Positions 1 through 64,000 of a DNA stretch of 64,000 nt are shown piece by piece. Position 1 is the first letter of the stretch; each line of letters starts with the position of its first letter. Under the pieces are notes generated by a model. It had not been told where the DNA came from. It did not search any database and worked only from the letters and a program-made list of their open reading frames with translations. The translations under genes were made by a program, and so were the position numbers. The stretch is from Burkholderia cepacia GG4 (GTDB lineage: Bacteria > Pseudomonadota > Gammaproteobacteria > Burkholderiales > Burkholderiaceae), in assembly GCF_000292915.1 (NCBI RefSeq), contig NC_018513.1, positions 3,286,001-3,350,000 on the forward strand, given 5' to 3'.

Positions 1-1
1 A

Positions 2-613
2 CCGTTTTTCGCGTCGGCATGGCTCGTGCCGCGCCTCGCGCAGTTCCGCGACGCGTGCCCGGACGTCGACCTGCAGATCGTCGCGAGCCACGCGCTCGCC
101 GATTTCTCGCGCGACGGCGTCGACGTCGCGATCCGTCACGGCCTCGGCCGCTACATCGGGCTGTGCAGCGAACGACTGCTGACGGTGGAGATCGTCGCGC
201 TTGCGGCGCCGGAACTCGTCGCGCGGCTTGGCATGCCGGCCACGCCCGCCGACCTGGCCGGATGGCCACATCTGCACGACGCCGAGCGCAAGGGCTGGCA
301 CATCTGGTTCGACGCGCAGCGGATCGACGATTTCGGTCCGCCGCGCGGCCCCGCGTTCGATGATTCCGGCCTGTTGCTGCAGGCGATCCTCGCCGGTCAG
401 GGCGCGGGCCTGCTGCCGGCGGCGATGGTGCGCAACGAGCTCGCGAGCGGCCGGCTCGTGCAGCTTGCCGACGTCGCATGGCTCGACGACTTCGCGTACT
501 ACCTCGTCTATCCGCCACATCATGCGGAACGGTCGAAGGTCGCCGCGTTCCGCCGGTGGATTCTCGATGCCGCGCAGGCCGACGGCGCGGCATCGATGAC
601 GGGCGCCGCGTAG
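2..613 (+). CDS. LysR-family regulator, C-terminal part (partial at left edge)
   Basis: The reading frame is open from the left edge and ends at TAG 611-613, giving about 203 residues. It matches the effector-binding domain of LysR-type transcriptional regulators, with the DVAIRHGLGRY block typical of the GcvA-like subgroup and the GAGLLPAAMV stretch near the end. The N-terminal winged helix lies outside the window, so the true start and the regulated target cannot be seen. Family members bind DNA as tetramers and respond to a small ligand; the ligand here is unknown. Confidence 0.88.
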   Translation, partial: PFFASAWLVPRLAQFRDACPDVDLQIVASHALADFSRDGVDVAIRHGLGRYIGLCSERLLTVEIVALAAPELVARLGMPATPADLAGWPHLHDAERKGWHIWFDAQRIDDFGPPRGPAFDDSGLLLQAILAGQGAGLLPAAMVRNELASGRLVQLADVAWLDDFAYYLVYPPHHAERSKVAAFRRWILDAAQADGAASMTGAA

Positions 614-722
614 CGTCGCTGCGCCGTACGGCTGCGGCACCGATACGCAGCCGACCCGCTAACATCCGGCCCGGGCCGTCGGCCCGCCATCGACAGCAGC
701 TAACAACATCCGGAGAGAGACC

Positions 723-1037
723 ATGCCTGCCCTGCTCCGCCGCACGACGCGCATCGCGACGCTGTCGGCCGCGCTGTTCGTCGCGTGCGCCGCCCTGCCG
801 CCTCCGGCGCATGCATATCGCGCATCGCCCGGCTATGGCTACGGCAACGAAGCCGACCTCGACCGGCACGACACGTACCGCAATCGCGACGGCGACACCG
901 TCCATGCGCCGGCTCATTCGAAATCGGGCCGCGTGCCCGACGGCGCGAGCGCGCGTTGCCGCGACGGCACCTACAGCTTCAGCCGCCATCGGCGCGGCAC
1001 CTGCTCGGGGCACGGCGGCGTCGCCGCGTGGCTGTGA
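723..1037 (+). CDS. Small exported DUF3761-type protein
   Basis: This 104-residue protein starts at ATG 723 behind a GGAGAGA ribosome site. Residues 1-31 form a signal peptide ending in AHA, so the mature protein is about 73 residues and should be periplasmic or secreted. The C-terminal half has CRDGTYSFS followed by GTCSGHGGVAAWL, the pattern of the DUF3761 family; the two cysteines probably pair. The family has no established function. It sits alone between a LysR gene and ettA. Confidence 0.8.
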   Translation: MPALLRRTTRIATLSAALFVACAALPPPAHAYRASPGYGYGNEADLDRHDTYRNRDGDTVHAPAHSKSGRVPDGASARCRDGTYSFSRHRRGTCSGHGGVAAWL

Positions 1038-1226
1038 CCGCAGGGGCGGCCGAATGGCCAGGTGCGTGCCAGCGGCAGGCGGCGGCGCAGTACAATACGC
1101 GCTCGCGCCGCCAACCCGCGGCGGCGCCGCCGCGCCCCGCGCGGCACGCTCCGTACCGAATCACCCGACGCCGCCACGCCCGCGCGCTGCGCGGCCGTCT
1201 CAACCACTTCTGACTTTCACACCGAA

Positions 1227-2894
<1,668 letters not shown>

Positions 2895-2978
2895 ACGGCG
2901 CGGCCCGGGCGCCCGGCACTGCGGCAACGCGGGGCCGGATGCCGAAAGCGGCCGCATCCGGATCGGCACAACGAAACA

Positions 2979-3005
2979 AGCGGGCTCATGGCCCGCTTTT
3001 TTTCA
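2979..3005 (+). terminator. Rho-independent terminator after ettA
   Basis: AGCGGGC (2979-2985) pairs with GCCCGCT (2991-2997) around a 5-base loop and runs straight into seven T residues. It lies about 85 bases after the ettA stop and just before the convergent HAD gene. Confidence 0.88.
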
Positions 3006-3027
3006 CCCGGTGCCGTCCGGCAGCCGC

Positions 3028-3651
3028 CTACGCGAGCGCGCCGAGTTCGCGCAAGCGCGCCTCGGTCTCGGCCGCGCTCGTGTGATGAATGCCGTGCCAG
3101 CCGAGCGCCGTCGCGGCCGCTGCGTTCTTCGCGTTGTCGTCGATGAACACGAGTTCGTGCGGCGCGATGCCCGGCAGGTGTGGATCGATGCGCGCGTGCA
3201 TTTCGCGATAGATCGCCGGATCGGGTTTCACGAGCTTCACGTGGCCCGACACGACGACGTCAGTGAAGCGCCGCAGGACCGAGAAGTTGTCCCATGCGTA
3301 CGGAAAGGTCTGCGCGGACCAGTTCGTCAGCCCGAAGAGCGGCATACCCTGCGCGTCGAGCCGGTCGACGAGCGCGACGCCTTCGTCGAGCACGCCGCCG
3401 ATCATCTCGTGCCAGCGCGCGTAGAACGCGCGGATCAGCGCCTCGTGCTCCGGAAACTTCGCGACGAGCTCGCTCGTTCCTTCGTCGATCGTCTGCCCGC
3501 CGTCCTGGCGAATCACCCAGTCCATCGCGCAAACGTGCGTGAGAAACCACTGACGCTCGGCTTCGTCCGGAATCAGTTGGCGGTACAGATACTCGGGGCG
3601 CCAGTCGATCAGCACGCCGCCGAAATCGAACACCACCGCCTTGATCGTCAT
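3028..3651 (-). CDS. HAD-superfamily phosphatase, YihX-like
   Basis: This 207-residue protein starts at ATG 3651 with a GGAG ribosome site about 8 bases upstream. Motif I is FDFGGVL near the N-terminus, with Gly where the second Asp of a classical DxD would be, as in YihX-type (COG1011) hydrolases. FIDDNAKNAAAA near the C-terminus is motif IV. YihX releases phosphate from alpha-D-glucose 1-phosphate; whether this protein has that substrate is not known. Its start overlaps the stop of a 34-residue isochorismatase-like remnant, so the two were probably once a translationally coupled pair. Confidence 0.85.
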   Translation of the reverse strand: MTIKAVVFDFGGVLIDWRPEYLYRQLIPDEAERQWFLTHVCAMDWVIRQDGGQTIDEGTSELVAKFPEHEALIRAFYARWHEMIGGVLDEGVALVDRLDAQGMPLFGLTNWSAQTFPYAWDNFSVLRRFTDVVVSGHVKLVKPDPAIYREMHARIDPHLPGIAPHELVFIDDNAKNAAAATALGWHGIHHTSAAETEARLRELGALA

Positions 3652-3752
3652 GCGAACTCCGTCGCGAGCACGTCGTCGAGCCGGTACGCGGGCCGCACCC
3701 GTTGCACCAGCCCGCGCTGCATGTCGATCACGATCACGGCGGCGTCCGCCAT
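3648..3752 (-). pseudogene. Isochorismatase-like N-terminal remnant (34 residues)
   Basis: A short frame from ATG 3752 (GAGAGGG ribosome site upstream) to a TGA overlapping the HAD start codon encodes a peptide beginning MADAAVIVIDMQRGLV. The VIVIDMQ strand with its Asp is the first strand and catalytic Asp region of cysteine-hydrolase (isochorismatase) proteins, which normally have about 180 residues. After AYRLDDVLA, also seen at this place in such proteins, the frame stops. The most economical reading is an internal deletion that joined the gene's 5' end to the HAD gene. It could alternatively be a genuine leader peptide. Confidence 0.5.
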
Positions 3753-3807
3753 CGGCTGCCCTCTCAGTCATGGTCCGGCCGTCATCCGGCCGGGGTCGCG
3801 CGTTGCG

Positions 3808-5622
3808 TCAGATCGGCTGCGTGCGGGCGTCGAGCCACGCCTTCGCGTCGCCGCTCAGGTGCCGCCCGACACGCTCGCGCACCGTCGCATGATACGCATT
3901 CAGCCACGCGCGTTCTTCTTCATGCAGCATTTCGACCAGCACGCAGCGCGTGTCGATCGGGCACAGCGTCAGCGTCTCGAACGCGAGGAAGTCGCCGAAC
4001 TCGGTCTGCCCACCCGCGCGGTTCACGACCAGGTTCTCGATCCGGATGCCCCATTTGCCGGGCCGGTACACGCCCGGCTCGATCGACGTGATCATCCCTT
4101 CTTCCATGGCCGTGTACGGCTCGGCCGGCGCGTAGTGCGAGATGACCTGCGGGCCCTCGTGCACGTTCAGGAAGTAGCCGACGCCGTGGCCGGTGCCATG
4201 GCCGTAGTCGAGCCCGGCCGCCCACATCGGCGCGCGCGCGATCGCGTCGAGCATCGGCGAGCGGATGCCGCGCGGGAAGCGTGCACGCGACAGCGCCATC
4301 ATCGACTTCAGCACGATCGTGAAATCGCGGCGCTGCAGGTCGCTGACCGTGCCGACCGGTACGACGCGCGTGATGTCGGTCGTGCCGGTCGTGTACTGGC
4401 CGCCCGAATCGACGAGCAGCAGGCCGTCGCCGACGATCGTCGCGTGCGACTCGGGCGTCGCGCGGTAGTGCGGCATCGCACCGTTCGCGTTGAAGCCGGC
4501 GATCGTCGCGAAGCTCGGCGACACGTAGCCGGGGCGCCGTGCGCGCGCGGCCGTGAGCTTCTCGTCGATCGTCAGCTCGGTGATCGTCTCGCGGTTCACC
4601 GCCTGCTCGAACCACGCGAAGAATTCGGCGAGCGCGGCGCCGTCGTGCTCCATCGTCACGCGCACGTGCTCGATCTCGGCGGTGGTCTTGCGCGACTTCG
4701 CGAACGTCGACGGGTTCACGGCCTCGATCAGCTTCACACCGGCCGGCACGGCTTCGAGCGTGCCGAACGTCACGCGGCGCGGATCGATCAGCAGCGTCGC
4801 GCCGTCGGGCAGCGCCGCGAGCGACGCGCGCGCGGCGTCGTACGCGCGGACCTCGACGCCGTCCTGCGCGAGCGAAGCGGCCAGCGCCGGCGAGACCTTG
4901 CCGTCGGCAACGAACAGCGTCGCGCGATCGGCGCCGATCATCGCGTGCGCGACGAACACGGGGTTGAAGTTGACGTCGGCGCCGCGCAGGTTGAACAGCC
5001 ACGCGAGATCGTCGAGCGTCGACACGAAATGCCATTGCGCGCCTTGCGCATGCATCGCACGGCGCACTTCGGCGAGCTTGCTCGTGCGCGTCGCGTCGGC
5101 CTGCGGCGCCACATGCTCGAACACCGCGTCGCCGGGCAGCCCCGGGCGCTCGGGCCAGATCGCGTCGAGCAGGTCGAGATCGGTACGCAGCGCGATGCCG
5201 CGTGCGTTCAGCGCGGCCGTCAGCCCGCGTGCGGCCGCGACGCCGAGCACGGCGCCGTCGACGCCGACCGTCGCGCCGGCCGGCACGTTCTGCGCGAGCC
5301 AGTCGACGTGCGGCGCGCTCTGCTGCCCGCCCGTCATCTTCATCAGCTGGACGCCCGTGCCGGCGAGTTCGGCTTCCGCCTGCACCCAGTAGCGGCTGTC
5401 GACCCACACGCCCGCGAAATCGGCGGTCACGACCAGGGTGCCGACCGAGCCCGTGAAACCGGACAGCCAGCGGCGCGCCTGCCAGCGCTCGGGCAGGTAC
5501 TCGGACAGGTGAGGATCGGCGGACGGCACCAGATAGGCGGCCAGGTCCTCGCGGGCCATTGCGCCGCGCAGCAGCGCGAGGCGGGCCGGCACCGACGGGA
5601 CTTCGGGGAAACGGGCATTCAT
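3808..5622 (-). CDS. pepP: Xaa-Pro aminopeptidase (M24B, long form)
   Basis: This cytosolic metallopeptidase of 604 residues removes an N-terminal residue preceding proline. The C-terminal creatinase-like fold shows all five metal ligands: Asp in LLVDSGGQY, Asp in GTTDITR, His in HGTGHGVG, Glu in SIEPG and Glu in RIENL. Two creatinase-N-like domains precede it, and the extra C-terminal segment makes this the roughly 600-residue three-domain form. The start is ATG 5622, preceded by AGGTGA; an ATG at 5640 is in frame but lacks a good ribosome site. A small membrane-protein gene lies directly upstream on the same strand. Confidence 0.92.
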   Translation of the reverse strand: MNARFPEVPSVPARLALLRGAMAREDLAAYLVPSADPHLSEYLPERWQARRWLSGFTGSVGTLVVTADFAGVWVDSRYWVQAEAELAGTGVQLMKMTGGQQSAPHVDWLAQNVPAGATVGVDGAVLGVAAARGLTAALNARGIALRTDLDLLDAIWPERPGLPGDAVFEHVAPQADATRTSKLAEVRRAMHAQGAQWHFVSTLDDLAWLFNLRGADVNFNPVFVAHAMIGADRATLFVADGKVSPALAASLAQDGVEVRAYDAARASLAALPDGATLLIDPRRVTFGTLEAVPAGVKLIEAVNPSTFAKSRKTTAEIEHVRVTMEHDGAALAEFFAWFEQAVNRETITELTIDEKLTAARARRPGYVSPSFATIAGFNANGAMPHYRATPESHATIVGDGLLLVDSGGQYTTGTTDITRVVPVGTVSDLQRRDFTIVLKSMMALSRARFPRGIRSPMLDAIARAPMWAAGLDYGHGTGHGVGYFLNVHEGPQVISHYAPAEPYTAMEEGMITSIEPGVYRPGKWGIRIENLVVNRAGGQTEFGDFLAFETLTLCPIDTRCVLVEMLHEEERAWLNAYHATVRERVGRHLSGDAKAWLDARTQPI

Positions 5623-5640
5623 GATTTCACCTGAGAGCAT

Positions 5641-5895
5641 TCAGCGACGGGCCGACAGGGCGACCGTCGCGGCTACGGCGAGGAACGCGACACCGGTGCA
5701 GACCGGCCATTCGAGCGTCTCGCCATCGTAAAACAGTCCGGAGAGGCTGCCGGCCATGCGCGCGGCGGCGGCGCCTGCGATGCCGACCAGCACGGCGATC
5801 CACCATGCCGGCCGGCCCGTGTGCCGCATCGGATGCAGCCACCGGCCGAACAGCCCGACGGCCGCTCCCAGGACAAGGATTCCAAACCAGTTCAT
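5641..5895 (-). CDS. Small three-helix membrane protein
   Basis: This 84-residue hydrophobic protein has three predicted membrane spans at roughly residues 5-20, 31-52 and 65-82, with Arg-rich loops and an Arg-Arg C-terminus. Size and Gly/Ala-rich helices resemble small inner-membrane proteins of the GlsB/YeaQ type, but no decisive motif is visible, so the family is a guess. It ends 18 bases before the aminopeptidase start and probably shares its transcript. It is divergent from the response-regulator-like gene. Confidence 0.6.
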   Translation of the reverse strand: MNWFGILVLGAAVGLFGRWLHPMRHTGRPAWWIAVLVGIAGAAAARMAGSLSGLFYDGETLEWPVCTGVAFLAVAATVALSARR

Positions 5896-6066
5896 TCGAC
5901 GCCTTCTATAAATTCAGATTCGTCCCATAGGCGTGAACGTTGCCAGCGGCTAGCATCGATTCATCCATCGAACCCGAGACCAGCCGGGCGCCGCGAACAT
6001 TCGAGTGTAGGGGCCGACCCGACGTTATGGCAAGCGCGCACCGGCAGCCGTATTGAAGAAATCCTC

Positions 6067-6828
6067 ATGCGAATCGCCCTGATCGATCCGGAGGCGCGTC
6101 ACGCAGCGCTCCTGAACCGCCTGCTCTTCGCAGGCGGTCATGTGTGCCACGCGTTTCCGTCCAGCGCTGCGTTCTTCGAGTGGCTCGCCACCGATACCTG
6201 CGACATGCTGATCATCGGCAACTGGGCCGGCGATCAGCCGGCCGAGGAAGTCATTCCGCGCGCGCAGGCGATCCTGCCCGGGCTGCCGGCGATCGCCGTG
6301 ATGCAACTGCCGCGCGAAAGCGAAGTCGTGTCGTGCCTGCACGCGGGTGCCGACGATTGCCTCGTGCGCCCGGTAAGCGGGCCCGAGCTGCTCGCGCGGG
6401 TCAATGCGCTGAGCCGTCGCGCCGGCGTCCGGCGGCCGCCGAATCGTTCTCGCGAAATGTATGGAGAATATGCATTCGATGCGACCCACAGCCTCGTGCG
6501 CTTCGGCGACGCGGTCGTCGCGCTCACGCCGAAGGAATTCCGCTTCGCGCAGCTGCTGTTCGCGAACCTGTCCCGGCCCGTGTCGCGCGCCCATATCCTC
6601 GAAACGGTCTGGGCCCGTCGCCGCGACATGAAGTCGCGCACGCTCGACACCCATGCGTCCCGGCTGCGCAGCAAGCTGCAGTTGCTTCCGGAGCGTGGCT
6701 ACCGGCTTCTGCCGCTCTACGGCTACGGCTATCAGCTCGACCGCGTGCCGATCGAGCCCCCAAATTCAAGACCCCGCCACGCTGATGCCCGGTATGCCGC
6801 GAGTGAGGAAATCGCTGAAACGCTATAA
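6067..6828 (+). CDS. OmpR-type winged-helix regulator with degenerate receiver
   Basis: This 253-residue protein has an N-terminal receiver-like fold (about residues 1-118) and a C-terminal OmpR/PhoB winged helix (about 138-232, containing ALTPKEFRFAQLL and the recognition helix around SRTLDTHASRLRSKL). The receiver looks unable to be phosphorylated: the block normally ending LLD at the phosphoacceptor reads MLIIGNW, the N-terminal acidic pair is reduced, and the Lys near the end is Arg (DDCLVRP). No sensor kinase is adjacent. ATG 6067 is chosen because upstream sequence in the open frame is not protein-like. It may act as a constitutive or ligand-gated regulator; the target is unknown. Confidence 0.8.
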   Translation: MRIALIDPEARHAALLNRLLFAGGHVCHAFPSSAAFFEWLATDTCDMLIIGNWAGDQPAEEVIPRAQAILPGLPAIAVMQLPRESEVVSCLHAGADDCLVRPVSGPELLARVNALSRRAGVRRPPNRSREMYGEYAFDATHSLVRFGDAVVALTPKEFRFAQLLFANLSRPVSRAHILETVWARRRDMKSRTLDTHASRLRSKLQLLPERGYRLLPLYGYGYQLDRVPIEPPNSRPRHADARYAASEEIAETL

Positions 6829-6829
6829 T
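6824..6829 (+). promoter_or_regulatory. Possible -10 box for hemA
   Basis: A perfect TATAAT overlaps the stop codon of the upstream regulator gene, 26 bases before hemA ATG. No convincing -35 hexamer is visible 16-18 bases upstream, so this is a tentative promoter. Confidence 0.4.
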
Positions 6830-6839
6830 ATGGGGCTAA

Positions 6840-8153
<1,314 letters not shown>

Positions 8154-8234
8154 CGCCGGCCGGTTGCCCTGCCGCCGGCCGCGAGCCGGCCTATCCTTTC
8201 CGAATACCCTTGCCCGGGAGCGCCGCTCCACACC

Positions 8235-9317
8235 ATGAAGACGAGCATGCAACGCAAGCTCGACCAGCTGTCTACGCGGCTGGCCGAACTGAACGACCTG
8301 CTGAGCCGCGAAAACGTCACGGCCGACCTCGACCAGTACCGCAAGCTGACGCGCGAACACGCGGAACTCGGCCCGGTCGTCGAGCAGTACACGCTGTGGC
8401 GCCAGTCGCGCAGCGACGAGACGGCCGCGCAGGACCTGCTCGCCGATGCGTCGATGCGCGACTTCGCCGAAGACGAGATTCGCAGCGCGCGCGAGCGCAT
8501 GGTCCGTCTCGAAGGCGAGTTGCAGAAGATGCTGCTGCCGAAGGACCCGAACGACGACCGCAACATCTTCCTCGAAATCCGTGCCGGCACCGGTGGCGAC
8601 GAATCGGCGCTGTTCGCGGGCGACCTGCTGCGGATGTACCTGCGCTTCGCGGAACGCCAGCGCTGGCAGGTCGAGATGATGTCGGAGAGTGCGTCGGATC
8701 TCGGCGGCTACAAGGAAGTGATCGTGCGGATCGCGGGCCAGGGCGCGTATTCGCGCCTGAAGTTCGAATCGGGCGGCCATCGCGTGCAACGCGTACCGGC
8801 GACCGAGACGCAAGGGCGCATTCACACGTCCGCGTGCACGGTCGCGGTGATGCCGGAAGCCGACGAGATCGGCGAAGTCGAGATCAATCCTGCCGACCTG
8901 CGGATCGACACGTTCCGTGCATCCGGCGCGGGTGGCCAGCACATCAACAAGACCGATTCGGCGGTACGGGTCACGCACATCCCGACCGGGATCGTCGTCG
9001 AGTGCCAGGACGACCGCTCGCAGCACAAGAACAAGGATCGCGCGCTGAAGGTGCTCGCCGCGCGCATCAAGGACAAGCAGTATCACGAGCAGCACGCGAA
9101 GGAAGCGGCGACGCGCAAGAGCCTGATCGGCTCCGGCGATCGCTCGGAACGGATTCGCACGTACAACTTCCCGCAGGGCCGGATGACCGACCACCGGATC
9201 AACCTGACGCTGTATCGGCTCGAAGCGCTCATGGACGGCGATCTCGATGAACTGATCGGCGCACTCGTCACCGAACACCAGGCCGAACTGCTTGCGTCGC
9301 TCGGCGACGCCGACTGA
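8235..9317 (+). CDS. prfA: Peptide chain release factor 1
   Basis: RF1 reads UAA and UAG and triggers peptidyl-tRNA hydrolysis. The 360-residue protein has the catalytic GGQ at residues 233-235 (RASGAGGQH) and the PAT (PxT) stop-codon-recognition tripeptide at 188-190, which distinguishes it from RF2. The codon-recognition helix region and the C-terminal [11 protein letters not shown] block are intact. Its stop precedes the prmC start by 7 bases; PrmC is the enzyme that methylates the GGQ glutamine, so the two form a functional operon. Confidence 0.97.
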
Positions 9318-9324
9318 GACCGCG

Positions 9325-10167
9325 ATGCCCGACACCACCGCCGACGAACTGCTGCGCACGTCGCCGCTCGACCCGGTCGATGCACGCGTGCTGCTCGCGT
9401 ACGCGCTCGGCTGGACCCGCACGCAGCTGATCACGCGCGGCGACGCCCCGCTCGACGCCGCCGCGATCGAGCGCTACCACGCGCTCGAAGCACGCCGCGT
9501 GGCCGGCGAGCCGGTCGCGCAGCTCGTCGGCATGCGCGAATTCTTCGGCCGGCCGTTCGACGTGACGCCCGATGTGCTGATCCCGCGCCCCGAAACCGAA
9601 CTGCTGGTCGAAGCCGCGCTCGATGCGATCGACGGCCGCCCGCATCCGGCCGTGCTCGATCTCGGCACCGGCAGCGGCGCGATCGCCGTGTCGATCGCGG
9701 CCGAACGGCCCGACGCACGCGTGTGGGCGCTCGATCGTTCAGCGGCCGCGCTCGACGTCGCGCAACGCAACGCGGAAAAGCTGCTCGACGCGCGGCGCCC
9801 CGGCGGCCCGCTGCACTGGCTGCAGAGCGACTGGTACGCCGCGCTCGATCCGGCGCTCGCATTCGACACGATCGTCAGCAACCCGCCGTACATCGCGCAG
9901 CACGATCCGCACCTGGCGCAGGGCGACCTGCGTTTCGAGCCGCGCGGCGCACTCACCGACGACGCCGACGGCCTCAGCGCGATCCGCACGATCGTCGCGG
10001 GCGCCGGCGCCTACCTGAAACCAGGCGGCACGCTATGGATCGAGCACGGCTACGACCAGGCCGAAGCCGTACGCGCGCTGCTCGTGTCACGCGGCTACGT
10101 CGCGGTCGAATCGCTTGCCGATCTGGCCGCGATCGAACGCACGACAGGCGGCCGCCGGCCCGGTTGA
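9325..10167 (+). CDS. prmC: Release-factor glutamine N5-methyltransferase
   Basis: PrmC (HemK) transfers a methyl group from SAM to the GGQ glutamine of RF1 and RF2. In the 280-residue protein the SAM-binding motif DLGTGSG is at 112-118 and the catalytic NPPY at 186-189. The N-terminal helical domain with GEPVAQLVG and LIPRPETE is typical. ATG 9325 (MPDTT) is preferred over an in-frame ATG at 9292 inside prfA, because it keeps the usual length and short gap. Confidence 0.96.
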   Translation: MPDTTADELLRTSPLDPVDARVLLAYALGWTRTQLITRGDAPLDAAAIERYHALEARRVAGEPVAQLVGMREFFGRPFDVTPDVLIPRPETELLVEAALDAIDGRPHPAVLDLGTGSGAIAVSIAAERPDARVWALDRSAAALDVAQRNAEKLLDARRPGGPLHWLQSDWYAALDPALAFDTIVSNPPYIAQHDPHLAQGDLRFEPRGALTDDADGLSAIRTIVAGAGAYLKPGGTLWIEHGYDQAEAVRALLVSRGYVAVESLADLAAIERTTGGRRPG

Positions 10168-10234
10168 TGGCCCGCCCGCCCGGTTGAAATCCGCTATCAT
10201 TTCGTTCTAACGCCCCGCAAACGCAAGGTCAGTC

Positions 10235-10546
10235 ATGGACACCCAACAACGTATCAAGCAAATCGTCGACGAAAACCAGGTCGTGCTCTTCATGAAGGGC
10301 AACGCGCAATTCCCGATGTGCGGCTTTTCGGGCCGCGCCGTGCAGGTGCTGAAAGCCTGCGGTGTCGACCAATTCAAGACGGTCAACGTGCTCGAGGACG
10401 ACGAGATCCGTCAGGGCATCAAGGCATTCTCGAACTGGCCGACCATTCCGCAGCTGTACGTGAAGGGCGAATTCATCGGCGGCTCGGACATCATGATGGA
10501 GATGTACCAGTCGGGCGAACTGCAGCAACTGTTCGCCGCCGCGTAA
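10235..10546 (+). CDS. grxD: Monothiol glutaredoxin (Grx4 type)
   Basis: This 103-residue protein carries the monothiol CGFS active site (PMCGFSGRA), the [14 protein letters not shown] block and the GG-D glutathione-binding segment of GrxD/Grx4. Such proteins bind a [2Fe-2S] cluster between two subunits with glutathione and pass clusters to target proteins. It lies 67 bases after prmC and 13 bases before ubiX, so co-transcription with ubiX is likely. Confidence 0.96.
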
Positions 10547-10559
10547 TCTCCCCTTTCCG

Positions 10560-11156
10560 ATGGCATCTCCCAGCGCGCCGCCACGCCGGCTGATCGTCGC
10601 GATCACCGGCGCCACCGGCGCGGTCTATGGCGTGCGGCTGCTCGAACTGCTGCGCGCCGCCGGCGGCGTCGAAACGCACCTGCTGGTTTCGAACGCCGGC
10701 TGGCTCAATATCCAGCATGAGCTGAAGCTGTCGAAGGTCGAGGTCGAAAGCCGTGCGGATGTCGTGCACTCGGTGCGCGATGTCGGCGCGACGATCGCGT
10801 CGGGTTCGTTCGCGACCGACGGGATGGTGATCGCGCCATGCTCGATGAAGACGCTCGCGAGCGTCGCGCACGGGCTGTCGGACAACCTGATCACGCGCGC
10901 GGCCGACGTCACGCTGAAGGAACGCCGCCGTCTCGTGCTGATGGTGCGCGAAACGCCGTTCAACCTCGCGCATCTGCGCAACATGACTGCCGTGACCGAA
11001 ATGGGCGGCATCGTGTTTCCGCCGCTGCCCGCGTTCTACGCGATGCCGAAAACGATCGAGGAACTCGTCGACCAGACCGTCACGCGCGTGCTCGATCTGT
11101 TCGCGCTCAGCGCACCGATGACGACGCCGTGGGCCGGCATCCGGCCGGCGCAGTAA
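10560..11156 (+). CDS. ubiX: Flavin prenyltransferase UbiX
   Basis: UbiX joins a dimethylallyl group to FMN, making the prenyl-FMN cofactor of the UbiD decarboxylase in ubiquinone synthesis. The 198-residue protein has the N-terminal ITGATGAVYG flavin-binding loop, the IAPCSMKTLAS segment, and the RRLVLMVRETPFN block followed by the MGGIVFPPLPAFY region of the family. ubiD is not in the window. Confidence 0.96.
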   Translation: MASPSAPPRRLIVAITGATGAVYGVRLLELLRAAGGVETHLLVSNAGWLNIQHELKLSKVEVESRADVVHSVRDVGATIASGSFATDGMVIAPCSMKTLASVAHGLSDNLITRAADVTLKERRRLVLMVRETPFNLAHLRNMTAVTEMGGIVFPPLPAFYAMPKTIEELVDQTVTRVLDLFALSAPMTTPWAGIRPAQ

Positions 11157-11168
11157 GCCGCCCGACGC

Positions 11169-11184
11169 GGCGCCCCGGGGCGCC
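11169..11184. terminator. GC palindrome after ubiX, possible weak terminator
   Basis: GGCGCCCCGGGGCGCC is a perfect 16-base palindrome 12 bases after the ubiX stop and followed by GTTCT. It lacks a proper loop and T-run, so termination is only possible. Confidence 0.3.
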
Positions 11185-11378
11185 GTTCTGCACGCATCTT
11201 CGCCGATTCAGCCGCCTACTGGCATGATCTGGCATCCGCAAGACCGCGGCCGCTCCCGCATTCCCTGAATCGCCCGAATTATCAACTACGACGATTCAAT
11301 CAAATTCCACCAAGCTCATTTATCAATGCACGGTGCGGGCCTATAGTCACAGGCAAATCCTTTTGCAGGCTCCACACC

Positions 11379-12170
11379 ATGAACCGCTTGCCCTCGCTTT
11401 ACCTGTCCCACGGCGCCCCGACGCTGCCGATCGACCCGACGCTGCCGTCCGGCGCGTTCACACACCTCGGTGCCGAATTGCCGCGCCCGCGCGCGGTGCT
11501 GATGTTGTCCGCGCACTGGGGCACGCAGCAACCGGTCGCAAGCGTCGCCGCGCACCCGGAAACGATCCACGACTTCTATGGCTTCCCGCGCGCGCTGTAC
11601 GAGATCCGCTATCCGGCACCGGGCGCGCCGGACGTCGCCGAGCGTGCGGCTGTGCTGCTGAACACGGCCGGCATCGCGACGGCGACGACCGAGCACGGCC
11701 TCGACCACGGCGCGTGGGTGCCGATGCTGCTGATGTTCCCGGAGGCCGACGTGCCCGTGGCACAGCTGTCGATCCAGCCGCGTGCGGACGCGGCCCATCA
11801 CTTCGCGCTCGGCCGCGCGCTGCGGCCGCTGCGCGACGAAGGCGTGATGGTAATCGGCTCGGGCCAGATCACGCACAATCTGCGCGCGGCCGATTTCAGC
11901 GCCGCGCCGGAGGATGCGGACCCGCGCGTCGCCGAATTCACCGACTGGTTCGAGGCGAAGCTCGCCGCACGCGATGTCGACGCGCTGCTCGACTATCGGC
12001 GGCAGGCGCCGCACGCGGCGCTGATGCATCCGACCGATGAACACCTGCTGCCGGTGTTCACTGCGCTCGGCGCGGCCGATGACGACTACCAGCTCGGCAT
12101 CCAGTCGCTCGGCACGTATCAACGCGTGCTCGCGATGACGAACTACGTGTTCGCGAGCGCGGCCGCCTGA
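11379..12170 (+). CDS. LigB-type extradiol dioxygenase (YgiD/DODA family)
   Basis: This 263-residue protein belongs to the class III extradiol ring-cleavage superfamily. Metal-ligand histidines are visible in LYLSHGAPT, MLSAHWGT and GLDHGAWVPM, plus the GSGQITHNLR block, all typical of 4,5-DOPA extradiol dioxygenase (YgiD). The family uses a non-haem metal to open catechol rings; the physiological substrate here is unknown. It is transcribed alone, with a strong terminator shared with the convergent permease gene. Confidence 0.9.
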   Translation: MNRLPSLYLSHGAPTLPIDPTLPSGAFTHLGAELPRPRAVLMLSAHWGTQQPVASVAAHPETIHDFYGFPRALYEIRYPAPGAPDVAERAAVLLNTAGIATATTEHGLDHGAWVPMLLMFPEADVPVAQLSIQPRADAAHHFALGRALRPLRDEGVMVIGSGQITHNLRAADFSAAPEDADPRVAEFTDWFEAKLAARDVDALLDYRRQAPHAALMHPTDEHLLPVFTALGAADDDYQLGIQSLGTYQRVLAMTNYVFASAAA

Positions 12171-12200
12171 GCCCGCGGCACAACCGGCGACCACAAACAA

Positions 12201-12236
12201 AAAGCCCGCCCGAGCGATGCTCGGGCGGGCTTTTTT
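12201..12236. terminator. Bidirectional terminator
   Basis: A 15-bp stem, AAAGCCCGCCCGAGC against GCTCGGGCGGGCTTT, closes on a GAT loop with an A-run before and a T-run after. It separates the convergent dioxygenase and permease genes and should work in both directions. Confidence 0.93.
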
Positions 12237-12277
12237 CACGCTTCCTGCCGCCGCCGATTCCCGCGGCAGGTCAGGCG

Positions 12278-13876
12278 TCAGACACCGACCCCTTCGAGGA
12301 TCTCGTCGTGCGACTCGCGCTCGTCGAGATACTTGGTCCGGTAGCCCGTATTCACGCCCCAGAAGTAGAACACCAGCGCGATCGCCGCGACGACCAGCAT
12401 GTCCCAGCCGTACGGCAGGTAGCCGTGACCGCCGAATTCCTTGCTGCCGATCAGCGACAGCACGGCCATCGTCGGCAGGTACGCGACCAGCCACCATGCG
12501 GCCTTCAGGTCGTCGCCCCAGCCGCTCCAGCCCGCTTTCGCCTGGAAGAAGAAGTACACCGGCAGCGCGACGATCATCAGCAGGATGATCTCGCCCGTCA
12601 GCGGCCACTTCGCCCAGTACAGGATCAGCGATGCGCAGACGAACGCGAACGGTGCGATCAGCTTCATCAGCGGAATCGACAGCGGACGCTCGATGTCGGT
12701 CGCCGCACGGCGCAGCGCCATCAGGCTGATCGGGCCGGTCAGGTACGAGATCACCGTCGCGACCGAAATCACCGCCGCGAGCGAGCTCCAGCCGCGGAAG
12801 AAGAACAGGAAGATGAACGACACGAGCAGGTTGAACCACATCGCCTGGCGCGGCACGCCGTAGATCGGGTGCACGTTGCCGAACATCTTCGGCATCGTGT
12901 TGTTGCGCTCCATCGCGTAGATCATGCGGGTGGTCGTCGCCATGTAGGTCGTACCGGTGCCGCTCGGGCTGATGAACGCGTCGACATACAGCATGATCGC
13001 GAGCCAGTTCAGGTTCAGCGCAATCGCGAGTTCCGCGAACGGCGACGAGAAGTTGAAGTGCGCCCAGCCCTTCACGACGTCGGCCGGATTCACCGAGCCG
13101 ATGTAAGCGATCTGCAGCAGCACGTAGATCACGAGCGCGAGCAGGATCGACGTGATCACCGCGAATGGCACGCTGCGCGACGGATTGCGCGCTTCACCGG
13201 CGAGGTTCACCGGGCTCTGGAAACCGTTGAACGCGAACACGATGCCGCTCGTCGCGACCGCGGTCAGCACGGCCGACCAGCCGTACGGCGCGAAGCTCGC
13301 ATTCGACGCGGTGCCGAGGTTTTCCGGGTGGAAGCTCGTCAGCATCAGGCCGAGGATCGTGAGGCCGGGGATCAGGAACTTGAAGATCGTGATCGCGGTG
13401 TTCGCACGCGCAAAGGCCTTCACGCCCCAGTAGTTCAGCATGAAGTAGATGACGACCAGCACGGCCGACAGCAGCAGGCCGAGTGTCTGCAACTCGCCGT
13501 TCACGAACAATGCGTGCGCCCACGGATACGGCCACGTGCTCATGTACTGGATCGACGCTTCCGCCTCGATCGGAATCACCGATACGATCGCGATCCAGTT
13601 CGCCCACGCGCTGATGAAGCCCACCAGTGAACCGTGCGAGTAGCGCGCGTAGCGCACCATGCCGCCCGACTCGGGGAACATCGCACCCAGTTCGGCGTAC
13701 GTCAGGGCAATCGCGAGAATCACGACCGCGCCGATGATCCATGCACAGATTGCTGCCGGACCGGCGATCTTCGCGGCCTTCCAGGCACCGAACAGCCAGC
13801 CCGAGCCGATAATCGAACCCAGCCCCGTCAGCATCAGTGCAAACGGGCCGATGTTCCGTTGAATAGAACTCTTCAC
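12278..13876 (-). CDS. APC-family amino-acid:proton symporter (YveA/aspartate type)
   Basis: This integral membrane protein of 532 residues has about 12-14 predicted helices. The N-terminal GLGSIIGSGWLFG segment is the APC substrate-binding helix 1, and AMFPESGGMVRYA follows. Overall sequence resembles aspartate-proton symporters of the YveA type, but substrate cannot be read from sequence alone. It is monocistronic, with its own upstream region facing cspA and a bidirectional terminator downstream. Confidence 0.85.
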   Translation of the reverse strand: MKSSIQRNIGPFALMLTGLGSIIGSGWLFGAWKAAKIAGPAAICAWIIGAVVILAIALTYAELGAMFPESGGMVRYARYSHGSLVGFISAWANWIAIVSVIPIEAEASIQYMSTWPYPWAHALFVNGELQTLGLLLSAVLVVIYFMLNYWGVKAFARANTAITIFKFLIPGLTILGLMLTSFHPENLGTASNASFAPYGWSAVLTAVATSGIVFAFNGFQSPVNLAGEARNPSRSVPFAVITSILLALVIYVLLQIAYIGSVNPADVVKGWAHFNFSSPFAELAIALNLNWLAIMLYVDAFISPSGTGTTYMATTTRMIYAMERNNTMPKMFGNVHPIYGVPRQAMWFNLLVSFIFLFFFRGWSSLAAVISVATVISYLTGPISLMALRRAATDIERPLSIPLMKLIAPFAFVCASLILYWAKWPLTGEIILLMIVALPVYFFFQAKAGWSGWGDDLKAAWWLVAYLPTMAVLSLIGSKEFGGHGYLPYGWDMLVVAAIALVFYFWGVNTGYRTKYLDERESHDEILEGVGV

Positions 13877-14120
13877 ATCCTCTCCTGTGTCTCAAAAAGC
13901 ATGGTCGGCCCGCGGTCCGGGATCGGCTCGGACAGCACCGCGCACGCATTCTTGGGGGGACGGATCACCCGATCAGGGCAACCCGTCCACGCGGCGCGTA
14001 GTTTAACGGTTGCACCTGCGAGTTGGCGCCAAAATCATTCGGCTCCTACAAAAAATCTGCATCACTTGCAAGCTTTGTAAACCTGAACTCCGCAATAACC
14101 CTGAGTGCATGGAAATCCGG
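13877..14120. other. Intergenic region between permease and cspA promoter
   Basis: These 244 bases contain the permease's upstream region, including a GGAG ribosome site directly before its start (AGAGGATG on the minus strand). The part nearer cspA is relatively AT-rich. No convincing gene was found. Confidence 0.6.
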
Positions 14121-14149
14121 TTGACCGCGCGCCCGATTAGCCGTATAAA
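14121..14149 (+). promoter_or_regulatory. cspA promoter (sigma-70 type)
   Basis: TTGACC at 14121-14126 and TATAAA at 14144-14149 are separated by exactly 17 bases, a near-consensus housekeeping promoter. A start near 14156 would give a 5' leader of about 140 bases before cspA ATG. Long leaders of this size are characteristic of cold-shock mRNAs, which refold at low temperature to allow translation. Confidence 0.75.
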
Positions 14150-14296
14150 CAACGTTGCAGGATTTCAAGCGGCGAGTGAATTGGTTCTTTCGTAGTTCGC
14201 CCATCAACGGTACTCCGGTTGGTCCTATTACCCCCTTCCTTGATTTTCCGCACCCATGGGCCTCGGCCCCGTTTTATCTTTTTAGGAACAAGTAAC

Positions 14297-14500
14297 ATGG
14301 CAACCGGTACCGTCAAGTGGTTCAATGACGCAAAGGGCTTCGGCTTCATCACCCCGGAAGGCGGCGGCGACGATCTGTTCGCGCACTTCTCGGAAATCCG
14401 CGTCGAAGGCTTCAAGACGCTGCAAGAAAACCAGAAGGTTGAATTCGAAGTGAAGACGGGCCCGAAGGGTCTGCAAGCTGCGAACATCCGTCCGGTCTAA
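14297..14500 (+). CDS. cspA: Cold-shock protein CspA family
   Basis: This 67-residue single-domain OB-fold protein has both RNA-binding motifs, KGFGFI (RNP1) and DLFAHF (RNP2), and starts [11 protein letters not shown]. It binds single-stranded RNA and DNA and prevents secondary structure. The start is ATG 14297 behind AGGAA. It has its own promoter with a long leader and a strong terminator. Several paralogues are usual in Burkholderia, so the exact csp letter is uncertain. Confidence 0.95.
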
Positions 14501-14521
14501 GTTCGGCGCGATATTTCGTGT

Positions 14522-14555
14522 AAAAAAGCCCCGCTTCGGCGGGGCTTTTTGTTTT
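14522..14555 (+). terminator. Terminator after cspA
   Basis: The stem AGCCCCGC / GCGGGGCT with a TTCG tetraloop is preceded by six A and followed by TTTTTGTTTT. This is a classic intrinsic terminator, and the flanking A-run may also let it stop the convergent Hsp70-like transcript. Confidence 0.95.
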
Positions 14556-14608
14556 CCTGCGCGGCAGCCGTGCAGCCGCCGCGAAGCCGAATGGCCGTCG
14601 GCCTACAC

Positions 14609-15859
14609 TTAGCCGAACAGCCGCTGCGCGTGAATGCCTAGCCCCGTCGCGACGCTCGCGAGGCGGTCGCCGAACACCGGTTGCGCATCCGGGAACGCGC
14701 CGGCGAGCGCACCCGACAGGAACGCGAGCCCGGTCGAGCCGCCCGTGAAATACAGCGCGCCGACGTCGCGCGGCGCGACACCCGCGAGCCTCACCGTCTC
14801 GCGCGCCGCGTCGACGATACGCGCGGTGTCGTCGACGCTCGCATCGACGAGGCGATCAGCGTCGAACGCAATCTGCAGATCTTCCTCCACGTCGTTCAGG
14901 TCGATCATCGTCTCCCCGCCCGCCGCAACGCCGATCTTCGCTTCTTCCGCGCGCGCCATCAGCGCATGCCCGAGCCGCTGCTCGACCACGCGCGTGAGCC
15001 GGTCGTACTGCCGTACCTCGCGATACAGGTGCTTCATCAGCTTCAGCTCGCCCAGCCGCTTCGGCGTGTAGACCGTGTTGATCAGGTGCCAGGTCGCCAG
15101 ATCGAAGTAGATCCGGTTCGGCAGCTCGCGCCCCTCGGGATCGAGCGAGCGATAGCCGAACGCCGGCAAGATCGCCGCCAGTTCGACGCGCCGGTCGTAA
15201 TCGGTGCCCGCGACGTGCACGCCGTGGTGCGCGAGCACGTCGTCCTTGCGCTCGAGGCGCGCCATCCGCTCCGGCCCGACGCGCACCAGCGAGAAGTCCG
15301 ACGTACCGCCGCCGATGTCGGCGACCAGCACGAGCCGCTCGGCCGGCTGGCGCGATTCATAGTCGAACGCGGCCGCGATCGGTTCGTACTGGAAATGCAC
15401 GTCCTTGAAACCGACCGACTGCGCGGCCGCTTCGAGCTGATCCTGCGCGAGGCGGTCGGCGCGCGGATCGTCGTCGACGAAGAACACCGGCCGGCCGAGC
15501 ACCGCGCGGCCGATCGGTGCGCCGGCGCGGGTTTCGGCCTTGCGCTTCAGGTGCGTCAGGAAGCGCGCGATGATCTCCGTGTACGCCATCGCGCTGCCAT
15601 CGCCGAGATCCGTCGTGGTTTCCGCGAGCGGCGAGCCGAGGATGCTCTTCATCGAACGCATCAGGCGGCCGTCGAACCCGTCGATATAGGACGCGAGCGC
15701 CGCGCGGCCGTATTCGACCGTCTGTTCGTCGTTGTTGAAGAAGATCGCGGTGGGCAGCGTCAGGTGGTCGCCCTCGACGGGCGCGAGGCGCATGCCGTCG
15801 CCGTCGGGCAGCGCCACGGCGGAATTGGAGGTGCCGAAATCGATCGCGCAGTAAGTCAT
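14609..15859 (-). CDS. Hsp70-family ATPase, YegD-like
   Basis: This 416-residue protein starts with the actin-fold phosphate-1 loop IDFGTSNSAVA and contains LVADIGGGTSDFSLV (phosphate 2) and a GGSTGL adenosine motif. It is only the nucleotide-binding half of an Hsp70; the substrate-binding beta-sandwich and lid are absent, as in E. coli YegD. No partner DnaJ or GrpE is nearby. ATG 15859 (MTYCAIDFG) matches the family start better than an ATG at 15877. Its cellular role is not established. Confidence 0.88.
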   Translation of the reverse strand: MTYCAIDFGTSNSAVALPDGDGMRLAPVEGDHLTLPTAIFFNNDEQTVEYGRAALASYIDGFDGRLMRSMKSILGSPLAETTTDLGDGSAMAYTEIIARFLTHLKRKAETRAGAPIGRAVLGRPVFFVDDDPRADRLAQDQLEAAAQSVGFKDVHFQYEPIAAAFDYESRQPAERLVLVADIGGGTSDFSLVRVGPERMARLERKDDVLAHHGVHVAGTDYDRRVELAAILPAFGYRSLDPEGRELPNRIYFDLATWHLINTVYTPKRLGELKLMKHLYREVRQYDRLTRVVEQRLGHALMARAEEAKIGVAAGGETMIDLNDVEEDLQIAFDADRLVDASVDDTARIVDAARETVRLAGVAPRDVGALYFTGGSTGLAFLSGALAGAFPDAQPVFGDRLASVATGLGIHAQRLFG

Positions 15860-16052
15860 GGGAAGTTGCCGCAGCATGGCCGGCGCGAAAACGGAAAGGA
15901 CGGGCTTTTTAACATGAAGCCCGCCGGATCACAACCGGGGCCGACCGCCAGTACCGCGCAACTGGCCCGGGGCGGCCGTCGCGCGCGCCCGCGACGCGGC
16001 GGCGGCAGGCGCGGACGCGGTGCCCGACGCACCCGGCCGCCCGCTCGCGGAA

Positions 16053-16658
16053 TCAGGCCGCGGCGTCGAAGCCCTTCTTCCATGCGCTCGCATAGACGAC
16101 TTCGCCGATCGCATGACGTGTGCGCGGCGCCTTTTCGCGATCGCGCAGCACCGGATCGAGCTTGTCGACGCTGCCATAGTGGCCGAGCGAGATGATCGCC
16201 GGAATCGCGACGTCGGCCGGAATCTCGAACGCGTCACGGAACGCCTTCGCGTCGAAACCGCTCATCTGGTGCGCGGCCAGGCCCAGCGCGTGCGCCTGCA
16301 GCACCAGCGACATCGCGGCCGCGCCCGCGTCATACAGCGCGGTCGGTGCCGGCTCGCCCTTCGACGTGAGCGTGTGCGCGGTCACCGCGATCAGCACCGG
16401 CGCGGGCGCGTTCCAGCCCTGGTTGAACGGCACCAGCGTCGCGAACGCCCGCTTGAACGCCGCGTCATCCTGCGTGCGATCGAACACGATGAAGCGCCAC
16501 GGCTGCGCGTTGTACGCGGACGGCGCCCAGCGCGCGGCTTCGAGCACCGCGTGCAGGTCGGCAGCGCTGACGGGCTCGTCCGAATACGCGCGCGGGCTCC
16601 AGCGTCCCGCGATCAGGTCGTGAATCGAAACAGTGGTGGGAGCAGGTTTGACGGACAT
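16053..16658 (-). CDS. Nitroreductase-family flavoprotein
   Basis: This 201-residue protein starts at ATG 16658 with GAGGA upstream. The FMN-binding pattern of small nitroreductases is visible: the RWSPRAYSDEPV start, then EAARWAPSAYNAQPWRF, and the C-terminal ISLGHYG region. Such enzymes transfer hydride from NAD(P)H to nitro-aromatics, quinones or enones. It follows the MFS transporter gene on the same strand after a 157-base gap, so it may or may not share its transcript and its TetR control. Confidence 0.87.
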   Translation of the reverse strand: MSVKPAPTTVSIHDLIAGRWSPRAYSDEPVSAADLHAVLEAARWAPSAYNAQPWRFIVFDRTQDDAAFKRAFATLVPFNQGWNAPAPVLIAVTAHTLTSKGEPAPTALYDAGAAAMSLVLQAHALGLAAHQMSGFDAKAFRDAFEIPADVAIPAIISLGHYGSVDKLDPVLRDREKAPRTRHAIGEVVYASAWKKGFDAAA

Positions 16659-16815
16659 GCGGTTCCTCGCTGACATCGATGAAGGGGCGCGAACGCCCGG
16701 CGAACCGCAAGCATAACCGCTTGAGCAGCCACGCGCCCGCACATCCCGCGCAATGCAAATCGTCGATCCTGCATTGACCGGCCGCACCCGCGCGCAGCCG
16801 GCCGGAGCGGCGCGC

Positions 16816-18099
16816 TCAGGCCGCCTGCGCGGCGGCGCGGGACGGACCGCGATTGATCCGCAGCACGACCAGCGCACCGACGATGCAAAGGCCGCCCGAG
16901 ATCATCGACGCGATCGTATAGGTGCCGAGGCTTGCGCGCAGCAGCCCCGCGCCGAGCGCAGCGAATGCCGCACCAAGCTGGTGGCCCGCGACGATCCAGC
17001 CGAACACGACCGGCGCGGCGGCCTTGCCGAACACATCGGTGGCCAGCCGCACGGTCGGCGGCACGGTCGCGATCCAGTCGAGCCCGTAGAACATCGCAAA
17101 CAGCGGCAACCCGAAGAAATCGATGCCGAACGCATGCGGCAGGTAGATCAGCGACAGCCCGCGCAGCCCGTAATACCAGAACAGCAGCACGCGGTTGTCG
17201 TAGCGGTCGGACAGCCAGCCGGACAGCGTGGTGCCGAACAGGTCGAACACGCCCATCGCGGCGAGCAACGATGCGCCCTGCACTTCGGTCATCCCGTAGT
17301 CGCTGCACATCGCGATCAGGTGCGTGCCGACATAGCCGTTGGTGCTCGCGCCGCAGATGAAGAAGCTGAAGAACAGCAGCCAGAAATCGCGCGAGCGGCT
17401 CGCCGTCAGCAGCGTGCGGAATGCGACCGCGAGCGGATTCTCCTTGGTCGCGTCAGGCGCGGCCGGCGCATCGGCGGGCTCGCCGTACGGGCGCAGCTTC
17501 ACGTCGGCCGGCCGCTCGGGCAGCAGGAACGCGACCAGCGGAATCACGAGCGCGGCGGCCACCGCGACGACCAGCACGACCGGCCGCCAGCCGTGGCGCT
17601 GCGCGATCGCCGCGAGCATCGGCAGGAACACGAGCTGGCCGGTCGCCGTGCTCGCGGTCAGCAGGCCCATCACGAGGCCGCGCCGCGCATGGAACCAGCG
17701 CGTGACGAAGGTCGCGGACAGGGTCAGCGCGACGACGCCGGTCGAGCAGCCGACCATCAGGCCCCAGATCAACACCATCTGCCAGCTCTGCGTCATCATC
17801 GACGACAGCGCGACGCCCGCGCTCATCGTAACCAGCGCCGTCAGGATCGTCGGCCGCAGTCCGAAGCGCTGCATCGCAGCCGCCGCGAACGGGCCCGTCA
17901 GGCCGTACAGCGCGATGTTCACCGAAATCGCCAGCGAAATCGCCGCACGGCTCCAGCCGAGTTCGCGCTCGAGCGGCACCATCAGCACGCTCGGCGTCGC
18001 GCGCGTGCCGGCCGCCGCCAGCAGGATCAGGAAAACCACCGCCGCCGCGAGCCATCCGTAGTGGAAGCGCCCTCTGATTCGTGTCACTGCCCAGTTCAT
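16816..18099 (-). CDS. MFS transporter (OFA/monocarboxylate-like)
   Basis: This 427-residue membrane protein has twelve predicted helices, with the cytoplasmic loop between helices 6 and 7 rich in Pro/Ala/Asp (around LRPYGEPADAP). The inter-helix motif FVTRWFHARRGLVMGLL and the SRAAISLAISVN stretch are typical of monocarboxylate/oxalate-formate type MFS carriers. The start is ATG 18099 behind GGAGAGCG. It is divergent from a TetR-family gene with a strong operator between them, suggesting repression until an inducing compound appears. The substrate is unknown. Confidence 0.88.
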   Translation of the reverse strand: MNWAVTRIRGRFHYGWLAAAVVFLILLAAAGTRATPSVLMVPLERELGWSRAAISLAISVNIALYGLTGPFAAAAMQRFGLRPTILTALVTMSAGVALSSMMTQSWQMVLIWGLMVGCSTGVVALTLSATFVTRWFHARRGLVMGLLTASTATGQLVFLPMLAAIAQRHGWRPVVLVVAVAAALVIPLVAFLLPERPADVKLRPYGEPADAPAAPDATKENPLAVAFRTLLTASRSRDFWLLFFSFFICGASTNGYVGTHLIAMCSDYGMTEVQGASLLAAMGVFDLFGTTLSGWLSDRYDNRVLLFWYYGLRGLSLIYLPHAFGIDFFGLPLFAMFYGLDWIATVPPTVRLATDVFGKAAAPVVFGWIVAGHQLGAAFAALGAGLLRASLGTYTIASMISGGLCIVGALVVLRINRGPSRAAAQAA

Positions 18100-18233
18100 G
18101 TTCTCGCTCTCCAGTTGGCGGCGCCCGGCGCCCATGCGCCTGCCCCGCCCCACCACCAGGCCACCTCCGCCGCACGCTGCATCGGCTGACCCGGGCCGAC
18201 ACCTGGCATTTGTCTGTCGATCCGGCCGGTATT

Positions 18234-18283
18234 GTTACCGATCGGTCACAAGTGTGTTGCGATCGTAGTGACCAGTCGGTAAC
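18234..18283. promoter_or_regulatory. TetR-type operator between MFS and tetR genes
   Basis: GTTACCGATCGGTCAC (18234-18249) and GTGACCAGTCGGTAAC (18268-18283) are inverted repeats matching at 14 of 16 positions. The first arm also holds the perfect 10-base palindrome ACCGATCGGT and the second the near copy ACCAGTCGGT. This is the arrangement expected for two TetR dimers covering a divergent promoter. Confidence 0.8.
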
Positions 18284-18318
18284 ATGTCAAGCAATTCATC
18301 ACGCAGTCGAGGGTCATC

Positions 18319-18942
18319 ATGTCGGGCATCGAGGCCGCCAACAAGCCGCCGGCACGCCGCACGCGCCGGCCGATCGCCGCTGCCGCCGCGCAGGAACACC
18401 TGCTGCGCGCCGCTGAGGAACTGTTTTACAAGGAAGGGGTGCGCGCGGTCGGCGTCGAGGCGGTCGTGGAACTCGCAGGCGTCAACAAGATGAGCCTGTA
18501 CCGCCAGTTCTCGTCGAAGGACGAGCTGATCCTCGCGTATCTGGAGCGAATGGATGCGTGTTTCTTCGAGCGTCTCGATTCGAGCGTCGCGAAGCATCCG
18601 GGCCAGCCGAAGGCGCAGTTGATCCAGTATTTCGTCGATCTCGCCGAACGCGCGACGCAGAAGGACTATCGCGGCTGCCCGTTCGTCAACGTCGCGGCCG
18701 AATTCCCGGATACGTCGCACCCGGCGCGCGAGCGCGTCGCGCAGAACAAGGAGCAGCTGATGAAGCGGCTCGTCGAGCTTTGCGAAGGCGCCGGCGCGCG
18801 CCAGCCGAAGGCGCTCGCCGACGCGCTCGCGCTGGTGGTCGAAGGCATCTATGCGGCCAGCCAGACCTACCGGCACGGCGAAACGCCGATCGGCACCGCG
18901 CCGGCACTGGTCACGCAGTTGATCGAAGCCGCCTGCGCGTGA
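18319..18942 (+). CDS. TetR/AcrR-family repressor
   Basis: This 207-residue protein has the TetR helix-turn-helix at about residues 24-70: LLRAAEELFYKEG, then VVELAGVNKMSLYRQFSSKDEL. The C-terminal ligand-binding and dimerisation half contains GCPFVNVAAEFPD, seen in many proteobacterial TetR regulators of small-molecule transporters and oxidoreductases. It is divergent from the MFS transporter and probably autoregulates through the operator 36-85 bases upstream. Ligand is unknown. Confidence 0.92.
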   Translation: MSGIEAANKPPARRTRRPIAAAAAQEHLLRAAEELFYKEGVRAVGVEAVVELAGVNKMSLYRQFSSKDELILAYLERMDACFFERLDSSVAKHPGQPKAQLIQYFVDLAERATQKDYRGCPFVNVAAEFPDTSHPARERVAQNKEQLMKRLVELCEGAGARQPKALADALALVVEGIYAASQTYRHGETPIGTAPALVTQLIEAACA

Positions 18943-19018
18943 CGGGCGGTGCACGCCCGAACCTCGCGTGCCCGCTACAATGCGACCCTCGCCGCTCCAC
19001 CGCCCGACTACCTTCGCC

Positions 19019-19591
19019 ATGACACACGCCTGCCCCGACTCGCACGACGACATCCTCGCCGCCACGCGGCACTGGCTCGCGCGCGCGGTGATCGGGCTCA
19101 ATCTGTGCCCGTTCGCGAAGAGCGTCTATGTGAAGGAACAGGTGCGTTATGCGATCAGCGAAGCGACGACGCTGGAAGATGCGCTCGCCGATCTCGAAAC
19201 CGAACTGCGTGCGCTCGAAGCCGCGGACCCGCAGCAGGTCGACACGACGCTCGTGATCTATCCGCGCGCATTCGCGGATTTCGTCGACTACAACGATGCG
19301 CTGTTCTTCGCCGACCGGCTCGTGCGGCAGCTGCGGCTCGACGGCGTGCTGCAGATCGCGAGCTTCCATCCCGAGTACCGATTCGAAGGCAGCGAAGCCG
19401 ACGACATCGAGAACTACACGAACCGCGCGCCGTATCCGATCCTGCACCTGCTGCGCGAGGACAGCATCGCGCGCGCGGTCGACGCGTTCCCGGACGCGTC
19501 CGCGATCTACGAGAAAAACCAGGAAACGCTGCGCCGCCTCGGCCACGACGGCTGGCGCGAGTGGATGCGCCGGCCGGGCGACGACGTCTGA
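19019..19591 (+). CDS. DUF1415 protein
   Basis: This 190-residue protein matches the conserved DUF1415 family: an N-terminal RHWLARAVIGLNLCPFAK block with a conserved Cys, the FLASHPEYRFEG-like segment (here IASFHPEYRFEG) and NYTNRAPYPILHLLRE. ATG 19019 is preferred because upstream sequence in the open frame lacks conservation. The family is found alone in many proteobacteria and its function is not known. Confidence 0.85.
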   Translation: MTHACPDSHDDILAATRHWLARAVIGLNLCPFAKSVYVKEQVRYAISEATTLEDALADLETELRALEAADPQQVDTTLVIYPRAFADFVDYNDALFFADRLVRQLRLDGVLQIASFHPEYRFEGSEADDIENYTNRAPYPILHLLREDSIARAVDAFPDASAIYEKNQETLRRLGHDGWREWMRRPGDDV

Positions 19592-19646
19592 CGCGTCGCG
19601 CGACGGCCGGCTAGCGCGCGGCAGACGGGCCGCGCGTCAGCCCACG

Positions 19647-20537
19647 TCAGTCCGCGGCCGGCTCGACGGCCTCGTCGGCCGCCGCTGCGGGTGCCGGCGC
19701 GAAGAAGCGTTCATTCAGTTCGGCAAGCCCGAACATGCCGAGGATCTCGTTCAGCCGCTCGCCCGGCTTCCGGCGCGGCAGGTTCTTGTACTGCGCGATG
19801 ATCAGCTCGTTCTTCATCGAATGCTCCCAGCCGACCAGCTCGGTCACGCTGACCTGGTAGCCGTGCGCCTCGAGCTGCAGGCAGCGCAGCACGTTGGTGA
19901 TCTGGCTGCCGAATTCGCGCGTATGCAGCGGATGCCGCCACACTTCCGTCAGCGCGTTCGCGAGCGACTTGCCCTTGTTCTTGCGCAGCACGCCCGCGAC
20001 TTCCGCCTGACAGCACGGCACCAGCACGATGTGCTGCGCACGCTTCGCGAGCGCGAAGCGGATCGCGTCGTCGGTCGCCGTGTCGCATGCATGCAGCGCG
20101 GTGACGACGTCGACCGTTTCCGGCAGCTTCGGCGACGTGATCGAATCGGCGACCGACAGGTTCAGGAACGACATGCCGCCGAACCCGAGCCGCGCCGCGA
20201 GTTCGGCGGAACGCGTGACGAGCTCCTCGCGCGTCTCGATCCCGTACACGTGCGACGCGAACGCCGGCGTGCCGTGCCCCGGCTGCTGCTTGAAGAACAG
20301 GTCGTACAGGATGAAGCCGAGATACGACTTGCCGGCGCCGTGATCGACGAGCGTCACGGCGTCCTTGTCGGCCTGCACGCTCGCGAGCAGCGGCTCGATG
20401 AACTGGAACAGGTGATAGACCTGCTTCAGCTTGCGGCGGCTGTCCTGGTTCAGCTTGCCGTCGCGGGTCAGGATGTGCAGTTCCTTCAGCAGCTCGACGG
20501 ACTGCTCCGGACGGATTTCGTAGGTCTTGTTCGACAT
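19647..20537 (-). CDS. SAM-dependent methyltransferase (Methyltransf_32 type)
   Basis: This 296-residue protein starts at ATG 20537 (MSNKT). A SAM-binding loop is seen in LVDHGAGKSYLGFIL, followed by TALHACDTATDDAIR and VLVPCCQAEVA. These CxxD and PCC blocks are characteristic of the Methyltransf_32 family that also includes eukaryotic tRNA methyltransferases. The C-terminal tail is Ala/Pro/Glu-rich and low complexity. The substrate is not known; RNA is a reasonable guess. It converges with the DUF1415 gene. Confidence 0.8.
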   Translation of the reverse strand: MSNKTYEIRPEQSVELLKELHILTRDGKLNQDSRRKLKQVYHLFQFIEPLLASVQADKDAVTLVDHGAGKSYLGFILYDLFFKQQPGHGTPAFASHVYGIETREELVTRSAELAARLGFGGMSFLNLSVADSITSPKLPETVDVVTALHACDTATDDAIRFALAKRAQHIVLVPCCQAEVAGVLRKNKGKSLANALTEVWRHPLHTREFGSQITNVLRCLQLEAHGYQVSVTELVGWEHSMKNELIIAQYKNLPRRKPGERLNEILGMFGLAELNERFFAPAPAAAADEAVEPAAD

Positions 20538-20626
20538 CGTGAAGCGGCGCCGGGCCACGGTCGGTCGACCACGGCCCGGCGACGGGAATTCGTGAGGAAT
20601 AGCGATAGTTTACCGAAAATACGCGA

Positions 20627-21760
20627 TCAGGCCCGCGCGCCAAGCCGCCAGAGCGACGTCACCTCGGCGCGGCGCGCCGCGTACAGCGGATCGTCCGCGT
20701 CGGCCGACTTCGGGTGCGCGGGGCGGATGTCTTCGCGGCCGAGCACGACGAGACCGGCTGCGTCGATCCATTGCAGCAGCGACTCGCGCGGCCGCAGGCC
20801 GAGATGCTCGGCGAAATCGGACAGGATCAGCCAGCCTTCGCCGCCCGGTTCGAGATGGTCGGCGAGCCCGGCGAGGAAACCGCGCAGCATGCGGCTGTCG
20901 GGATCGTAGACCGCGTATTCGATCGGCGCGCTCGGACGGGCCGGCACCCACGGCGGGTTGCAGACGACGAGCGGCGCGCGGCCGGCCGGAAACAGGTCGG
21001 CCTCGACGACGTCGACGCGCTCGGCATGACCAAGCCGCGCGACGTTCTCGCGGGCGCACGCGAGCGCGCGCGGATCCTGGTCGGTCGCGACGATTCGCTC
21101 GACGCCGCGCGACGCGAGCACGGCCGCGAGCACGCCGGTGCCCGTGCCGATGTCGAACGCGAGCGACGTCGCGGGCAGCGGCGTGCGCGCGACGAGTTCG
21201 ACGTATTCGCCGCGCACCGGCGAGAACACGCCGTAATGCGGATGGATCGGCGCGCCGCCGAGCGCCGGAATCGGCACGCCCTTCTTGCGCCATTCGTGCG
21301 CACCGACGAGGCCGAGCAGTTCGCGCAGCGACACGACCGACGGCGCGCCGCCCGGGCCGTACGCTTCCTCGCACGCGGCGCGCACGTCGGGCGCGCGGCG
21401 CAGCGGGATCGTGTAGTCGGCGTCGAGCGGAATCAGCAGCATCCCGAGCGTGCGGGCGCGCTGCGATTGCGCGAGCCGGTGCAGGTTGAAGGCTTCGACG
21501 CCGGCCGCGGCCTTCGCCTTCTTCGGCTTGCGTTCGACGCGGCGCGCCATCGCCTGCACGAGCTGGCGCGCATTCTGGAAGTCGCCCTGCCAGACCAGCG
21601 CGGTGCCCTCGCAGGCGAGGCGGTACGCCGCGTCGGCGGTGAGGCGGTCGTCGGCGGACACCGCGCGCTTGGGCGGCTGCACGCCGGCTTCGGAACGCCA
21701 GCACACGGCATGTTCGGCGCCATCGGCGTCGGTCCAGTGGAAAACGGGGAAATCGGTCAC
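20627..21760 (-). CDS. Class I methyltransferase with NPPW motif
   Basis: This protein of 377 residues from GTG 21760 (VTDFPVFHW) has a SAM-binding motif FDIGTGTGVLA and a catalytic-type VCNPPWVP about 65 residues later. That pattern modifies planar NH groups in Gln, Asn or nucleobases. The N-terminal 180 residues, with HRLAQSQRARTLGM, form a separate domain not recognised here. The frame is open to 21850, so the start is uncertain. The target is unknown. It is followed by another methyltransferase on the same strand, and the two may be co-expressed. Confidence 0.78.
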   Translation of the reverse strand: MTDFPVFHWTDADGAEHAVCWRSEAGVQPPKRAVSADDRLTADAAYRLACEGTALVWQGDFQNARQLVQAMARRVERKPKKAKAAAGVEAFNLHRLAQSQRARTLGMLLIPLDADYTIPLRRAPDVRAACEEAYGPGGAPSVVSLRELLGLVGAHEWRKKGVPIPALGGAPIHPHYGVFSPVRGEYVELVARTPLPATSLAFDIGTGTGVLAAVLASRGVERIVATDQDPRALACARENVARLGHAERVDVVEADLFPAGRAPLVVCNPPWVPARPSAPIEYAVYDPDSRMLRGFLAGLADHLEPGGEGWLILSDFAEHLGLRPRESLLQWIDAAGLVVLGREDIRPAHPKSADADDPLYAARRAEVTSLWRLGARA

Positions 21761-21895
21761 GCGAGCTCGGCTACGGTTGGCTTCAGACAGGCGGCGCTCC
21801 TGTATTGCGCCGCGCGGACCACACCATACCGCGCTTTGCCCGTGCGGCAAAGCGCGGGTTCCCCCCCCTTTCGGCGGGTGCGACCGGTGCGCCGC

Positions 21896-22390
21896 CTACC
21901 CGCCCCATCCCGGCATCGCCGGCATGCGCAACGTGCCCGCATCGCTGAAATGCACGGTGCCGAGCACCCCGCCCGCGAGCCGGCCGCGCAGCGCGTACGG
22001 CAACTCGCCGTTCGCGGCCGCGCCGGGCAGGTTCCACGCCTGTCGCGCGGCGGCGAACGCCGATACCGAAACGGGTACCTCGATCACCGCCTCGCCGAAC
22101 CGCGGCACGATGCCGGTGCGATCGCTGACGCCGCTCGCGAACGGCGTGCCGTTCAGGTCGAGCGCGACCGAAATGCCGTCGTATTCGATCGGCGCGTCGT
22201 TCGGGTTCTGCACGCGCAGCTTCAGGCTGAAGCGCATCTCGAGGCCCTGCCCGACGAGCGGATCGAGCCCGGCGACGGACACGCTCACGGGCTCGCGCGT
22301 CAGACCCGCGCAACCGCCGAGCATGAGCACGGCAGCGACCAGCAGCAGCAAGGTGCGCAGCGGTGCGATACGGAACAGGGTTCGTGGCAT
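21896..22390 (-). CDS. LEA-type-2/WHy-domain lipoprotein
   Basis: This 164-residue lipoprotein has a signal peptide ending in a lipobox LGGC (Cys27). The mature part contains one immunoglobulin-like LEA_2/WHy domain, including LRVQNPNDAPIEYDGISVAL, the hallmark Asn-Pro-Asn block of this family. These envelope-anchored proteins are often linked to desiccation or stress, but the exact role is unproven. ATG 22390 has GGAGG upstream and gives the clean signal peptide. Confidence 0.85.
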   Translation of the reverse strand: MPRTLFRIAPLRTLLLLVAAVLMLGGCAGLTREPVSVSVAGLDPLVGQGLEMRFSLKLRVQNPNDAPIEYDGISVALDLNGTPFASGVSDRTGIVPRFGEAVIEVPVSVSAFAAARQAWNLPGAAANGELPYALRGRLAGGVLGTVHFSDAGTLRMPAMPGWGG

Positions 22391-23031
22391 GGGCTGGCCT
22401 CCTTGCGGCAATCGATCGACGGTCGTCATGCATTGTACCGAGCGCAACCGGCAACACCCCGATTCGTAGTTTTTGCACACCACCGAGATAGTTAATAGAT
22501 TAAAACTACGGGAAAATCCTTCAAACGGAAAGTGAATCAATGTCTCTCTCCATTCAATTCCCCGAAACAACTTCAATAGACGCATTTTCTAATTTTTTCG
22601 TTTCCTTTACCCAAACCCATCAAGTATATTTACGCATCCTTCGAGCAGGCCGACAAACCTTGTAGCCGCATGACGGCGATTTTACGGAACGGCGACACGC
22701 CGTCCTTCCGTCCTGCGGCCTGGTACGGCCAGCCCCGTGGGTCGTCGGTTCAAAGGGAAGGCACGCCCACCGCAGGTGTGCGGCCCCGTGTCGTGCGCGC
22801 GAAATCAATTCAGTACAACACGCGCCCGGCCATTTTGAACCGGCAAGTTAACCGACATCCGGAAACACAGAGGGGGCAGTAAACCATGATTACCTTCACG
22901 TAGTCGGCCGGCCGTCTTTTCGAATAATCCGTCATTAGCATTTCTCGTCGCCGTTGATTAACGGCGGGGGATTTCTTTTGCCGGCGTTTTCGCAGCACTG
23001 AACGATTCTTTCAACAATCGAGGTTTCAGTC
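22391..23031. other. 641-base intergenic region without a supported gene
   Basis: The stretch holds upstream regions of the divergent LEA lipoprotein and M1 peptidase genes. It is notably AT-rich between about 22480 and 22640. A small stem (GCCGTT-GATT-AACGGC) lies near 22950. A five-codon frame at 22886 has a purine-rich leader but no other support. I see no RNA gene or repeat. Confidence 0.55.
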
Positions 23032-25215
23032 ATGTCGATCAACATTCACAAGATGCGTTATCTGCCGCTCGTTGCCGCGCTCGCACTCGCCGGGTGCGGC
23101 GGCGACGACAGTGGCGTGGGCTCGGCTTCCGCGCTCAGTTCCGCCGGCGCGCCGCACTCGGGCTCGTCGCCCGCCGCCAACACGCCACCGAGCGCACCTC
23201 AGCCAGCCGCATCCAACGTCGACAAGAGCGTATCGCCTGTCGAGCTGCCGGACACCGTGGTACCGGTCAACTACCGGCTGTGGTTCCGCCCGAACGACGC
23301 GCTGAACGCGTTTGACGGGCGTGCGGACGTCGAGATCAAGGTGCTGAAGCCGGTCAACAACATCGTGATCGCCGGCCACCGGATCAAGTTCACGAACGGC
23401 CGCATCACGCTGCAGCCGGGCAACATCCAGCTGATCGCGACGCCGCAGGACAAGGGCGACTTCTACCAGCTGCGCCCCGTGAGCGGCACGATCGCGCCGG
23501 GCAACTATTCGCTGCACATGGAGTGGTCGGGCATCATCAACTTCAAGTCGTATGACGATCCGGTCAACCAGACCGGCGGCAGTTGCGGCAACGATCCGTA
23601 TCCGGGCTGCTCGGCCGCGGAAGGCGTGTTCCGGGTCGACCTGAAGGGCACCGACGGCAAGACGAGCGGCGCGATCCTCACGCAGGGCGAAACCAACCTG
23701 TCGCGCCAATGGTTCCCGGGCTGGGACGAACCGGCGTTCCGTCCGACCTATGAAGTAACGGCCGAAGTGCCGCAGAGCTGGCGCGTCGTGTCGAACGCGG
23801 CCGAGAAACCGTCGACCAACGTCGGCGGCGGCTACAAGCTCGTGCAGTTCGAGAAGACCCCGCCGATGCCGTCGTACCTGCTGTTCTTCGGCGGCGGTCT
23901 GTTCGATACCTACGAGGACGACTTCTCGAGCCCGCTGCCGGGCGGCAAGGGCGGCCTGCACCTGCGCGTGTTCACGCCGCCGGGCATGAGCGACTGGGCG
24001 AAGCCGGCGATGGACCGCACCAAGCAGGCGCTCGACTTCTATTACCGCTACACCGGCATCCCGCTGCCGCTGACGAAGTTCGATACGGTCGCCGCGAACG
24101 ACGCGTTCAAGGAACAGAAGGACCTGAACTTCGGCGGGATGGAAAACTGGGGGTCGATCCTCGAGTTCGCCGACGACATCCTGCCGCAGCCGGGCCAGCC
24201 GATGTCGCGTTACGGTAACGAGGTGCTGACGCACGAAGTCGCGCACCAGTGGTTCGGCGATCTCGTCACGGCCGACTGGTGGGACAACGTCTGGCTCAAC
24301 GAGTCGTTCGCGACGTTCTTCGAAACCAAGACGACGATCCAGTTCTTCCCCGACCAGTTCAGCTGGCTCGACCAGGTGAAGAACAAGTACCGCGTGATCA
24401 ACCGCGACATCGGCCCGAACGCGTTCCCGGTCGCGCCGAACTTCAACGACTGGGCGTCGAACGACTTCGTGCTGAGCGCGAGCGCATTCACGTACGACAA
24501 GGGCGGCCATGTGCTGAAGACGCTCGAGAACTATCTCGGCGAGCAGACATTGCGCCGGGGCCTGCAGCAATACCTGGTCGACTACTCGTTCGGCAACGGC
24601 ACGCCGAGGCGTCTGTGGGATGCACTGTCGAAGGAAAGCGGCCAGGCGATCGGCGCGATCGGCGACAGCTATGTGCGTCAGACGGGCGTGCCGCTGATCT
24701 CGCTCGACACGCAGTGCGACATGACGAAGAACCAGACGGTCGTCACGCTGAAACAGCAACCGTTCCCGAACAAGAACGCGTATCCGGGCCTGCAGTGGAC
24801 GGTGCCGATCACGCTCGCGTACGGCCAGGGTCTCGCGAAACACACGACGCTCGCGCTGAAGGATACGCAGACGCAGACGCGGATCGACGGCTGCACGGGC
24901 GTGGTCGCGGATCCGACCGGTCTCGACTACTACGTCGTGAACTACAGCGACGCCGCGTGGAGCGGCCTGCTCACGCAGGTCAACGGCTCGACCGATCCGG
25001 TGCTGCTCGCGAACCTGAAGAGCGAAGCCGCGCTGCTCGTCGCGAACAACCTCGCGCCGGCTTCGCGTTCGACGTCGATCGGCTCGGTCGCTTCGCCGGC
25101 CGCGATGAAGCTGCGTCAGACGCCGAGCTTCGACGGCATCGTGCCGACGGTGAAGGAACGTCCGTCGCTGCGCTACCAGGGCATGTTCAAGCCGCGCAAG
25201 ACGGTGGCTCAGTAA
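23032..25215 (+). CDS. M1-family zinc aminopeptidase, lipoprotein
   Basis: This 727-residue peptidase has a lipoprotein signal with lipobox ALAGC (Cys22), then a Ser/Pro-rich linker. The gluzincin zinc site is complete: HEVAH (His401, Glu402, His405) and Glu424 in WLNESFATF. The exopeptidase motif GGMENWG precedes it. It is shorter than cytosolic PepN (about 870) and, unlike PepN, should be anchored on the cell envelope and trim peptides outside the cytoplasm. It is monocistronic with a terminator after it. Confidence 0.92.
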   Translation: MSINIHKMRYLPLVAALALAGCGGDDSGVGSASALSSAGAPHSGSSPAANTPPSAPQPAASNVDKSVSPVELPDTVVPVNYRLWFRPNDALNAFDGRADVEIKVLKPVNNIVIAGHRIKFTNGRITLQPGNIQLIATPQDKGDFYQLRPVSGTIAPGNYSLHMEWSGIINFKSYDDPVNQTGGSCGNDPYPGCSAAEGVFRVDLKGTDGKTSGAILTQGETNLSRQWFPGWDEPAFRPTYEVTAEVPQSWRVVSNAAEKPSTNVGGGYKLVQFEKTPPMPSYLLFFGGGLFDTYEDDFSSPLPGGKGGLHLRVFTPPGMSDWAKPAMDRTKQALDFYYRYTGIPLPLTKFDTVAANDAFKEQKDLNFGGMENWGSILEFADDILPQPGQPMSRYGNEVLTHEVAHQWFGDLVTADWWDNVWLNESFATFFETKTTIQFFPDQFSWLDQVKNKYRVINRDIGPNAFPVAPNFNDWASNDFVLSASAFTYDKGGHVLKTLENYLGEQTLRRGLQQYLVDYSFGNGTPRRLWDALSKESGQAIGAIGDSYVRQTGVPLISLDTQCDMTKNQTVVTLKQQPFPNKNAYPGLQWTVPITLAYGQGLAKHTTLALKDTQTQTRIDGCTGVVADPTGLDYYVVNYSDAAWSGLLTQVNGSTDPVLLANLKSEAALLVANNLAPASRSTSIGSVASPAAMKLRQTPSFDGIVPTVKERPSLRYQGMFKPRKTVAQ

Positions 25216-25281
25216 CGCGGTCCGGCCGACCGGTGCCGCGCGATGCGCGGCGTCGGCCGACATGCGCTTGACGCTGTTCGG

Positions 25282-25308
25282 CGGGCCCCGCGTGCGGGGC
25301 CCGTTTTT
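25282..25308 (+). terminator. Terminator after M1 peptidase
   Basis: CGGGCCCCG and CGGGGCCCG form a 9-bp stem with a 4-base loop, followed by five T residues. Confidence 0.88.
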
Positions 25309-25400
25309 CGTGGCGCGCGCTCACGCTGCTGCGCTGACGCGGCCGTCGCCGTGCGGCATGTGAATGCGCGCCGCCGCGCCGCGCCGGCGCCGCGCGGCCG

Positions 25401-26429
25401 CTAGCGATCGTTGCGGCGGCGAAACGCCCACCACGCGGCGAGCGCGGTGAAGCCCGCAACCAGCAGCACCATCAGCCAGAACCCGTGCTTGTTTTCCGAG
25501 AACGGCACGCCGCCGACGTTCATCCCGAAGAAGCCCGCGACGATGTTGATCGGCAGCGCGATCACGGTCACGAGCGTCAGCGTGAACAGCGTCCGGTTGT
25601 TCTGCTCGTCGAGCCGCGAGCCGATCTCTTCCTGCAGCAACTTGATTCGCTCGTTGAGTCCTGACAGATCGGCGAGCACCAGCGAGAACGCTTCGGTCGA
25701 CTCGCGCAATTCCTGCACGTCCTCGGGATGCAGCCACGCGGGCGGCTTGGCGAGCAACCGGAAGATCGAACCGGGCTCGGGCGCCAGCATGCGCTGCAGC
25801 CGCGTCAGCGTGCGGCGCATCGCGCCGAGCTCGACGCGGTTCGACGTAAGCCGTTGCGACAGGAAGCGATCCTCGATGCGGTCGACGTCGACGCTCGTGC
25901 GTCGCATGATCTGGATCAGCAGGTCGGCCTGGTCGTGCAGCAGGTGCACGAGCAGTTCGGTCGGCGACCGGAACTGCTCGCCGTCGCGCACGCATGCGCG
26001 CAGCGTGTCGACCGAGCGCAACGGCTTGAGCCGCGCGGTGACCATGATGCGCCGCTCGACGTGGACGAACAGCGTCGCGATTTCCGACGGCGTCAGTTCG
26101 AGGTTGAACATCACGTCGTTGACGATCGCGCGCAACGCGCCGTCCTCCTGCTCGATGCGCGTCGAGCGCGACCCTTCGTGAAGAAATTCGAAGAAGCTGT
26201 CAGGCAGCCCGAGGTGCGTGCGCATCCAGCGCTCGCTCGCGCCGTGCGCGAGGTTGAAGTGCAGCCAGACGAAGTCGTCCGATGCGGCCGCATCGCGCTC
26301 GCGGCACGTGCGCAGCCATGCGGCGGCCGCGTCGGCATCGAGCATCGCGCCCGACCCGCCCGGAACGAAGCGGAATCCGCACACCATGCCGGACGTATCG
26401 GCACCGTAAGTCTGTACGATCAGGTCCAT
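25401..26429 (-). CDS. zntB: CorA/ZntB-family metal transporter
   Basis: This 342-residue protein has a large N-terminal cytoplasmic alpha/beta funnel domain, a long stalk helix and two C-terminal membrane helices. The pore signature GMN is in FFGMNVGGVPF, with an acidic/His loop after it (SENKHG). ZntB-type proteins carry Zn2+ with protons, whereas CorA carries Mg2+; the GMNVGGVP loop and length favour the ZntB side, but the metal cannot be settled from sequence. A palindrome lies about 100 bases upstream. Confidence 0.85.
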   Translation of the reverse strand: MDLIVQTYGADTSGMVCGFRFVPGGSGAMLDADAAAAWLRTCRERDAAASDDFVWLHFNLAHGASERWMRTHLGLPDSFFEFLHEGSRSTRIEQEDGALRAIVNDVMFNLELTPSEIATLFVHVERRIMVTARLKPLRSVDTLRACVRDGEQFRSPTELLVHLLHDQADLLIQIMRRTSVDVDRIEDRFLSQRLTSNRVELGAMRRTLTRLQRMLAPEPGSIFRLLAKPPAWLHPEDVQELRESTEAFSLVLADLSGLNERIKLLQEEIGSRLDEQNNRTLFTLTLVTVIALPINIVAGFFGMNVGGVPFSENKHGFWLMVLLVAGFTALAAWWAFRRRNDR

Positions 26430-26531
26430 CGTGTCGAAGGTCGTGCGGCGCGCGCCGCGCCGCGCATTGCGCCTCGCGGCACCACGCCGGGAAAAGAAAG
26501 GAGACGTATGCCCGACGCGGGTGACGCTCTC

Positions 26532-26544
26532 GTGACAGTGTCAC
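26532..26544. promoter_or_regulatory. 13-base palindrome upstream of zntB-like gene
   Basis: GTGACAGTGTCAC is a perfect palindrome about a central base, 103 bases before the zntB-like start and close to the terminator of the next gene. It could be a regulator site; no partner was identified. Confidence 0.35.
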
Positions 26545-26571
26545 ATGCGATTATCGCCGCAACCGGCGCCC

Positions 26572-26604
26572 CAAAAACAACGCGCCGCCCGTTGGGGCGG
26601 CGCG
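26572..26604 (-). terminator. Terminator after the Ala-rich membrane protein gene
   Basis: CGCGCCGCCC and GGGCGGCGCG form a 10-bp stem with GTTG loop. On the minus strand it is followed by TTGTTTTTGG, as expected for termination of the gene ending at 26638. Confidence 0.88.
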
Positions 26605-26637
26605 TATGCGATGAACGGGTTGGGGCAAGACCGCTGA

Positions 26638-27591
26638 CTACTGGCGCGTCTCCGACTGCGCGGCGGTCGGGCATGCCGGATCCTTGCCCCAGTGGCCGTC
26701 GCAGACACGCCAGCGGCACAGCTGATCCTCGAAGAAACCGCGCTCCGAACAATCCTTCACGCGCGACGCAAGCGAGCCGCCCGTCGACGCGGCCGCCTTG
26801 GTCGGCACGACCTGGCCCTTCTGCCCGGCTGTCTTCTTGTCGGCCGGCTTCGTGCGTGCAACCAGCGCGGCGAGCAGATCGGCATCCGGATCGTCCTTGC
26901 CGGCCCCCTTCGCGCCCGCGGTACGGGCCGTCGCTTCGCGACGCTTCTTCGCCTGCGCGAGTTCCGCCTGCTGCTCCTTATGATGCTTGCGCGCCTCCGC
27001 CTTCGCGTCGGCCTTGCTGCGTGCGGCGACCTTGTCGTTCTTCGCGGCGTCGGCCTTCGCGGTTTTCGTCGTCGCTGCGACGGCGGCCGTCGCGGCGGCG
27101 GCAGCGCCTGCCGTGGCTGCGCCCGACGCATCGTCGGCACCGTTCGCGAGTGCGCGCGACAGGCGACTATTGTCCGCGCCGGACGCGGACGATGCGGACG
27201 CAACGGCCTGGGACGCCGCATCGTCATTGACGATCGTGGCCGGTTGCACGGCGGGGGCGGCCGATGCGGCGTTCTGCGCGACCTGCACGACGGCACCGCT
27301 CGCGGGCTCGACCTTCGCAGGTGCCGGCGCGGGCGCGGCGGCCACGACGGCCTGCTCGCCAGATGGTTGCTGCCAGCGCCAGGCGCCCCAGCCGCCGACG
27401 GCGACCACGAGCGCGACGACGGCCGCGATCGGCCCCTTCAGCGAACGGCGCGGCGCTTCGGCCTGCGGCGTGACACGTCCTTCCAGATTCGCGAGAATGC
27501 GCGACTGCTGAGCCCCCCCCTCGCCTGCCGGTTTCGTATCGGACAGCAGGCTGGGCGGGGCTTTCGAATTTGAATTTTCCGGCGCACTCAT
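26638..27591 (-). CDS. Ala-rich single-pass membrane protein with Cys-rich tail
   Basis: This 317-residue protein has a cytoplasmic N-terminus of about 50 residues, one membrane span (about 53-71), a long Ala/Lys low-complexity region likely to be periplasmic, and a compact C-terminal segment with four cysteines (KDCSERGFFEDQLCRWRVC, then HWGKDPACP). The tail looks like a folded disulfide-bonded unit and is the only part likely to be conserved. No family is recognised. It is divergent from tagX, so a link to the type VI cluster is possible but unproven. Confidence 0.7.
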   Translation of the reverse strand: MSAPENSNSKAPPSLLSDTKPAGEGGAQQSRILANLEGRVTPQAEAPRRSLKGPIAAVVALVVAVGGWGAWRWQQPSGEQAVVAAAPAPAPAKVEPASGAVVQVAQNAASAAPAVQPATIVNDDAASQAVASASSASGADNSRLSRALANGADDASGAATAGAAAAATAAVAATTKTAKADAAKNDKVAARSKADAKAEARKHHKEQQAELAQAKKRREATARTAGAKGAGKDDPDADLLAALVARTKPADKKTAGQKGQVVPTKAAASTGGSLASRVKDCSERGFFEDQLCRWRVCDGHWGKDPACPTAAQSETRQ

Positions 27592-27712
27592 TCAGCGTCT
27601 CATTGAATCCTGGTTTAATTCACCGCGATAATATAGCCCGGCCGCTCAAAGCAGCCTGATTCTAAGAGCAAGCATTGCAAAACACAATCAATTCCAATTT
27701 CCGGGGATTTCG

Positions 27713-28558
27713 TTGATTGCCGTCGCACTCGTCGCCTATTTCGCCCTTGCCGTCGCGGTTGCGGCACTGTTGCTTTTACCGGGTATCCGCGCGACCGTTT
27801 TCGAATCCGTCGCCGAGTTTCACGGCCGTCTAACGCGCCGTGCGAACGATCGCGCCGCGCGCACGCGAAGTCAGATTGTTAAATCGGCAACCGTTACGCG
27901 CAGCGCATTAAGTGACGCGCAAAATTTACTGATTCGGCGGCGCTTGATGATTATGGTGTCGGCAGGTATTCTTGCGACGCCGCCATTGGTGGCCATTGCG
28001 TTACGCGGTCGGCAATTGTTTCAGTACGACGACACGGCGCGCGTGCCCGACGAGAAGATCGCCGCGCTGCTGCAGGGCGAGCAGCTCGTGCCGCCCCCGC
28101 CGTTGCCGCCGGAAGTCTTTGCCACGAAGGAAGTCGAACAGGTGCGGCCGGCGCTGAAGGACGCGAGCCGCGACTGGAACCTGCTGGATCCCGATTTCCG
28201 TACGCGTTTGCTGCTGGTCTACAAGATCATGCACGAACAATATGGTTATGAAATGGCGCTGCTGGAAGGTTATCGGAGTCCGGAACGCCAGAACCGGCTC
28301 GCGCAGATGGGCACCAACGTGACCAATGCGGCAGCGTTCCAGAGTTATCACCAGTTCGGGCTCGCGGCCGACAATGCGTTCTTGCGCGACGGCAAGCTGG
28401 TCATTTCCGAGAAAGATCCCTGGGCGATGCGCGGCTACCAGTTGTACGGACAGGTTGCCGAACAGGTCGGCCTGACCTGGGGTGGCCGCTGGAAAATGAT
28501 GGATCTCGGGCACGTGGAATACCATAAACCCGGTTTTAAACTGGGACGCGGCAGCTAG
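27713..28558 (+). CDS. tagX: TagX-like M15 peptidoglycan peptidase of the type VI cluster
   Basis: This 281-residue membrane-anchored peptidase has hydrophobic segments at about 2-23 and 79-97. The M15/VanY-type zinc site is visible: H213 and D220 in YHQFGLAAD and H267 with E269 in DLGHVEYH. In Acinetobacter, TagX cuts peptidoglycan peptide bridges to let the secretion machine through the wall; the same role is inferred here. The start is TTG 27713 behind GGGGAT, the only plausible one covering the first helix. The catalytic domain lies on the periplasmic side. tssM follows after 300 bases. Confidence 0.85.
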   Translation: MIAVALVAYFALAVAVAALLLLPGIRATVFESVAEFHGRLTRRANDRAARTRSQIVKSATVTRSALSDAQNLLIRRRLMIMVSAGILATPPLVAIALRGRQLFQYDDTARVPDEKIAALLQGEQLVPPPPLPPEVFATKEVEQVRPALKDASRDWNLLDPDFRTRLLLVYKIMHEQYGYEMALLEGYRSPERQNRLAQMGTNVTNAAAFQSYHQFGLAADNAFLRDGKLVISEKDPWAMRGYQLYGQVAEQVGLTWGGRWKMMDLGHVEYHKPGFKLGRGS

Positions 28559-28858
28559 TCAGGGCTGCCGTACAAGAAATAATGAGGGCGGCATGGGCTT
28601 TTTAATCACCCGGCAGGAAACGATTTGGGCGGCGCAATCGATTGGGCATTCCGTTGCGCGATTTTGTCAGGCCGCCGCTTCCGTTTTAATTCTCACAGCG
28701 TCCTTTCATTAATGCGCGCGCCTTCTCCGCTGCCGCGGGCGCATTGATGCCAGCCCCCTTCACCCCGTTTGACCGCGTGGCGACACATCGCGGCGCCACC
28801 CTAGCCGCTCGGCGCGCCTGCGTCGCCTCACCGAATCGCACCGGAACCTGAACGTCCT
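28559..28858. other. Leader region before tssM
   Basis: No gene is supported in these 300 bases. It is AT-richer than its surroundings near 28570-28720 and probably holds the tssM-tagF-ompA promoter, though no clear -35/-10 pair stands out. Confidence 0.5.
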
Positions 28859-31800
28859 ATGCAACGCATCCTCAACGTGCTGACTCATCCGCGTACGCTC
28901 TCGATTGTCGGGATCGTCGCGCTAGCGGCGATTCTCTTCATCGTCGCCGACATGCTGCAGCTGCCGCTCCTGTGGGCGGCGATCGCCTTCGCGGCGATCC
29001 TCGCGCTGTGGCTCGGCGTCGCGTTGTGGCGCCGCTGGCGCGTGAAGCGCGCGAACCAGCAGCTCGGCCAGGTGCTGGAAGAGCAGGCGGAAACCGGCAA
29101 AATCGCCGCGCCGGCTGCGGCCGCCCTCGCCCCCGACGCGAAAACGGCCGACCTCGACGTGCTGCGCACGCGCCTGTCCGACGCGGTGAAGACGATCAAG
29201 ACGTCGAAGATCGGCCAGGTGTCGGGCGGCTCCGCGCTGTACGAACTGCCGTGGTACATCGTGATCGGCAACCCCGCCGCGGGCAAGAGCAGCGCGGTGC
29301 TCAATTCCGGCCTGCAGTTCCCGTTCGCGGACAAGAACAGCGCCGTGATCCACGGCATCGGCGGCACGCGCAACTGCGACTGGTTCTTCACGACCGAAGG
29401 GATCCTGCTCGACACGGCCGGCCGCTATTCGGTGCACGAGGAAGACCGCAGCGAGTGGCTCGGCTTCCTCGGCCTGCTGAAGCGCTACCGGCCGAAGGCG
29501 CCGATCAACGGCATCATCGTCACCGCGAGCATCGCCGAACTCACCGGCAACCGCCCCGAATTTGCGATCAACCTCGCGAAAAACCTGCGTCAGCGCGTTC
29601 AGGAGCTGACCGAGAAGCTCGAGGTGTTCGCGCCGGTCTACGTGATGTTCACCAAGGCCGACCTGATCACCGGCTTCACCGAATTCTTCAGCAGCAGCGA
29701 CAAGCACGAATACGACCGCGTGTGGGGCGCCACCCTGCCCTACGAGCCCGACGACAAGCGCGACGTGGTCGCGCAGTTCGACACGCACTTCGAGGAACTC
29801 TACGAAGGGCTGAAGGAAATCAGCATCGCGCAGCTGTCGCTGTCGCGCGGCAACCAGTTGTCACCGGGCCAGCTGAGCTTCCCGCTCGAATTCTCGACGA
29901 TCAAGCCGTCGCTGCGCGCGTTCCTCGCGACGCTGTTCGAAAACAACCCGTTCCAGTACAAGCCGATCTTCCGCGGCTTCTACTTCACGAGCGCGCTGCA
30001 GGAAGGCGAAACCAACAGCGCTGCCGCGCAGCGCATCGCGCACCGCTTCGGCCTCGACGCGAACGCGCTGCCGAAGCCGCACAGCGCGTTCTCGAAGAAC
30101 GGCTTCTTCCTGCGCGACCTGTTCTCGAAGGTGATCTTCGCCGACCGTCAGACCGTGCGCCAGTTCGCGAGCCCGACCAAGACACGGCTGCGCTACGCGA
30201 CCTTCTTCGGCTTCGTCGCCGCACTCGCGCTTGCGCTCGGCGGCTGGACCTGGTCGACCATCGGCAACCAGCAGCTCGTCGCGAACGTACAGGCCGACCT
30301 CGACAACGTCACGCGCCTGCAGCAGGGCCGCAACGACCTGCAGTCGCGCCTGCAGGCGATGGACATCCTCGAGGACCGGATCGAGCAGCTCGAGCAGTTC
30401 CGCCGCGACAAGCCGGTGTCGGTGTCGCTCGGCCTGTACCAGGGCGACCGTCTCGAGCAGCATCTGCTGACCGAGTACTACAACGGCGTACGCCAGATCC
30501 TGCTGGCACCGGTCTCGCAGAACCTCGCATCGTTCATGAAGGACGTGAACGCGCACCCCGAACAGCTCGTGCCGATGACGCGCCCGCCCGAATCGGGCGC
30601 CGTGCAGGGCGGCGCGCTGCCGGTCTCGACGAACCCGCCGGGCGCCGCACCGCTCGCCGCTGCCGCACCAGGCGCATCCGCCGCGACGGCCGCCGCGCCG
30701 CAAGCGCCGGCCGCGCCGCAAGGCGGGCTGTACAGCGACGCCTCGCCGACCAACGTGCAGGACGCGTACAACGCGCTGAAAACCTACCTGATGCTGTCCG
30801 ACAAGCGTCACGTCGAGCAGGCGCACCTGACCGACCAGCTCGCGCGCTTCTGGCGCGGCTGGCTCGAGACGAATCGCGGCAACATGCCGCGCGACGAGAT
30901 GATCAAGAGCGCCGAGCGCATGATCTCGTTCTATCTCGCCCGCGTGAACGACAACGACTGGCCGATGATCGACGCGAACCTCGCGCTCGTCGACCAGACC
31001 CGCGAGAACCTGCGCCGCGTCGTGCGCGGGATGCCGGCCCGCCAGCGCGTCTACGAGGAAATCAAGGCACGTGCGTCGACCCGCTTCGCGCCGATGACCA
31101 TCGCGCGCATCGTCGGCGACGGCAACCAGGCGCTGATCGCCGGCAGCTATGCGATCCCGGGCACCTTCACGCGCGAAGCGTGGTTCGACTACGTGCAGCC
31201 GGCGATCCGTGACGCCGCGACCAAGGAACTGCAGGCGAAGGACTGGGTGCTGAACACCTCGACGCAGGACGACCTGACGCTGGAAGGCAGCCCCGAGCAG
31301 ATCCAGAAGACGCTCGTCGGCATGTACAAGACCGAGTACGCGCAGCACTGGCAGAAGTTCATGCAGGGCATCGCGGTGCAGGGCTTCAGCAGCTTCGGCC
31401 AGGCCGTCGACGGGATGAACCGCCTCGGCGACCCGCAGGATTCGCCGATCCGCAAGGTCCTCGAGACCGCGTACGACCAGACGTCGTGGGACAACCCGTC
31501 GCTCGCGAACGTGGCGATCAAGAAGGCGCAGACGGGTGTCGTGAACTGGGTCAAGCAGTTGTTCACGCGCTCGCCGGCCGGCCAGGTGGCGGCCGCGAAC
31601 ATCGACATCAACGGCAATCCGGCCGAGGTGCCGATGGGTCCGATCGGCCAGGAGTTCATCGGGCTCGCACGGATCGTCGCGACGCACGACGGCACGTCGA
31701 TGCTCAAGGGCTACATGGACACGCTGTCGAAGGTCCGGACGCGCTTCAACGTGATCAAGAACCAGGGCGACCCCGGCCCCGGCGCGCGCCAGCTGATGCA

Positions 31801-32800
31801 GCAGACGCTCGACGGCAACGGCTCGGAACTCGCCGATTCGCTGAAGTTCGTCGACGAGCAGATGCTGACGGGCCTCACCGATTCGCAACGCAAGTCGCTG
31901 CGCCCGCTGCTGGTGCGGCCGCTGATGCAGGCGTTCTCGGTGGTGATCCAGCCGGCCAGCGCCGAAGTCAACAAGGTGTGGAACGCGCAGGTCTACCAGC
32001 CGTTCCAGAACTCGCTCGCGACCAAGTACCCGTTCGCGGCAAATGCGAAGGTCGAGGCCGGCGCCGGTGAAATCGCGCAGGTGTTCGGTCCGGACGGTTC
32101 GATCGCGAAGTTCGTCGGCTCGACGCTGGGCCCGCTCGCGGTGCGCCGCGGCGACACGCTCGCGGCCCGCACGTGGGGCGACATGGGCATCGGCCTCACG
32201 CCCGACTTCACGAACGGCTTCGCGCGCTGGGTCGCCCCGCTCGCCGGCGGTGCTGCAGGCGGCGCAGCCGCTGCGGCCGAACCGCAGACCGTGTTCCAGA
32301 TCCTGCCGCAGCCGAGCACGGGCACGACCGAATACACGGTCGCGATCGACGGGCAGCAGCTGCGCTACCGCAACACGCCGCCGCAGTGGACCAACTTCGT
32401 GTGGCCGAACCCGCAGGGCTCGCCGGGCGCGACGCTGTCCGCGACGACCTTCGACGGCCGCACGGTGCAGCTCGTCAACGAGCCGGGCCGCTACGGTCTG
32501 GAGAAGCTGATCAACTCGGCGCAGCGCAAGCGCCGGCCGGACGGCACCTTCGACCTCACGTGGGTCCAGGGCAGCGTGAACGTGTCGGTGACGATGCGCA
32601 TCATCAGCACGTCGCAGCCGACGGGCGGCGGCGGCGACCAGCCGCAGCAGCAGAGCCTGCGCGGCCTGCAGCTGCCGTCGTCGGTCGCCGACGCGAGCGC
32701 GGGCGCCGCGCAGAACGCGACGCAGGCCGGCACGGGCGCGCCGGCCGCAGCACCGGCCGTCACGGCCGCCACCGCAACGAATGCCCAGGAGGCGCAATGA
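28859..32800 (+). CDS. tssM: Type VI secretion membrane-core protein TssM (IcmF)
   Basis: TssM spans the inner membrane and, with TssL and TssJ, forms the trans-envelope complex that docks the baseplate. The 1313-residue protein has two N-terminal membrane helices (about 17-30 and 36-57), a cytoplasmic domain with Walker A GNPAAGKSS at 137-145, a third helix near residue 450 (FFGFVAALALALGGW) and a large periplasmic part ending in the IcmF C-terminal domain. A Pro/Ala-rich insert lies near residues 590-625 and another at the C-terminus. It overlaps tagF by four bases (ATGA), implying coupled translation. Confidence 0.97.
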   Translation: MQRILNVLTHPRTLSIVGIVALAAILFIVADMLQLPLLWAAIAFAAILALWLGVALWRRWRVKRANQQLGQVLEEQAETGKIAAPAAAALAPDAKTADLDVLRTRLSDAVKTIKTSKIGQVSGGSALYELPWYIVIGNPAAGKSSAVLNSGLQFPFADKNSAVIHGIGGTRNCDWFFTTEGILLDTAGRYSVHEEDRSEWLGFLGLLKRYRPKAPINGIIVTASIAELTGNRPEFAINLAKNLRQRVQELTEKLEVFAPVYVMFTKADLITGFTEFFSSSDKHEYDRVWGATLPYEPDDKRDVVAQFDTHFEELYEGLKEISIAQLSLSRGNQLSPGQLSFPLEFSTIKPSLRAFLATLFENNPFQYKPIFRGFYFTSALQEGETNSAAAQRIAHRFGLDANALPKPHSAFSKNGFFLRDLFSKVIFADRQTVRQFASPTKTRLRYATFFGFVAALALALGGWTWSTIGNQQLVANVQADLDNVTRLQQGRNDLQSRLQAMDILEDRIEQLEQFRRDKPVSVSLGLYQGDRLEQHLLTEYYNGVRQILLAPVSQNLASFMKDVNAHPEQLVPMTRPPESGAVQGGALPVSTNPPGAAPLAAAAPGASAATAAAPQAPAAPQGGLYSDASPTNVQDAYNALKTYLMLSDKRHVEQAHLTDQLARFWRGWLETNRGNMPRDEMIKSAERMISFYLARVNDNDWPMIDANLALVDQTRENLRRVVRGMPARQRVYEEIKARASTRFAPMTIARIVGDGNQALIAGSYAIPGTFTREAWFDYVQPAIRDAATKELQAKDWVLNTSTQDDLTLEGSPEQIQKTLVGMYKTEYAQHWQKFMQGIAVQGFSSFGQAVDGMNRLGDPQDSPIRKVLETAYDQTSWDNPSLANVAIKKAQTGVVNWVKQLFTRSPAGQVAAANIDINGNPAEVPMGPIGQEFIGLARIVATHDGTSMLKGYMDTLSKVRTRFNVIKNQGDPGPGARQLMQQTLDGNGSELADSLKFVDEQMLTGLTDSQRKSLRPLLVRPLMQAFSVVIQPASAEVNKVWNAQVYQPFQNSLATKYPFAANAKVEAGAGEIAQVFGPDGSIAKFVGSTLGPLAVRRGDTLAARTWGDMGIGLTPDFTNGFARWVAPLAGGAAGGAAAAAEPQTVFQILPQPSTGTTEYTVAIDGQQLRYRNTPPQWTNFVWPNPQGSPGATLSATTFDGRTVQLVNEPGRYGLEKLINSAQRKRRPDGTFDLTWVQGSVNVSVTMRIISTSQPTGGGGDQPQQQSLRGLQLPSSVADASAGAAQNATQAGTGAPAAAPAVTAATATNAQEAQ

Positions 32801-33786
32801 CGCAAACCGTTCAGGCGCAGATCGCCTACTTCGGCAAGATTCCGTCGCGCGGCGACTTCGTGAAGAGCCAGCACAACCCGCAGCTGCTGCAGACGCTCGA
32901 TCGCTGGATCGCGCAGGCGCTCGAACTGCTCGCGGAAGATCCGCGCTGGAAGATCGTCTACGAGGATGCGAAGCCGATGCATTTCGCGTTCCTCGGCTCG
33001 CGCAGCAAGCTCGCGATCGCGGGCCACATGGTCGCGAGCCATGACGTGTCGATGCGCCGCTTCCCGTTCCTCGGCGCGACCGCGCTCGAGGTCGACCGGC
33101 CGCTCGCGTTCCTCGCGCGCAGCCCGCTCGCGTTCGCGCGGCTGTGGTCGCGCGTCGCCGCGCAGATGCCGCCGCTGCTCGCGAAGGACGAACCGCCCGG
33201 CGCGCTGCAGGCGCTCGGCGACACGCAGGTGCCGATCGACGTCGGCGGCCCCGGCACGTCGCATGACGGCACCTTCAACGACTTCATCGAACACCAGTCG
33301 CTGTACGGCCTGCAGCAGATGCTGCTCGAAAGCGGCCATCCGGTGCGGCTGCGCGGCGCGATGCTCGCGCTCGGCTCGCTGCTGCGGCCCGTGATGCAAA
33401 GCGGCTCGTCGCACATCGAGCGCGGCCTCACGCTGCCGCTGCCGGTCGATCCGTTCTATCGCAGCCTCGTCGCCGCGTTCTGGCTCGAACTGGTCGCGCC
33501 GTTCGTCGCGCAGGCCGACTTCGAGCTCGCGATCTTCATCGGCACGATTGCCGAGCGCGAACGGCTGATCATCGGCTTCAACGGCGCGTCGTCGAAGACG
33601 CTGCTGAGCGTCGTCGATCCGCAAACCTACGCCGCCCACAACATCGACATCGACGATCCCGAGTGGATCGACGCCCATGCGCAAAACGATCAGCAGATCA
33701 GCAAGCTCGTCAGCTACCTCGACCAACCGCAACTCTCGCTGCGCGTCGCCATCGACGCGTTCCGCGAAGCGTTCATCGGAGGCTGA
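32797..33786 (+). CDS. tagF: Type VI accessory regulator TagF
   Basis: This 329-residue protein starts with AQIAYFGKIPSRGDFVK, the hallmark of the TagF (ImpM/DUF2094) family. TagF is a cytoplasmic post-translational repressor of type VI secretion in Pseudomonas and Agrobacterium, acting with the Fha/PppA or related signalling arm. No fha, ppkA or pppA gene is present in this cluster, so its mode of action here is open. The start ATG 32797 overlaps the tssM stop and has AGGAGG upstream. Confidence 0.93.
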   Translation: MTQTVQAQIAYFGKIPSRGDFVKSQHNPQLLQTLDRWIAQALELLAEDPRWKIVYEDAKPMHFAFLGSRSKLAIAGHMVASHDVSMRRFPFLGATALEVDRPLAFLARSPLAFARLWSRVAAQMPPLLAKDEPPGALQALGDTQVPIDVGGPGTSHDGTFNDFIEHQSLYGLQQMLLESGHPVRLRGAMLALGSLLRPVMQSGSSHIERGLTLPLPVDPFYRSLVAAFWLELVAPFVAQADFELAIFIGTIAERERLIIGFNGASSKTLLSVVDPQTYAAHNIDIDDPEWIDAHAQNDQQISKLVSYLDQPQLSLRVAIDAFREAFIGG

Positions 33787-33790
33787 CGGG

Positions 33791-34747
33791 ATGCAACGCA
33801 CGATTCACGTCCGGCTCACGCGCGTCTCGCCCTTCGTTGCCGGCCTCGTCACCGCCGGCCTCATCGCCAGCGGTGCGGCCTACGCGCAGAACACGGGCGG
33901 CGCGACCGTCACGCCGGTCGGCAACGGCACGGTCGCGACCGCCGCCCTGCCCGCGAATACGAACGCGAACCCCGGCACCGCGCCGGCCACGGCATCGGGC
34001 ACGGTGGTGCACGGCACCGCCGGCACGATCACGCCGCCGCCCACGAACGCGGCGCCCGGCCAGGTCGTGGTCGGCGGCAAGGTGCCCGACGAGGCGACCA
34101 AGGCCGCCGTGCTGCAGAAGCTGCGCGACACCTACGGCGCGGCGAACGTGGTCGACCAGATCGAGGTCGGCGACGTCGCGACACCGCCGAACTGGAGCGC
34201 GAACGTGCAGAAGCTGCTCGGCGCGCAGCTCAAGCAGATCAGCAAGGGCCAGCTGAAGATCAACGGCACGCAGATCGAGATGAAGGGCGAGGTGCACAAC
34301 GAGGCGCAGCGCCAGCAGCTCGCGAGCGACATGGCGAACACGCTGAACCCGACGTACACGATCAGGAACGGGCTGCGCGTGTCGGCGTCCGAGCAGGGCC
34401 TGCTCGACCAGACGCTCGCGAACCGCACGATCGAGTTCGAGACGGGCAGCGCGACGCTGACGCCGCAAGGCAGGCAGATTCTCGACCAGATGGCGGCCGC
34501 GCTGTCGAAGATGCAGAACCGCACGGTCGACATCATCGGCCACACCGACAACTCGGGGAACCGAACGTCGAACATCGCGCTGAGCCAGGCGCGCGCGGAC
34601 GCGGTGAAGGGCTACCTGATCACGAAGAGCATCCCGCCGCAGCAAATGACGACGACGGGTGTCGGACCGGATCAGCCGATCGCGCCGAACGACACGGCCG
34701 ACGGGCGGGCCCGCAACCGGCGCATCGAGTTCCGGGTCGGGCAGTAA
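33791..34747 (+). CDS. OmpA-family peptidoglycan-binding protein of the type VI cluster
   Basis: This 318-residue exported protein has a signal peptide ending near ASGAAYA (about residue 29), a low-complexity Thr/Ala/Pro stretch, a BON-like middle region and a C-terminal OmpA-like domain (about 200-318) with GHTDNSGNRTSN and ARNRRIEFRV, which binds peptidoglycan. TssL in this cluster lacks such a domain, so this separate protein may anchor the complex to the wall. It starts 4 bases after tagF. The earlier in-frame ATG 33677 lies inside tagF and is rejected. Confidence 0.9.
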   Translation: MQRTIHVRLTRVSPFVAGLVTAGLIASGAAYAQNTGGATVTPVGNGTVATAALPANTNANPGTAPATASGTVVHGTAGTITPPPTNAAPGQVVVGGKVPDEATKAAVLQKLRDTYGAANVVDQIEVGDVATPPNWSANVQKLLGAQLKQISKGQLKINGTQIEMKGEVHNEAQRQQLASDMANTLNPTYTIRNGLRVSASEQGLLDQTLANRTIEFETGSATLTPQGRQILDQMAAALSKMQNRTVDIIGHTDNSGNRTSNIALSQARADAVKGYLITKSIPPQQMTTTGVGPDQPIAPNDTADGRARNRRIEFRVGQ

Positions 34748-34758
34748 CCGATGGATCC

Positions 34759-34819
34759 GGGCCGCTCCGCGGAGCGGCCCGACATGCAACGGGCGGCGGC
34801 AGTCATGCGTCGCCCGTTG
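34759..34819. terminator. Two hairpins between convergent ompA-like and tssA genes
   Basis: GGGCCGCTCC (34759-34768) pairs with GGAGCGGCCC (34771-34780), and CAACGGGCG (34787-34795) pairs with CGCCCGTTG (34811-34819). Neither has a strong T-run, but their position just after one stop codon and just before the other suggests a two-way termination zone. Confidence 0.6.
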
Positions 34820-34824
34820 TGCGT

Positions 34825-35946
34825 TTACGACTGCTCGTCGGGCTTCACGCCGAGCAGCTCGCGAATATGCGACAGCGAGCCGTCGTCCTTCACGACGCTC
34901 TCGAGCCACTTGTGCAGCGGCATGTCGGCCCATTCGGCCGCCTTGTCGGCGAGATACGCGACCGGGCTGTGCGGCTCGGTCTGGCGGAAATAGCGTGCGA
35001 CCGAACGCAGCTGGTCGACGGCCTGCGCACGGTTCTGGATGCCGGCGATCATCTGCGTCACCGGCGGACGCGGAGCGGTCTGCGACTGCACGTGGGTCTC
35101 CTCGGTGTGGAACGCATCGCCGAAGCTCGGCTCGATACGCTCGGGCTGCGCCTGCGGCGCCGCCGGCGCATGCGGCGCGCTGCCCGTATAGCCCTGCTCG
35201 CGCGCAAAGCGCTCGGCGAGCCGGTATACGGTCTCGAATGCGTCGCGCGTCTGCCGGAAGCTCGGCGCCGAATTGCCCGCGCGTTCGACGAGCCGCTCCT
35301 CGAACGCGTCGAGCGCGATTTCGAATGCCTTCAGGTTCGCGAGCAGTCCGGCATAGAACGCGATCGGCGTCACGCGCCGCGACGCATCGATCTGTTCGAC
35401 CGACGGCTTGCCGCGCGCGATGTCGTCCGCGTGCTCGGGGTCGCGCTTCACGGCCTGCGCAACGTGCTGCGCGACTTCCCAGTCGAGTGTGGTGAACGCG
35501 TTCGACGCGCCTTCCGTCACCGGAATGCCGCGCAGAAGTTCGGCCGTGCGCCCGGACAGCCAGGCGACGTTGCCGAGCCGGTATTCGACATCGTCGCCTT
35601 CGGGCAGCGGATGCACGGTGTCCCAGTAGTCGCGGCACAGCCCTTCCAGCAGCGCATAGCCTTCGGTGAGGCCGGTGATGCCGTCCTCCAGCGCGAGCGC
35701 CTCGGTCAGCCACACGGCGAGCCGCAGGTCCTTGGTGCGGGTGCGCAGCAGCGCGCCCGCATGATCGACGACGAAGCCCCAGTCGGCCTCCTTGATCTCG
35801 GTTACCCACTCGCCCTGGTCGAGCGTCGGATCGTCATAGCGGCGCGCGTCCTGGATCGCGTCGAATTCGTTCGAGAACAGCAGGTCGTCGCCGCTGGGCG
35901 ACGCATCGCTGATCGGCGTCAGCAGCTCGGGGAGATTGATCGGCAT
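34825..35946 (-). CDS. tssA: Type VI baseplate/tail-cap protein TssA
   Basis: This 373-residue protein has the N-terminal ImpA domain, with PISDASPSGDDLLFSNEFD, WLTEALALEDGITGL and DTVHPLPEGDDVEYR. TssA primes assembly of the tail tube and sheath and stays at the distal or baseplate end. It has a short C-terminal domain typical of the TssA1 class. It is the last gene of the minus-strand operon, 39 bases after tssH. Confidence 0.95.
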   Translation of the reverse strand: MPINLPELLTPISDASPSGDDLLFSNEFDAIQDARRYDDPTLDQGEWVTEIKEADWGFVVDHAGALLRTRTKDLRLAVWLTEALALEDGITGLTEGYALLEGLCRDYWDTVHPLPEGDDVEYRLGNVAWLSGRTAELLRGIPVTEGASNAFTTLDWEVAQHVAQAVKRDPEHADDIARGKPSVEQIDASRRVTPIAFYAGLLANLKAFEIALDAFEERLVERAGNSAPSFRQTRDAFETVYRLAERFAREQGYTGSAPHAPAAPQAQPERIEPSFGDAFHTEETHVQSQTAPRPPVTQMIAGIQNRAQAVDQLRSVARYFRQTEPHSPVAYLADKAAEWADMPLHKWLESVVKDDGSLSHIRELLGVKPDEQS

Positions 35947-35985
35947 GGTTCGGTCAGTTCATCAATGCGGGTTGCGCGGCCGCGC

Positions 35986-38655
35986 TCATTCGACGGTGTA
36001 CGCGAATTCGCCGGCCTCGTCCGCGCGCACCGCAATGCGCGCGATGGCCGCGCCGTCGGCGATCCGGCCGAGCACGTGGCCCGCGATCTCCGGCAGCAGC
36101 GTACCGTTCAGGATATGGTCGACGTTGCGGGCGCCCGAATCGACCTCGGTGCAGCGCGCGAGCACCGCGTCGACGAGCGATTCATCCCACTCGAACGCGG
36201 CCTTGTGGTTCGCATCGATGCGGCGGCGGATCCGTTCGAGCTTCAGCTCGATGATCTCGGCCAGCACGTCGTCGGAAATCGGATAGTACGGCACGACCTT
36301 CATCCGGCCGAGGAACGCCGGTTTGAACGTCTTGTACAGCTGCGGGCGCAGCGCCTCGGCGAGCGCGTCCGGATCGGGCAGTTCCTCGGCCGGCTTGTTC
36401 AGGCACGCCTGCATCACCGCGGCCGACCCGACGTTCGACGTCAGGATGATCAGCGTGTTGCGGAAGTCGATCTCGCGCCCCTCGGCGTCGTCCATCGTGC
36501 CCTTGTCGAACACCTGGAAGAACATCTCGAGCACGTCCGGGTGGGCCTTCTCGACCTCGTCGAGCAGCACGACGGAATACGGGTTGCGGCGCACCGCCTC
36601 GGTCAGCACGCCGCCCTCGCCGTAGCCGACGTAGCCCGGCGGCGAACCCTTCAGGCCCGACACGCTGTGCGCTTCCTGGTACTCGCTCATGTTGATCGTG
36701 ACCATCTTGCGCTCGCCGCCGTACAGGATGTCGGCCAGCGCGAGCGCCGTCTCGGTCTTGCCGACGCCCGACGGCCCGACGAACATGAACACGCCGCGCG
36801 GCTTGTTCGGATCCTCGAGGTTCGCGGTCGCGGTGCGCACGCGCTGCGCGATCGCGTCGAGCGCATGGTCCTGGCCGATCACGCGCGCGGTCAGCAGCGG
36901 CTGCAGGTTCAGCACGGTGTCGATCTCGTCCTTCACCATCCGGCCGAGCGGAATGCCGGTCCAGGCGGCGACGATCCCGGCGACGACGTGGCCGTCGACC
37001 TGCAGCGGCACCATCGGCTCGCCGCCCTGCAACGCGTGCAGCGCCGCGACGCGTTCGGCCAGCTTGTCGCGCGTGGCCGGCACGTCGACCGGCTCGCCGT
37101 GTTCCGACGGACCTCGCGCCTTGTCGAGCGCGTCCCGCAGCTCGGTGATCTCGGCGACGATCACACGTTCCGCTTCATAGCGTGCCTCGTCCTGCGCAAG
37201 CTGTTCGAGCGCCGTGTCGCGCGCGCCGCGCAGCTCGCCGAGCCGCTCGTCGTGCGCCGCACCGCCCGCCGCTTCGCGCTCCAGCGACGCGATCTCCGCG
37301 TCGATGCGCTCGATGCGCTTCTTCGTGTCGTCGATCGCCGCCGGCGTCGCGCTGTGCGCGAGCGCGACCTTCGCACAGGCGGTGTCGAGCACGCTGATCG
37401 CCTTGTCCGGCAGCTGCCGGCCGCTGATGTAGCGATGCGACAGGCGCACGGCCTCGGTGATCGCGTCGTCGAGGATTCGCACGTTGAAGTGCTGTTCCAT
37501 CAACCCCGACATCCCGCGCAGCATCGCGGCCGCGAGCGGCTCGCTCGGCTCCTCGACCTTCACGACCTGGAAGCGCCGCGCGAGCGCCGCGTCCTTCTCG
37601 AAGTACTTCTTGTATTCGCTCCACGTTGTCGCGGCGATCGTGCGCAGCTCGCCGCGCGCGAGCGCCGGCTTCAGCAGGTTCGCCGCGTCGTTCTGGCCGG
37701 CCTGGCCGCCTGCGCCGATGATCGTGTGCGCCTCGTCGATGAACAGGATGATCGGGTGCGCGCTCTTCTTCACCTCGTCGATCACGCTCTTCAGGCGGTT
37801 CTCGAACTCGCCCTTCACGCTCGCGCCGGCTTGCAGCAGCCCCATGTCGAGCACGTGCAGCGCGACGCCGCGCAACGGCGGCGGCACGTCGTCGGCCGCG
37901 ATCCGCAGCGCGAGGCCCTCGACGACCGCCGTTTTGCCGACGCCGGCCTCGCCGGTCATGATCGGGTTGTTCTGGCGGCGGCGCATCAGGATGTCGATGG
38001 CCTGGCGGATCTCGGCTTCGCGGCCGATCACCGGGTCGATCTTGCCGTCGCGCGCGCGCTGCGTGAGGTTGGTCGTGTAGGTGTCGAGCGCGGGCGTCTT
38101 CGACGGGCCGGCCGCGGGCGCGGCTCCGTCGAGAGCCGGCGCGACGTCGGCGCCTTCCGCGTCCGGCTGGCGCGGCTCGGCCTCGCTCGACCCGGCCATG
38201 ATCTCGTCGAACTTGTGCTTCAGGTCGGTCACGTTCATTTCCGCGAACTGCGACGACATCCGTTGCGCGAACTGCGCGAGATCGGGCGCGGTCAACAGCG
38301 CGAGCAGCAGGTGGCCCGAGCGGATCCGGCCGAGCTGCGAATCGAGCGACGCGATCAGCCACGCCTGCTCGAACAGCGCGATCAGGTGCACGGAAAACAC
38401 CGGCGTGCGCGTGTTGCCCGTCTTCAGGCGCGTGAGTTCGCGCTCGAGATCGGCACGCAGCGCATGCGGATCGACGCGGCTCGCGCGCAGCGCGAGCGGC
38501 AGGTCGCCCGTCGCTTCGTCGAGCAGCGCGAGGAACAGGTGCTCCAGATCGACCTCGTAGTGGCCGCGCGCCAGGCACGCGCTCGCCGCACGCTCGGCCG
38601 CGTGCCGGCACAGCGGGTTCAGTTTCGTGATCAGGGTCTTCAGAGGCGTGCTCAT
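35986..38655 (-). CDS. tssH: Type VI sheath-disassembly AAA+ ATPase TssH (ClpV)
   Basis: ClpV recycles contracted TssB/TssC sheaths. The 889-residue protein has an N-terminal Clp-N domain, then two AAA+ modules: Walker A GEAGVGKT at 235-242 and GPSGVGKT in the second module, each with a Walker B (LFIDEAH, VLLDEVEKAH). The pore loop GSPPGYVGYGEGG is intact. Between them is a coiled-coil M domain. The frame is open further upstream, but ATG 38655 (MSTPLKTLITKLN) is the family start. Confidence 0.97.
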   Translation of the reverse strand: MSTPLKTLITKLNPLCRHAAERAASACLARGHYEVDLEHLFLALLDEATGDLPLALRASRVDPHALRADLERELTRLKTGNTRTPVFSVHLIALFEQAWLIASLDSQLGRIRSGHLLLALLTAPDLAQFAQRMSSQFAEMNVTDLKHKFDEIMAGSSEAEPRQPDAEGADVAPALDGAAPAAGPSKTPALDTYTTNLTQRARDGKIDPVIGREAEIRQAIDILMRRRQNNPIMTGEAGVGKTAVVEGLALRIAADDVPPPLRGVALHVLDMGLLQAGASVKGEFENRLKSVIDEVKKSAHPIILFIDEAHTIIGAGGQAGQNDAANLLKPALARGELRTIAATTWSEYKKYFEKDAALARRFQVVKVEEPSEPLAAAMLRGMSGLMEQHFNVRILDDAITEAVRLSHRYISGRQLPDKAISVLDTACAKVALAHSATPAAIDDTKKRIERIDAEIASLEREAAGGAAHDERLGELRGARDTALEQLAQDEARYEAERVIVAEITELRDALDKARGPSEHGEPVDVPATRDKLAERVAALHALQGGEPMVPLQVDGHVVAGIVAAWTGIPLGRMVKDEIDTVLNLQPLLTARVIGQDHALDAIAQRVRTATANLEDPNKPRGVFMFVGPSGVGKTETALALADILYGGERKMVTINMSEYQEAHSVSGLKGSPPGYVGYGEGGVLTEAVRRNPYSVVLLDEVEKAHPDVLEMFFQVFDKGTMDDAEGREIDFRNTLIILTSNVGSAAVMQACLNKPAEELPDPDALAEALRPQLYKTFKPAFLGRMKVVPYYPISDDVLAEIIELKLERIRRRIDANHKAAFEWDESLVDAVLARCTEVDSGARNVDHILNGTLLPEIAGHVLGRIADGAAIARIAVRADEAGEFAYTVE

Positions 38656-38699
38656 GGCGTCGATCTCAGGTTCGATTGCGTGTTTGTTGTCGTTCGGAA

Positions 38700-39800
38700 T
38701 CAGTGAATCACGTGCAGCTCGTAGCGGGCATCCGAGCGGTCGTCGACCGCGTCGCGCGTGCAGAGGAACGCGTCCCAGCCGAGCCGCGAGCCGGCGCCGA
38801 GCACACTCGCGCCGACCTCGGTGCGCTTCAGCACGAGCTTGACCTCGTATTCGAGCGTGACGCCCGCAAGCAGCGTCAGCATCCGTTCGAGCGCGACGGC
38901 CTGCGCGCCGCCGGGCAGGAATGCCTCGTAGTCGCGCTTGGATAGCGGGCCGACGACGATCCGCGCGCGCATGTCGCGCTGCCACACGCGTTCGCCGACC
39001 AGCGCCGTCGCGCCGAGCACCGCGTTGACCTCGCCGAGCACGCTCAGCTGGTCGGGCGGCACGTCGTACCACTTGCCGACGAACTGGTCGATCTTCACCG
39101 GCACGCGGAAGTAGTCGGACAGCGTGCGCTGCAGGTACGCGGCCGACATCGGCCGGTGCCGCGCGGCGAGTGCGTAGCCGGCAACCGCCTCGTCGAGCAC
39201 GCCGCCCGCGCCGGCCGCGAGGCTGTCGCGCACCTCGTCGCTCGGCACGCCGGCGATCGCGAGCAGGAGCGGCAGGTAGCGCTCGTCGCGGTCGAGTTCG
39301 TAATGGAACGGCAGCCGGTATTTCTTCCACGCTGCGTAGAACAGCGCGGTCGCGCGGTTCGAGAACACGTCGAAGAACGCGCGCGCCGCATGGTCGCGCT
39401 TCAGGTGCTCGCGCGCGACGATCTGCTCGGTGTAGTGCAGCGGCAGTGCGCCCTGCCCGCCCAGCAGCCCGAAGAACGCGGGCGTCAGTTCGACATGACC
39501 GAGCTCGCCGGCCGCGAGCGCGGCGCCGCGCTGCTCACCGGAATCGAGCAGCGTGCCGTCGTCGTCGAACGAGCGGACGCCCTCGATCTCGCTCGGCGGG
39601 AAGCCGAGCGACAGCGTGTTGCGGAATTCGATGCGCTGCGCGACGACGTCGCCCTGCCGCCACGCGCCGGGCGCATCGGACGCCTGCCGCGCGAACAGCC
39701 CTTCGAGCACGCGCACCGCCTGGAAGAACTCGAAGCGGTGCGGCTCGTCGAGCAGCGCGTCGACTACGCCAGGATCGATTCGCCGGTTCGGGGCTTGCAT
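38700..39800 (-). CDS. tssG: Type VI baseplate protein TssG
   Basis: This 366-residue protein matches TssG (VasB/ImpH): the FEFFQAVRVLE block near the start, RIEFRNTLSLGFPPSEI, and the LPLHYTEQI segment. TssG forms the baseplate wedge with TssE, TssF and TssK. Its ATG at 39800 lies inside the tssF 3' end (37-base overlap), so translation is probably coupled. Confidence 0.95.
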   Translation of the reverse strand: MQAPNRRIDPGVVDALLDEPHRFEFFQAVRVLEGLFARQASDAPGAWRQGDVVAQRIEFRNTLSLGFPPSEIEGVRSFDDDGTLLDSGEQRGAALAAGELGHVELTPAFFGLLGGQGALPLHYTEQIVAREHLKRDHAARAFFDVFSNRATALFYAAWKKYRLPFHYELDRDERYLPLLLAIAGVPSDEVRDSLAAGAGGVLDEAVAGYALAARHRPMSAAYLQRTLSDYFRVPVKIDQFVGKWYDVPPDQLSVLGEVNAVLGATALVGERVWQRDMRARIVVGPLSKRDYEAFLPGGAQAVALERMLTLLAGVTLEYEVKLVLKRTEVGASVLGAGSRLGWDAFLCTRDAVDDRSDARYELHVIH

Positions 39801-41599
39801 CGGATGATCTCCTCGCCGGTGCGCTTCGACACGACGACCAATTGAACGAAACTGTTGAGATGGACGTACAGCCCGAAGAAGCTGTCGAGCACGCGCACGA
39901 ACGACGCGAGGCTCGCACCGACGAAGTGTTCCTCGTCGATCGTCAGCCGGATCTCGATGCCGCGCACGAAGGTCGCGAACGGCTTGCCGGGCAGCCACTG
40001 CACGGCGCCGCGCTGCTCGACGCCGGCCAAGCCGTCGATCTGGCGCATCGACACGGCGGTGCGCCGCAGGTCGTACAGCGTCAGCATTTCCTTGAGCGGT
40101 GCGAGCCCGTGCGCGACCAGCGACACGTGGTTCAGCGCGAGATGCGACACAAGCCGCCAGTGCGCGGCGCGGCCGCGCTCGAAGCGCACGCTTTGCGTCG
40201 GGCGCCGCAGCAGCGAGATGCCGCTCGTCTGCGCTCCGCCGTCCTGGAACAGATCGCCGCCCTCGAGGCCGAACGCGAGCATCGCCGGCAGGTCGCGGTT
40301 CGTGCAGGTGAGGTCGAGGCTCAGGGTGTCGGTCTGCGGCGACGTCGGTTCGAAGTCGATGTCGACGATCGAGATCTCGGTTTCGTAGCCGGGGCTCTTC
40401 TGCGCGACCCAGTCGTTGCGGCGCGCGAACCAGTAATGACCGATCCGTGCCGATTCGCCGTGATGCAGCGAATAGAACGGCCGGAACTCGATCACCGATT
40501 CTTCATGCGCCTGCTGCCGGACGAGCTTCACCGAATCGATCGAGTACACCTCGTACGCGAACGCGCGGCGCGCTTCGGCGATCACCGGGTACGACACCGC
40601 GCGGTGCGTGATGCGGATCGGTTCGCCGTGCTGGCGGAACAGGTTGACGATCGGCGTGCAGAACAGCCGGAAATGGCTGGCCGTCAGCAACTCGAGCAGC
40701 CGCGCGACGTGCGAATCGCTGCGCACGTCCTGCAGCACCAGATGCAACGTCGCGCGCTGGCAGCGGCCCGACGCGCGCGCGATCGCCGCGAGGTCGAAAT
40801 CGACGAAATCGAACTTGTCGGGGAACGCGAAGTATTCGGTGAGCAGGCGATACGCGGGGTGCGACTTCGCCGGGTAGTCGATCAGCGCGTCGTCCTCGTC
40901 GAAGCCGGCCTGCGCGATCGGCAGCTTGCGCAGCGCGGTCCAGCGGCCGTTGCGCTCCGGCTCGACATACGCGCCGAGCACGTGGACGAACAGGCAGTCG
41001 GTCAGCGCGGCGACGAACGACTGTTCGCCGTGCAGGTGCGCACGCAGCGTCGACAGCTTCAGCGCGCCGAGATCGAGCTGCGCGGCGAGCGATTCGAACG
41101 TGATCGAGATCACGCCCGTCGCGTTGGACGGCAGCACCGTCGCGCTCGGCGCGAGCGCGACCGGCGTGTAGCGCGCCTCCGAGATGCGGATCGGCGCCAG
41201 CGTCACGTCGTATGCGGTGCGGAACCGGCACTGTACGCCGCGGATCGGGCGGCTCTTCAGCTCGGTGCCGCGGTCGATCACGACCGGTTCGGTCTGCTGG
41301 CCGGGCGAAGCCGGCGTGAACTGCGCGATCGAGCACGACGGGAACGGCCGCAGGTAGTGCGGATACAGCACTTCCAGCAGCGCTTCGGTGAATTCGGGGT
41401 AGTCGTCGTCGAGCTTCTTGTTGATGCGCGCGCCGAGCAGCGCGAACGACTCGATCATCCGCTCGACGTGCGGATCCTCGCAGTGCTCGCCGGACAACGC
41501 GAGCCGCGCCGCGATCTTCGGATAACGTTCGGCGAAATCCCGCGAATAGCGCCGCAAAAACGATAATTCGCGCTCGTAATACGGCAGCAATTCTTCCAT
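39764..41599 (-). CDS. tssF: Type VI baseplate protein TssF
   Basis: This 611-residue protein shows the TssF (VasA/ImpG) start LLPYYERELSFLRR, then FAERYPKIAARL and DPHVERMIESFALL, and later RPTQSVRFERGRAAHWRL. It pairs with TssG in the baseplate wedge. It follows tssE after 77 bases on the minus strand and overlaps tssG. Confidence 0.96.
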   Translation of the reverse strand: MEELLPYYERELSFLRRYSRDFAERYPKIAARLALSGEHCEDPHVERMIESFALLGARINKKLDDDYPEFTEALLEVLYPHYLRPFPSCSIAQFTPASPGQQTEPVVIDRGTELKSRPIRGVQCRFRTAYDVTLAPIRISEARYTPVALAPSATVLPSNATGVISITFESLAAQLDLGALKLSTLRAHLHGEQSFVAALTDCLFVHVLGAYVEPERNGRWTALRKLPIAQAGFDEDDALIDYPAKSHPAYRLLTEYFAFPDKFDFVDFDLAAIARASGRCQRATLHLVLQDVRSDSHVARLLELLTASHFRLFCTPIVNLFRQHGEPIRITHRAVSYPVIAEARRAFAYEVYSIDSVKLVRQQAHEESVIEFRPFYSLHHGESARIGHYWFARRNDWVAQKSPGYETEISIVDIDFEPTSPQTDTLSLDLTCTNRDLPAMLAFGLEGGDLFQDGGAQTSGISLLRRPTQSVRFERGRAAHWRLVSHLALNHVSLVAHGLAPLKEMLTLYDLRRTAVSMRQIDGLAGVEQRGAVQWLPGKPFATFVRGIEIRLTIDEEHFVGASLASFVRVLDSFFGLYVHLNSFVQLVVVSKRTGEEIIRCKPRTGESILA

Positions 41600-41676
41600 C
41601 GACGACCCCGAACCTCAATATTTCCTGCCGGACCCTGGTCCACCACCGGGCGGTCCGGCCCGCTCGGCAGCTTGAT

Positions 41677-42162
41677 TTACAGCATTCTTGCGGCGCGTGC
41701 GCGCGTGACCGAATACTGCAGCGTCGACGGCTGCAGCATCGCGTCGAAATTCACCGGCTCTTCGGCCGGGTGCACGACGAGCAGCGCCTGGATTGCGAAG
41801 TACAGCGCGTTGGTCGACTGCTCGTTCAGCTCGAACGTCACCTGCACCTGCTGCAGCCGCGGCTCGTGGCGCGCGATGGCCTGCTGGATCGACTTGCAGA
41901 TGAACGCGCGGTCGTAGTGGCTCGCGAGGCTCAGCCCCGCGAAATCGTTCAGCCCGTAGGTCAGCACCGACTTCTGGCATTCCGGCAGCGCGGCCAGCTC
42001 GCTCTCGGTGTGCGCGATACGGGTGTTGAGGATCGCCTCGACGTCGCGGGCGACCGTGTTCTTGAGCTCGTCCAGCGACAATTGCCGCATCGCTGCCGAG
42101 GCCGGCAGGTGCGGTTCGTCGTCGAACAGCTTGTCGAGAAAACTGGGTTCGAATCGTTTCAT
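41677..42162 (-). CDS. tssE: Type VI gp25-like baseplate protein TssE
   Basis: This 161-residue homologue of phage T4 gp25 starts MKRFEPSFLDKLFDDEP. It contains the conserved VLTYGLNDFAGLS block and the gp25 core Glu/Arg region (IAHTESELAALPEC, ARHEPRLQQVQVTF). It initiates sheath polymerisation on the baseplate. A terminator-like hairpin separates it from hcp upstream. Confidence 0.95.
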   Translation of the reverse strand: MKRFEPSFLDKLFDDEPHLPASAAMRQLSLDELKNTVARDVEAILNTRIAHTESELAALPECQKSVLTYGLNDFAGLSLASHYDRAFICKSIQQAIARHEPRLQQVQVTFELNEQSTNALYFAIQALLVVHPAEEPVNFDAMLQPSTLQYSVTRARAARML

Positions 42163-42179
42163 TGGCCGGCGTGCACAGC

Positions 42180-42215
42180 GAAAACGGCAACGGGCCGCCG
42201 AGCGCCCCGTTGCCG
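42180..42215 (-). terminator. Terminator-like hairpin between hcp and tssE
   Basis: CGGCAACGGG (42185-42194) pairs with CCCGTTGCCG (42206-42215) around an 11-base loop. On the minus strand it is followed by TTTTCG. It lies 10 bases after the hcp stop inside the operon and could end a fraction of transcripts, leaving more hcp than tssE-tssA message. Confidence 0.7.
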
Positions 42216-42224
42216 CAACCGACC

Positions 42225-42728
42225 TTAGACCGCGTAGGTCTTGTCGTTCTTCGTCAGGCTCCAGGCGCCCTGCGTGTTGCCGCCCTGGTTGCCGCCGATC
42301 TTCTGTTGGGTCTGCTTCCACTGCACGGCTGCGTACTTCAGCGAGAACGTCTCGAGCGGCAGACCTTCTTCGCGAACGCTCGGTGCGATGCTCGAGATGA
42401 TCACGTACTTGAGCTTCACTTCCAGATACTGCACGCGCTTGCCTTCGCCATCCGCGCGCGAGAAATGGACCGTCACTTCATCGAACGTGGTGCCGCCCGA
42501 TGCGTGCTGGTACAGCAGCGGGCTCGACGAATCGATTTCCTTCGTGAAAATCATGTCGCCGTGTTCGCAGCGCGTCATCGTGTGACCGCCTGCGGTCGAT
42601 GCCGTTGCCGAACGCGGCTGAACGATCGAGTGATCCCACGATTTCAGTTCGATCCAGCCCTGATGGTCTTTGTCCGCGGATTCGCCCTTCACCGCCGGAC
42701 TACCAAACTGCAAGTGCATATGTAACAT
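42225..42728 (-). CDS. hcp: Type VI tail-tube protein Hcp (TssD)
   Basis: This 167-residue protein forms hexameric rings that stack into the expelled inner tube. The start MLHMHLQFGSPAVKGES, the GWIELKSWDHS segment and the C-terminal AWSLTKNDKTY are typical of Hcp. ATG 42728 is chosen over an in-frame codon at 42746 by alignment with the family start. It lies between tssC and tssE and may be over-produced through the following hairpin. Confidence 0.96.
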   Translation of the reverse strand: MLHMHLQFGSPAVKGESADKDHQGWIELKSWDHSIVQPRSATASTAGGHTMTRCEHGDMIFTKEIDSSSPLLYQHASGGTTFDEVTVHFSRADGEGKRVQYLEVKLKYVIISSIAPSVREEGLPLETFSLKYAAVQWKQTQQKIGGNQGGNTQGAWSLTKNDKTYAV

Positions 42729-42798
42729 GGCCCTTCGACTCCCCAAAGAGGTGGTTTTAACGTCCTACCCAGGCGGCCCGCCCGGGCGATTTACTCGC

Positions 42799-44289
42799 TT
42801 ATGAATTTGCCGGTTTGGGCAGATCAGCGACAAGTCGCAGAGAAATCGAGAGTTCGTCGAGCTGAAAGTGCGGGCGCAGGAACGCGACCGAACGATACGA
42901 GCCCGGCCTGCCCGGAATCTCCGACACTTGTATGGATGCCTCGCGCAGCGGGAATTGCGCCTTCTGTTCCTGCGATGCGTTGTCGTCGAGCAGGACGTAC
43001 TGCGAAATCCACCGGTTGAGGAAAGTCTCCACGTTCTGCGCCGATGCGAAGCTGCCGATCTTGTCCCGCATCATCGCCTTCAGGTAGTGCGCGACACGCG
43101 ATACCGAGAAGATGTACTGAAGCTGGGCGGACAGGACGGCGTTCGCATTCGCGCTGTCGGTGCTGTATTTTTTCGGTTTCTGCACCGATTGCGCGGCGAA
43201 AAACGCAGCGTAATCCGAGTTCTTGCAATGGACGAGCGGGATGAAGCCGAGGTCGCTCAGCTCCTTCTCGCGGCGATCGGTGATCGCGATTTCGGTCGGG
43301 CACTTCAGCGCGACTTCACCGTCGTCGGTCTTGAACGTGTGGGTCGGCAGGTCCTCGACGAGGCCGCCGCCTTCGACGCCGCGGATCGCCGCGCACCAGC
43401 CGAAGTCGTCGAACGCGGCCGTCAGGCGTGCCGCGAATGCCCACGCCGCGTTGCACCACAGGTACTTGTCGTGTTCGGTGCCGTCGACGTCCTCGACGAA
43501 GTTGAAATTCTCCGCGGTCTGGCCGTCCTTCGGATTGAACGGCAGGCGCCCGAGGAAGCGCGGCAGCGTGAGGCCGACGTAGCGGGAATCCTCGGCATCG
43601 CGGAACGACTTCCACTTCGCGTACTCGACCGTGTCGAACACCTTGCCGAGGTCGCGCGGCTTGCCGAGGTCGGAGAACGACTCGAGGCCGAGCAGCTCCG
43701 GCGACGCCGACGCGATGAACGGCGCGTGCGCGGCCGCCGCGACGTGCGACATCTGCTCGATGAAGTACATGTCTTCCGGCTGGCGCGAGATCTCGTAGTC
43801 GCCGATCAGCGCACCGAACGGCGAACCGCCGAACGTGCCGAACTCTTCTTCGTAGACCTTCTTGAACAGCGCGCTCTGGTCGAACTCGCTCGCGCCCTTG
43901 AAGTCGCGCACGAGGTCGCGCTTCGGTGCGTGCAGCGCCTTGATCTTGATCGTCTGGCCGGTGTTGCTTTCCTTGACCAGGTAGTCCATCCCGCGCCACG
44001 TGCTTTCGAGGCGCTGGAATTCCGGCGCGTGCATCACCGCGGACAGCTGCGTGGAGATCAGGCGGTCGAGTTCCGCGACACGCGCATCGATCGTCGCCGA
44101 CAGGTTGTCCGACACGATCACCGTGCCGTCGAGCACCTGGTGCACGAGTTCGCCGATCAGGTCCTTCGCGCGCGCATGCTCGGAATCGGATTTCGCGACC
44201 TTGCTCTTCTCGACGATATCGTCGAGCAGTGAAGTCCCGGCGGCGTATTCCGCGCCGCTCGCTTGGGCCGCAGCCGTTTGCTGGTTCAT
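42799..44289 (-). CDS. tssC: Type VI sheath large subunit TssC (VipB)
   Basis: This 496-residue protein matches TssC: LESTWRGMDYLVKES, FGALIGDYEISRQPEDM, the FLGRLPFNPKDG block and the C-terminal RPHFQLDELSISLRLVADLP. With TssB it builds the contractile sheath. The tssB stop is 15 bases upstream. Confidence 0.97.
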   Translation of the reverse strand: MNQQTAAAQASGAEYAAGTSLLDDIVEKSKVAKSDSEHARAKDLIGELVHQVLDGTVIVSDNLSATIDARVAELDRLISTQLSAVMHAPEFQRLESTWRGMDYLVKESNTGQTIKIKALHAPKRDLVRDFKGASEFDQSALFKKVYEEEFGTFGGSPFGALIGDYEISRQPEDMYFIEQMSHVAAAAHAPFIASASPELLGLESFSDLGKPRDLGKVFDTVEYAKWKSFRDAEDSRYVGLTLPRFLGRLPFNPKDGQTAENFNFVEDVDGTEHDKYLWCNAAWAFAARLTAAFDDFGWCAAIRGVEGGGLVEDLPTHTFKTDDGEVALKCPTEIAITDRREKELSDLGFIPLVHCKNSDYAAFFAAQSVQKPKKYSTDSANANAVLSAQLQYIFSVSRVAHYLKAMMRDKIGSFASAQNVETFLNRWISQYVLLDDNASQEQKAQFPLREASIQVSEIPGRPGSYRSVAFLRPHFQLDELSISLRLVADLPKPANS

Positions 44290-44304
44290 CTCAACACTCC
44301 GTCG

Positions 44305-44820
44305 TCATTCGCCGTCTTTGTCGCCGCCCGTGCCCTTCGCGAGCTCTTGCAGCTGCTGCGTGTTCTTCAGCACGTCGGACAGCAGATCCTCGAGCTTGTC
44401 GTTGCCGGCGAGCTTGTTGCGCAGGTCGGCGAGCTTCGAGCGCGCCTCGAGCAGGCGGCGCAGCGGCTCGACCTGTTCGACGACTTCGTCCGGGCTGAAA
44501 TCCGACAGCGAACGGAACTTCAGGTCGACGGCGAACTTGCCGCCGTCCGGGCTCAGGCGGTTTTCCACCTGGAACGCGGCGCGCGGCTCGATCGCCTTCA
44601 TCACGTCGTCGAAGTTGTCACGGTCGATGTTGACGAACTTGCGATCGCGCAGCTTCGGCTGCTCGACTTCCGACTGGCCCGCCAGATCGCCGACCACCCC
44701 GACGACGAACGGCAGTTCCTTCACCTCGATCGCGTCGCCCTTCTCGACCTCGTAGGTCAGCTGGACGCGCGGCGGCCGTATTTTCTGCAAGCTTTTCTGA
44801 ATGCTTTCTTTCTTGGCCAT
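44305..44820 (-). CDS. tssB: Type VI sheath small subunit TssB (VipA)
   Basis: This 171-residue protein starts MAKKESIQKSLQKIRPPRVQ and contains FVVGVVGDLAG and FDDVMKAIEPRAAF, characteristic of TssB. It pairs with TssC to form sheath protomers, which ClpV removes after contraction. The long frame upstream of 44820 is non-coding. Confidence 0.97.
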   Translation of the reverse strand: MAKKESIQKSLQKIRPPRVQLTYEVEKGDAIEVKELPFVVGVVGDLAGQSEVEQPKLRDRKFVNIDRDNFDDVMKAIEPRAAFQVENRLSPDGGKFAVDLKFRSLSDFSPDEVVEQVEPLRRLLEARSKLADLRNKLAGNDKLEDLLSDVLKNTQQLQELAKGTGGDKDGE

Positions 44821-44864
44821 CTCGACGGCTCCCAGGTTAGTTGTGGTTATCGCGTCAGTTGCGG

Positions 44865-45503
44865 TCAGTTGCGCAGCGCGCTGAACGGATCCGCCCCGCC
44901 CTTCTGTGCTGCACCGCCACCCGACGTCGTCGTCGGCGGCGGCGTCACGCCGCTTTCCGCTGTAGCGGTGGCCGCGACCTTCGGACGATGAATCTGGCGG
45001 CGGACGACCTTGCGCGTTTGCGCCTTCTGCTCCGGCGGGAACAGTGCCGATTCGCCGAGCGTGTCGCGCAGCTGCTTTGCCAGCGCCTGCGCATCGGACT
45101 TCGCATCGCCCGCGAGCGACGAATCCTGGCGCAGTTCGCCGAGCGACTGCGTCGCGATCCGCAGGCCGGCAACGGCGAGCACGCTCTTCGCCTGGCGGTC
45201 GGTGGCGTCGCGCTGCAGTGCTTCCTGCGCGGCGACGATCGCCTGGCCATAGTGATTCTGCGCAAACTGGATCTGCGCGATGCGCGACCACGGTTCCTCG
45301 CGCGTCGGATCCGACTTCGCGAGTTGCTGGTACAGGCCGAGGGCCTTGTCCTGGTCACCCGACTTCGCAACGGCGTCCGCATCGGCCAGCGACTTGTTGA
45401 ACACGTCGGCAGTCGGCGGCGCCGGCGGCTGGCTCGCACAACCGGCGATCACGCCGCAAGCCAGCACTACCCCAGAAAGTTTTGCGAAGAGACGGTCTTT
45501 CAT
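44865..45503 (-). CDS. TPR lipoprotein heading the tssBC operon
   Basis: This 212-residue lipoprotein has lipobox IAGC (Cys22). The middle carries tetratricopeptide-like helices: ADADAVAKSGDQDKALGLY and AQNHYGQAIVAAQEALQRD. The tail is Pro/Thr/Gly-rich. The start is ATG 45503 with GGTGGA upstream; a GTG at 45515 is in frame but less likely. It is the first gene of the minus-strand operon, 44 bases before tssB, and divergent from tssJ. Burkholderia clusters of this type carry such a lipoprotein; it probably helps envelope assembly, but its role is not established. Confidence 0.82.
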   Translation of the reverse strand: MKDRLFAKLSGVVLACGVIAGCASQPPAPPTADVFNKSLADADAVAKSGDQDKALGLYQQLAKSDPTREEPWSRIAQIQFAQNHYGQAIVAAQEALQRDATDRQAKSVLAVAGLRIATQSLGELRQDSSLAGDAKSDAQALAKQLRDTLGESALFPPEQKAQTRKVVRRQIHRPKVAATATAESGVTPPPTTTSGGGAAQKGGADPFSALRN

Positions 45504-45881
45504 CGTTATATCCACCGGCGCGTGAGTATTAAAATCGTTGAGAATCTGGTTGTTTTGCTTTGCAAGAAGCGCGCGGGTATAGTACCGATCAATTTTTCAT
45601 AATTCAATCGTTGAGTGCAGAGTAATTCCTTTTAAATCCGTGCGCTACCCCCTCGAAACGCCGCTGGCAGCGGCCTCGCAGCGGCTTTTGTTTCGATCGA
45701 AATGCGCAAGTTTTACTGATTTGACAGCGCCTCACCCGGGCGGCGGAAAAAATTTCCGGAGGCGTGCCGCAGCGCACGTGTGCTTAATATTTGAACGACT
45801 GATCCGCCAGGCAACCGCGGCGAACGCGGCAATACCCGGCAGTATTGACAGGGGAGTAAAAGGCGGCACGCCGGAAACACG
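45504..45881. promoter_or_regulatory. Divergent control region of the type VI cluster
   Basis: These 378 bases separate the lipoprotein-tssBC operon from tssJKL. The left third (45504-45640) is AT-rich and must hold the minus-strand promoter; the right part contains C/G-rich sequence before tssJ. No gene is supported. No sigma-54 -24/-12 element was recognised. Confidence 0.6.
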
Positions 45882-46493
45882 ATGAGATCGTCCATGATTC
45901 GCTATGCGCTGCCACTGATTGCCTGCGCGCTCCTGGCCGGATGCGCGGCCGCCCCGTTGCTCGGCTCTGCCGCGAGCGCCGTGATGCAGGCCGCCGGCGT
46001 CGGCAAGCCTGATCTGCCGGATGCCCAGAAGCCGCCGCGCAATATCGGACTCACGCTCGCCGCCGCGCCCAACCTGAATGCCGCGACCGATCGCAAACCG
46101 CTCGCATTAGTAGTAAGGCTCTACGCGCTGAAGGATCCGACGTCGTTCCAGCAGGCACCGTTCGACGCGTTCACCGATCCGACCAAGGAAAAAGCCGCAC
46201 TGGGCGCCGATCTGTTGAACGTGCGTGAGATCACGCTGATTCCCGGCCAGCGTTATACGGCGACCGAAAAGGTATCGCGCGAAGCGCAGGCATTCGGCAT
46301 TGTCGCGCTGTTCCGCGATCCCGCACTCCAGCGATGGAAACTGACGTTCGACCCGGCGAAGTCGGAGAAATCCGGCATAATCATCGGCCTGCATAATTGC
46401 GCGATGACGGTCACCGATGGTTCTGTCATTGCACCGCAACAGGGTGCACCTTCGCAACCGCTGAATATGCTTTCGTCGGTCACCTGCGGTTAA
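45882..46493 (+). CDS. tssJ: Type VI outer-membrane lipoprotein TssJ
   Basis: This 203-residue lipoprotein has lipobox LAGC (Cys21). The mature domain is a transthyretin-like beta-sandwich with LALVVRLYALKDPTSFQQA, the loop region that contacts TssM. TssJ anchors the membrane complex in the outer membrane. An internal ATG at residue 5 is an alternative start. tssK follows 102 bases later. Confidence 0.93.
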   Translation: MRSSMIRYALPLIACALLAGCAAAPLLGSAASAVMQAAGVGKPDLPDAQKPPRNIGLTLAAAPNLNAATDRKPLALVVRLYALKDPTSFQQAPFDAFTDPTKEKAALGADLLNVREITLIPGQRYTATEKVSREAQAFGIVALFRDPALQRWKLTFDPAKSEKSGIIIGLHNCAMTVTDGSVIAPQQGAPSQPLNMLSSVTCG

Positions 46494-46595
46494 GCATGAC
46501 GCACGAATGTCAATTAACAAGAGTTAACAAATTGGCGATTAATTCGGGCACGACCAAATCGATTACATCGCAACGCCACATTAACCGGATTTGAC

Positions 46596-47942
46596 ATGAG
46601 TTATTCGGCCAAGGTGCTTTGGGGAGAAGGGCTGTTCCTCCGGCCTCAACACTTTCAGCGGCAGGACGCGTACCACGAGGCGCGCCTGTTCGAGTCCATC
46701 CAGGCGATCCAGCCTTACAACTGGGGCGTGCGCTCGGTGCGCATCGACCGCGACGCGCTCGGCAGCAATGTGCTGCGCGTGGCGGAACTCGCACTCGTGT
46801 TCCCGGACGGCGCGCTGTACGCTGCGCCGCAGGCCGACGACCTGCCGCCTCCGATCGCGCTGGACACGCTGCCCGACGGCATCAACGAATTCGTGTTCTA
46901 TCTCGCGCTGCACCCGCTGCGCGAGAACGGCACCAATTACAGCGACGATCCGGCCGCCGGCTTCATGACGCGTTTCGTCAGCGAGCAGACGAGCGTCGCG
47001 GACAACTTCACCGACGCCGCCGAAGCCGACATCACGTTCCTGAAGACGCAGGTCAAGCTGATCGCGCACAGCGAACCGCGCGACCAGCTGCTGTCGGTGC
47101 CGCTCGTGCGCGTGCGCCGCACCGCGACGTCCGGCTTCGAGATCGACGACAGCTTCGTGCCGCCGTGCCTCGCGATCGAGGCGTCGCCGATCCTGCACCA
47201 GCGGCTGCGCCAGCTGGTCGACGCGCTGCAGGCGAAGGTCAACGCGCTGTACGGTTTCCACCGCGAGCCGTCGAAGAACATCATCGAATTCCGCTCGGGC
47301 GACATCGCATCGTTCTGGCTGCTGCACACCGCGAACGCCGCATTCGCGACGCTCGCGCACCTGCACCAGCACGCGGCGCTGCATCCGGAGCGGCTGTTCC
47401 AGGAACTGCTGCGCCTCGCGGGCCAGCTGATGACGTTCTCGAAGGGCTACACGCTCGCCGACCTGCCCGTGTATCGCCATGACGATCCGGGCCCGAGCTT
47501 CGCGCGTCTCGACGTGATGCTGCGCGAACTGCTCGACACCGTGATCTCGACGCGTTACTTCGCGATCACGCTCGACGAGGTGCGTCCGTCGTTCCATCTC
47601 GGCCGCCTCGACTCGGGCAAGATCGACGACAAGACCGAGTTCTATCTGGCGGTGTCCGCGGACATGCCGAGCGTCGAGCTCGTCGATGCGGTGCCGGCCC
47701 GCTTCAAGGTCGGCGCGCCCGACGACGTCGACAAGCTCGTGCTGTCGGCAATGCCCGGCGTGCGGCTCTCGTACACGCCGCAGGTGCCGCCCGCGATCCC
47801 CGTGCGGCCGGGCGCGTGCTACTTCTCGCTCGATTCGCGCGGCGCGCTGTACGAACGCATGCTGCAGGCCCAGTCCGCGATGATCTACGCGCCGACTGGC
47901 ATCAACGACCTGAAATTCGAACTGATCGCGGTCACATCATGA
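46596..47942 (+). CDS. tssK: Type VI baseplate-membrane adaptor TssK
   Basis: This 448-residue protein starts MSYSAKVLWGEGLFLRPQHFQRQD, of which the WGEGLFLRPQHFQ block is a signature of TssK. It trimerises and links the baseplate to the TssL/TssM cytoplasmic domains. Its TGA overlaps the tssL ATG (ATGA), so the two are translationally coupled. Confidence 0.97.
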   Translation: MSYSAKVLWGEGLFLRPQHFQRQDAYHEARLFESIQAIQPYNWGVRSVRIDRDALGSNVLRVAELALVFPDGALYAAPQADDLPPPIALDTLPDGINEFVFYLALHPLRENGTNYSDDPAAGFMTRFVSEQTSVADNFTDAAEADITFLKTQVKLIAHSEPRDQLLSVPLVRVRRTATSGFEIDDSFVPPCLAIEASPILHQRLRQLVDALQAKVNALYGFHREPSKNIIEFRSGDIASFWLLHTANAAFATLAHLHQHAALHPERLFQELLRLAGQLMTFSKGYTLADLPVYRHDDPGPSFARLDVMLRELLDTVISTRYFAITLDEVRPSFHLGRLDSGKIDDKTEFYLAVSADMPSVELVDAVPARFKVGAPDDVDKLVLSAMPGVRLSYTPQVPPAIPVRPGACYFSLDSRGALYERMLQAQSAMIYAPTGINDLKFELIAVTS

Positions 47943-48721
47943 GCTACGCGCCTTCCCTGTTCGGCGACAACGCGCCGGCCCCGCTGCATACCCCGGCGTC
48001 GACCGACGCCGCGTTCCAGGCCCGTTCGCTGCTCGACCTGCTGTACGACGGGTTCTTCATGCTGTTCCTGCTCAAGAACGGCCGCGCGCCCGACAGCGCG
48101 AGCGAGTTCAGCACGAAGATCCAGGAATTCCTGTCGGATTTCGAGCGCGGCGCAAAGAAGCTGAACATCGCGGCCGAGGATGTCTACAGCGCGAAGTTCG
48201 CGTATTGCGCGGCCGTCGACGAAATGGTGCTGTCGTCGCAGTTCAAGATTCGCGCCGACTGGGAACGCCGGCCGCTGCAGCTCGTGCTGTTCGGCGAGCA
48301 GCTCGCGGGCGAGAAGTTCTTCCAGTATCTCGAGGATTGCCGCGCGCAGGGCGCGGCGCGGCTGCAGTCGCTCGAAGTGTTCCACATGTGCCTGCTGCTC
48401 GGCTTCCAGGGCAAGTATCTGCTCGAAGGGCCGGAGAAGCTCGCGTATCTGACCGCGCGGCTCGGCGATGAAATCGCGCACATGAAGGGCAAGCGCGCGC
48501 CGTTCGCGCCGCACTGGCCGCTGCCGGACCAGATCGCGCACCGGTTGAAGCGCGAAGTGCCGGTATGGGCGATCGGTGCCGTGTTCGCGCTCGTCGCGCT
48601 GCTCGGGTATCTCGGGCTAAACACGTACCTGAAGGACAAGACGCTGCAGGCGCTTGCACCGTATTCGCAGGTGATCAAGGTCGGGCCGGAGTCGGCGAAC
48701 CTGACGATTTCGCTGCCTTGA
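47939..48721 (+). CDS. tssL: Type VI inner-membrane protein TssL (DotU), short form
   Basis: This 260-residue protein has the DotU cytoplasmic domain with LFGEQLAGEKFFQYLE and LEVFHMCLLLGFQGKY, followed by one C-terminal membrane helix (about 204-224). No peptidoglycan-binding OmpA domain follows, so this is the short TssL; the separate OmpA-like gene in the cluster may supply that function. The start ATG overlaps the tssK stop. A perfect bidirectional terminator lies downstream. Confidence 0.96.
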   Translation: MSYAPSLFGDNAPAPLHTPASTDAAFQARSLLDLLYDGFFMLFLLKNGRAPDSASEFSTKIQEFLSDFERGAKKLNIAAEDVYSAKFAYCAAVDEMVLSSQFKIRADWERRPLQLVLFGEQLAGEKFFQYLEDCRAQGAARLQSLEVFHMCLLLGFQGKYLLEGPEKLAYLTARLGDEIAHMKGKRAPFAPHWPLPDQIAHRLKREVPVWAIGAVFALVALLGYLGLNTYLKDKTLQALAPYSQVIKVGPESANLTISLP

Positions 48722-48748
48722 GGGCCGGGCTTCGCTCGAACGCTGTTG

Positions 48749-48791
48749 CCACAGTGAAAAAGGACCGCCATGCGGTCCTTTTTCACTGTGG
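48749..48791. terminator. Long perfect palindromic terminator after tssL
   Basis: A 20-bp stem (48749-48768 with 48772-48791) closes on a 3-base loop. The inner stem GGACCGC/GCGGTCC is flanked by AAAAA and TTTTT, giving intrinsic termination in both directions, and CCACAGTG/CACTGTGG extends the pairing. Confidence 0.95.
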
Positions 48792-48807
48792 CGCGCGCCG
48801 CACGTCG

Positions 48808-49125
48808 TCAGAACAGAATGAACTCGTCGTTCTCGACGTAAAACACGAACGCGTCGAACAACTGCGCGACACTCGGTTCGTCGACCTGGTCATGCGCGTT
48901 GATCACAATGTCCTCGATCGTCGTGCTGGCCAGCGTGACGCGCCAGCCGGGTTGCGTTGCGATGGCAGGCGGCGTGTCGGCGTCGGCGTCGCGATCGTCT
49001 TCGGCGAATGCACCCGCCGTGTCGAGCGTCCACGGCATCGGCGGCAGACAAAGCCATCCGGAGAAATCCCCCGGGCGTTCGAGAATGTGTTTCAGCGACA
49101 CTTCGGTCGCGGTGATGGTCGGCAT
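48808..49125 (-). CDS. Small acidic protein of unknown function
   Basis: This 105-residue acidic protein, from ATG 49125 (MPTITATEVSLKHILERPGDFSGW), has a Trp/Leu/Pro-rich N-terminal half, a disordered Asp-rich loop (EDDRDADADTP) and a C-terminal half with TIEDIVINAHDQVDEPS and FYVENDEFILF. It reads like a folded protein, and I recall similar small proteins of unassigned function (DUF7716-like), but I cannot confirm. It converges with tssL across the palindromic terminator. No ribosome site is obvious. Confidence 0.65.
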   Translation of the reverse strand: MPTITATEVSLKHILERPGDFSGWLCLPPMPWTLDTAGAFAEDDRDADADTPPAIATQPGWRVTLASTTIEDIVINAHDQVDEPSVAQLFDAFVFYVENDEFILF

Positions 49126-49464
49126 GGGTATTGCGATGGTAACTGGGTAAATACGCCCCAACGGCAGCGCGACGGTCGCACGGCAAGGTGCGCGCCGCCG
49201 CCGCACGCGTCGGCAAGCCGTGATTATGCCAATTCCGCTGGCACGAGGCCGCGCGCACTGGTGTCGCCGGCCTGCACCGCCCCCGCAGCGCCCTCCTGCG
49301 CACGCCCCCAACCCGCCGCCGGTTGATATCGATTGCAATCAGGGCCAATTCGACTTTCGGCGCGGCCCGGTTGCGAGTAGTGTCTACGTGCCCGTATTCC
49401 GGCCAGGTCGAGGCACGATCGATGCCCGACGCTCAATTGCCACACTGAACACTGGAGATCTGCG
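49126..49464. other. Upstream region of the solute-binding protein gene
   Basis: I see no gene in these 339 bases. They hold the promoters of the divergent 105-residue gene and the solute-binding protein gene; a GGAGATCTGCG ribosome site ends it. GC is somewhat lower near 49320-49380. Confidence 0.5.
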
Positions 49465-50265
49465 ATGAAACGTTCGAAGTTCCTGCTGTCGGGCCTGCTG
49501 CTCGCATCCGCCCTCGGTTTCACGGCCGTCGCCGCGCACGCGGACGACCTGCTCGATTCGGTGAAGAAAGCCGGCGTGCTGCGCGTCGGCCTCGAAGGCA
49601 CGTATCCGCCGTTCAACTCGCGCGGCACGTCGGGGCAGCTCGAGGGTTTCGACGTCGACGTCGCGAATGCGGTCGCCGGCAAGCTCGGCGTGAAGACGCA
49701 GTTCGTCCCGACCGAATGGAGCGGCATCATCGCGGGGCTGCAGGCCGGCAAGTTCGACGTGATCGTCAATCAGGTCACGATCACGCCGCAGCGCAAGGAA
49801 GTGCTCGACTTCAGCGTGCCGTACACGTACTCGGCTGCGCAACTGATCCAGCGCAAGGACGACACGCGCAACTTCAAGTCGCTCGATGAATTCAAGGGCA
49901 AGAAGCTCGGCGTGACGCTCGGCACCAACTACGACCAGATGGCGCGCAGCGTGCCCGGCATCGAGGTGCAGACGTATCCGGGCGCGCCGGAGAAGCTGCG
50001 CGACCTCGCAGCGGGCCGAATCGAGGCAACGCTCGACGACCGCCTGATGCTGCCGTACATGATCAAGACCTCGAACCTGCCGCTGCGCGCGGGTGCGGTG
50101 CTGAACGGCGGCAAGCAGGAGATGGCGATCCCGTTCCGCAAGGGCAATCCGAAGTTCGAGAAGGCGATCAACGATGCGCTGGATTCGCTGGGCAAGGAAG
50201 GCACGTTGAAGAAGATCTCGATGCACTGGTTCGGCAGCGACGTGACGGTGCCGGTCGCGCAGTAA
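49465..50265 (+). CDS. Periplasmic amino-acid-binding protein (cystine/FliY type)
   Basis: This 266-residue solute-binding protein of a polar amino-acid ABC transporter has a signal peptide of 26 residues ending AHA. The family-3 binding-protein pattern is clear: LRVGLEGTYPPFN, GFDVDVANAVAGKLG, FVPTEWSGIIAGLQAGKFD and LGTNYDQ. It most resembles cystine-binding FliY/TcyA, but the ligand is inferred. No permease or ATPase gene lies beside it, so it is an orphan here. Confidence 0.9.
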   Translation: MKRSKFLLSGLLLASALGFTAVAAHADDLLDSVKKAGVLRVGLEGTYPPFNSRGTSGQLEGFDVDVANAVAGKLGVKTQFVPTEWSGIIAGLQAGKFDVIVNQVTITPQRKEVLDFSVPYTYSAAQLIQRKDDTRNFKSLDEFKGKKLGVTLGTNYDQMARSVPGIEVQTYPGAPEKLRDLAAGRIEATLDDRLMLPYMIKTSNLPLRAGAVLNGGKQEMAIPFRKGNPKFEKAINDALDSLGKEGTLKKISMHWFGSDVTVPVAQ

Positions 50266-50286
50266 GCGGATCCCCGTGTTTTGGAT

Positions 50287-50321
50287 GCGTCACGTCCTTC
50301 GCTGCTGCGAAGGCGTGACGC
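50287..50321. terminator. Hairpin between convergent genes
   Basis: GCGTCACG-T-CCTTCGC (50287-50302) pairs with GCGAAGG-CGTGACGC (50307-50321) around a 4-base loop with one bulged T. There is no T-run, but the position between convergent stop codons suggests a terminator or mRNA-stabilising element. Confidence 0.55.
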
Positions 50322-50346
50322 TCATCTGCAGTTCTGTTCCCTTCCC

Positions 50347-50550
50347 TCAAGCCGCTTCGTCGAAGCGCGCGAGCAGCAGCTGTCCGATCGGCGTCAGCGC
50401 CGGGCGCGCAGCCACCGCATTCACGCGTACCTGCGTATCGTCAACCAGCCGTTTTTCGACGAGCACGGCGAAAGCCGGGGTCGACGGGTCGACGCTGTCC
50501 GGTGCGCGTGCAATGCGCAGCAGCATCGAAAATTCATGTGGACTCAACAT
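50347..50550 (-). CDS. 67-residue protein of unknown function
   Basis: This short protein begins at ATG 50550 (MLSPHEFSMLLRIARAPD) with an AGGAG ribosome site. Its composition suggests a small winged-helix-like fold: two amphipathic helices, then LVEKRLVDDTQV and a C-terminal helix LTPIGQLLLARFDEAA. I recognise no named family; it may be a short DNA-binding protein. It stands alone. Confidence 0.6.
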   Translation of the reverse strand: MLSPHEFSMLLRIARAPDSVDPSTPAFAVLVEKRLVDDTQVRVNAVAARPALTPIGQLLLARFDEAA

Positions 50551-50982
50551 GGTCCCAGTCTCCTGATCGTCGGCGATCCAGCTCAATCGGCGTCGATCGT
50601 GTTTTCGAATGGAATGGTGCGATGCATGGTCAATGCGTCGCCGGGAGCGAGATCCCGGTTGTCCGCCTGCGCGACGCGGGCACGGCGTCGCATGCGGGTT
50701 GCGCACGCCCGGTCGAGGCGATGGTGCCGCGACGGGAACGTGCAACCTTAGGGGGGCATCGTGACGCGGGCATGACAGGAACAGGGGGCGTAACTGCGGA
50801 GCGACAGGCGCGGATCGCGCGGGCGCGTCTGCGGGTACGCGAGTCGCCGAAGATCCTGCCGGGGCATCATGCTTGGCTGGGCAGCTCAGGCCGATGTGGG
50901 GCGAGCGGCGCTTGCTGCCTGCGACGCAGGATTACGTTTCGACAGTGGTTGGACGGCGCGTTGGCAAACCGCGCGGCCTCCG
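50551..50982. other. Region without a supported gene; upstream of toxin remnant
   Basis: These 432 bases hold frames in several phases but none with recognisable protein character. A HigB-like toxin should begin around 50820, yet its N-terminal half cannot be found in any of the three forward frames, so this is probably decayed sequence. Confidence 0.5.
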
Positions 50983-51150
50983 GGACTGTGGGAAATCCGC
51001 ATGACCGGGCGTGATGGCATCGCGCGGGCGAGATACGTCGCTCGGACACGGCAACGCCTGATCGTGCTGCACGTGTTCGTGAAGAAGACGCAGAGAACAC
51101 CGCGTCGCGCTATCGAAATGGCGTGCGCCCGGATGAATGAGGATTGCGCG
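50983..51150 (+). pseudogene. HigB/Gp49-like toxin, C-terminal remnant
   Basis: The translated segment LWEIRMTGRDGIARARYV, then LIVLHVFVKKTQRTP and RAIEMACARM, is the C-terminal half of RelE-superfamily HigB (phage Gp49-like) toxins. The first half of such a toxin (about 45 residues) is not recognisable upstream in any frame. No stop codon separates the segment from the antitoxin that follows, and both are in the same frame. Intact toxins of this family cut mRNA on the ribosome; this copy is very likely inactive. Confidence 0.65.
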
Positions 51151-51894
51151 ATGACCAGCCTTGCAACTTTGAAGAAGCGCCTGCTGGCCGATCCGGCTAC
51201 GCAGGCCGAGTATGACGCACAAGCACCGGAGTTCGCCGTTGCCCGCAAGCCGGTCGCGGCACGCGTACGCGCCGGATTGACGCAGGAACAGGTCGCGGAG
51301 AGGATGGAGACCACTCAATCGACCATCGCGCGGATGGAGAGTGGTCGCGCGATGCCGTCGCTGCGCACGCTGTCGCGCTACGCCGAGGCAACGGGAAGCC
51401 GGGCCGTGGTACATCTGGAAGCGATGAAGTCGTTCGATTGCCGCGTGATGGCACCACGCGCGCGCAAGGCCCACGCAGGCGATCGCCGCAAACGAAAAAG
51501 GGGTTACGGAAAATTCCGTAACCCCTCTTCGGATTTGGTGCCGGCTGCAGCACTCGAACCATCCGCTGAAACCGTTGCCGCACATGGATTCCAGCGACTT
51601 CAATCCAAAAAGTACCAACACCGATACCAACAACCCTGCTGGCTGCAGGCGTACGACTGCGGACTGAGCCAATCGCCGCACTCCCACCCGACGAACATAC
51701 TAGCTCGCGCCGGACAAGTCTTTCAGGCGGACACCCTCGTAAAATATGTAGTGACGCTGTTCCAGCCGCACATAGGTAGCCGCCAGCTTGGCGCCGAAGT
51801 CGCGGGAGTTCAGCTTCTCGTAGCTGCGATTTGCCGCAGTCCATGCGAGGTAGTCCTCATGGAGAGATTTGTACTGCGTTTTCCCTTGGAATGA
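51151..51894 (+). CDS. HigA-like XRE antitoxin with lost stop codon
   Basis: From ATG 51151 (AGGA upstream) the frame begins MTSLATLKKRLLADPATQ and has a clear XRE helix-turn-helix: AGLTQEQVAERMETTQSTIARMESG, ending ATGSRAVVHLE near residue 89. HigA proteins of this type usually stop about there. Here no stop is met, and the frame runs on for over 150 residues across a terminator and an integration site, ending at TGA 51892-51894 within the antisense of the primase gene. Only about 51151-51420 is likely to be meaningful. With its toxin decayed, selection to keep the stop may have been lost. Confidence 0.65.
   Translation: MTSLATLKKRLLADPATQAEYDAQAPEFAVARKPVAARVRAGLTQEQVAERMETTQSTIARMESGRAMPSLRTLSRYAEATGSRAVVHLEAMKSFDCRVMAPRARKAHAGDRRKRKRGYGKFRNPSSDLVPAAALEPSAETVAAHGFQRLQSKKYQHRYQQPCWLQAYDCGLSQSPHSHPTNILARAGQVFQADTLVKYVVTLFQPHIGSRQLGAEVAGVQLLVAAICRSPCEVVLMERFVLRFPLE
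51495..51526 (-). terminator. tRNA-style terminator at island boundary
   Basis: AGGGGTTACGGAA (51499-51511) and TTCCGTAACCCCT (51514-51526) are perfectly complementary. On the minus strand the stem runs into five T residues (A-run 51495-51499). It lies 10 bases downstream of a tRNA-like CCA end on the same strand, as expected for the original terminator of a tRNA gene. Confidence 0.88.
51536..51560 (-). other. tRNA 3'-end fragment, probable attachment site (att)
   Basis: Read on the minus strand, the 25 bases give a T-loop TTCGAGT, then GCTGC, then AGCCGGC-A-CCA: the T-arm 3' strand, acceptor 3' strand, discriminator and encoded CCA of a tRNA gene. The 5' strand of the T-stem is wrong (GATGG, which cannot pair with GCTGC) and no anticodon arm follows, so this is not a functional tRNA. 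It is the short duplicate left when an element integrates in a tRNA 3' end. The acceptor implies an intact gene starting GCCGGCT; identity not assigned. Confidence 0.75.
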
Positions 51895-54015
51895 CATCGT
51901 ACGTTCCTCGCGCCATGCCTCAAAGCCATCCGCACGTTTGCGTTGCTCGTTACCCGCCCTGCGGACCCTCTCGGGCGGCTGCAAGCCGTTCTCAAGGTAG
52001 TCGCGCAACCCCTGTAGTAGCAGATTCAGGATACCCGGCAATTGGAGAAGTAGCTTGCTCTTAAGGTCGCGGTCAATCTCCTCGTCCGAAAACGTGTGCA
52101 TAAATGGTATGACAATGATGCGGCGCCAGATGGCGTTATCGTCGGCACTGATTACCGGCATTTCGTTCGCGATCATGACCGGCGTGAACTCGGGCAGAAA
52201 CTCGACATCTGCACCGTAAAGCGCTCGTGCCGCCACACGATCCCCGCCTGTCAACTGCTTGACCAACCCTCCATCGAGCGTATGCTTTTTGGTCGGCTCA
52301 TTCACGCTCACGAACCGCTTTCCCTCTAGTTTCGCGATCGACGGCGTCGGTCCGTCTGTCATCGTGCCCTTGGCCATGAGCGCCGAAACTCCCAAGGTGC
52401 AGGCCAAGCCCCCGAAAATCGCATTTAGCACCTCGACGGCAACCGATTTGCCATTGCGCCCGGTCGGGCCCAGAAAAAACACGAAGAGATGCTCTTTCGG
52501 CTTGCCGAGCAGCATTTGGCCGCAGAGGCGCAGGAAGAACCGGACAAGCTCGTCGTCCCCCTCGAATATCTCGGCAAGAAACGCCTCAAATCTCGGAGCA
52601 CTCGCTTGCGGGTCAAACGTTACCGCGCTGTTGTGATACGAGATCGGTCTGATACGGCCAGGAACCAATTCGCCGCTTAGCAGGTTCAACACGCCGTTGG
52701 CAACGGGGAAGTACGGATACTTCGTCGCCTGCAGCGAATCCGATGCATCGAGCATAAATTCCAGTGCGGTACGGCCAAGCGAATCCAATGCTTGGCCGCT
52801 TCCCGAATGCTTCGCGACGGCAGCAACCACCGCTAGATTGCTATCTGTGCCGCTCGCCTTCTGGATCAAACGATGACCGTACGACTCGACAACAGTCCTG
52901 AACGCAAACTGATCGAGCCGAGCGTAACGGTTCTCGTTCCAACGCAGCGCTTGCAGCCACTGTTTCTCGCCATGCCCATTGCGAGCAACTGCGATGTCCG
53001 GATACATAATGTCTGCCAGCATCCGGCCAAGGCTACGCTCGTTCAACACTTCGCGGGCCGCCGCAACCTTGCGTCGACCGGGGTTTGTCCAGCCCTTGAG
53101 TTGCGCCATGTAGAAAATCGACGAAGGCGATGCCGACGCTCCGGCTGCGAAGGACTTCCACGCGATCTGCATCCGGTGTTCGTCGTACTTGTTCGAGCGA
53201 CGCGACCACTCGTCAACAAGCTTGAATCCGTCTTCGCCAAGCGCTGCTGCGGCCCCAATCACCTTGATCCACGTGTCATACGGATCGGGGTCTATGTGAT
53301 GCAACGCGTCGCGCAGATCGGCAAGGCGATGGCGTTTGTCCTCGTCGGTCTTGACCGACACGCCAAGCGAACGTGTCACCGGGATGCGCGCCTGCAATGA
53401 CGCCGCGATTAGATCGACATCGAATGCGGCAGCTAGCTCGTCATAGTCGTACCACCGGTCCGGCTCGTACAGCGACAACGCCACTTCGTTGCCGTGCTTT
53501 TGGTTCTTGAAGCCCGGTAGGCGTATCGCTTGCGTCAGATTCGCGAAGCAGGCGTCGCCCTCGAAGCGATGTGCAAGCGCGACGACCATCTTGCGAAACA
53601 TGTCACTGTCGACAATGCGGGCCTTAAGAATCCATATCAGGTGCTGCCGACCACCAGACGTGTTGATCGCGATCGACGGACGGTACGGCGCATTATTCCA
53701 ACGAGACATGTCCACAGCGTAGTCAAGATCGACCGCGACAGCCCACGTGCCAACTACACGGGCCGACGACAAGCCATCGTCATCGGTCATGCCGATGAGC
53801 ATGAATGCTTCCCAGCCGTCAGCCTCGGACTCAGCGAAATGCTGCTGCTGGTCCGTGATCGTCCCCCAAGTGCTCGCAACCTTGAGCACCGTCCTCCCGT
53901 CCGGGCCGCGCAGTATCCACTTGATCGTGAACTTCTGCCTGTCATCATGCACCGCCTGACATACCTTCAAAGCATCCTGAAAGGCCGTATCTTTCCCCAA
54001 CTCAATCCTGCTCAT
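51700..54015 (-). CDS. P4/D5-type primase-helicase
   Basis: This 771-residue replication protein has an N-terminal RepB-like archaeo-eukaryotic primase region with VAVDLDYAVD and SGGRQHLIWIL, a PriCT-2 domain at about 232-300 (DALHHIDPDPYDTWIKVIGA), a D5-N region, then a superfamily 3 helicase with Walker A GPTGRNGKS near residue 515 and NEP/TGGD blocks after it. Phage P4 alpha-type proteins of this design start replication of satellite phages and plasmids. The start ATG 54015 has AGGA upstream. It lies next to alpA, as in P4-like islands. Confidence 0.92.
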   Translation of the reverse strand: MSRIELGKDTAFQDALKVCQAVHDDRQKFTIKWILRGPDGRTVLKVASTWGTITDQQQHFAESEADGWEAFMLIGMTDDDGLSSARVVGTWAVAVDLDYAVDMSRWNNAPYRPSIAINTSGGRQHLIWILKARIVDSDMFRKMVVALAHRFEGDACFANLTQAIRLPGFKNQKHGNEVALSLYEPDRWYDYDELAAAFDVDLIAASLQARIPVTRSLGVSVKTDEDKRHRLADLRDALHHIDPDPYDTWIKVIGAAAALGEDGFKLVDEWSRRSNKYDEHRMQIAWKSFAAGASASPSSIFYMAQLKGWTNPGRRKVAAAREVLNERSLGRMLADIMYPDIAVARNGHGEKQWLQALRWNENRYARLDQFAFRTVVESYGHRLIQKASGTDSNLAVVAAVAKHSGSGQALDSLGRTALEFMLDASDSLQATKYPYFPVANGVLNLLSGELVPGRIRPISYHNSAVTFDPQASAPRFEAFLAEIFEGDDELVRFFLRLCGQMLLGKPKEHLFVFFLGPTGRNGKSVAVEVLNAIFGGLACTLGVSALMAKGTMTDGPTPSIAKLEGKRFVSVNEPTKKHTLDGGLVKQLTGGDRVAARALYGADVEFLPEFTPVMIANEMPVISADDNAIWRRIIVIPFMHTFSDEEIDRDLKSKLLLQLPGILNLLLQGLRDYLENGLQPPERVRRAGNEQRKRADGFEAWREERTMSFQGKTQYKSLHEDYLAWTAANRSYEKLNSRDFGAKLAATYVRLEQRHYIFYEGVRLKDLSGAS

Positions 54016-54196
54016 CTTCAGTCCTAGTTGATAGGCGTGAGCATGTGAGCAGCATTGCTGTTACTTTTTTTTGCTTTTCGAAACTCGAAAACAATAAAAA
54101 AAGTGACTCACATCGCTCACGCTGAAGTCATGGTTTTTTTGCTGGGAAAGAGGCATGCGGCCGCCGCCCCCAGCAAACGGGAGTGATGTGAGTGAT

Positions 54197-54391
54197 TTAC
54201 TGGGCTTTGCTCTCCTTGATGCGATCCTGAATCCAAGCTTGTGCGTGGACCTCGGAAAAGAGAGTCTTCCGACCGCATTTGATGATGCGCGGGAAGGTCG
54301 GATCGAAACTGATTCGCTCGTACACAGCGGAGCGACTGAGGCAGACCTGTCGGCAAAGCTCGGTCAGGTCGATAAGACGATCGATGGTCAT
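54197..54391 (-). CDS. AlpA-family excisionase/regulator
   Basis: This 64-residue winged-helix protein starts at ATG 54391 (MTIDRLIDLTELCRQV) behind GAGG. The AlpA pattern is clear: LTELCRQVCLSRSAVYERI, then FPRIIKCGRKTLFSEVHAQAWI. AlpA-type proteins activate integrase or excise prophage-like islands. ATG 54400 is in frame but leaves no spacing to the ribosome site. It is upstream of the primase on the same strand and divergent from the GTPase gene. Confidence 0.88.
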   Translation of the reverse strand: MTIDRLIDLTELCRQVCLSRSAVYERISFDPTFPRIIKCGRKTLFSEVHAQAWIQDRIKESKAQ

Positions 54392-54707
54392 GGATGCCAT
54401 CCTCAACTTCAAGCAGTTATGTCTTGAATGTCGAAGACGAGGGAAGACGGTCAAATGAGATGCCAACCGTCCGGCCTTTAGGGAGGCCCACCAGCGTAAA
54501 GACAAATCGGCTGGTTACCCGGTGCAGTGGGTGCGCTGCGCGTCCTCTACGGTCGTATTCGCCGAGTGGGAAACAACCCGCTGGTGATCTCGCGACTAGC
54601 TCAGTCAAACTCTCGCACGAAGGGCTAGTGGGTCGCCAACTACTTCTCGTCCTATGTAACCGGCTGGAAGTGCTGCCAGTATGCACGAAAATCCGCTGCG
54701 ACACCAC
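54392..54707. other. Intergenic region between alpA and the GTPase operator
   Basis: No gene supported. It holds the alpA-primase promoter region and sequence leading to the GTPase operator. Frames here are open but have no protein-like composition. Confidence 0.5.
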
Positions 54708-54790
54708 GTTGTTCCGGCGTTGTTCCAGCCCATTGACAACACCCAGACTTATCGGCAATACTTCGCTCAGAGGAACAACAACGGAACAAC
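54708..54790 (+). promoter_or_regulatory. Four-octamer operator around the GTPase promoter
   Basis: GTTGTTCC occurs twice in direct order (54708-54715 and 54719-54726) and its complement GGAACAAC occurs twice (54772-54779 and 54783-54790), each pair spaced 11 bases, one helical turn. The two 19-base arms are inverted copies matching at 17 of 19. Between them lie TTGACA (54733-54738) and AATACT (54757-54762), 18 bases apart. The right arm ends 11 bases before the GTPase ATG. This is a strong candidate for a tightly regulated promoter; the binding protein is unknown. Confidence 0.8.
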
Positions 54791-54801
54791 AAGGCCAATC
54801 C

Positions 54802-57042
54802 ATGACCGATACGTTCTACACCGCGAGCCTGAGCCGGACCCAGGGTCGGAGTACCTGGGCAATTATCTTCCGTCACCCGAAGCGTACGGACCTGACTACT
54901 GGCAGGACGGGACTCCGGGTGCGACAGAGTCTCAAGACCGACGACGAAAAAGAGGCAGCAAAGCTCCGGGACGATATGAACGTGCTGCTTTCCAGCCCGC
55001 ACCTGTGGGATATCGCCGCTCGCGACCAGGCTCTCGCCGCACTCGATCCCCGCGTCGTGGACATCTTTTACTACAAGCTCGAGGGCGGCGAAACCGACTT
55101 CCTCGGCCTGCGCGAGACGGCAATTGCGCTGCCCTCTGCACAGTCAAGCGAATACCGCCGGGCGCTCCTGCTCGGCACCACGGGGGCCGGAAAGACGACA
55201 CTGCTGCGTCAGATCATCGGCACCGATCCGACGCGCGAGCGCTTCCCCTCCACTTCCACGGCAAAGACGACAGTTCACGAGACGGAGATCGTGCCAAGTG
55301 AAGGCGCATTCCGGGCCGTGGTGACGTTCTTCCCAATGGAAGACGTGCGCGAACACCTGAAGGAGTGCGCATCGGCGGCGGTCCTTGCCGCGTACCGCGG
55401 CGAGCCTGACGGTGACCAGATGCGCCGTCTTCTGACGCACGTCAACCAGCGCTTTCGCTTTAGCTACGTGCTGGGCAACGGGCCGGTGAAGGAGGTCAGC
55501 GACTTCGACGACGAACCCGAGGCTGACGAAGCCTCAGACAGCAGCGACTTGCTCAAGCGCACGAACGAGGTTCTGGCACAGGCACTCGCCGCGCTCAAAG
55601 ACGTCGCGGTTCGGCATGGCGACGAATTGCGACAGGAACTGAATGCGACAGATGAAAAAGACCAGCGCGTCATCGACGAGCTGTTCGAGGATGAGTTGGA
55701 CAACCGAACCCGCGACGACGAGAGCTTTCAGCAGGTTGTGGACGCACTGATGGACGAGATAGAGGAGCGCTTCGCACTTCTCGCCGAAGGCAAGCTTCAA
55801 AAGACCAAGGTCGGCTGGCCATTGAGTTGGACGTGGGAGACGGAAGACCGGGACGCCTTCATGCAGACGCTGGCCCGCTTCTCCTCCAACTACGCGCCGC
55901 TCTTCGGGACGCTCCTTACACCGCTAGTCAACGGTGTTCGCGTAGCCGGGCCGTTCAAGCCTTCATGGAGTAACGAAGTTCCGAAACTCGCGCTACTCGA
56001 CGGTGAGGGCCTAGGCCACACGCCGCGATCGATGTCCACGATTTCGACCACGCTCGCGAAGCGTATCGAGATGGTGGACGCCGTGATTTTGGTCGACAAT
56101 GCGACGCAACCGATGTTGGCGGCGCCAGTGGCAGCAATGAAGGAGCTGGTGTCCTCAGGTAGTGCTTCCAAGCTGATTTTCGCGTTCACGCACTTCGACC
56201 GTGTAGAAGGCCCCAACCTGCCGACTCCCACTATGCGAGTCAATCATGTCCTTGAATCTGGCGAGAACGTGCTCGCATCCGTCGGCGAGGATCTCGGGCC
56301 GTTCGCCGAACGCGCACTGCGAACCCGACTGACGAGCGCGCGGGTGTTCCTTTCCGGCATCGACGCGAAACTCGACAGCGCTTCCGCCGACGGACGGCGG
56401 ACGATCACGCAGATCGACAAATTGCTGGGAATGGTAGACGGCATCGTAGCGCGGCCGACGCGTGCCGACTCGCGTCCGGCCTACGACCGCATGAATCTAG
56501 TCCTCGCAGTTGAGCGCGCTGCCGAGATTTTCCGAAACGCCTGGCGCCCTCGGCTCGGCCTCACCATCAAACAGGGGGTCGAGAAAGAACACTGGACGCG
56601 AGTGAAAGCGCTCAGCCGTCGCCTCGCGACCGGCATCGGCGACGAGTATGACAGTCTGAGGCCGGTGGCGGATTTGAAGCTACAACTCCAGCAGCGCCTC
56701 TATGTCCTCCTTCAAAACCCGATTTCGTGGTCTGGGCCTGAGCCGGATGACGACGACAAGCAGCGTCTTTACGATGACATCGCCGAGGAGCTAAGCCGCA
56801 AGCTCATCGAGCTTTCCTCTCGACGCATCCGCACCGATCGCCTGTCGGAGTGGCGCAGCGCGTTCGACGAATCGGGACCACGTTCGACCTTCCGGCGCGC
56901 CGAGTTAATCGCCGGACGAATCTATGACCGAGCCGCCCCAATTCCGGACGTAACGCCCTCGCCTGACCGAAACGCGTTCCTGCAGGAAGTCGCAGAAGCA
57001 ACGCGTGAGGCCGCCGAATCCATTGGCGCAAAGCTTTTTTGA
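54802..57042 (+). CDS. Large dynamin-like GTPase with inserted coiled region (unknown)
   Basis: This 746-residue protein shows GTPase motifs far apart: G1 GTTGAGKT at 125-132, a Thr-rich switch I region near 150-158, G3 DGEG at 400-403 within LALLDGEG, and a G4-like THFD at 463-466. The roughly 240 residues between switch I and G3 are acidic and helical (238-335), an insert not found in ordinary small GTPases. The C-terminal 280 residues are helical. Residues 15-110 resemble arm-type DNA-binding folds of integrases (FRHPKRTDLTTGRTGLRV), a weak likeness. It may act on membranes or nucleic acid. The ATG follows an AAGG site and a strong operator. Confidence 0.75.
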   Translation: MTDTFYTASLSRTQGRSTWAIIFRHPKRTDLTTGRTGLRVRQSLKTDDEKEAAKLRDDMNVLLSSPHLWDIAARDQALAALDPRVVDIFYYKLEGGETDFLGLRETAIALPSAQSSEYRRALLLGTTGAGKTTLLRQIIGTDPTRERFPSTSTAKTTVHETEIVPSEGAFRAVVTFFPMEDVREHLKECASAAVLAAYRGEPDGDQMRRLLTHVNQRFRFSYVLGNGPVKEVSDFDDEPEADEASDSSDLLKRTNEVLAQALAALKDVAVRHGDELRQELNATDEKDQRVIDELFEDELDNRTRDDESFQQVVDALMDEIEERFALLAEGKLQKTKVGWPLSWTWETEDRDAFMQTLARFSSNYAPLFGTLLTPLVNGVRVAGPFKPSWSNEVPKLALLDGEGLGHTPRSMSTISTTLAKRIEMVDAVILVDNATQPMLAAPVAAMKELVSSGSASKLIFAFTHFDRVEGPNLPTPTMRVNHVLESGENVLASVGEDLGPFAERALRTRLTSARVFLSGIDAKLDSASADGRRTITQIDKLLGMVDGIVARPTRADSRPAYDRMNLVLAVERAAEIFRNAWRPRLGLTIKQGVEKEHWTRVKALSRRLATGIGDEYDSLRPVADLKLQLQQRLYVLLQNPISWSGPEPDDDDKQRLYDDIAEELSRKLIELSSRRIRTDRLSEWRSAFDESGPRSTFRRAELIAGRIYDRAAPIPDVTPSPDRNAFLQEVAEATREAAESIGAKLF

Positions 57043-57070
57043 ACAAGAAGGGGGCGAGGAAGGCGGCTGA

Positions 57071-57102
57071 GCGACTATTCACGGAGTTCCGTAAGTAGTC
57101 GC
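57071..57102. terminator. Imperfect palindrome after the GTPase gene
   Basis: GCGACTATTCACGGA and TCCGTAAGTAGTCGC pair at 13 of 15 positions around a 2-base centre. TTTT follows 6 bases later. It may terminate the GTPase transcript or attenuate it before the DUF2971 gene. Confidence 0.5.
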
Positions 57103-57162
57103 CCCTGACCTTTTGAACCTCCCCAACAACTCATTGACGAACCGAGCGAAGAGACCTACCAA

Positions 57163-57984
57163 ATGCTGATTTATAAGTACGTCCCCGTGGCCAGATTTTT
57201 TTCGAACTTCAAATTCCGCTTTACTCCGGCAGAAGACTTGAACGATCCGATGGAACTGGTACCCGACATTCGATTGCGTGATCCAGCTGCATATGCACGT
57301 GACATTACCAGCCGCAACATTGAGTCCGCCTACTTCCGCCTTCTATTGTCGAATCCCGATCTATCGCCTGAGGAGGCGTGGGCACGTATCGCTGCGGCTG
57401 CCGAGCAGCTCGAACGACAGTTCGATCCAATTGCGACGGTGAAGAAAATCTACGAAACATTCATGCGAACCACCAACAAGAACGTTGGCGTTCTGTCTCT
57501 GTCTGAAGATCCTTGTAGTGCGCCGATGTGGGCGCACTATGCCGATGAATATAAAGGCCTAGCCATCGGGCTGGACACAAGTAGCGAATTCTTTCAACCA
57601 AAACCCGAGGAACCAAGGGTCTGCGGGCAACTGATGAACGTTGTCTACACTGATACTTCTCCGGTTGTTTATGTCGAGCCAGGAAAACTCGATATTCCAA
57701 AGGAAGTGTTTTTCACAAAGGCACGAAGTTGGGAATACGAGAAGGAATGGCGAATCATTAAATATTTGCCACAAGCTTCTGAAATCGTTGACGGCCCCGA
57801 AGGCAAGAAAATTTGCCTGTTCGACGTACCACCCGCGGCCGTCAAGGAAGTGATATTTGGCTCGAAGATTAGTGCCGATGTGCTGGAGCAAGTCGAGCAG
57901 GCACTACAGGCGCGCGCACCGCACGTTTTGAGAAAACGGATCACGCCCGTACCTGGCGACGGCCTGCGGGTTGTGGATTGCTAA
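57163..57984 (+). CDS. DUF2971-family protein
   Basis: This 273-residue protein begins LIYKYVPVARFFSNFKFRFT and has the DUF2971 landmarks: FTPAEDLNDPMEL, VGVLSLSEDPCSAPMWAHYAD, KGLAIGLD and SWEYEKEWRI. Conserved Tyr, His, Asp and Glu residues suggest an enzyme, but the activity is not known. GC content is well below the chromosome, so it was acquired. It follows the GTPase gene by 120 bases on the same strand and may form a two-gene unit with it. DUF2971 proteins are often found in variable islands. Confidence 0.85.
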   Translation: MLIYKYVPVARFFSNFKFRFTPAEDLNDPMELVPDIRLRDPAAYARDITSRNIESAYFRLLLSNPDLSPEEAWARIAAAAEQLERQFDPIATVKKIYETFMRTTNKNVGVLSLSEDPCSAPMWAHYADEYKGLAIGLDTSSEFFQPKPEEPRVCGQLMNVVYTDTSPVVYVEPGKLDIPKEVFFTKARSWEYEKEWRIIKYLPQASEIVDGPEGKKICLFDVPPAAVKEVIFGSKISADVLEQVEQALQARAPHVLRKRITPVPGDGLRVVDC

Positions 57985-58037
57985 GGAGGTCGCCCATAAA
58001 GTTTGCCGGAGTGCCCAACGCGGCGTGCTGGCGGCAC

Positions 58038-58072
58038 AAAAAGAATAGGGCCGCCCCACAGAAGGCGGCCCT
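58038..58072 (-). terminator. Terminator of the minus-strand pair
   Basis: AGGGCCGCC (58047-58055) pairs with GGCGGCCCT (58064-58072). On the minus strand the stem is followed by ATTCTTTTTGTG. It ends the zinc-ribbon/helical-repeat gene pair. Confidence 0.8.
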
Positions 58073-58076
58073 GCTG

Positions 58077-58352
58077 CTAGTCGCGGCCTATGAAGCCATC
58101 GACGTACTGCGAGTGATGTTCGTCGCACAGAGGCCCTGCGTCTGTCTCGTACTCAGCGGGCTCGTCGCAAAACTCGCACGTCTGGCTGCGCAAACGCGCC
58201 TCAGCCTGACAGTCCGGACACATCGGGTTACGCGGGTTGAACTCGTCGTCGATGCGTTCGAAATCCGCCTCGCCCGTTTCGCACCCGCATACGCGACACA
58301 GCACTTCCTCGGCTTCGTCCGGCTCGACTTGGTGGTCTAGGTGATCACACAT
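58077..58352 (-). CDS. Small Cys-rich zinc-ribbon-like protein
   Basis: This 91-residue acidic protein begins MCDHLDHQVEPDEAEE. It has three CxxC pairs (CRVC, CPDC, CEFC) plus a later CDEHH, enough to bind two zinc ions. The middle has EFNPRNPMCPDCQAEARLR. No named family is recognised. Its ATG 58352 overlaps the last codons of the upstream 335-residue gene, with GGGTGA in that gene's end as ribosome site, so the two are translationally coupled. Possibly a nucleic-acid- or protein-binding partner. Confidence 0.7.
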   Translation of the reverse strand: MCDHLDHQVEPDEAEEVLCRVCGCETGEADFERIDDEFNPRNPMCPDCQAEARLRSQTCEFCDEPAEYETDAGPLCDEHHSQYVDGFIGRD

Positions 58353-59352
58353 GGCTGTCACCCTTCGTGAAGCGACTGAAGAACGCAGCAGCGCGATCCG
58401 CTTCGCTCGGGAACCAATCGGGGAAGTACGTGCGCGCGAGAGCCTGATACTTGTCGTCGAGGCCGTGCAGCACCACCATGAAGGCTGGCACGGGGCCGCC
58501 TTGCGTCATCACCACCGTCATGGTCATCGAACGCTGCACCTCGTCAATGGTGTGCTTTGCGTCCGGGTAGCCGCCTTGCATCGCAAGTAGCGCGGCCTGC
58601 ATGGCGCCGACGTGTTCACCCTGGGCGAGCAGGAGGCGGCCCAACGCTTCGAGTGCCTGCGGATGCGCATTCTCGTGCGCCCGGAGCAGCAGTTCTACGC
58701 TGCGCTTGGTCAAGCCTCGCTGCGTGAAGCACAACAACAGGGCTGCGAGGTATTGCGAGTGAACGTGGCCGCTACCCGCCAGTTGGAGCATCTCGTTGAT
58801 CACCTGCCGGCTGGCCGCGATCTCGTACCCGCGCACGACTTCACGCGCGCCGGATTGCCGCCAGCTCTCCATCGGCATCACATAGAGGATGCCGTCAAAA
58901 GCCACCTTGAAGCGCTCGACAACCGCCTCGCGCAACTCAGCCACGAGGTCATTGTGGCTCTTGCCGAAGCGCTTGCGCGTGTGATGATCGTACTTCTGCT
59001 GTTTCGACAGCTCGCTGCCTTCGAATTCGGCGAGCGCCTTCGCACGCAGGTCCTTCAACGTCTCCGCGCGGGACACGGGCAGATCGTCGACAGTGAGCAA
59101 GAGTGTATCCGTTACCCAACTGGCTTTCTCAAGCACGCCTTCTCGATCCATCTTTTCGACTTCGAAGGGCGACGTGGGCAGCAGCAGCGGACGGCGGTAT
59201 GTGGGGCGCGATTTGGCAGAATCTGAAGATGCGTCACCGCCCGAGGGACGCGAGACGTCCTCGGTAAAGTCAGGCTTCTTGTTCAGGAACACGCGGCGCA
59301 CATCGTACGTGCGGCCAAGCGCGGTAAGACGATATGAGTTTCGTTCAGACAT
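58345..59352 (-). CDS. Helical-repeat protein of unknown function
   Basis: This 335-residue protein starts at ATG 59352 (MSERNSYRLTALGRTYDV) with GAGGA eight bases upstream. It has a charged N-terminus and a middle region with RKRFGKSHNDLVAELREAVVERF. A stretch of Sel1/TPR-like helices lies at about 190-275 (LAALLLCFTQRGLTKRSVELLL, EALGRLLLAQGEHVGAMQAA). No catalytic motif or family is recognised. It overlaps the Cys-rich gene by 8 bases and is divergent from the resolvase. It may be a scaffold. Confidence 0.7.
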   Translation of the reverse strand: MSERNSYRLTALGRTYDVRRVFLNKKPDFTEDVSRPSGGDASSDSAKSRPTYRRPLLLPTSPFEVEKMDREGVLEKASWVTDTLLLTVDDLPVSRAETLKDLRAKALAEFEGSELSKQQKYDHHTRKRFGKSHNDLVAELREAVVERFKVAFDGILYVMPMESWRQSGAREVVRGYEIAASRQVINEMLQLAGSGHVHSQYLAALLLCFTQRGLTKRSVELLLRAHENAHPQALEALGRLLLAQGEHVGAMQAALLAMQGGYPDAKHTIDEVQRSMTMTVVMTQGGPVPAFMVVLHGLDDKYQALARTYFPDWFPSEADRAAAFFSRFTKGDSHV

Positions 59353-59417
59353 TTGCACAGTCCTCGTTCTGGTTCAGGACATGCCGGCCACCCCACACCC
59401 TTTCCCGTGACTAGGAA

Positions 59418-59588
59418 ATGAGCAAAAAACCCATCATCTTGATCGGCAAGAGCCGATTTACCGCAGCCAATGTGACGCTCGATGAAATAACGTGGCCGGA
59501 ATTTATCGAGCGAACCGGAGGTCGAACCGGGGTAGAAAATGTAACGAATTTCGGCGGTGAGGTCAACGGACTGAGTGATGCGGGCTGA
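59418..59588 (+). CDS. Possible 56-residue small protein
   Basis: A short frame from ATG 59418 to TGA 59586-59588 encodes MSKKPIILIGKSRFTAANVT and continues with ITWPEFIERTGGRTG and FGGEVNGLSDAG. The composition is more protein-like than the alternatives in this gap, and AGGA lies just upstream, but the spacing is too short for a good ribosome site. No family is recognised. It may be chance. Confidence 0.3.
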   Translation: MSKKPIILIGKSRFTAANVTLDEITWPEFIERTGGRTGVENVTNFGGEVNGLSDAG

Positions 59589-59810
59589 GTGCGCTTCGCG
59601 CAATACCGCTGGCGAAAACCGCAGAGCAGCAGCGCGAGCGCCGCGCACAAAAAAGCGCCATAACCCTCCACCCGGCCACGTACGAAGGTCGCCGGTGCCC
59701 CGAACAAAAGAGAAGGCCCAGGCCATTGCGGCTGGCGCGTCAAAGCACGCGGAGGACTGCTGTTGCATTTGGCTAAACGCCAGCGCAACAGCCTGAACCA
59801 AAGTTAGCAG

Positions 59811-59876
59811 TGTTGCGCAAACTGTTGCAAATATATTGGGGCCATAACAAAATGATGCACATACGCTATTGCAACA
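59811..59876. repeat. TTGCAA/TTGCGCAA repeats upstream of resolvase (possible res site)
   Basis: TGTTGCGCAA (59811-59820), TGTTGCAA (59823-59830) and the inverted TTGCAACA (59869-59876) cluster in the 80 bases before the resolvase start. A further TGTTGCAT is at 59761 and GCGCAACA at 59783. Serine resolvases bind such inverted subsites beside their own gene, both as recombination site and operator. Confidence 0.5.
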
Positions 59877-60334
59877 ACCGCGAACATTGCCATGAGCATC
59901 ATTTCGTATTTGCGCGTCTCGACCGCCGAGCAAACGGTCGAAAACCAGCGGCGAGCCATCACCATCGCTGGCTGGAAAGTCGAAAGGGAGTTTGCCGATG
60001 AGGCGACGAGCGGCACCACGGCCGCCGACAGTCGCGACGGCTGGGCCGAGTGCTCAAAGTATCTGCGCGAGGGAGATACGCTAGTCGTCTATGCGCTCGA
60101 CCGGCTTGGCCGCAGCACGATTGACGTGTTGACTCAAATCAACACGCTGAGTGCGCGAGGCGTACGCCTAGTAATAATCGCCCACGGATTCGATACCGCG
60201 ACGCCTGCCGGCAAGTTGGCGCTGACCATGTTCGCCGCTTTTGCAGAATTCGAACACGGTATCAGGAAGGAGCGGCAGCGCGAAGGCATCGCGCGTGCAC
60301 GTCTGGAGAGTGGAAAATATCTAGGCCGGAAGCC

Positions 60335-60342
60335 TAAGCTCA
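60335..60342. repeat. Left target-site duplication (8 bp)
   Basis: TAAGCTCA directly precedes the IS66 left end and is repeated at 63438-63445 after the right end. Eight bases is the standard IS66-family duplication. Confidence 0.95.
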
Positions 60343-60370
60343 GTAAGCGAGTCCTGAGCACCGTCTCGAC
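60343..60370 (+). repeat. IS66 left terminal inverted repeat
   Basis: It begins GTAAGCGAGTCCTGAGCACC. The 28-base repeat differs from the right end at three positions. Confidence 0.95.
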
Positions 60371-60426
60371 GGCCTAACGATAAATTGCCAGAGTAGTGCC
60401 CACCACTTCGAGTAGCGGGGACTACT

Positions 60427-60813
60427 TTGACCACAGAGGCACCGAAGAGAATCGGCCGCAAAGGCGTACCGAATCATCCTATCGAATTCCGTCGGCAACT
60501 GGCGACACTCGCCTGTGAGCCCGGCGTGTCGGTCGCGCGCTTGGCGATGGAACACGGCCTGAACGCGAACTTGGTATTCAAATGGCGCCGTTCGTTGCGC
60601 GCTGGCGAATATGATCCGGTGGGCTTGCTGCCGGTGAAGGTAGAAATACCGGCTACCGAGATCGTACCGACGCCGCCGGTGCCTACGCCGAAAACCGTGC
60701 AGACCGGTACCATCGAAATCAGTGTCGGCAATGCCCGCGTACGCATTGACGGCACGCCCGACGAAAGCACCTTGACGCTGGTGCTTCGCATGTTGCGTGG
60801 CGGGTCGGCATGA
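60427..60813 (+). CDS. tnpA: IS66 accessory protein TnpA
   Basis: This 128-residue IS66 Orf1 protein has a helix-turn-helix of the transposase-8 type ([20 protein letters not shown], then [16 protein letters not shown]). It is required with TnpB for transposition in IS66-type elements, probably through DNA binding. The start is TTG 60427 behind AGCGGGGA. Its stop overlaps the tnpB start (ATGA). Confidence 0.9.
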
Positions 60814-61157
60814 TCGGCCTGCCCAGCCACACACGCGTCTGGCTGGCCGCTGGTGTGACCGACATGCGCTCGGGCTTCAACAGCTTAGCCGCAAAGGTTC
60901 AGACCGTGCTGGAGCGGGACCCGTTCAGCGGCCACGTATTCGTGTTCCGGGGCCGGCGTGGCGACCTGGTCAAGGTGCTGTGGTGGAGCGGCGACGGCAT
61001 GTGCCTGCTGATGAAACGCCTGGAACGAGGCCGCTTCGTCTGGCCGCGGGCCGATGGTGGCGTGATCTATCTGAGCCAGGCCCAGCTGTCGATGCTGCTC
61101 GAAGGCATCGACTGGCGGCAGCCGGTCCGCACGACCGAACCGAGTTCGGCGTTGTAA
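60810..61157 (+). CDS. tnpB: IS66 accessory protein TnpB
   Basis: This 115-residue protein starts [20 protein letters not shown] and contains [40 protein letters not shown] and the [11 protein letters not shown] end, all hallmarks of IS66 Orf2. It is needed for transposition but its exact role is unsettled. It overlaps tnpA by four bases. Confidence 0.95.
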
Positions 61158-61186
61158 ACCACCCGGCGCCCGCGTAAACTGCGGAC

Positions 61187-62770
61187 ATGACCACGGCCAA
61201 CGCCTATCCAGACGACATCGAAGCGCTCAAGGCCTTGCTGCTCGAGCGTGATGCCCAGGTCCGCGAACGCGACGCACGCATTGACCATCTGGAAGACCTG
61301 GTCGAATCGCACGAGGCCGTGGTGGCTACGGGCAAGGCCGAGATCGAGCATCTGAAGCTGCTGATCGCGAAGCTCCGTCGCATGGCGTTCGGGCGCAGCT
61401 CGGAGAAACTGGATCGCCAGATTGAGCAGCTCGAACTGAAGCTGGAAGATCTCGAAGCCGACGAAGGCGCCACGCCGATCGAACTCCCGAAGACGCCGCG
61501 TACAGCCGCGGAGCAGATACAACGCAAGCCATTGCCGGAACATCTGCCGCGCGAGGTGCTGACGTACCTGCCCGAATCAGGCGAGATCTGCACGGCATGC
61601 GGTGCCGCGATAAAGCTGCTCGGCGAGGACGTGTCCGAACAACTCGAATACGTACCTGCCAGCTTCCGTGTGATCCGTCATGTGCGGCCGAAGCTGGCTT
61701 GCACGTGTTGCGATCACATCGCCCAGGCGCCGGCGCCCAGCCGTCCAATTGAACGTGGCCTGGCCGGCCCCGGCCTGCTGGCGCATGTGCTGGTGGCGAA
61801 GTTCGCGGACCATCTGCCGCTGTATCGTCAGTCGGTGATCTATGCGCGCGAAGGCGTGGAACTCGATCGCTCGCTCTTGGCGAAATGGGTGGGCCACGGC
61901 GCGAATCTGTTGCAACCTCTGGTCGATGCGCTGCGTCGGCACGTAATGGCGGCTACGAAGTTGCATGCCGACGATACTCCCGTGCCGGTGCTCGCGCCAG
62001 GCAACGGCAAGACCAAGACCGGACGGTTGTGGGTGTATGTGCGCGATGATCGGAACTCGGGCGACACCACGGCGCCGGCGGTTTGGTTCACCTACACCCC
62101 GGACCGCAAAGGCGAGCATCCGCAACAGCATCTTGCCAGGTTCAAAGGCACGCTGCAGGCCGATGCCTATGGCGGTTACCAGAAGATCTACGAGCGTGGG
62201 GATGTCGTCGAGGCCGCGTGCTGGGCGCATGCGCGGCGCAAGTTCTACGATATTCATGCTGTACGGCCGAATGCGCTGAACACCAAGGCACTGGAGCGCA
62301 TCGGTGCGCTTTACCGCATTGAAGACGAAATCCGGGGCGAACCACCCGATGCTCGGCAGGCCCACCGGCAAACGCATGCCAAACCCCTGCTCGACGAACT
62401 CCACACATGGCTGACCGCCATGCTGGGAACACTCTCGCGCAAATCCGACACGAGTCAGGCGATCCTGTATGCCTTGAATCGGTGGGCGGCATTGACGCGC
62501 TATTGCGATGACGGGCACCTAGAGATCGACAATCTACCCGCCGAGCGGGCATTACGTAGTGTAGCCGTCGGCCGTCGCAACTACCTGTTCGCCGGCGCGG
62601 ACTCTGGCGGCGAACGGGCGGCGGCAATCTACAGCCTGATTGGCTCGGCCAAACTCAACGGCATCGACCCCGAGGCGTATCTGCGTCATGTGCTCGGGCG
62701 CATCGCGGATCACCCGATCAACCGGAGCGATGAACTGTTGCCCTGGCGTGTGACCGTCCTAGCCTCGTGA
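61187..62770 (+). CDS. tnpC: IS66 DDE transposase TnpC
   Basis: This 527-residue transposase has an N-terminal coiled coil, a zinc-binding segment with C135 and C138 in CTAC and the CTCC cluster near 172-175, then the DDE core: Asp in HADDTPVPV (262/263), D326 in LQADAYGGY and E453 in LPAERALR. It is full length and starts at ATG 61187, 29 bases after tnpB. It performs strand cleavage and transfer of the element ends. Confidence 0.97.
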   Translation: MTTANAYPDDIEALKALLLERDAQVRERDARIDHLEDLVESHEAVVATGKAEIEHLKLLIAKLRRMAFGRSSEKLDRQIEQLELKLEDLEADEGATPIELPKTPRTAAEQIQRKPLPEHLPREVLTYLPESGEICTACGAAIKLLGEDVSEQLEYVPASFRVIRHVRPKLACTCCDHIAQAPAPSRPIERGLAGPGLLAHVLVAKFADHLPLYRQSVIYAREGVELDRSLLAKWVGHGANLLQPLVDALRRHVMAATKLHADDTPVPVLAPGNGKTKTGRLWVYVRDDRNSGDTTAPAVWFTYTPDRKGEHPQQHLARFKGTLQADAYGGYQKIYERGDVVEAACWAHARRKFYDIHAVRPNALNTKALERIGALYRIEDEIRGEPPDARQAHRQTHAKPLLDELHTWLTAMLGTLSRKSDTSQAILYALNRWAALTRYCDDGHLEIDNLPAERALRSVAVGRRNYLFAGADSGGERAAAIYSLIGSAKLNGIDPEAYLRHVLGRIADHPINRSDELLPWRVTVLAS

Positions 62771-62808
62771 AGGGATAATGCCACTGACACCCTCACCCCG
62801 GAGCTCAG

Positions 62809-63405
62809 ATGGCCAAGTCGTTCCAGCGCTACACCTTGCACGTGCAATTGCTGTATATCGAGCCGCACATCTGGCGCCGGATCGTCGTCGAAGGGCCTGA
62901 CTCGCTGCGCAAGCTGCATCACATCCTGCAGGCCGCCTTCGGGTGGGAGGACACCCATCTCCACGACTTCCTGATCGACGGCAAGACATATGCCCAGTTC
63001 GATATAGAGGCCGGATTGGAATTCATGGACCTGACCAAAACGTTCGACGACCGGAAAGCAAAGCTGGGCAAAGTCCTGCGACCCGACTCGCGCATCATCT
63101 ACCGATATGACTTCGGTGATGGCTGGGATCACCAGATCGTGATCGAGAACATTGAAACGATTGAAGATGAATCATGGGGCGAGTCCCGGATCATCGATGG
63201 CGCTCGCGCGTGTCCGCCGGAAGATGTCGGTGGTGCGCCCGGATATGAGATGTTCCTGACCACCTTGCGCGACAGCCCCGACAGCGAGGAAGCCGATCAC
63301 TATCGGCAATGGATCGGTCCAGGGTTTGATCCGGAGCTATTCGACATACGTGCCGCCAACGCCGCATTGATGCGACTGGCTACCAATCGATGGGGCAATC
63401 GATAA
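62809..63405 (+). CDS. PRiA4 ORF-3-like passenger protein inside IS66
   Basis: This 198-residue protein matches the plasmid pRiA4b ORF-3 family (Pfam PRiA4_ORF3): LYIEPHIWRRIVV, LRKLHHILQAAFGWEDTHLHDF, YRYDFGDGWDHQIV and a C-terminal PPEDVGGAPGYEMF. The family is widespread on plasmids and IS elements, with no proven function. It starts 38 bases after the tnpC stop and ends 4 bases before the right terminal repeat begins, so it moves with the element. Confidence 0.9.
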   Translation: MAKSFQRYTLHVQLLYIEPHIWRRIVVEGPDSLRKLHHILQAAFGWEDTHLHDFLIDGKTYAQFDIEAGLEFMDLTKTFDDRKAKLGKVLRPDSRIIYRYDFGDGWDHQIVIENIETIEDESWGESRIIDGARACPPEDVGGAPGYEMFLTTLRDSPDSEEADHYRQWIGPGFDPELFDIRAANAALMRLATNRWGNR

Positions 63406-63409
63406 CGAT

Positions 63410-63437
63410 GTCAAGACGGGGCTGAGGACTCGCTTAC
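63410..63437 (-). repeat. IS66 right terminal inverted repeat
   Basis: On the minus strand it begins GTAAGCGAGTCCTCAGCCCC, matching the left end at 25 of 28 positions. Confidence 0.95.
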
Positions 63438-63445
63438 TAAGCTCA
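63438..63445. repeat. Right target-site duplication (8 bp)
   Basis: TAAGCTCA, identical to 60335-60342. Removing the element and one copy restores the resolvase frame exactly. Confidence 0.95.
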
Positions 63446-63567
63446 CGCCGGAGCAGCAGGCCGAACTAAAGCAACGTTTCCATGCTGGCGAAAACCGCAG
63501 CCAATTGGCACGCCATTTTGGCGTCGATCGAGTAACCGTCCACCGATACTGCACAGCAGATCGTTAG
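63445..63567 (+). pseudogene. Serine resolvase, 3' part (helix-turn-helix)
   Basis: After the IS66 right end the frame continues TPEQQAELKQRFHAG, then ENRSQLARHFGVDRVTVHRY and a TAG stop. This is the typical C-terminal helix-turn-helix of small serine recombinases. It follows in phase from the KPKL at the end of the 5' part once the element is removed. It has no start of its own. Confidence 0.9.
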
Positions 63568-63699
63568 CTGTCGATTCCTACGAACCACGTCAGCGACGCG
63601 TCGAATTGGGTCTCCGTGTAGGCCAGCGATGGCGCCTAACCGGCATGCTTGTTCTTGACTACGTTGGCTGCGTCCCTTGTACGACGAAGCGTCCGATAT

Positions 63700-64000
63700 T
63701 TACGAAGGAGGGCGTTGCAGGAAAACCCTTTCCACCATGCCCCTCAAGCGCTGCTCTTCGTCATGGATGTTCGCAGCGCCCAAATTCATAAAGTATTGGT
63801 AGACCGGAATTCCTCCGACCAGCCCCAAACATTGCAGTCCTCGCTGATCCTCTGACCGAGACGGGAACACAAAGACGGCAGCGTCTGAAGCATACGATGC
63901 CGCATATGCAATTAGTTGATTGAGGTCGCTTCTCTCGGCGACTGTCTTCGTCTCCTTGTACTTCATGTCAAGCACGATGTTGGCAGGGAGTCGCGGAGGC
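63700..64000 (-). CDS. McrC-like PD-(D/E)XK nuclease, C-terminal part (partial)
   Basis: The frame is open into the right edge and stops near 63700, leaving about 99 residues. It reads PPRLPANIVLDMKYK, with the D-x-K core of PD-(D/E)XK nucleases, then SDLNQLIAYAASYASDAAVF with the downstream Gln-x3-Tyr helix. This layout fits McrC, the nuclease subunit of McrBC modified-cytosine restriction, or a related enzyme. The mcrB GTPase should lie upstream, outside the window. Only the C-terminus is visible, so the subfamily is tentative. Confidence 0.6.
   Translation of the reverse strand, partial: PPRLPANIVLDMKYKETKTVAERSDLNQLIAYAASYASDAAVFVFPSRSEDQRGLQCLGLVGGIPVYQYFMNLGAANIHDEEQRLRGMVERVFLQRPPS

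What the first reader, a model, noticed from the sequence alone, without database searches (positions are those of the whole stretch)
54708..57984. Candidate undescribed system: operator-controlled giant GTPase plus DUF2971 protein
Sequence shows a 746-residue protein with widely separated GTPase motifs (G1 at 125, G3 at 400, G4-like at 463), an acidic helical insert of about 240 residues, a helical C-terminus, and a DUF2971 gene 120 bases downstream on the same strand. They lie in an island with a restriction-type nuclease. Dynamin-like GTPases and restriction genes occur in known defence islands. That these two act together, and against phage, is inference.
Basis: partly seen in the sequence, partly recalled or inferred. 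Interest (0 to 1): 0.72.

Follow-up and report, generated by a model that had tools for sequence, protein, structure and literature searches.

The report
Self-regulating DNA-binding dynamin-like GTPase module
This is a large bacterial GTPase, related in predicted shape to membrane-remodelling dynamins but carrying a tip that resembles the DNA-binding domain of phage integrases, that travels between phage-defence islands, plasmids and viral contigs together with its own conserved promoter switch; the DUF2971 gene beside it looks like an accidental neighbour.

Summary
In detail: a 746-residue GTPase (54802-57042), an operator starting at 54708, and a DUF2971 gene 120 bases downstream. The pairing does not: 2 of 26 GTPase-bearing records hold any DUF2971, neither near the GTPase, and in the window it follows a truncated remnant of the gene that overlaps the GTPase stop in five other loci.

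The find is the GTPase with its control region. Four GTTGTTCC-type half-sites, two facing each way, bracket the promoter region in 34 of 36 loci whose GTPase has a 66-residue N-terminal domain, including 13 of 13 loci fetched after the pattern was defined. Four of four Rhodococcus homologues lacking the domain lack the operator. The domain resembles DUF6538 of tyrosine integrases; the rest has a dynamin-superfamily fold. The cassette occurs beside varying defence genes, on plasmids, and in viral contigs on the strand opposite to tail genes.

Best reading: an autoregulated, mobile, self-contained GTPase, probably anti-phage. DNA binding, repression and defence are inferred, not shown.

The parts
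54708..54726 (+). Upstream operator arm: two direct GTTGTTCC half-sites, 3 bases apart
   Evidence: Exact; apart from its partner arm no site in the own genome has fewer than 3 mismatches; conserved in relatives
54733..54762 (+). Sigma-70-like promoter TTGACA-18-AATACT lying between the two operator arms
   Evidence: Best match with 2-4 mismatches of 12 in each of 19 loci scanned, without a shuffle control; position read
54772..54790 (-). Downstream operator arm: two inverted half-sites (GGAACAAC on +), ending just before the start codon region
54802..57042 (+). GTPase, 746 aa: residues 1-66 integrase-type DNA-binding-like domain (three strands and a helix); about 112-553 dynamin-superfamily G domain with a mostly helical insert; about 566-746 helical C-terminus
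57039..57098 (+). Truncated remnant (19 codons and a stop) of the SEC-C partner gene, overlapping the GTPase stop as the full gene does in L007, L009-L012
   Evidence: Reading frames compared; BLASTN homology to L007 and L009 runs from 54707 to 57108
57163..57984 (+). DUF2971 protein, 273 aa (PADLOC candidate PDC-S31): neighbour, not a conserved partner
51700..54015 (-). P4-type primase-helicase of the host island (shared with L008)
54197..54505 (-). AlpA-like regulator of the host island
   Evidence: PF05930 20.6 bits, just under the cut-off of 21

Best explanation
A mobile, self-contained, autoregulated GTPase module. The N-terminal integrase-arm-like domain of the GTPase binds the four half-sites that bracket its own promoter. 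Dynamin-like pairing of DNA-bound protomers across the two arms keeps the promoter closed, so that the gene is held at a low, self-limited level. A change in nucleotide state or in binding partner during invasion releases the protein from DNA; it then accumulates and acts through its dynamin-like assembly against the invader, alone (as in the viral contigs) or beside a swappable co-transcribed gene (SEC-C protein, Shedu, others). Shown by computation: operator, its conservation, its link to the N-domain, the predicted dynamin fold, the variable neighbours. Inferred: DNA binding by this domain, repression rather than activation, the bridging, the trigger, the anti-phage outcome.
For: Operator (at most 4 mismatches of 32) in 19 of 21 first loci with the N-domain, in 13 of 13 loci fetched later, 34 of 36 overall, 29 of the 34 non-redundant by spacer; the best shuffled upstream sequence reached 7 mismatches. 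Half-sites 92% pairwise identical against 29% in the promoter spacer and 27% upstream (half-sites were picked as best matches, which raises their figure). Absent in 4 of 4 homologues without the N-domain. The half-site gap (3 or 2 bases) is the same on both arms in 34 of 34 and goes with a 10- or 9-residue loop of the N-domain in 34 of 34. All four half-sites carry the same change in L055. In the own genome only this promoter has the double half-site with fewer than 3 mismatches. N-domain against DUF6538: hhalign 72%, E 3.3e-5, 0 of 150 column shuffles reach the score. Dynamin-superfamily fold. Defence neighbours: Shedu, CBASS, Druantia-like helicase, Abi, HipA, BREX, R-M. Viral tail and head gene clusters.
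Confidence: 0.55

Rival explanations
1. The GTPase is mainly a regulator: a nucleotide-sensing transcription switch for whatever gene lies in its operon (SEC-C protein, Shedu, 282-aa protein), which is the real effector.
For: The downstream gene overlaps or follows within about 60 bases in L007, L009-L013, L016-L018 and L038; in L013 it is a known defence gene, Shedu; the operator would control the whole operon.
Against: In viral loci L079, L080, L083, L087 and L088 the next gene downstream is on the opposite strand, as in L015 and L040. The GTPase stays open where the partner is truncated or interrupted (window, L008, L019). In the own genome the operator is found only at the GTPase's promoter.
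Confidence: 0.2
2. One reading: GTPase and DUF2971 form a two-gene anti-phage system.
For: Same strand, 120 bases apart; DUF2971 matches a PADLOC single-gene defence candidate, PDC-S31.
Against: 2 of 26 GTPase-bearing records have any DUF2971, neither nearby; a partner-gene remnant lies between the two genes; DNA homology of the cassette to L007-L010 ends at 57035-57108, before the DUF2971 gene.
Confidence: 0.04
3. Segregation or maintenance module: a GTPase that binds centromere-like repeats near its own promoter, as plasmid partition proteins do.
For: NTPase plus DNA-binding-like domain plus repeats at its own promoter, and occurrence on plasmids and in mobile islands. The comparison with TubZ/ParM systems is recalled, not tested.
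Against: Only four half-sites in one fixed geometry around one promoter; 11 of 72,556 plasmid records carry a homologue; it also occurs in defence islands and as a single gene inside viral structural clusters; one operator in the own genome.
Confidence: 0.07
4. Another, unlinked repressor binds the operator, and the N-domain does something else, such as binding the partner or foreign DNA.
For: No direct binding evidence; the N-domain match to integrase domains is remote.
Against: The operator travels with the GTPase across different hosts and elements, is absent where the N-domain is absent, and half-site spacing goes with N-domain loop length.
Confidence: 0.1

Closest known systems
Bacterial dynamin-like proteins (BDLP, DynA, IniA, SynDLP) and mitofusin/Fzo1
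   Different: Fused to an integrase-type DNA-binding-like domain; about 200 mostly helical residues between the strand at 170-176 and that at 376-383; no clear membrane segment; own operator; below the Pfam Dynamin_N cut-off (15 against 27 bits). A match to the PADLOC LeoBC model is at noise level (E 0.11).
DUF6538 and other arm-type DNA-binding domains of tyrosine integrases
   Same: Three strands and a helix; hhalign 72%, E 3.3e-5. Of 5 DUF6538 proteins scanned, 3 match the phage integrase domain above its cut-off, 1 below it, 1 not.
   Different: Here it is joined to a GTPase, not a recombinase; the sites flank a promoter, not an attachment core.
GTPase-centric conflict systems with GAP1 (DO-GTPases; Kaur et al. 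2020, PMC7159879, passages seen)
   Same: GTPase at the core of a system with variable effectors.
   Different: Those come with GAP1 and GASH or FNIII proteins, often with paralogous GTPase pairs and zinc ribbons; 'AP2' and 'dynamin' occur 0 times in its main text.
Shedu (SduA) and SEC-C domain proteins as operon partners
   Same: Shedu follows the GTPase in L013 and a homologue of that protein is second in L017; a Shedu-like frame is interrupted in L019; SEC-C protein in L007, L009-L012.
   Different: Partners are exchanged or lost while operator and GTPase persist.
PDC-S31 (DUF2971)
   Same: The gene next door in this window.
   Different: Not found near the GTPase in 26 other records.

Membership tests
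Dynamin superfamily (bacterial dynamin-like protein) | Dynamin-type G-domain fold with P-loop, DxxG and TKxD-like motifs | tested here: met
Dynamin superfamily (bacterial dynamin-like protein) | Sequence match to Pfam Dynamin_N above its cut-off | tested here: not met
   15.0 bits, cut-off 27; so called dynamin-like by predicted fold only, not filed as a member
Dynamin superfamily (bacterial dynamin-like protein) | Helical stalk with membrane-binding paddle or transmembrane segment | tested here: inconclusive
   Helical C-terminus predicted, but no hydrophobic stretch (maximum 1.2 over 19 residues)
Dynamin superfamily (bacterial dynamin-like protein) | Assembly-stimulated GTP hydrolysis | not testable with these tools
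   Needs biochemistry
Integrase arm-type DNA-binding domain (DUF6538) | Profile similarity and three-strand-one-helix build | tested here: met
   hhalign 72%, E 3.3e-5; 0 of 150 shuffles and not the reversed profile as good; build
Integrase arm-type DNA-binding domain (DUF6538) | Pfam DUF6538 match above its cut-off | tested here: not met
   14 of 15 members match, best E 0.014; window member 15.1 bits against 27; so integrase-arm-like, not filed as a member
Integrase arm-type DNA-binding domain (DUF6538) | Solved-structure match of the isolated domain | tested here: inconclusive
DO-GTPase/GAP1 systems (Kaur et al. 2020) | GAP1 gene downstream of or fused to the GTPase | not tested
   No GAP1-specific search was run; the Pfam scan of ten selected neighbours listed no such family
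GTPase-DUF2971 two-gene system | Recurrent adjacency in unrelated loci | tested here: not met
   0 of 26 records with a nearby DUF2971; some records are fragments
Phage moron (definition recalled) | Separate gene with its own control region inside a late-gene cluster, often on the opposite strand | tested here: met
   L080 and L088: between minor tail (phrog_290) and DUF6441 or tail-terminator genes, opposite strand, with own operator. For such viral members only, not this window

The most novel reading that the evidence does not exclude
A new kind of immune switch: a dynamin that is its own repressor. DNA-bound GTPase dimers or filaments clamp their promoter through integrase-like domains; detection of a phage, read through the GTP cycle, turns the same molecules from repressor into effector. 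This would be the first DNA-binding dynamin known to me and a one-gene sensor-regulator-effector carried by islands, plasmids and phages.
Probability: 0.3. Interest if true: 0.87.

Novelty: new variant of a known kind. Interest (0 to 1): 0.69.

Why it matters
Dynamin-like proteins are known to me as membrane machines. Here a family with more than a hundred close full-length relatives listed (and 3137 matches in all) joins such a GTPase to an integrase-type DNA-binding-like domain and keeps one control element almost unchanged while the flanking DNA is random. That makes a direct question testable: can a dynamin bind DNA and govern its own promoter, and is that how a mobile defence gene avoids harming its host? 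It also shows how the neighbour gene of such a GTPase is replaced while the control cassette persists.

Tried and rejected
DUF2971 as partner: rejected. Kaur 2020 DO-GTPase/GAP1 systems: considered, not matched in what was examined. Named phages: no match in 50,697 records; E. coli genomes: no DNA match. Scans of viral contigs with P0001 and with the Rhodococcus alignment found nothing; A1 and P0110 found the same two contigs; A4 found 16 loci. The exact operator pattern found nothing in viral contigs, I think because the members there have 2-base gaps or variant half-sites. PDB sequence search with the N-domain profile: nothing at E <= 10. Fold search of the N-domain: no significant hit and no tyrosine-integrase entry in the 50 rows shown; AP2 entries only at noise level. 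PF14657 in 94 class genomes gave one hit and was not used. tRNA and Rfam scans of the window: none. McrBC as partner: it lies further along the island; I did not test a link. That the 282-aa (L016, L017), 524-aa (L008) and SEC-C partners are PD-(D/E)XK nucleases is my reading of motifs, not a tool result; of the operon partners only Shedu is a clear tool match. Literature: ten searches of the held open-access library; no listed title or abstract start concerned a DNA-binding dynamin or this family, but one search listed 10 of 31 papers and subscription papers are not held, so 'undescribed' is limited to that.

Rows dropped before the operator count of 36: L021 (fragment), L084 (starts inside the protein), L073/L074 (same contigs as L054/L055), L002-L005, L024, L029, L030 (copies of counted loci), L006, L022, L023, L025-L028, L033, L034 (partial or very distant matches), and the four Rhodococcus loci, counted apart. 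Three of 11 plasmid hits (H4, H5, H8) were not fetched. L054 and L055 upstream DNA had been seen, so the strict held-out set is 13, of which some are near-duplicates (L080/L081, L082/L083). Of 16 DUF6538 matches, 10 went into the profile. In one search the gap values were entered. In one search the half-sites and the -35 box were located by best match, which raises their identity; the flanking stretches were not chosen.
Full report
1. The observation. The frame at 54802-57042 encodes 746 residues with G1 at 125, G3 at 400 and a G4-like THFD at 463; a DUF2971 gene follows after 120 bases. The repeats that begin at 54708 are real: GTTGTTCC twice, 3 bases apart, then a TTGACA-18-AATACT promoter, then the inverted pair, then the start codon. 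In the 6.47-Mb genome only these two arms match the double half-site with fewer than 3 mismatches; the other 17 matches have 3, and the backwards control pattern gives 19 matches.

2. The family. phmmer lists 3137 matches at E <= 0.001 among 8000 scored candidates; the 120 shown are 59-94% identical over 86-100% of the protein, and those with a name are called hypothetical protein, ATP-binding protein, EcfA2, signal recognition particle receptor subunit or Rab family GTPase. It is rare and patchy: 5 of 299 genomes of the family including the own one, one of the five a short partial match; 3 of 369 of the class, the own one and two partial matches; 4 of 398 of the phylum, the own one, one full homologue, one distant relative and one short match; 11 of 72,556 plasmid records. 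Such a pattern suggests mobile genes.

4. N-terminal domain. Residues 1-66 form three strands and a helix both in the full model and alone (pLDDT 83.9). Of 15 members scanned, 14 hit DUF6538 with E no better than 0.014, below its cut-off. I took 10 of 16 DUF6538 matches from family genomes; of five host proteins scanned, three match the phage integrase domain above its cut-off, one below, one not. Profile comparison of the N-domain with these gives 72% probability and E 3.3e-5; the reversed profile (9.1) and 150 column-shuffled profiles (best 22.9) do not reach its score of 27.7. The PDB searches with the domain alone found nothing significant. I therefore call it integrase-arm-like, with moderate certainty.

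5. Operator and N-domain go together. In the first 21 loci whose GTPase has the N-domain, 19 have the four half-sites with at most 4 mismatches in 32 letters, where shuffled upstream DNA gave 7 at best. In 13 loci fetched afterwards from viral contigs, whose proteins match the query alignment's first sequence at 45-52%, all 13 have it with at most 3 mismatches; with L054 and L055 the total is 34 of 36, of which 29 are non-redundant by spacer. Across these 29, half-sites are 92% identical pairwise, the -35 box 89% (both located by best match), the next 15 bases 29%, and the 30 bases upstream 27%. The four Rhodococcus homologues start after the N-domain and have no operator. Both arms have the same half-site gap in 34 of 34 loci, and gap 3 goes with a 10-residue loop, gap 2 with a 9-residue loop, in 34 of 34; this is probably one event on the tree. 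In L055 all four half-sites carry the same change, and in L031 three of four read GATGTTCC in either direction. Exceptions: L038 (degenerate) and L039 (none). The exact compound pattern found 2 of 398 family genomes, the own one and G063, both with the close GTPase, and missed G250 and G260, whose distant GTPases have variant sites.

6. The cassette is the mobile unit. BLASTN between the last 20 kb of the window and L007 or L009 gives one match, from 54707, one base before the operator, to 57108; with L010 it runs from 54772 to 57051. L008 (Burkholderia ambifaria) shares the chromosomal flank (92%) and the island's left half (81%) up to 57035, with no match beyond.

7. Neighbours change. In L007 and L009-L012 a 487-490-residue SEC-C protein gene overlaps the GTPase stop. 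In L013 the neighbour is Shedu (E 5e-139); L017 has a 263-residue gene and then a homologue of that Shedu, L016 a homologue of the 263-residue gene. L036 has a CBASS effector and cyclase downstream (E 1.6e-156 and 1.6e-115) and a Druantia-like helicase upstream. L008 has a 524-residue gene, a DrmD-like helicase and a type III methylase; L015 an Abi_alpha gene; L013, L014, L018 and L019 a divergent 614-residue gene, HipA_C in L018. Rhodococcus plasmids have BREX, type I R-M, Abi or DNA methylase genes nearby. In the window and in L008 only a short remnant of the SEC-C gene follows the GTPase, and in L019 the Shedu-like frame is interrupted, while the GTPase frame is open. The DUF2971 gene of the window thus lies behind the remnant of an older partner. 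L040 has mainly metabolic neighbours.

8. Viral contigs. In L078-L080, L082, L083 and L086-L088 (IMG/VR) the GTPase lies beside opposite-strand genes. Scanned neighbours are phage structural genes: minor tail protein (phrog_290) in L080, L082 and L088, tail terminator and tape measure in L088, head and portal proteins in L087, DUF6441 in L078 and L080; L079, L083 and L086 have similar-looking neighbours that were not scanned. In L075 the GTPase follows a capsid/protease gene on the same strand. In L080 and L088 the GTPase sits between tail genes, the position and build of a moron (term recalled), with its own operator. No named phage record holds a homologue.

9. Mechanism. What is shown is the control cassette and its link to the N-domain; binding and repression are the simplest reading. 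The symmetric arms on both sides of the promoter and a dynamin-type domain that may pair suggest bridging. The effector role against phages rests on context and on the precedent of DynA, which delays lysis of phage-infected Bacillus subtilis (PMC8844932, passages seen). A purely regulatory role for the neighbours is the main rival.

10. Verdict.

Noticed in passing
63700-63975 (-) and L035:701-4706: McrC, an AAA ATPase in McrB position and an N6/N4 DNA methylase lie in the same island beyond the window end, with a tyrosine integrase carrying Arm-DNA-bind_3 further on (L035:9584-10930).
   Followed up: partly
50788-51496: Left border of the island: the flank is 92% identical to Burkholderia ambifaria (L008) up to 50788, and island homology begins at 51496.
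   Followed up: partly
58077-59358 (-): 337-aa protein of unknown family (weak TPR match) at 58345-59358 and a 94-aa protein with cysteine pairs overlapping it at 58077-58361.
   Followed up: no
L033:9045-9821 (-): A 258-aa gene matching only the C-terminal part (residues 532-745) of the GTPase, possibly a split or fragmentary relative.
   Followed up: no
L034:335-3268: A 977-aa distant relative (22% identity over residues 119-713), possibly a longer sister family.
   Followed up: no
45882-48721 (+): Genes that I take from recall, not from a call, for type VI secretion components left of the island.
   Followed up: no
L016:7300-8148, L008:12400-13974, L009:12235-13704: Motifs in three different downstream proteins look to me like PD-(D/E)XK nuclease cores; Pfam did not show this.
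   Followed up: no
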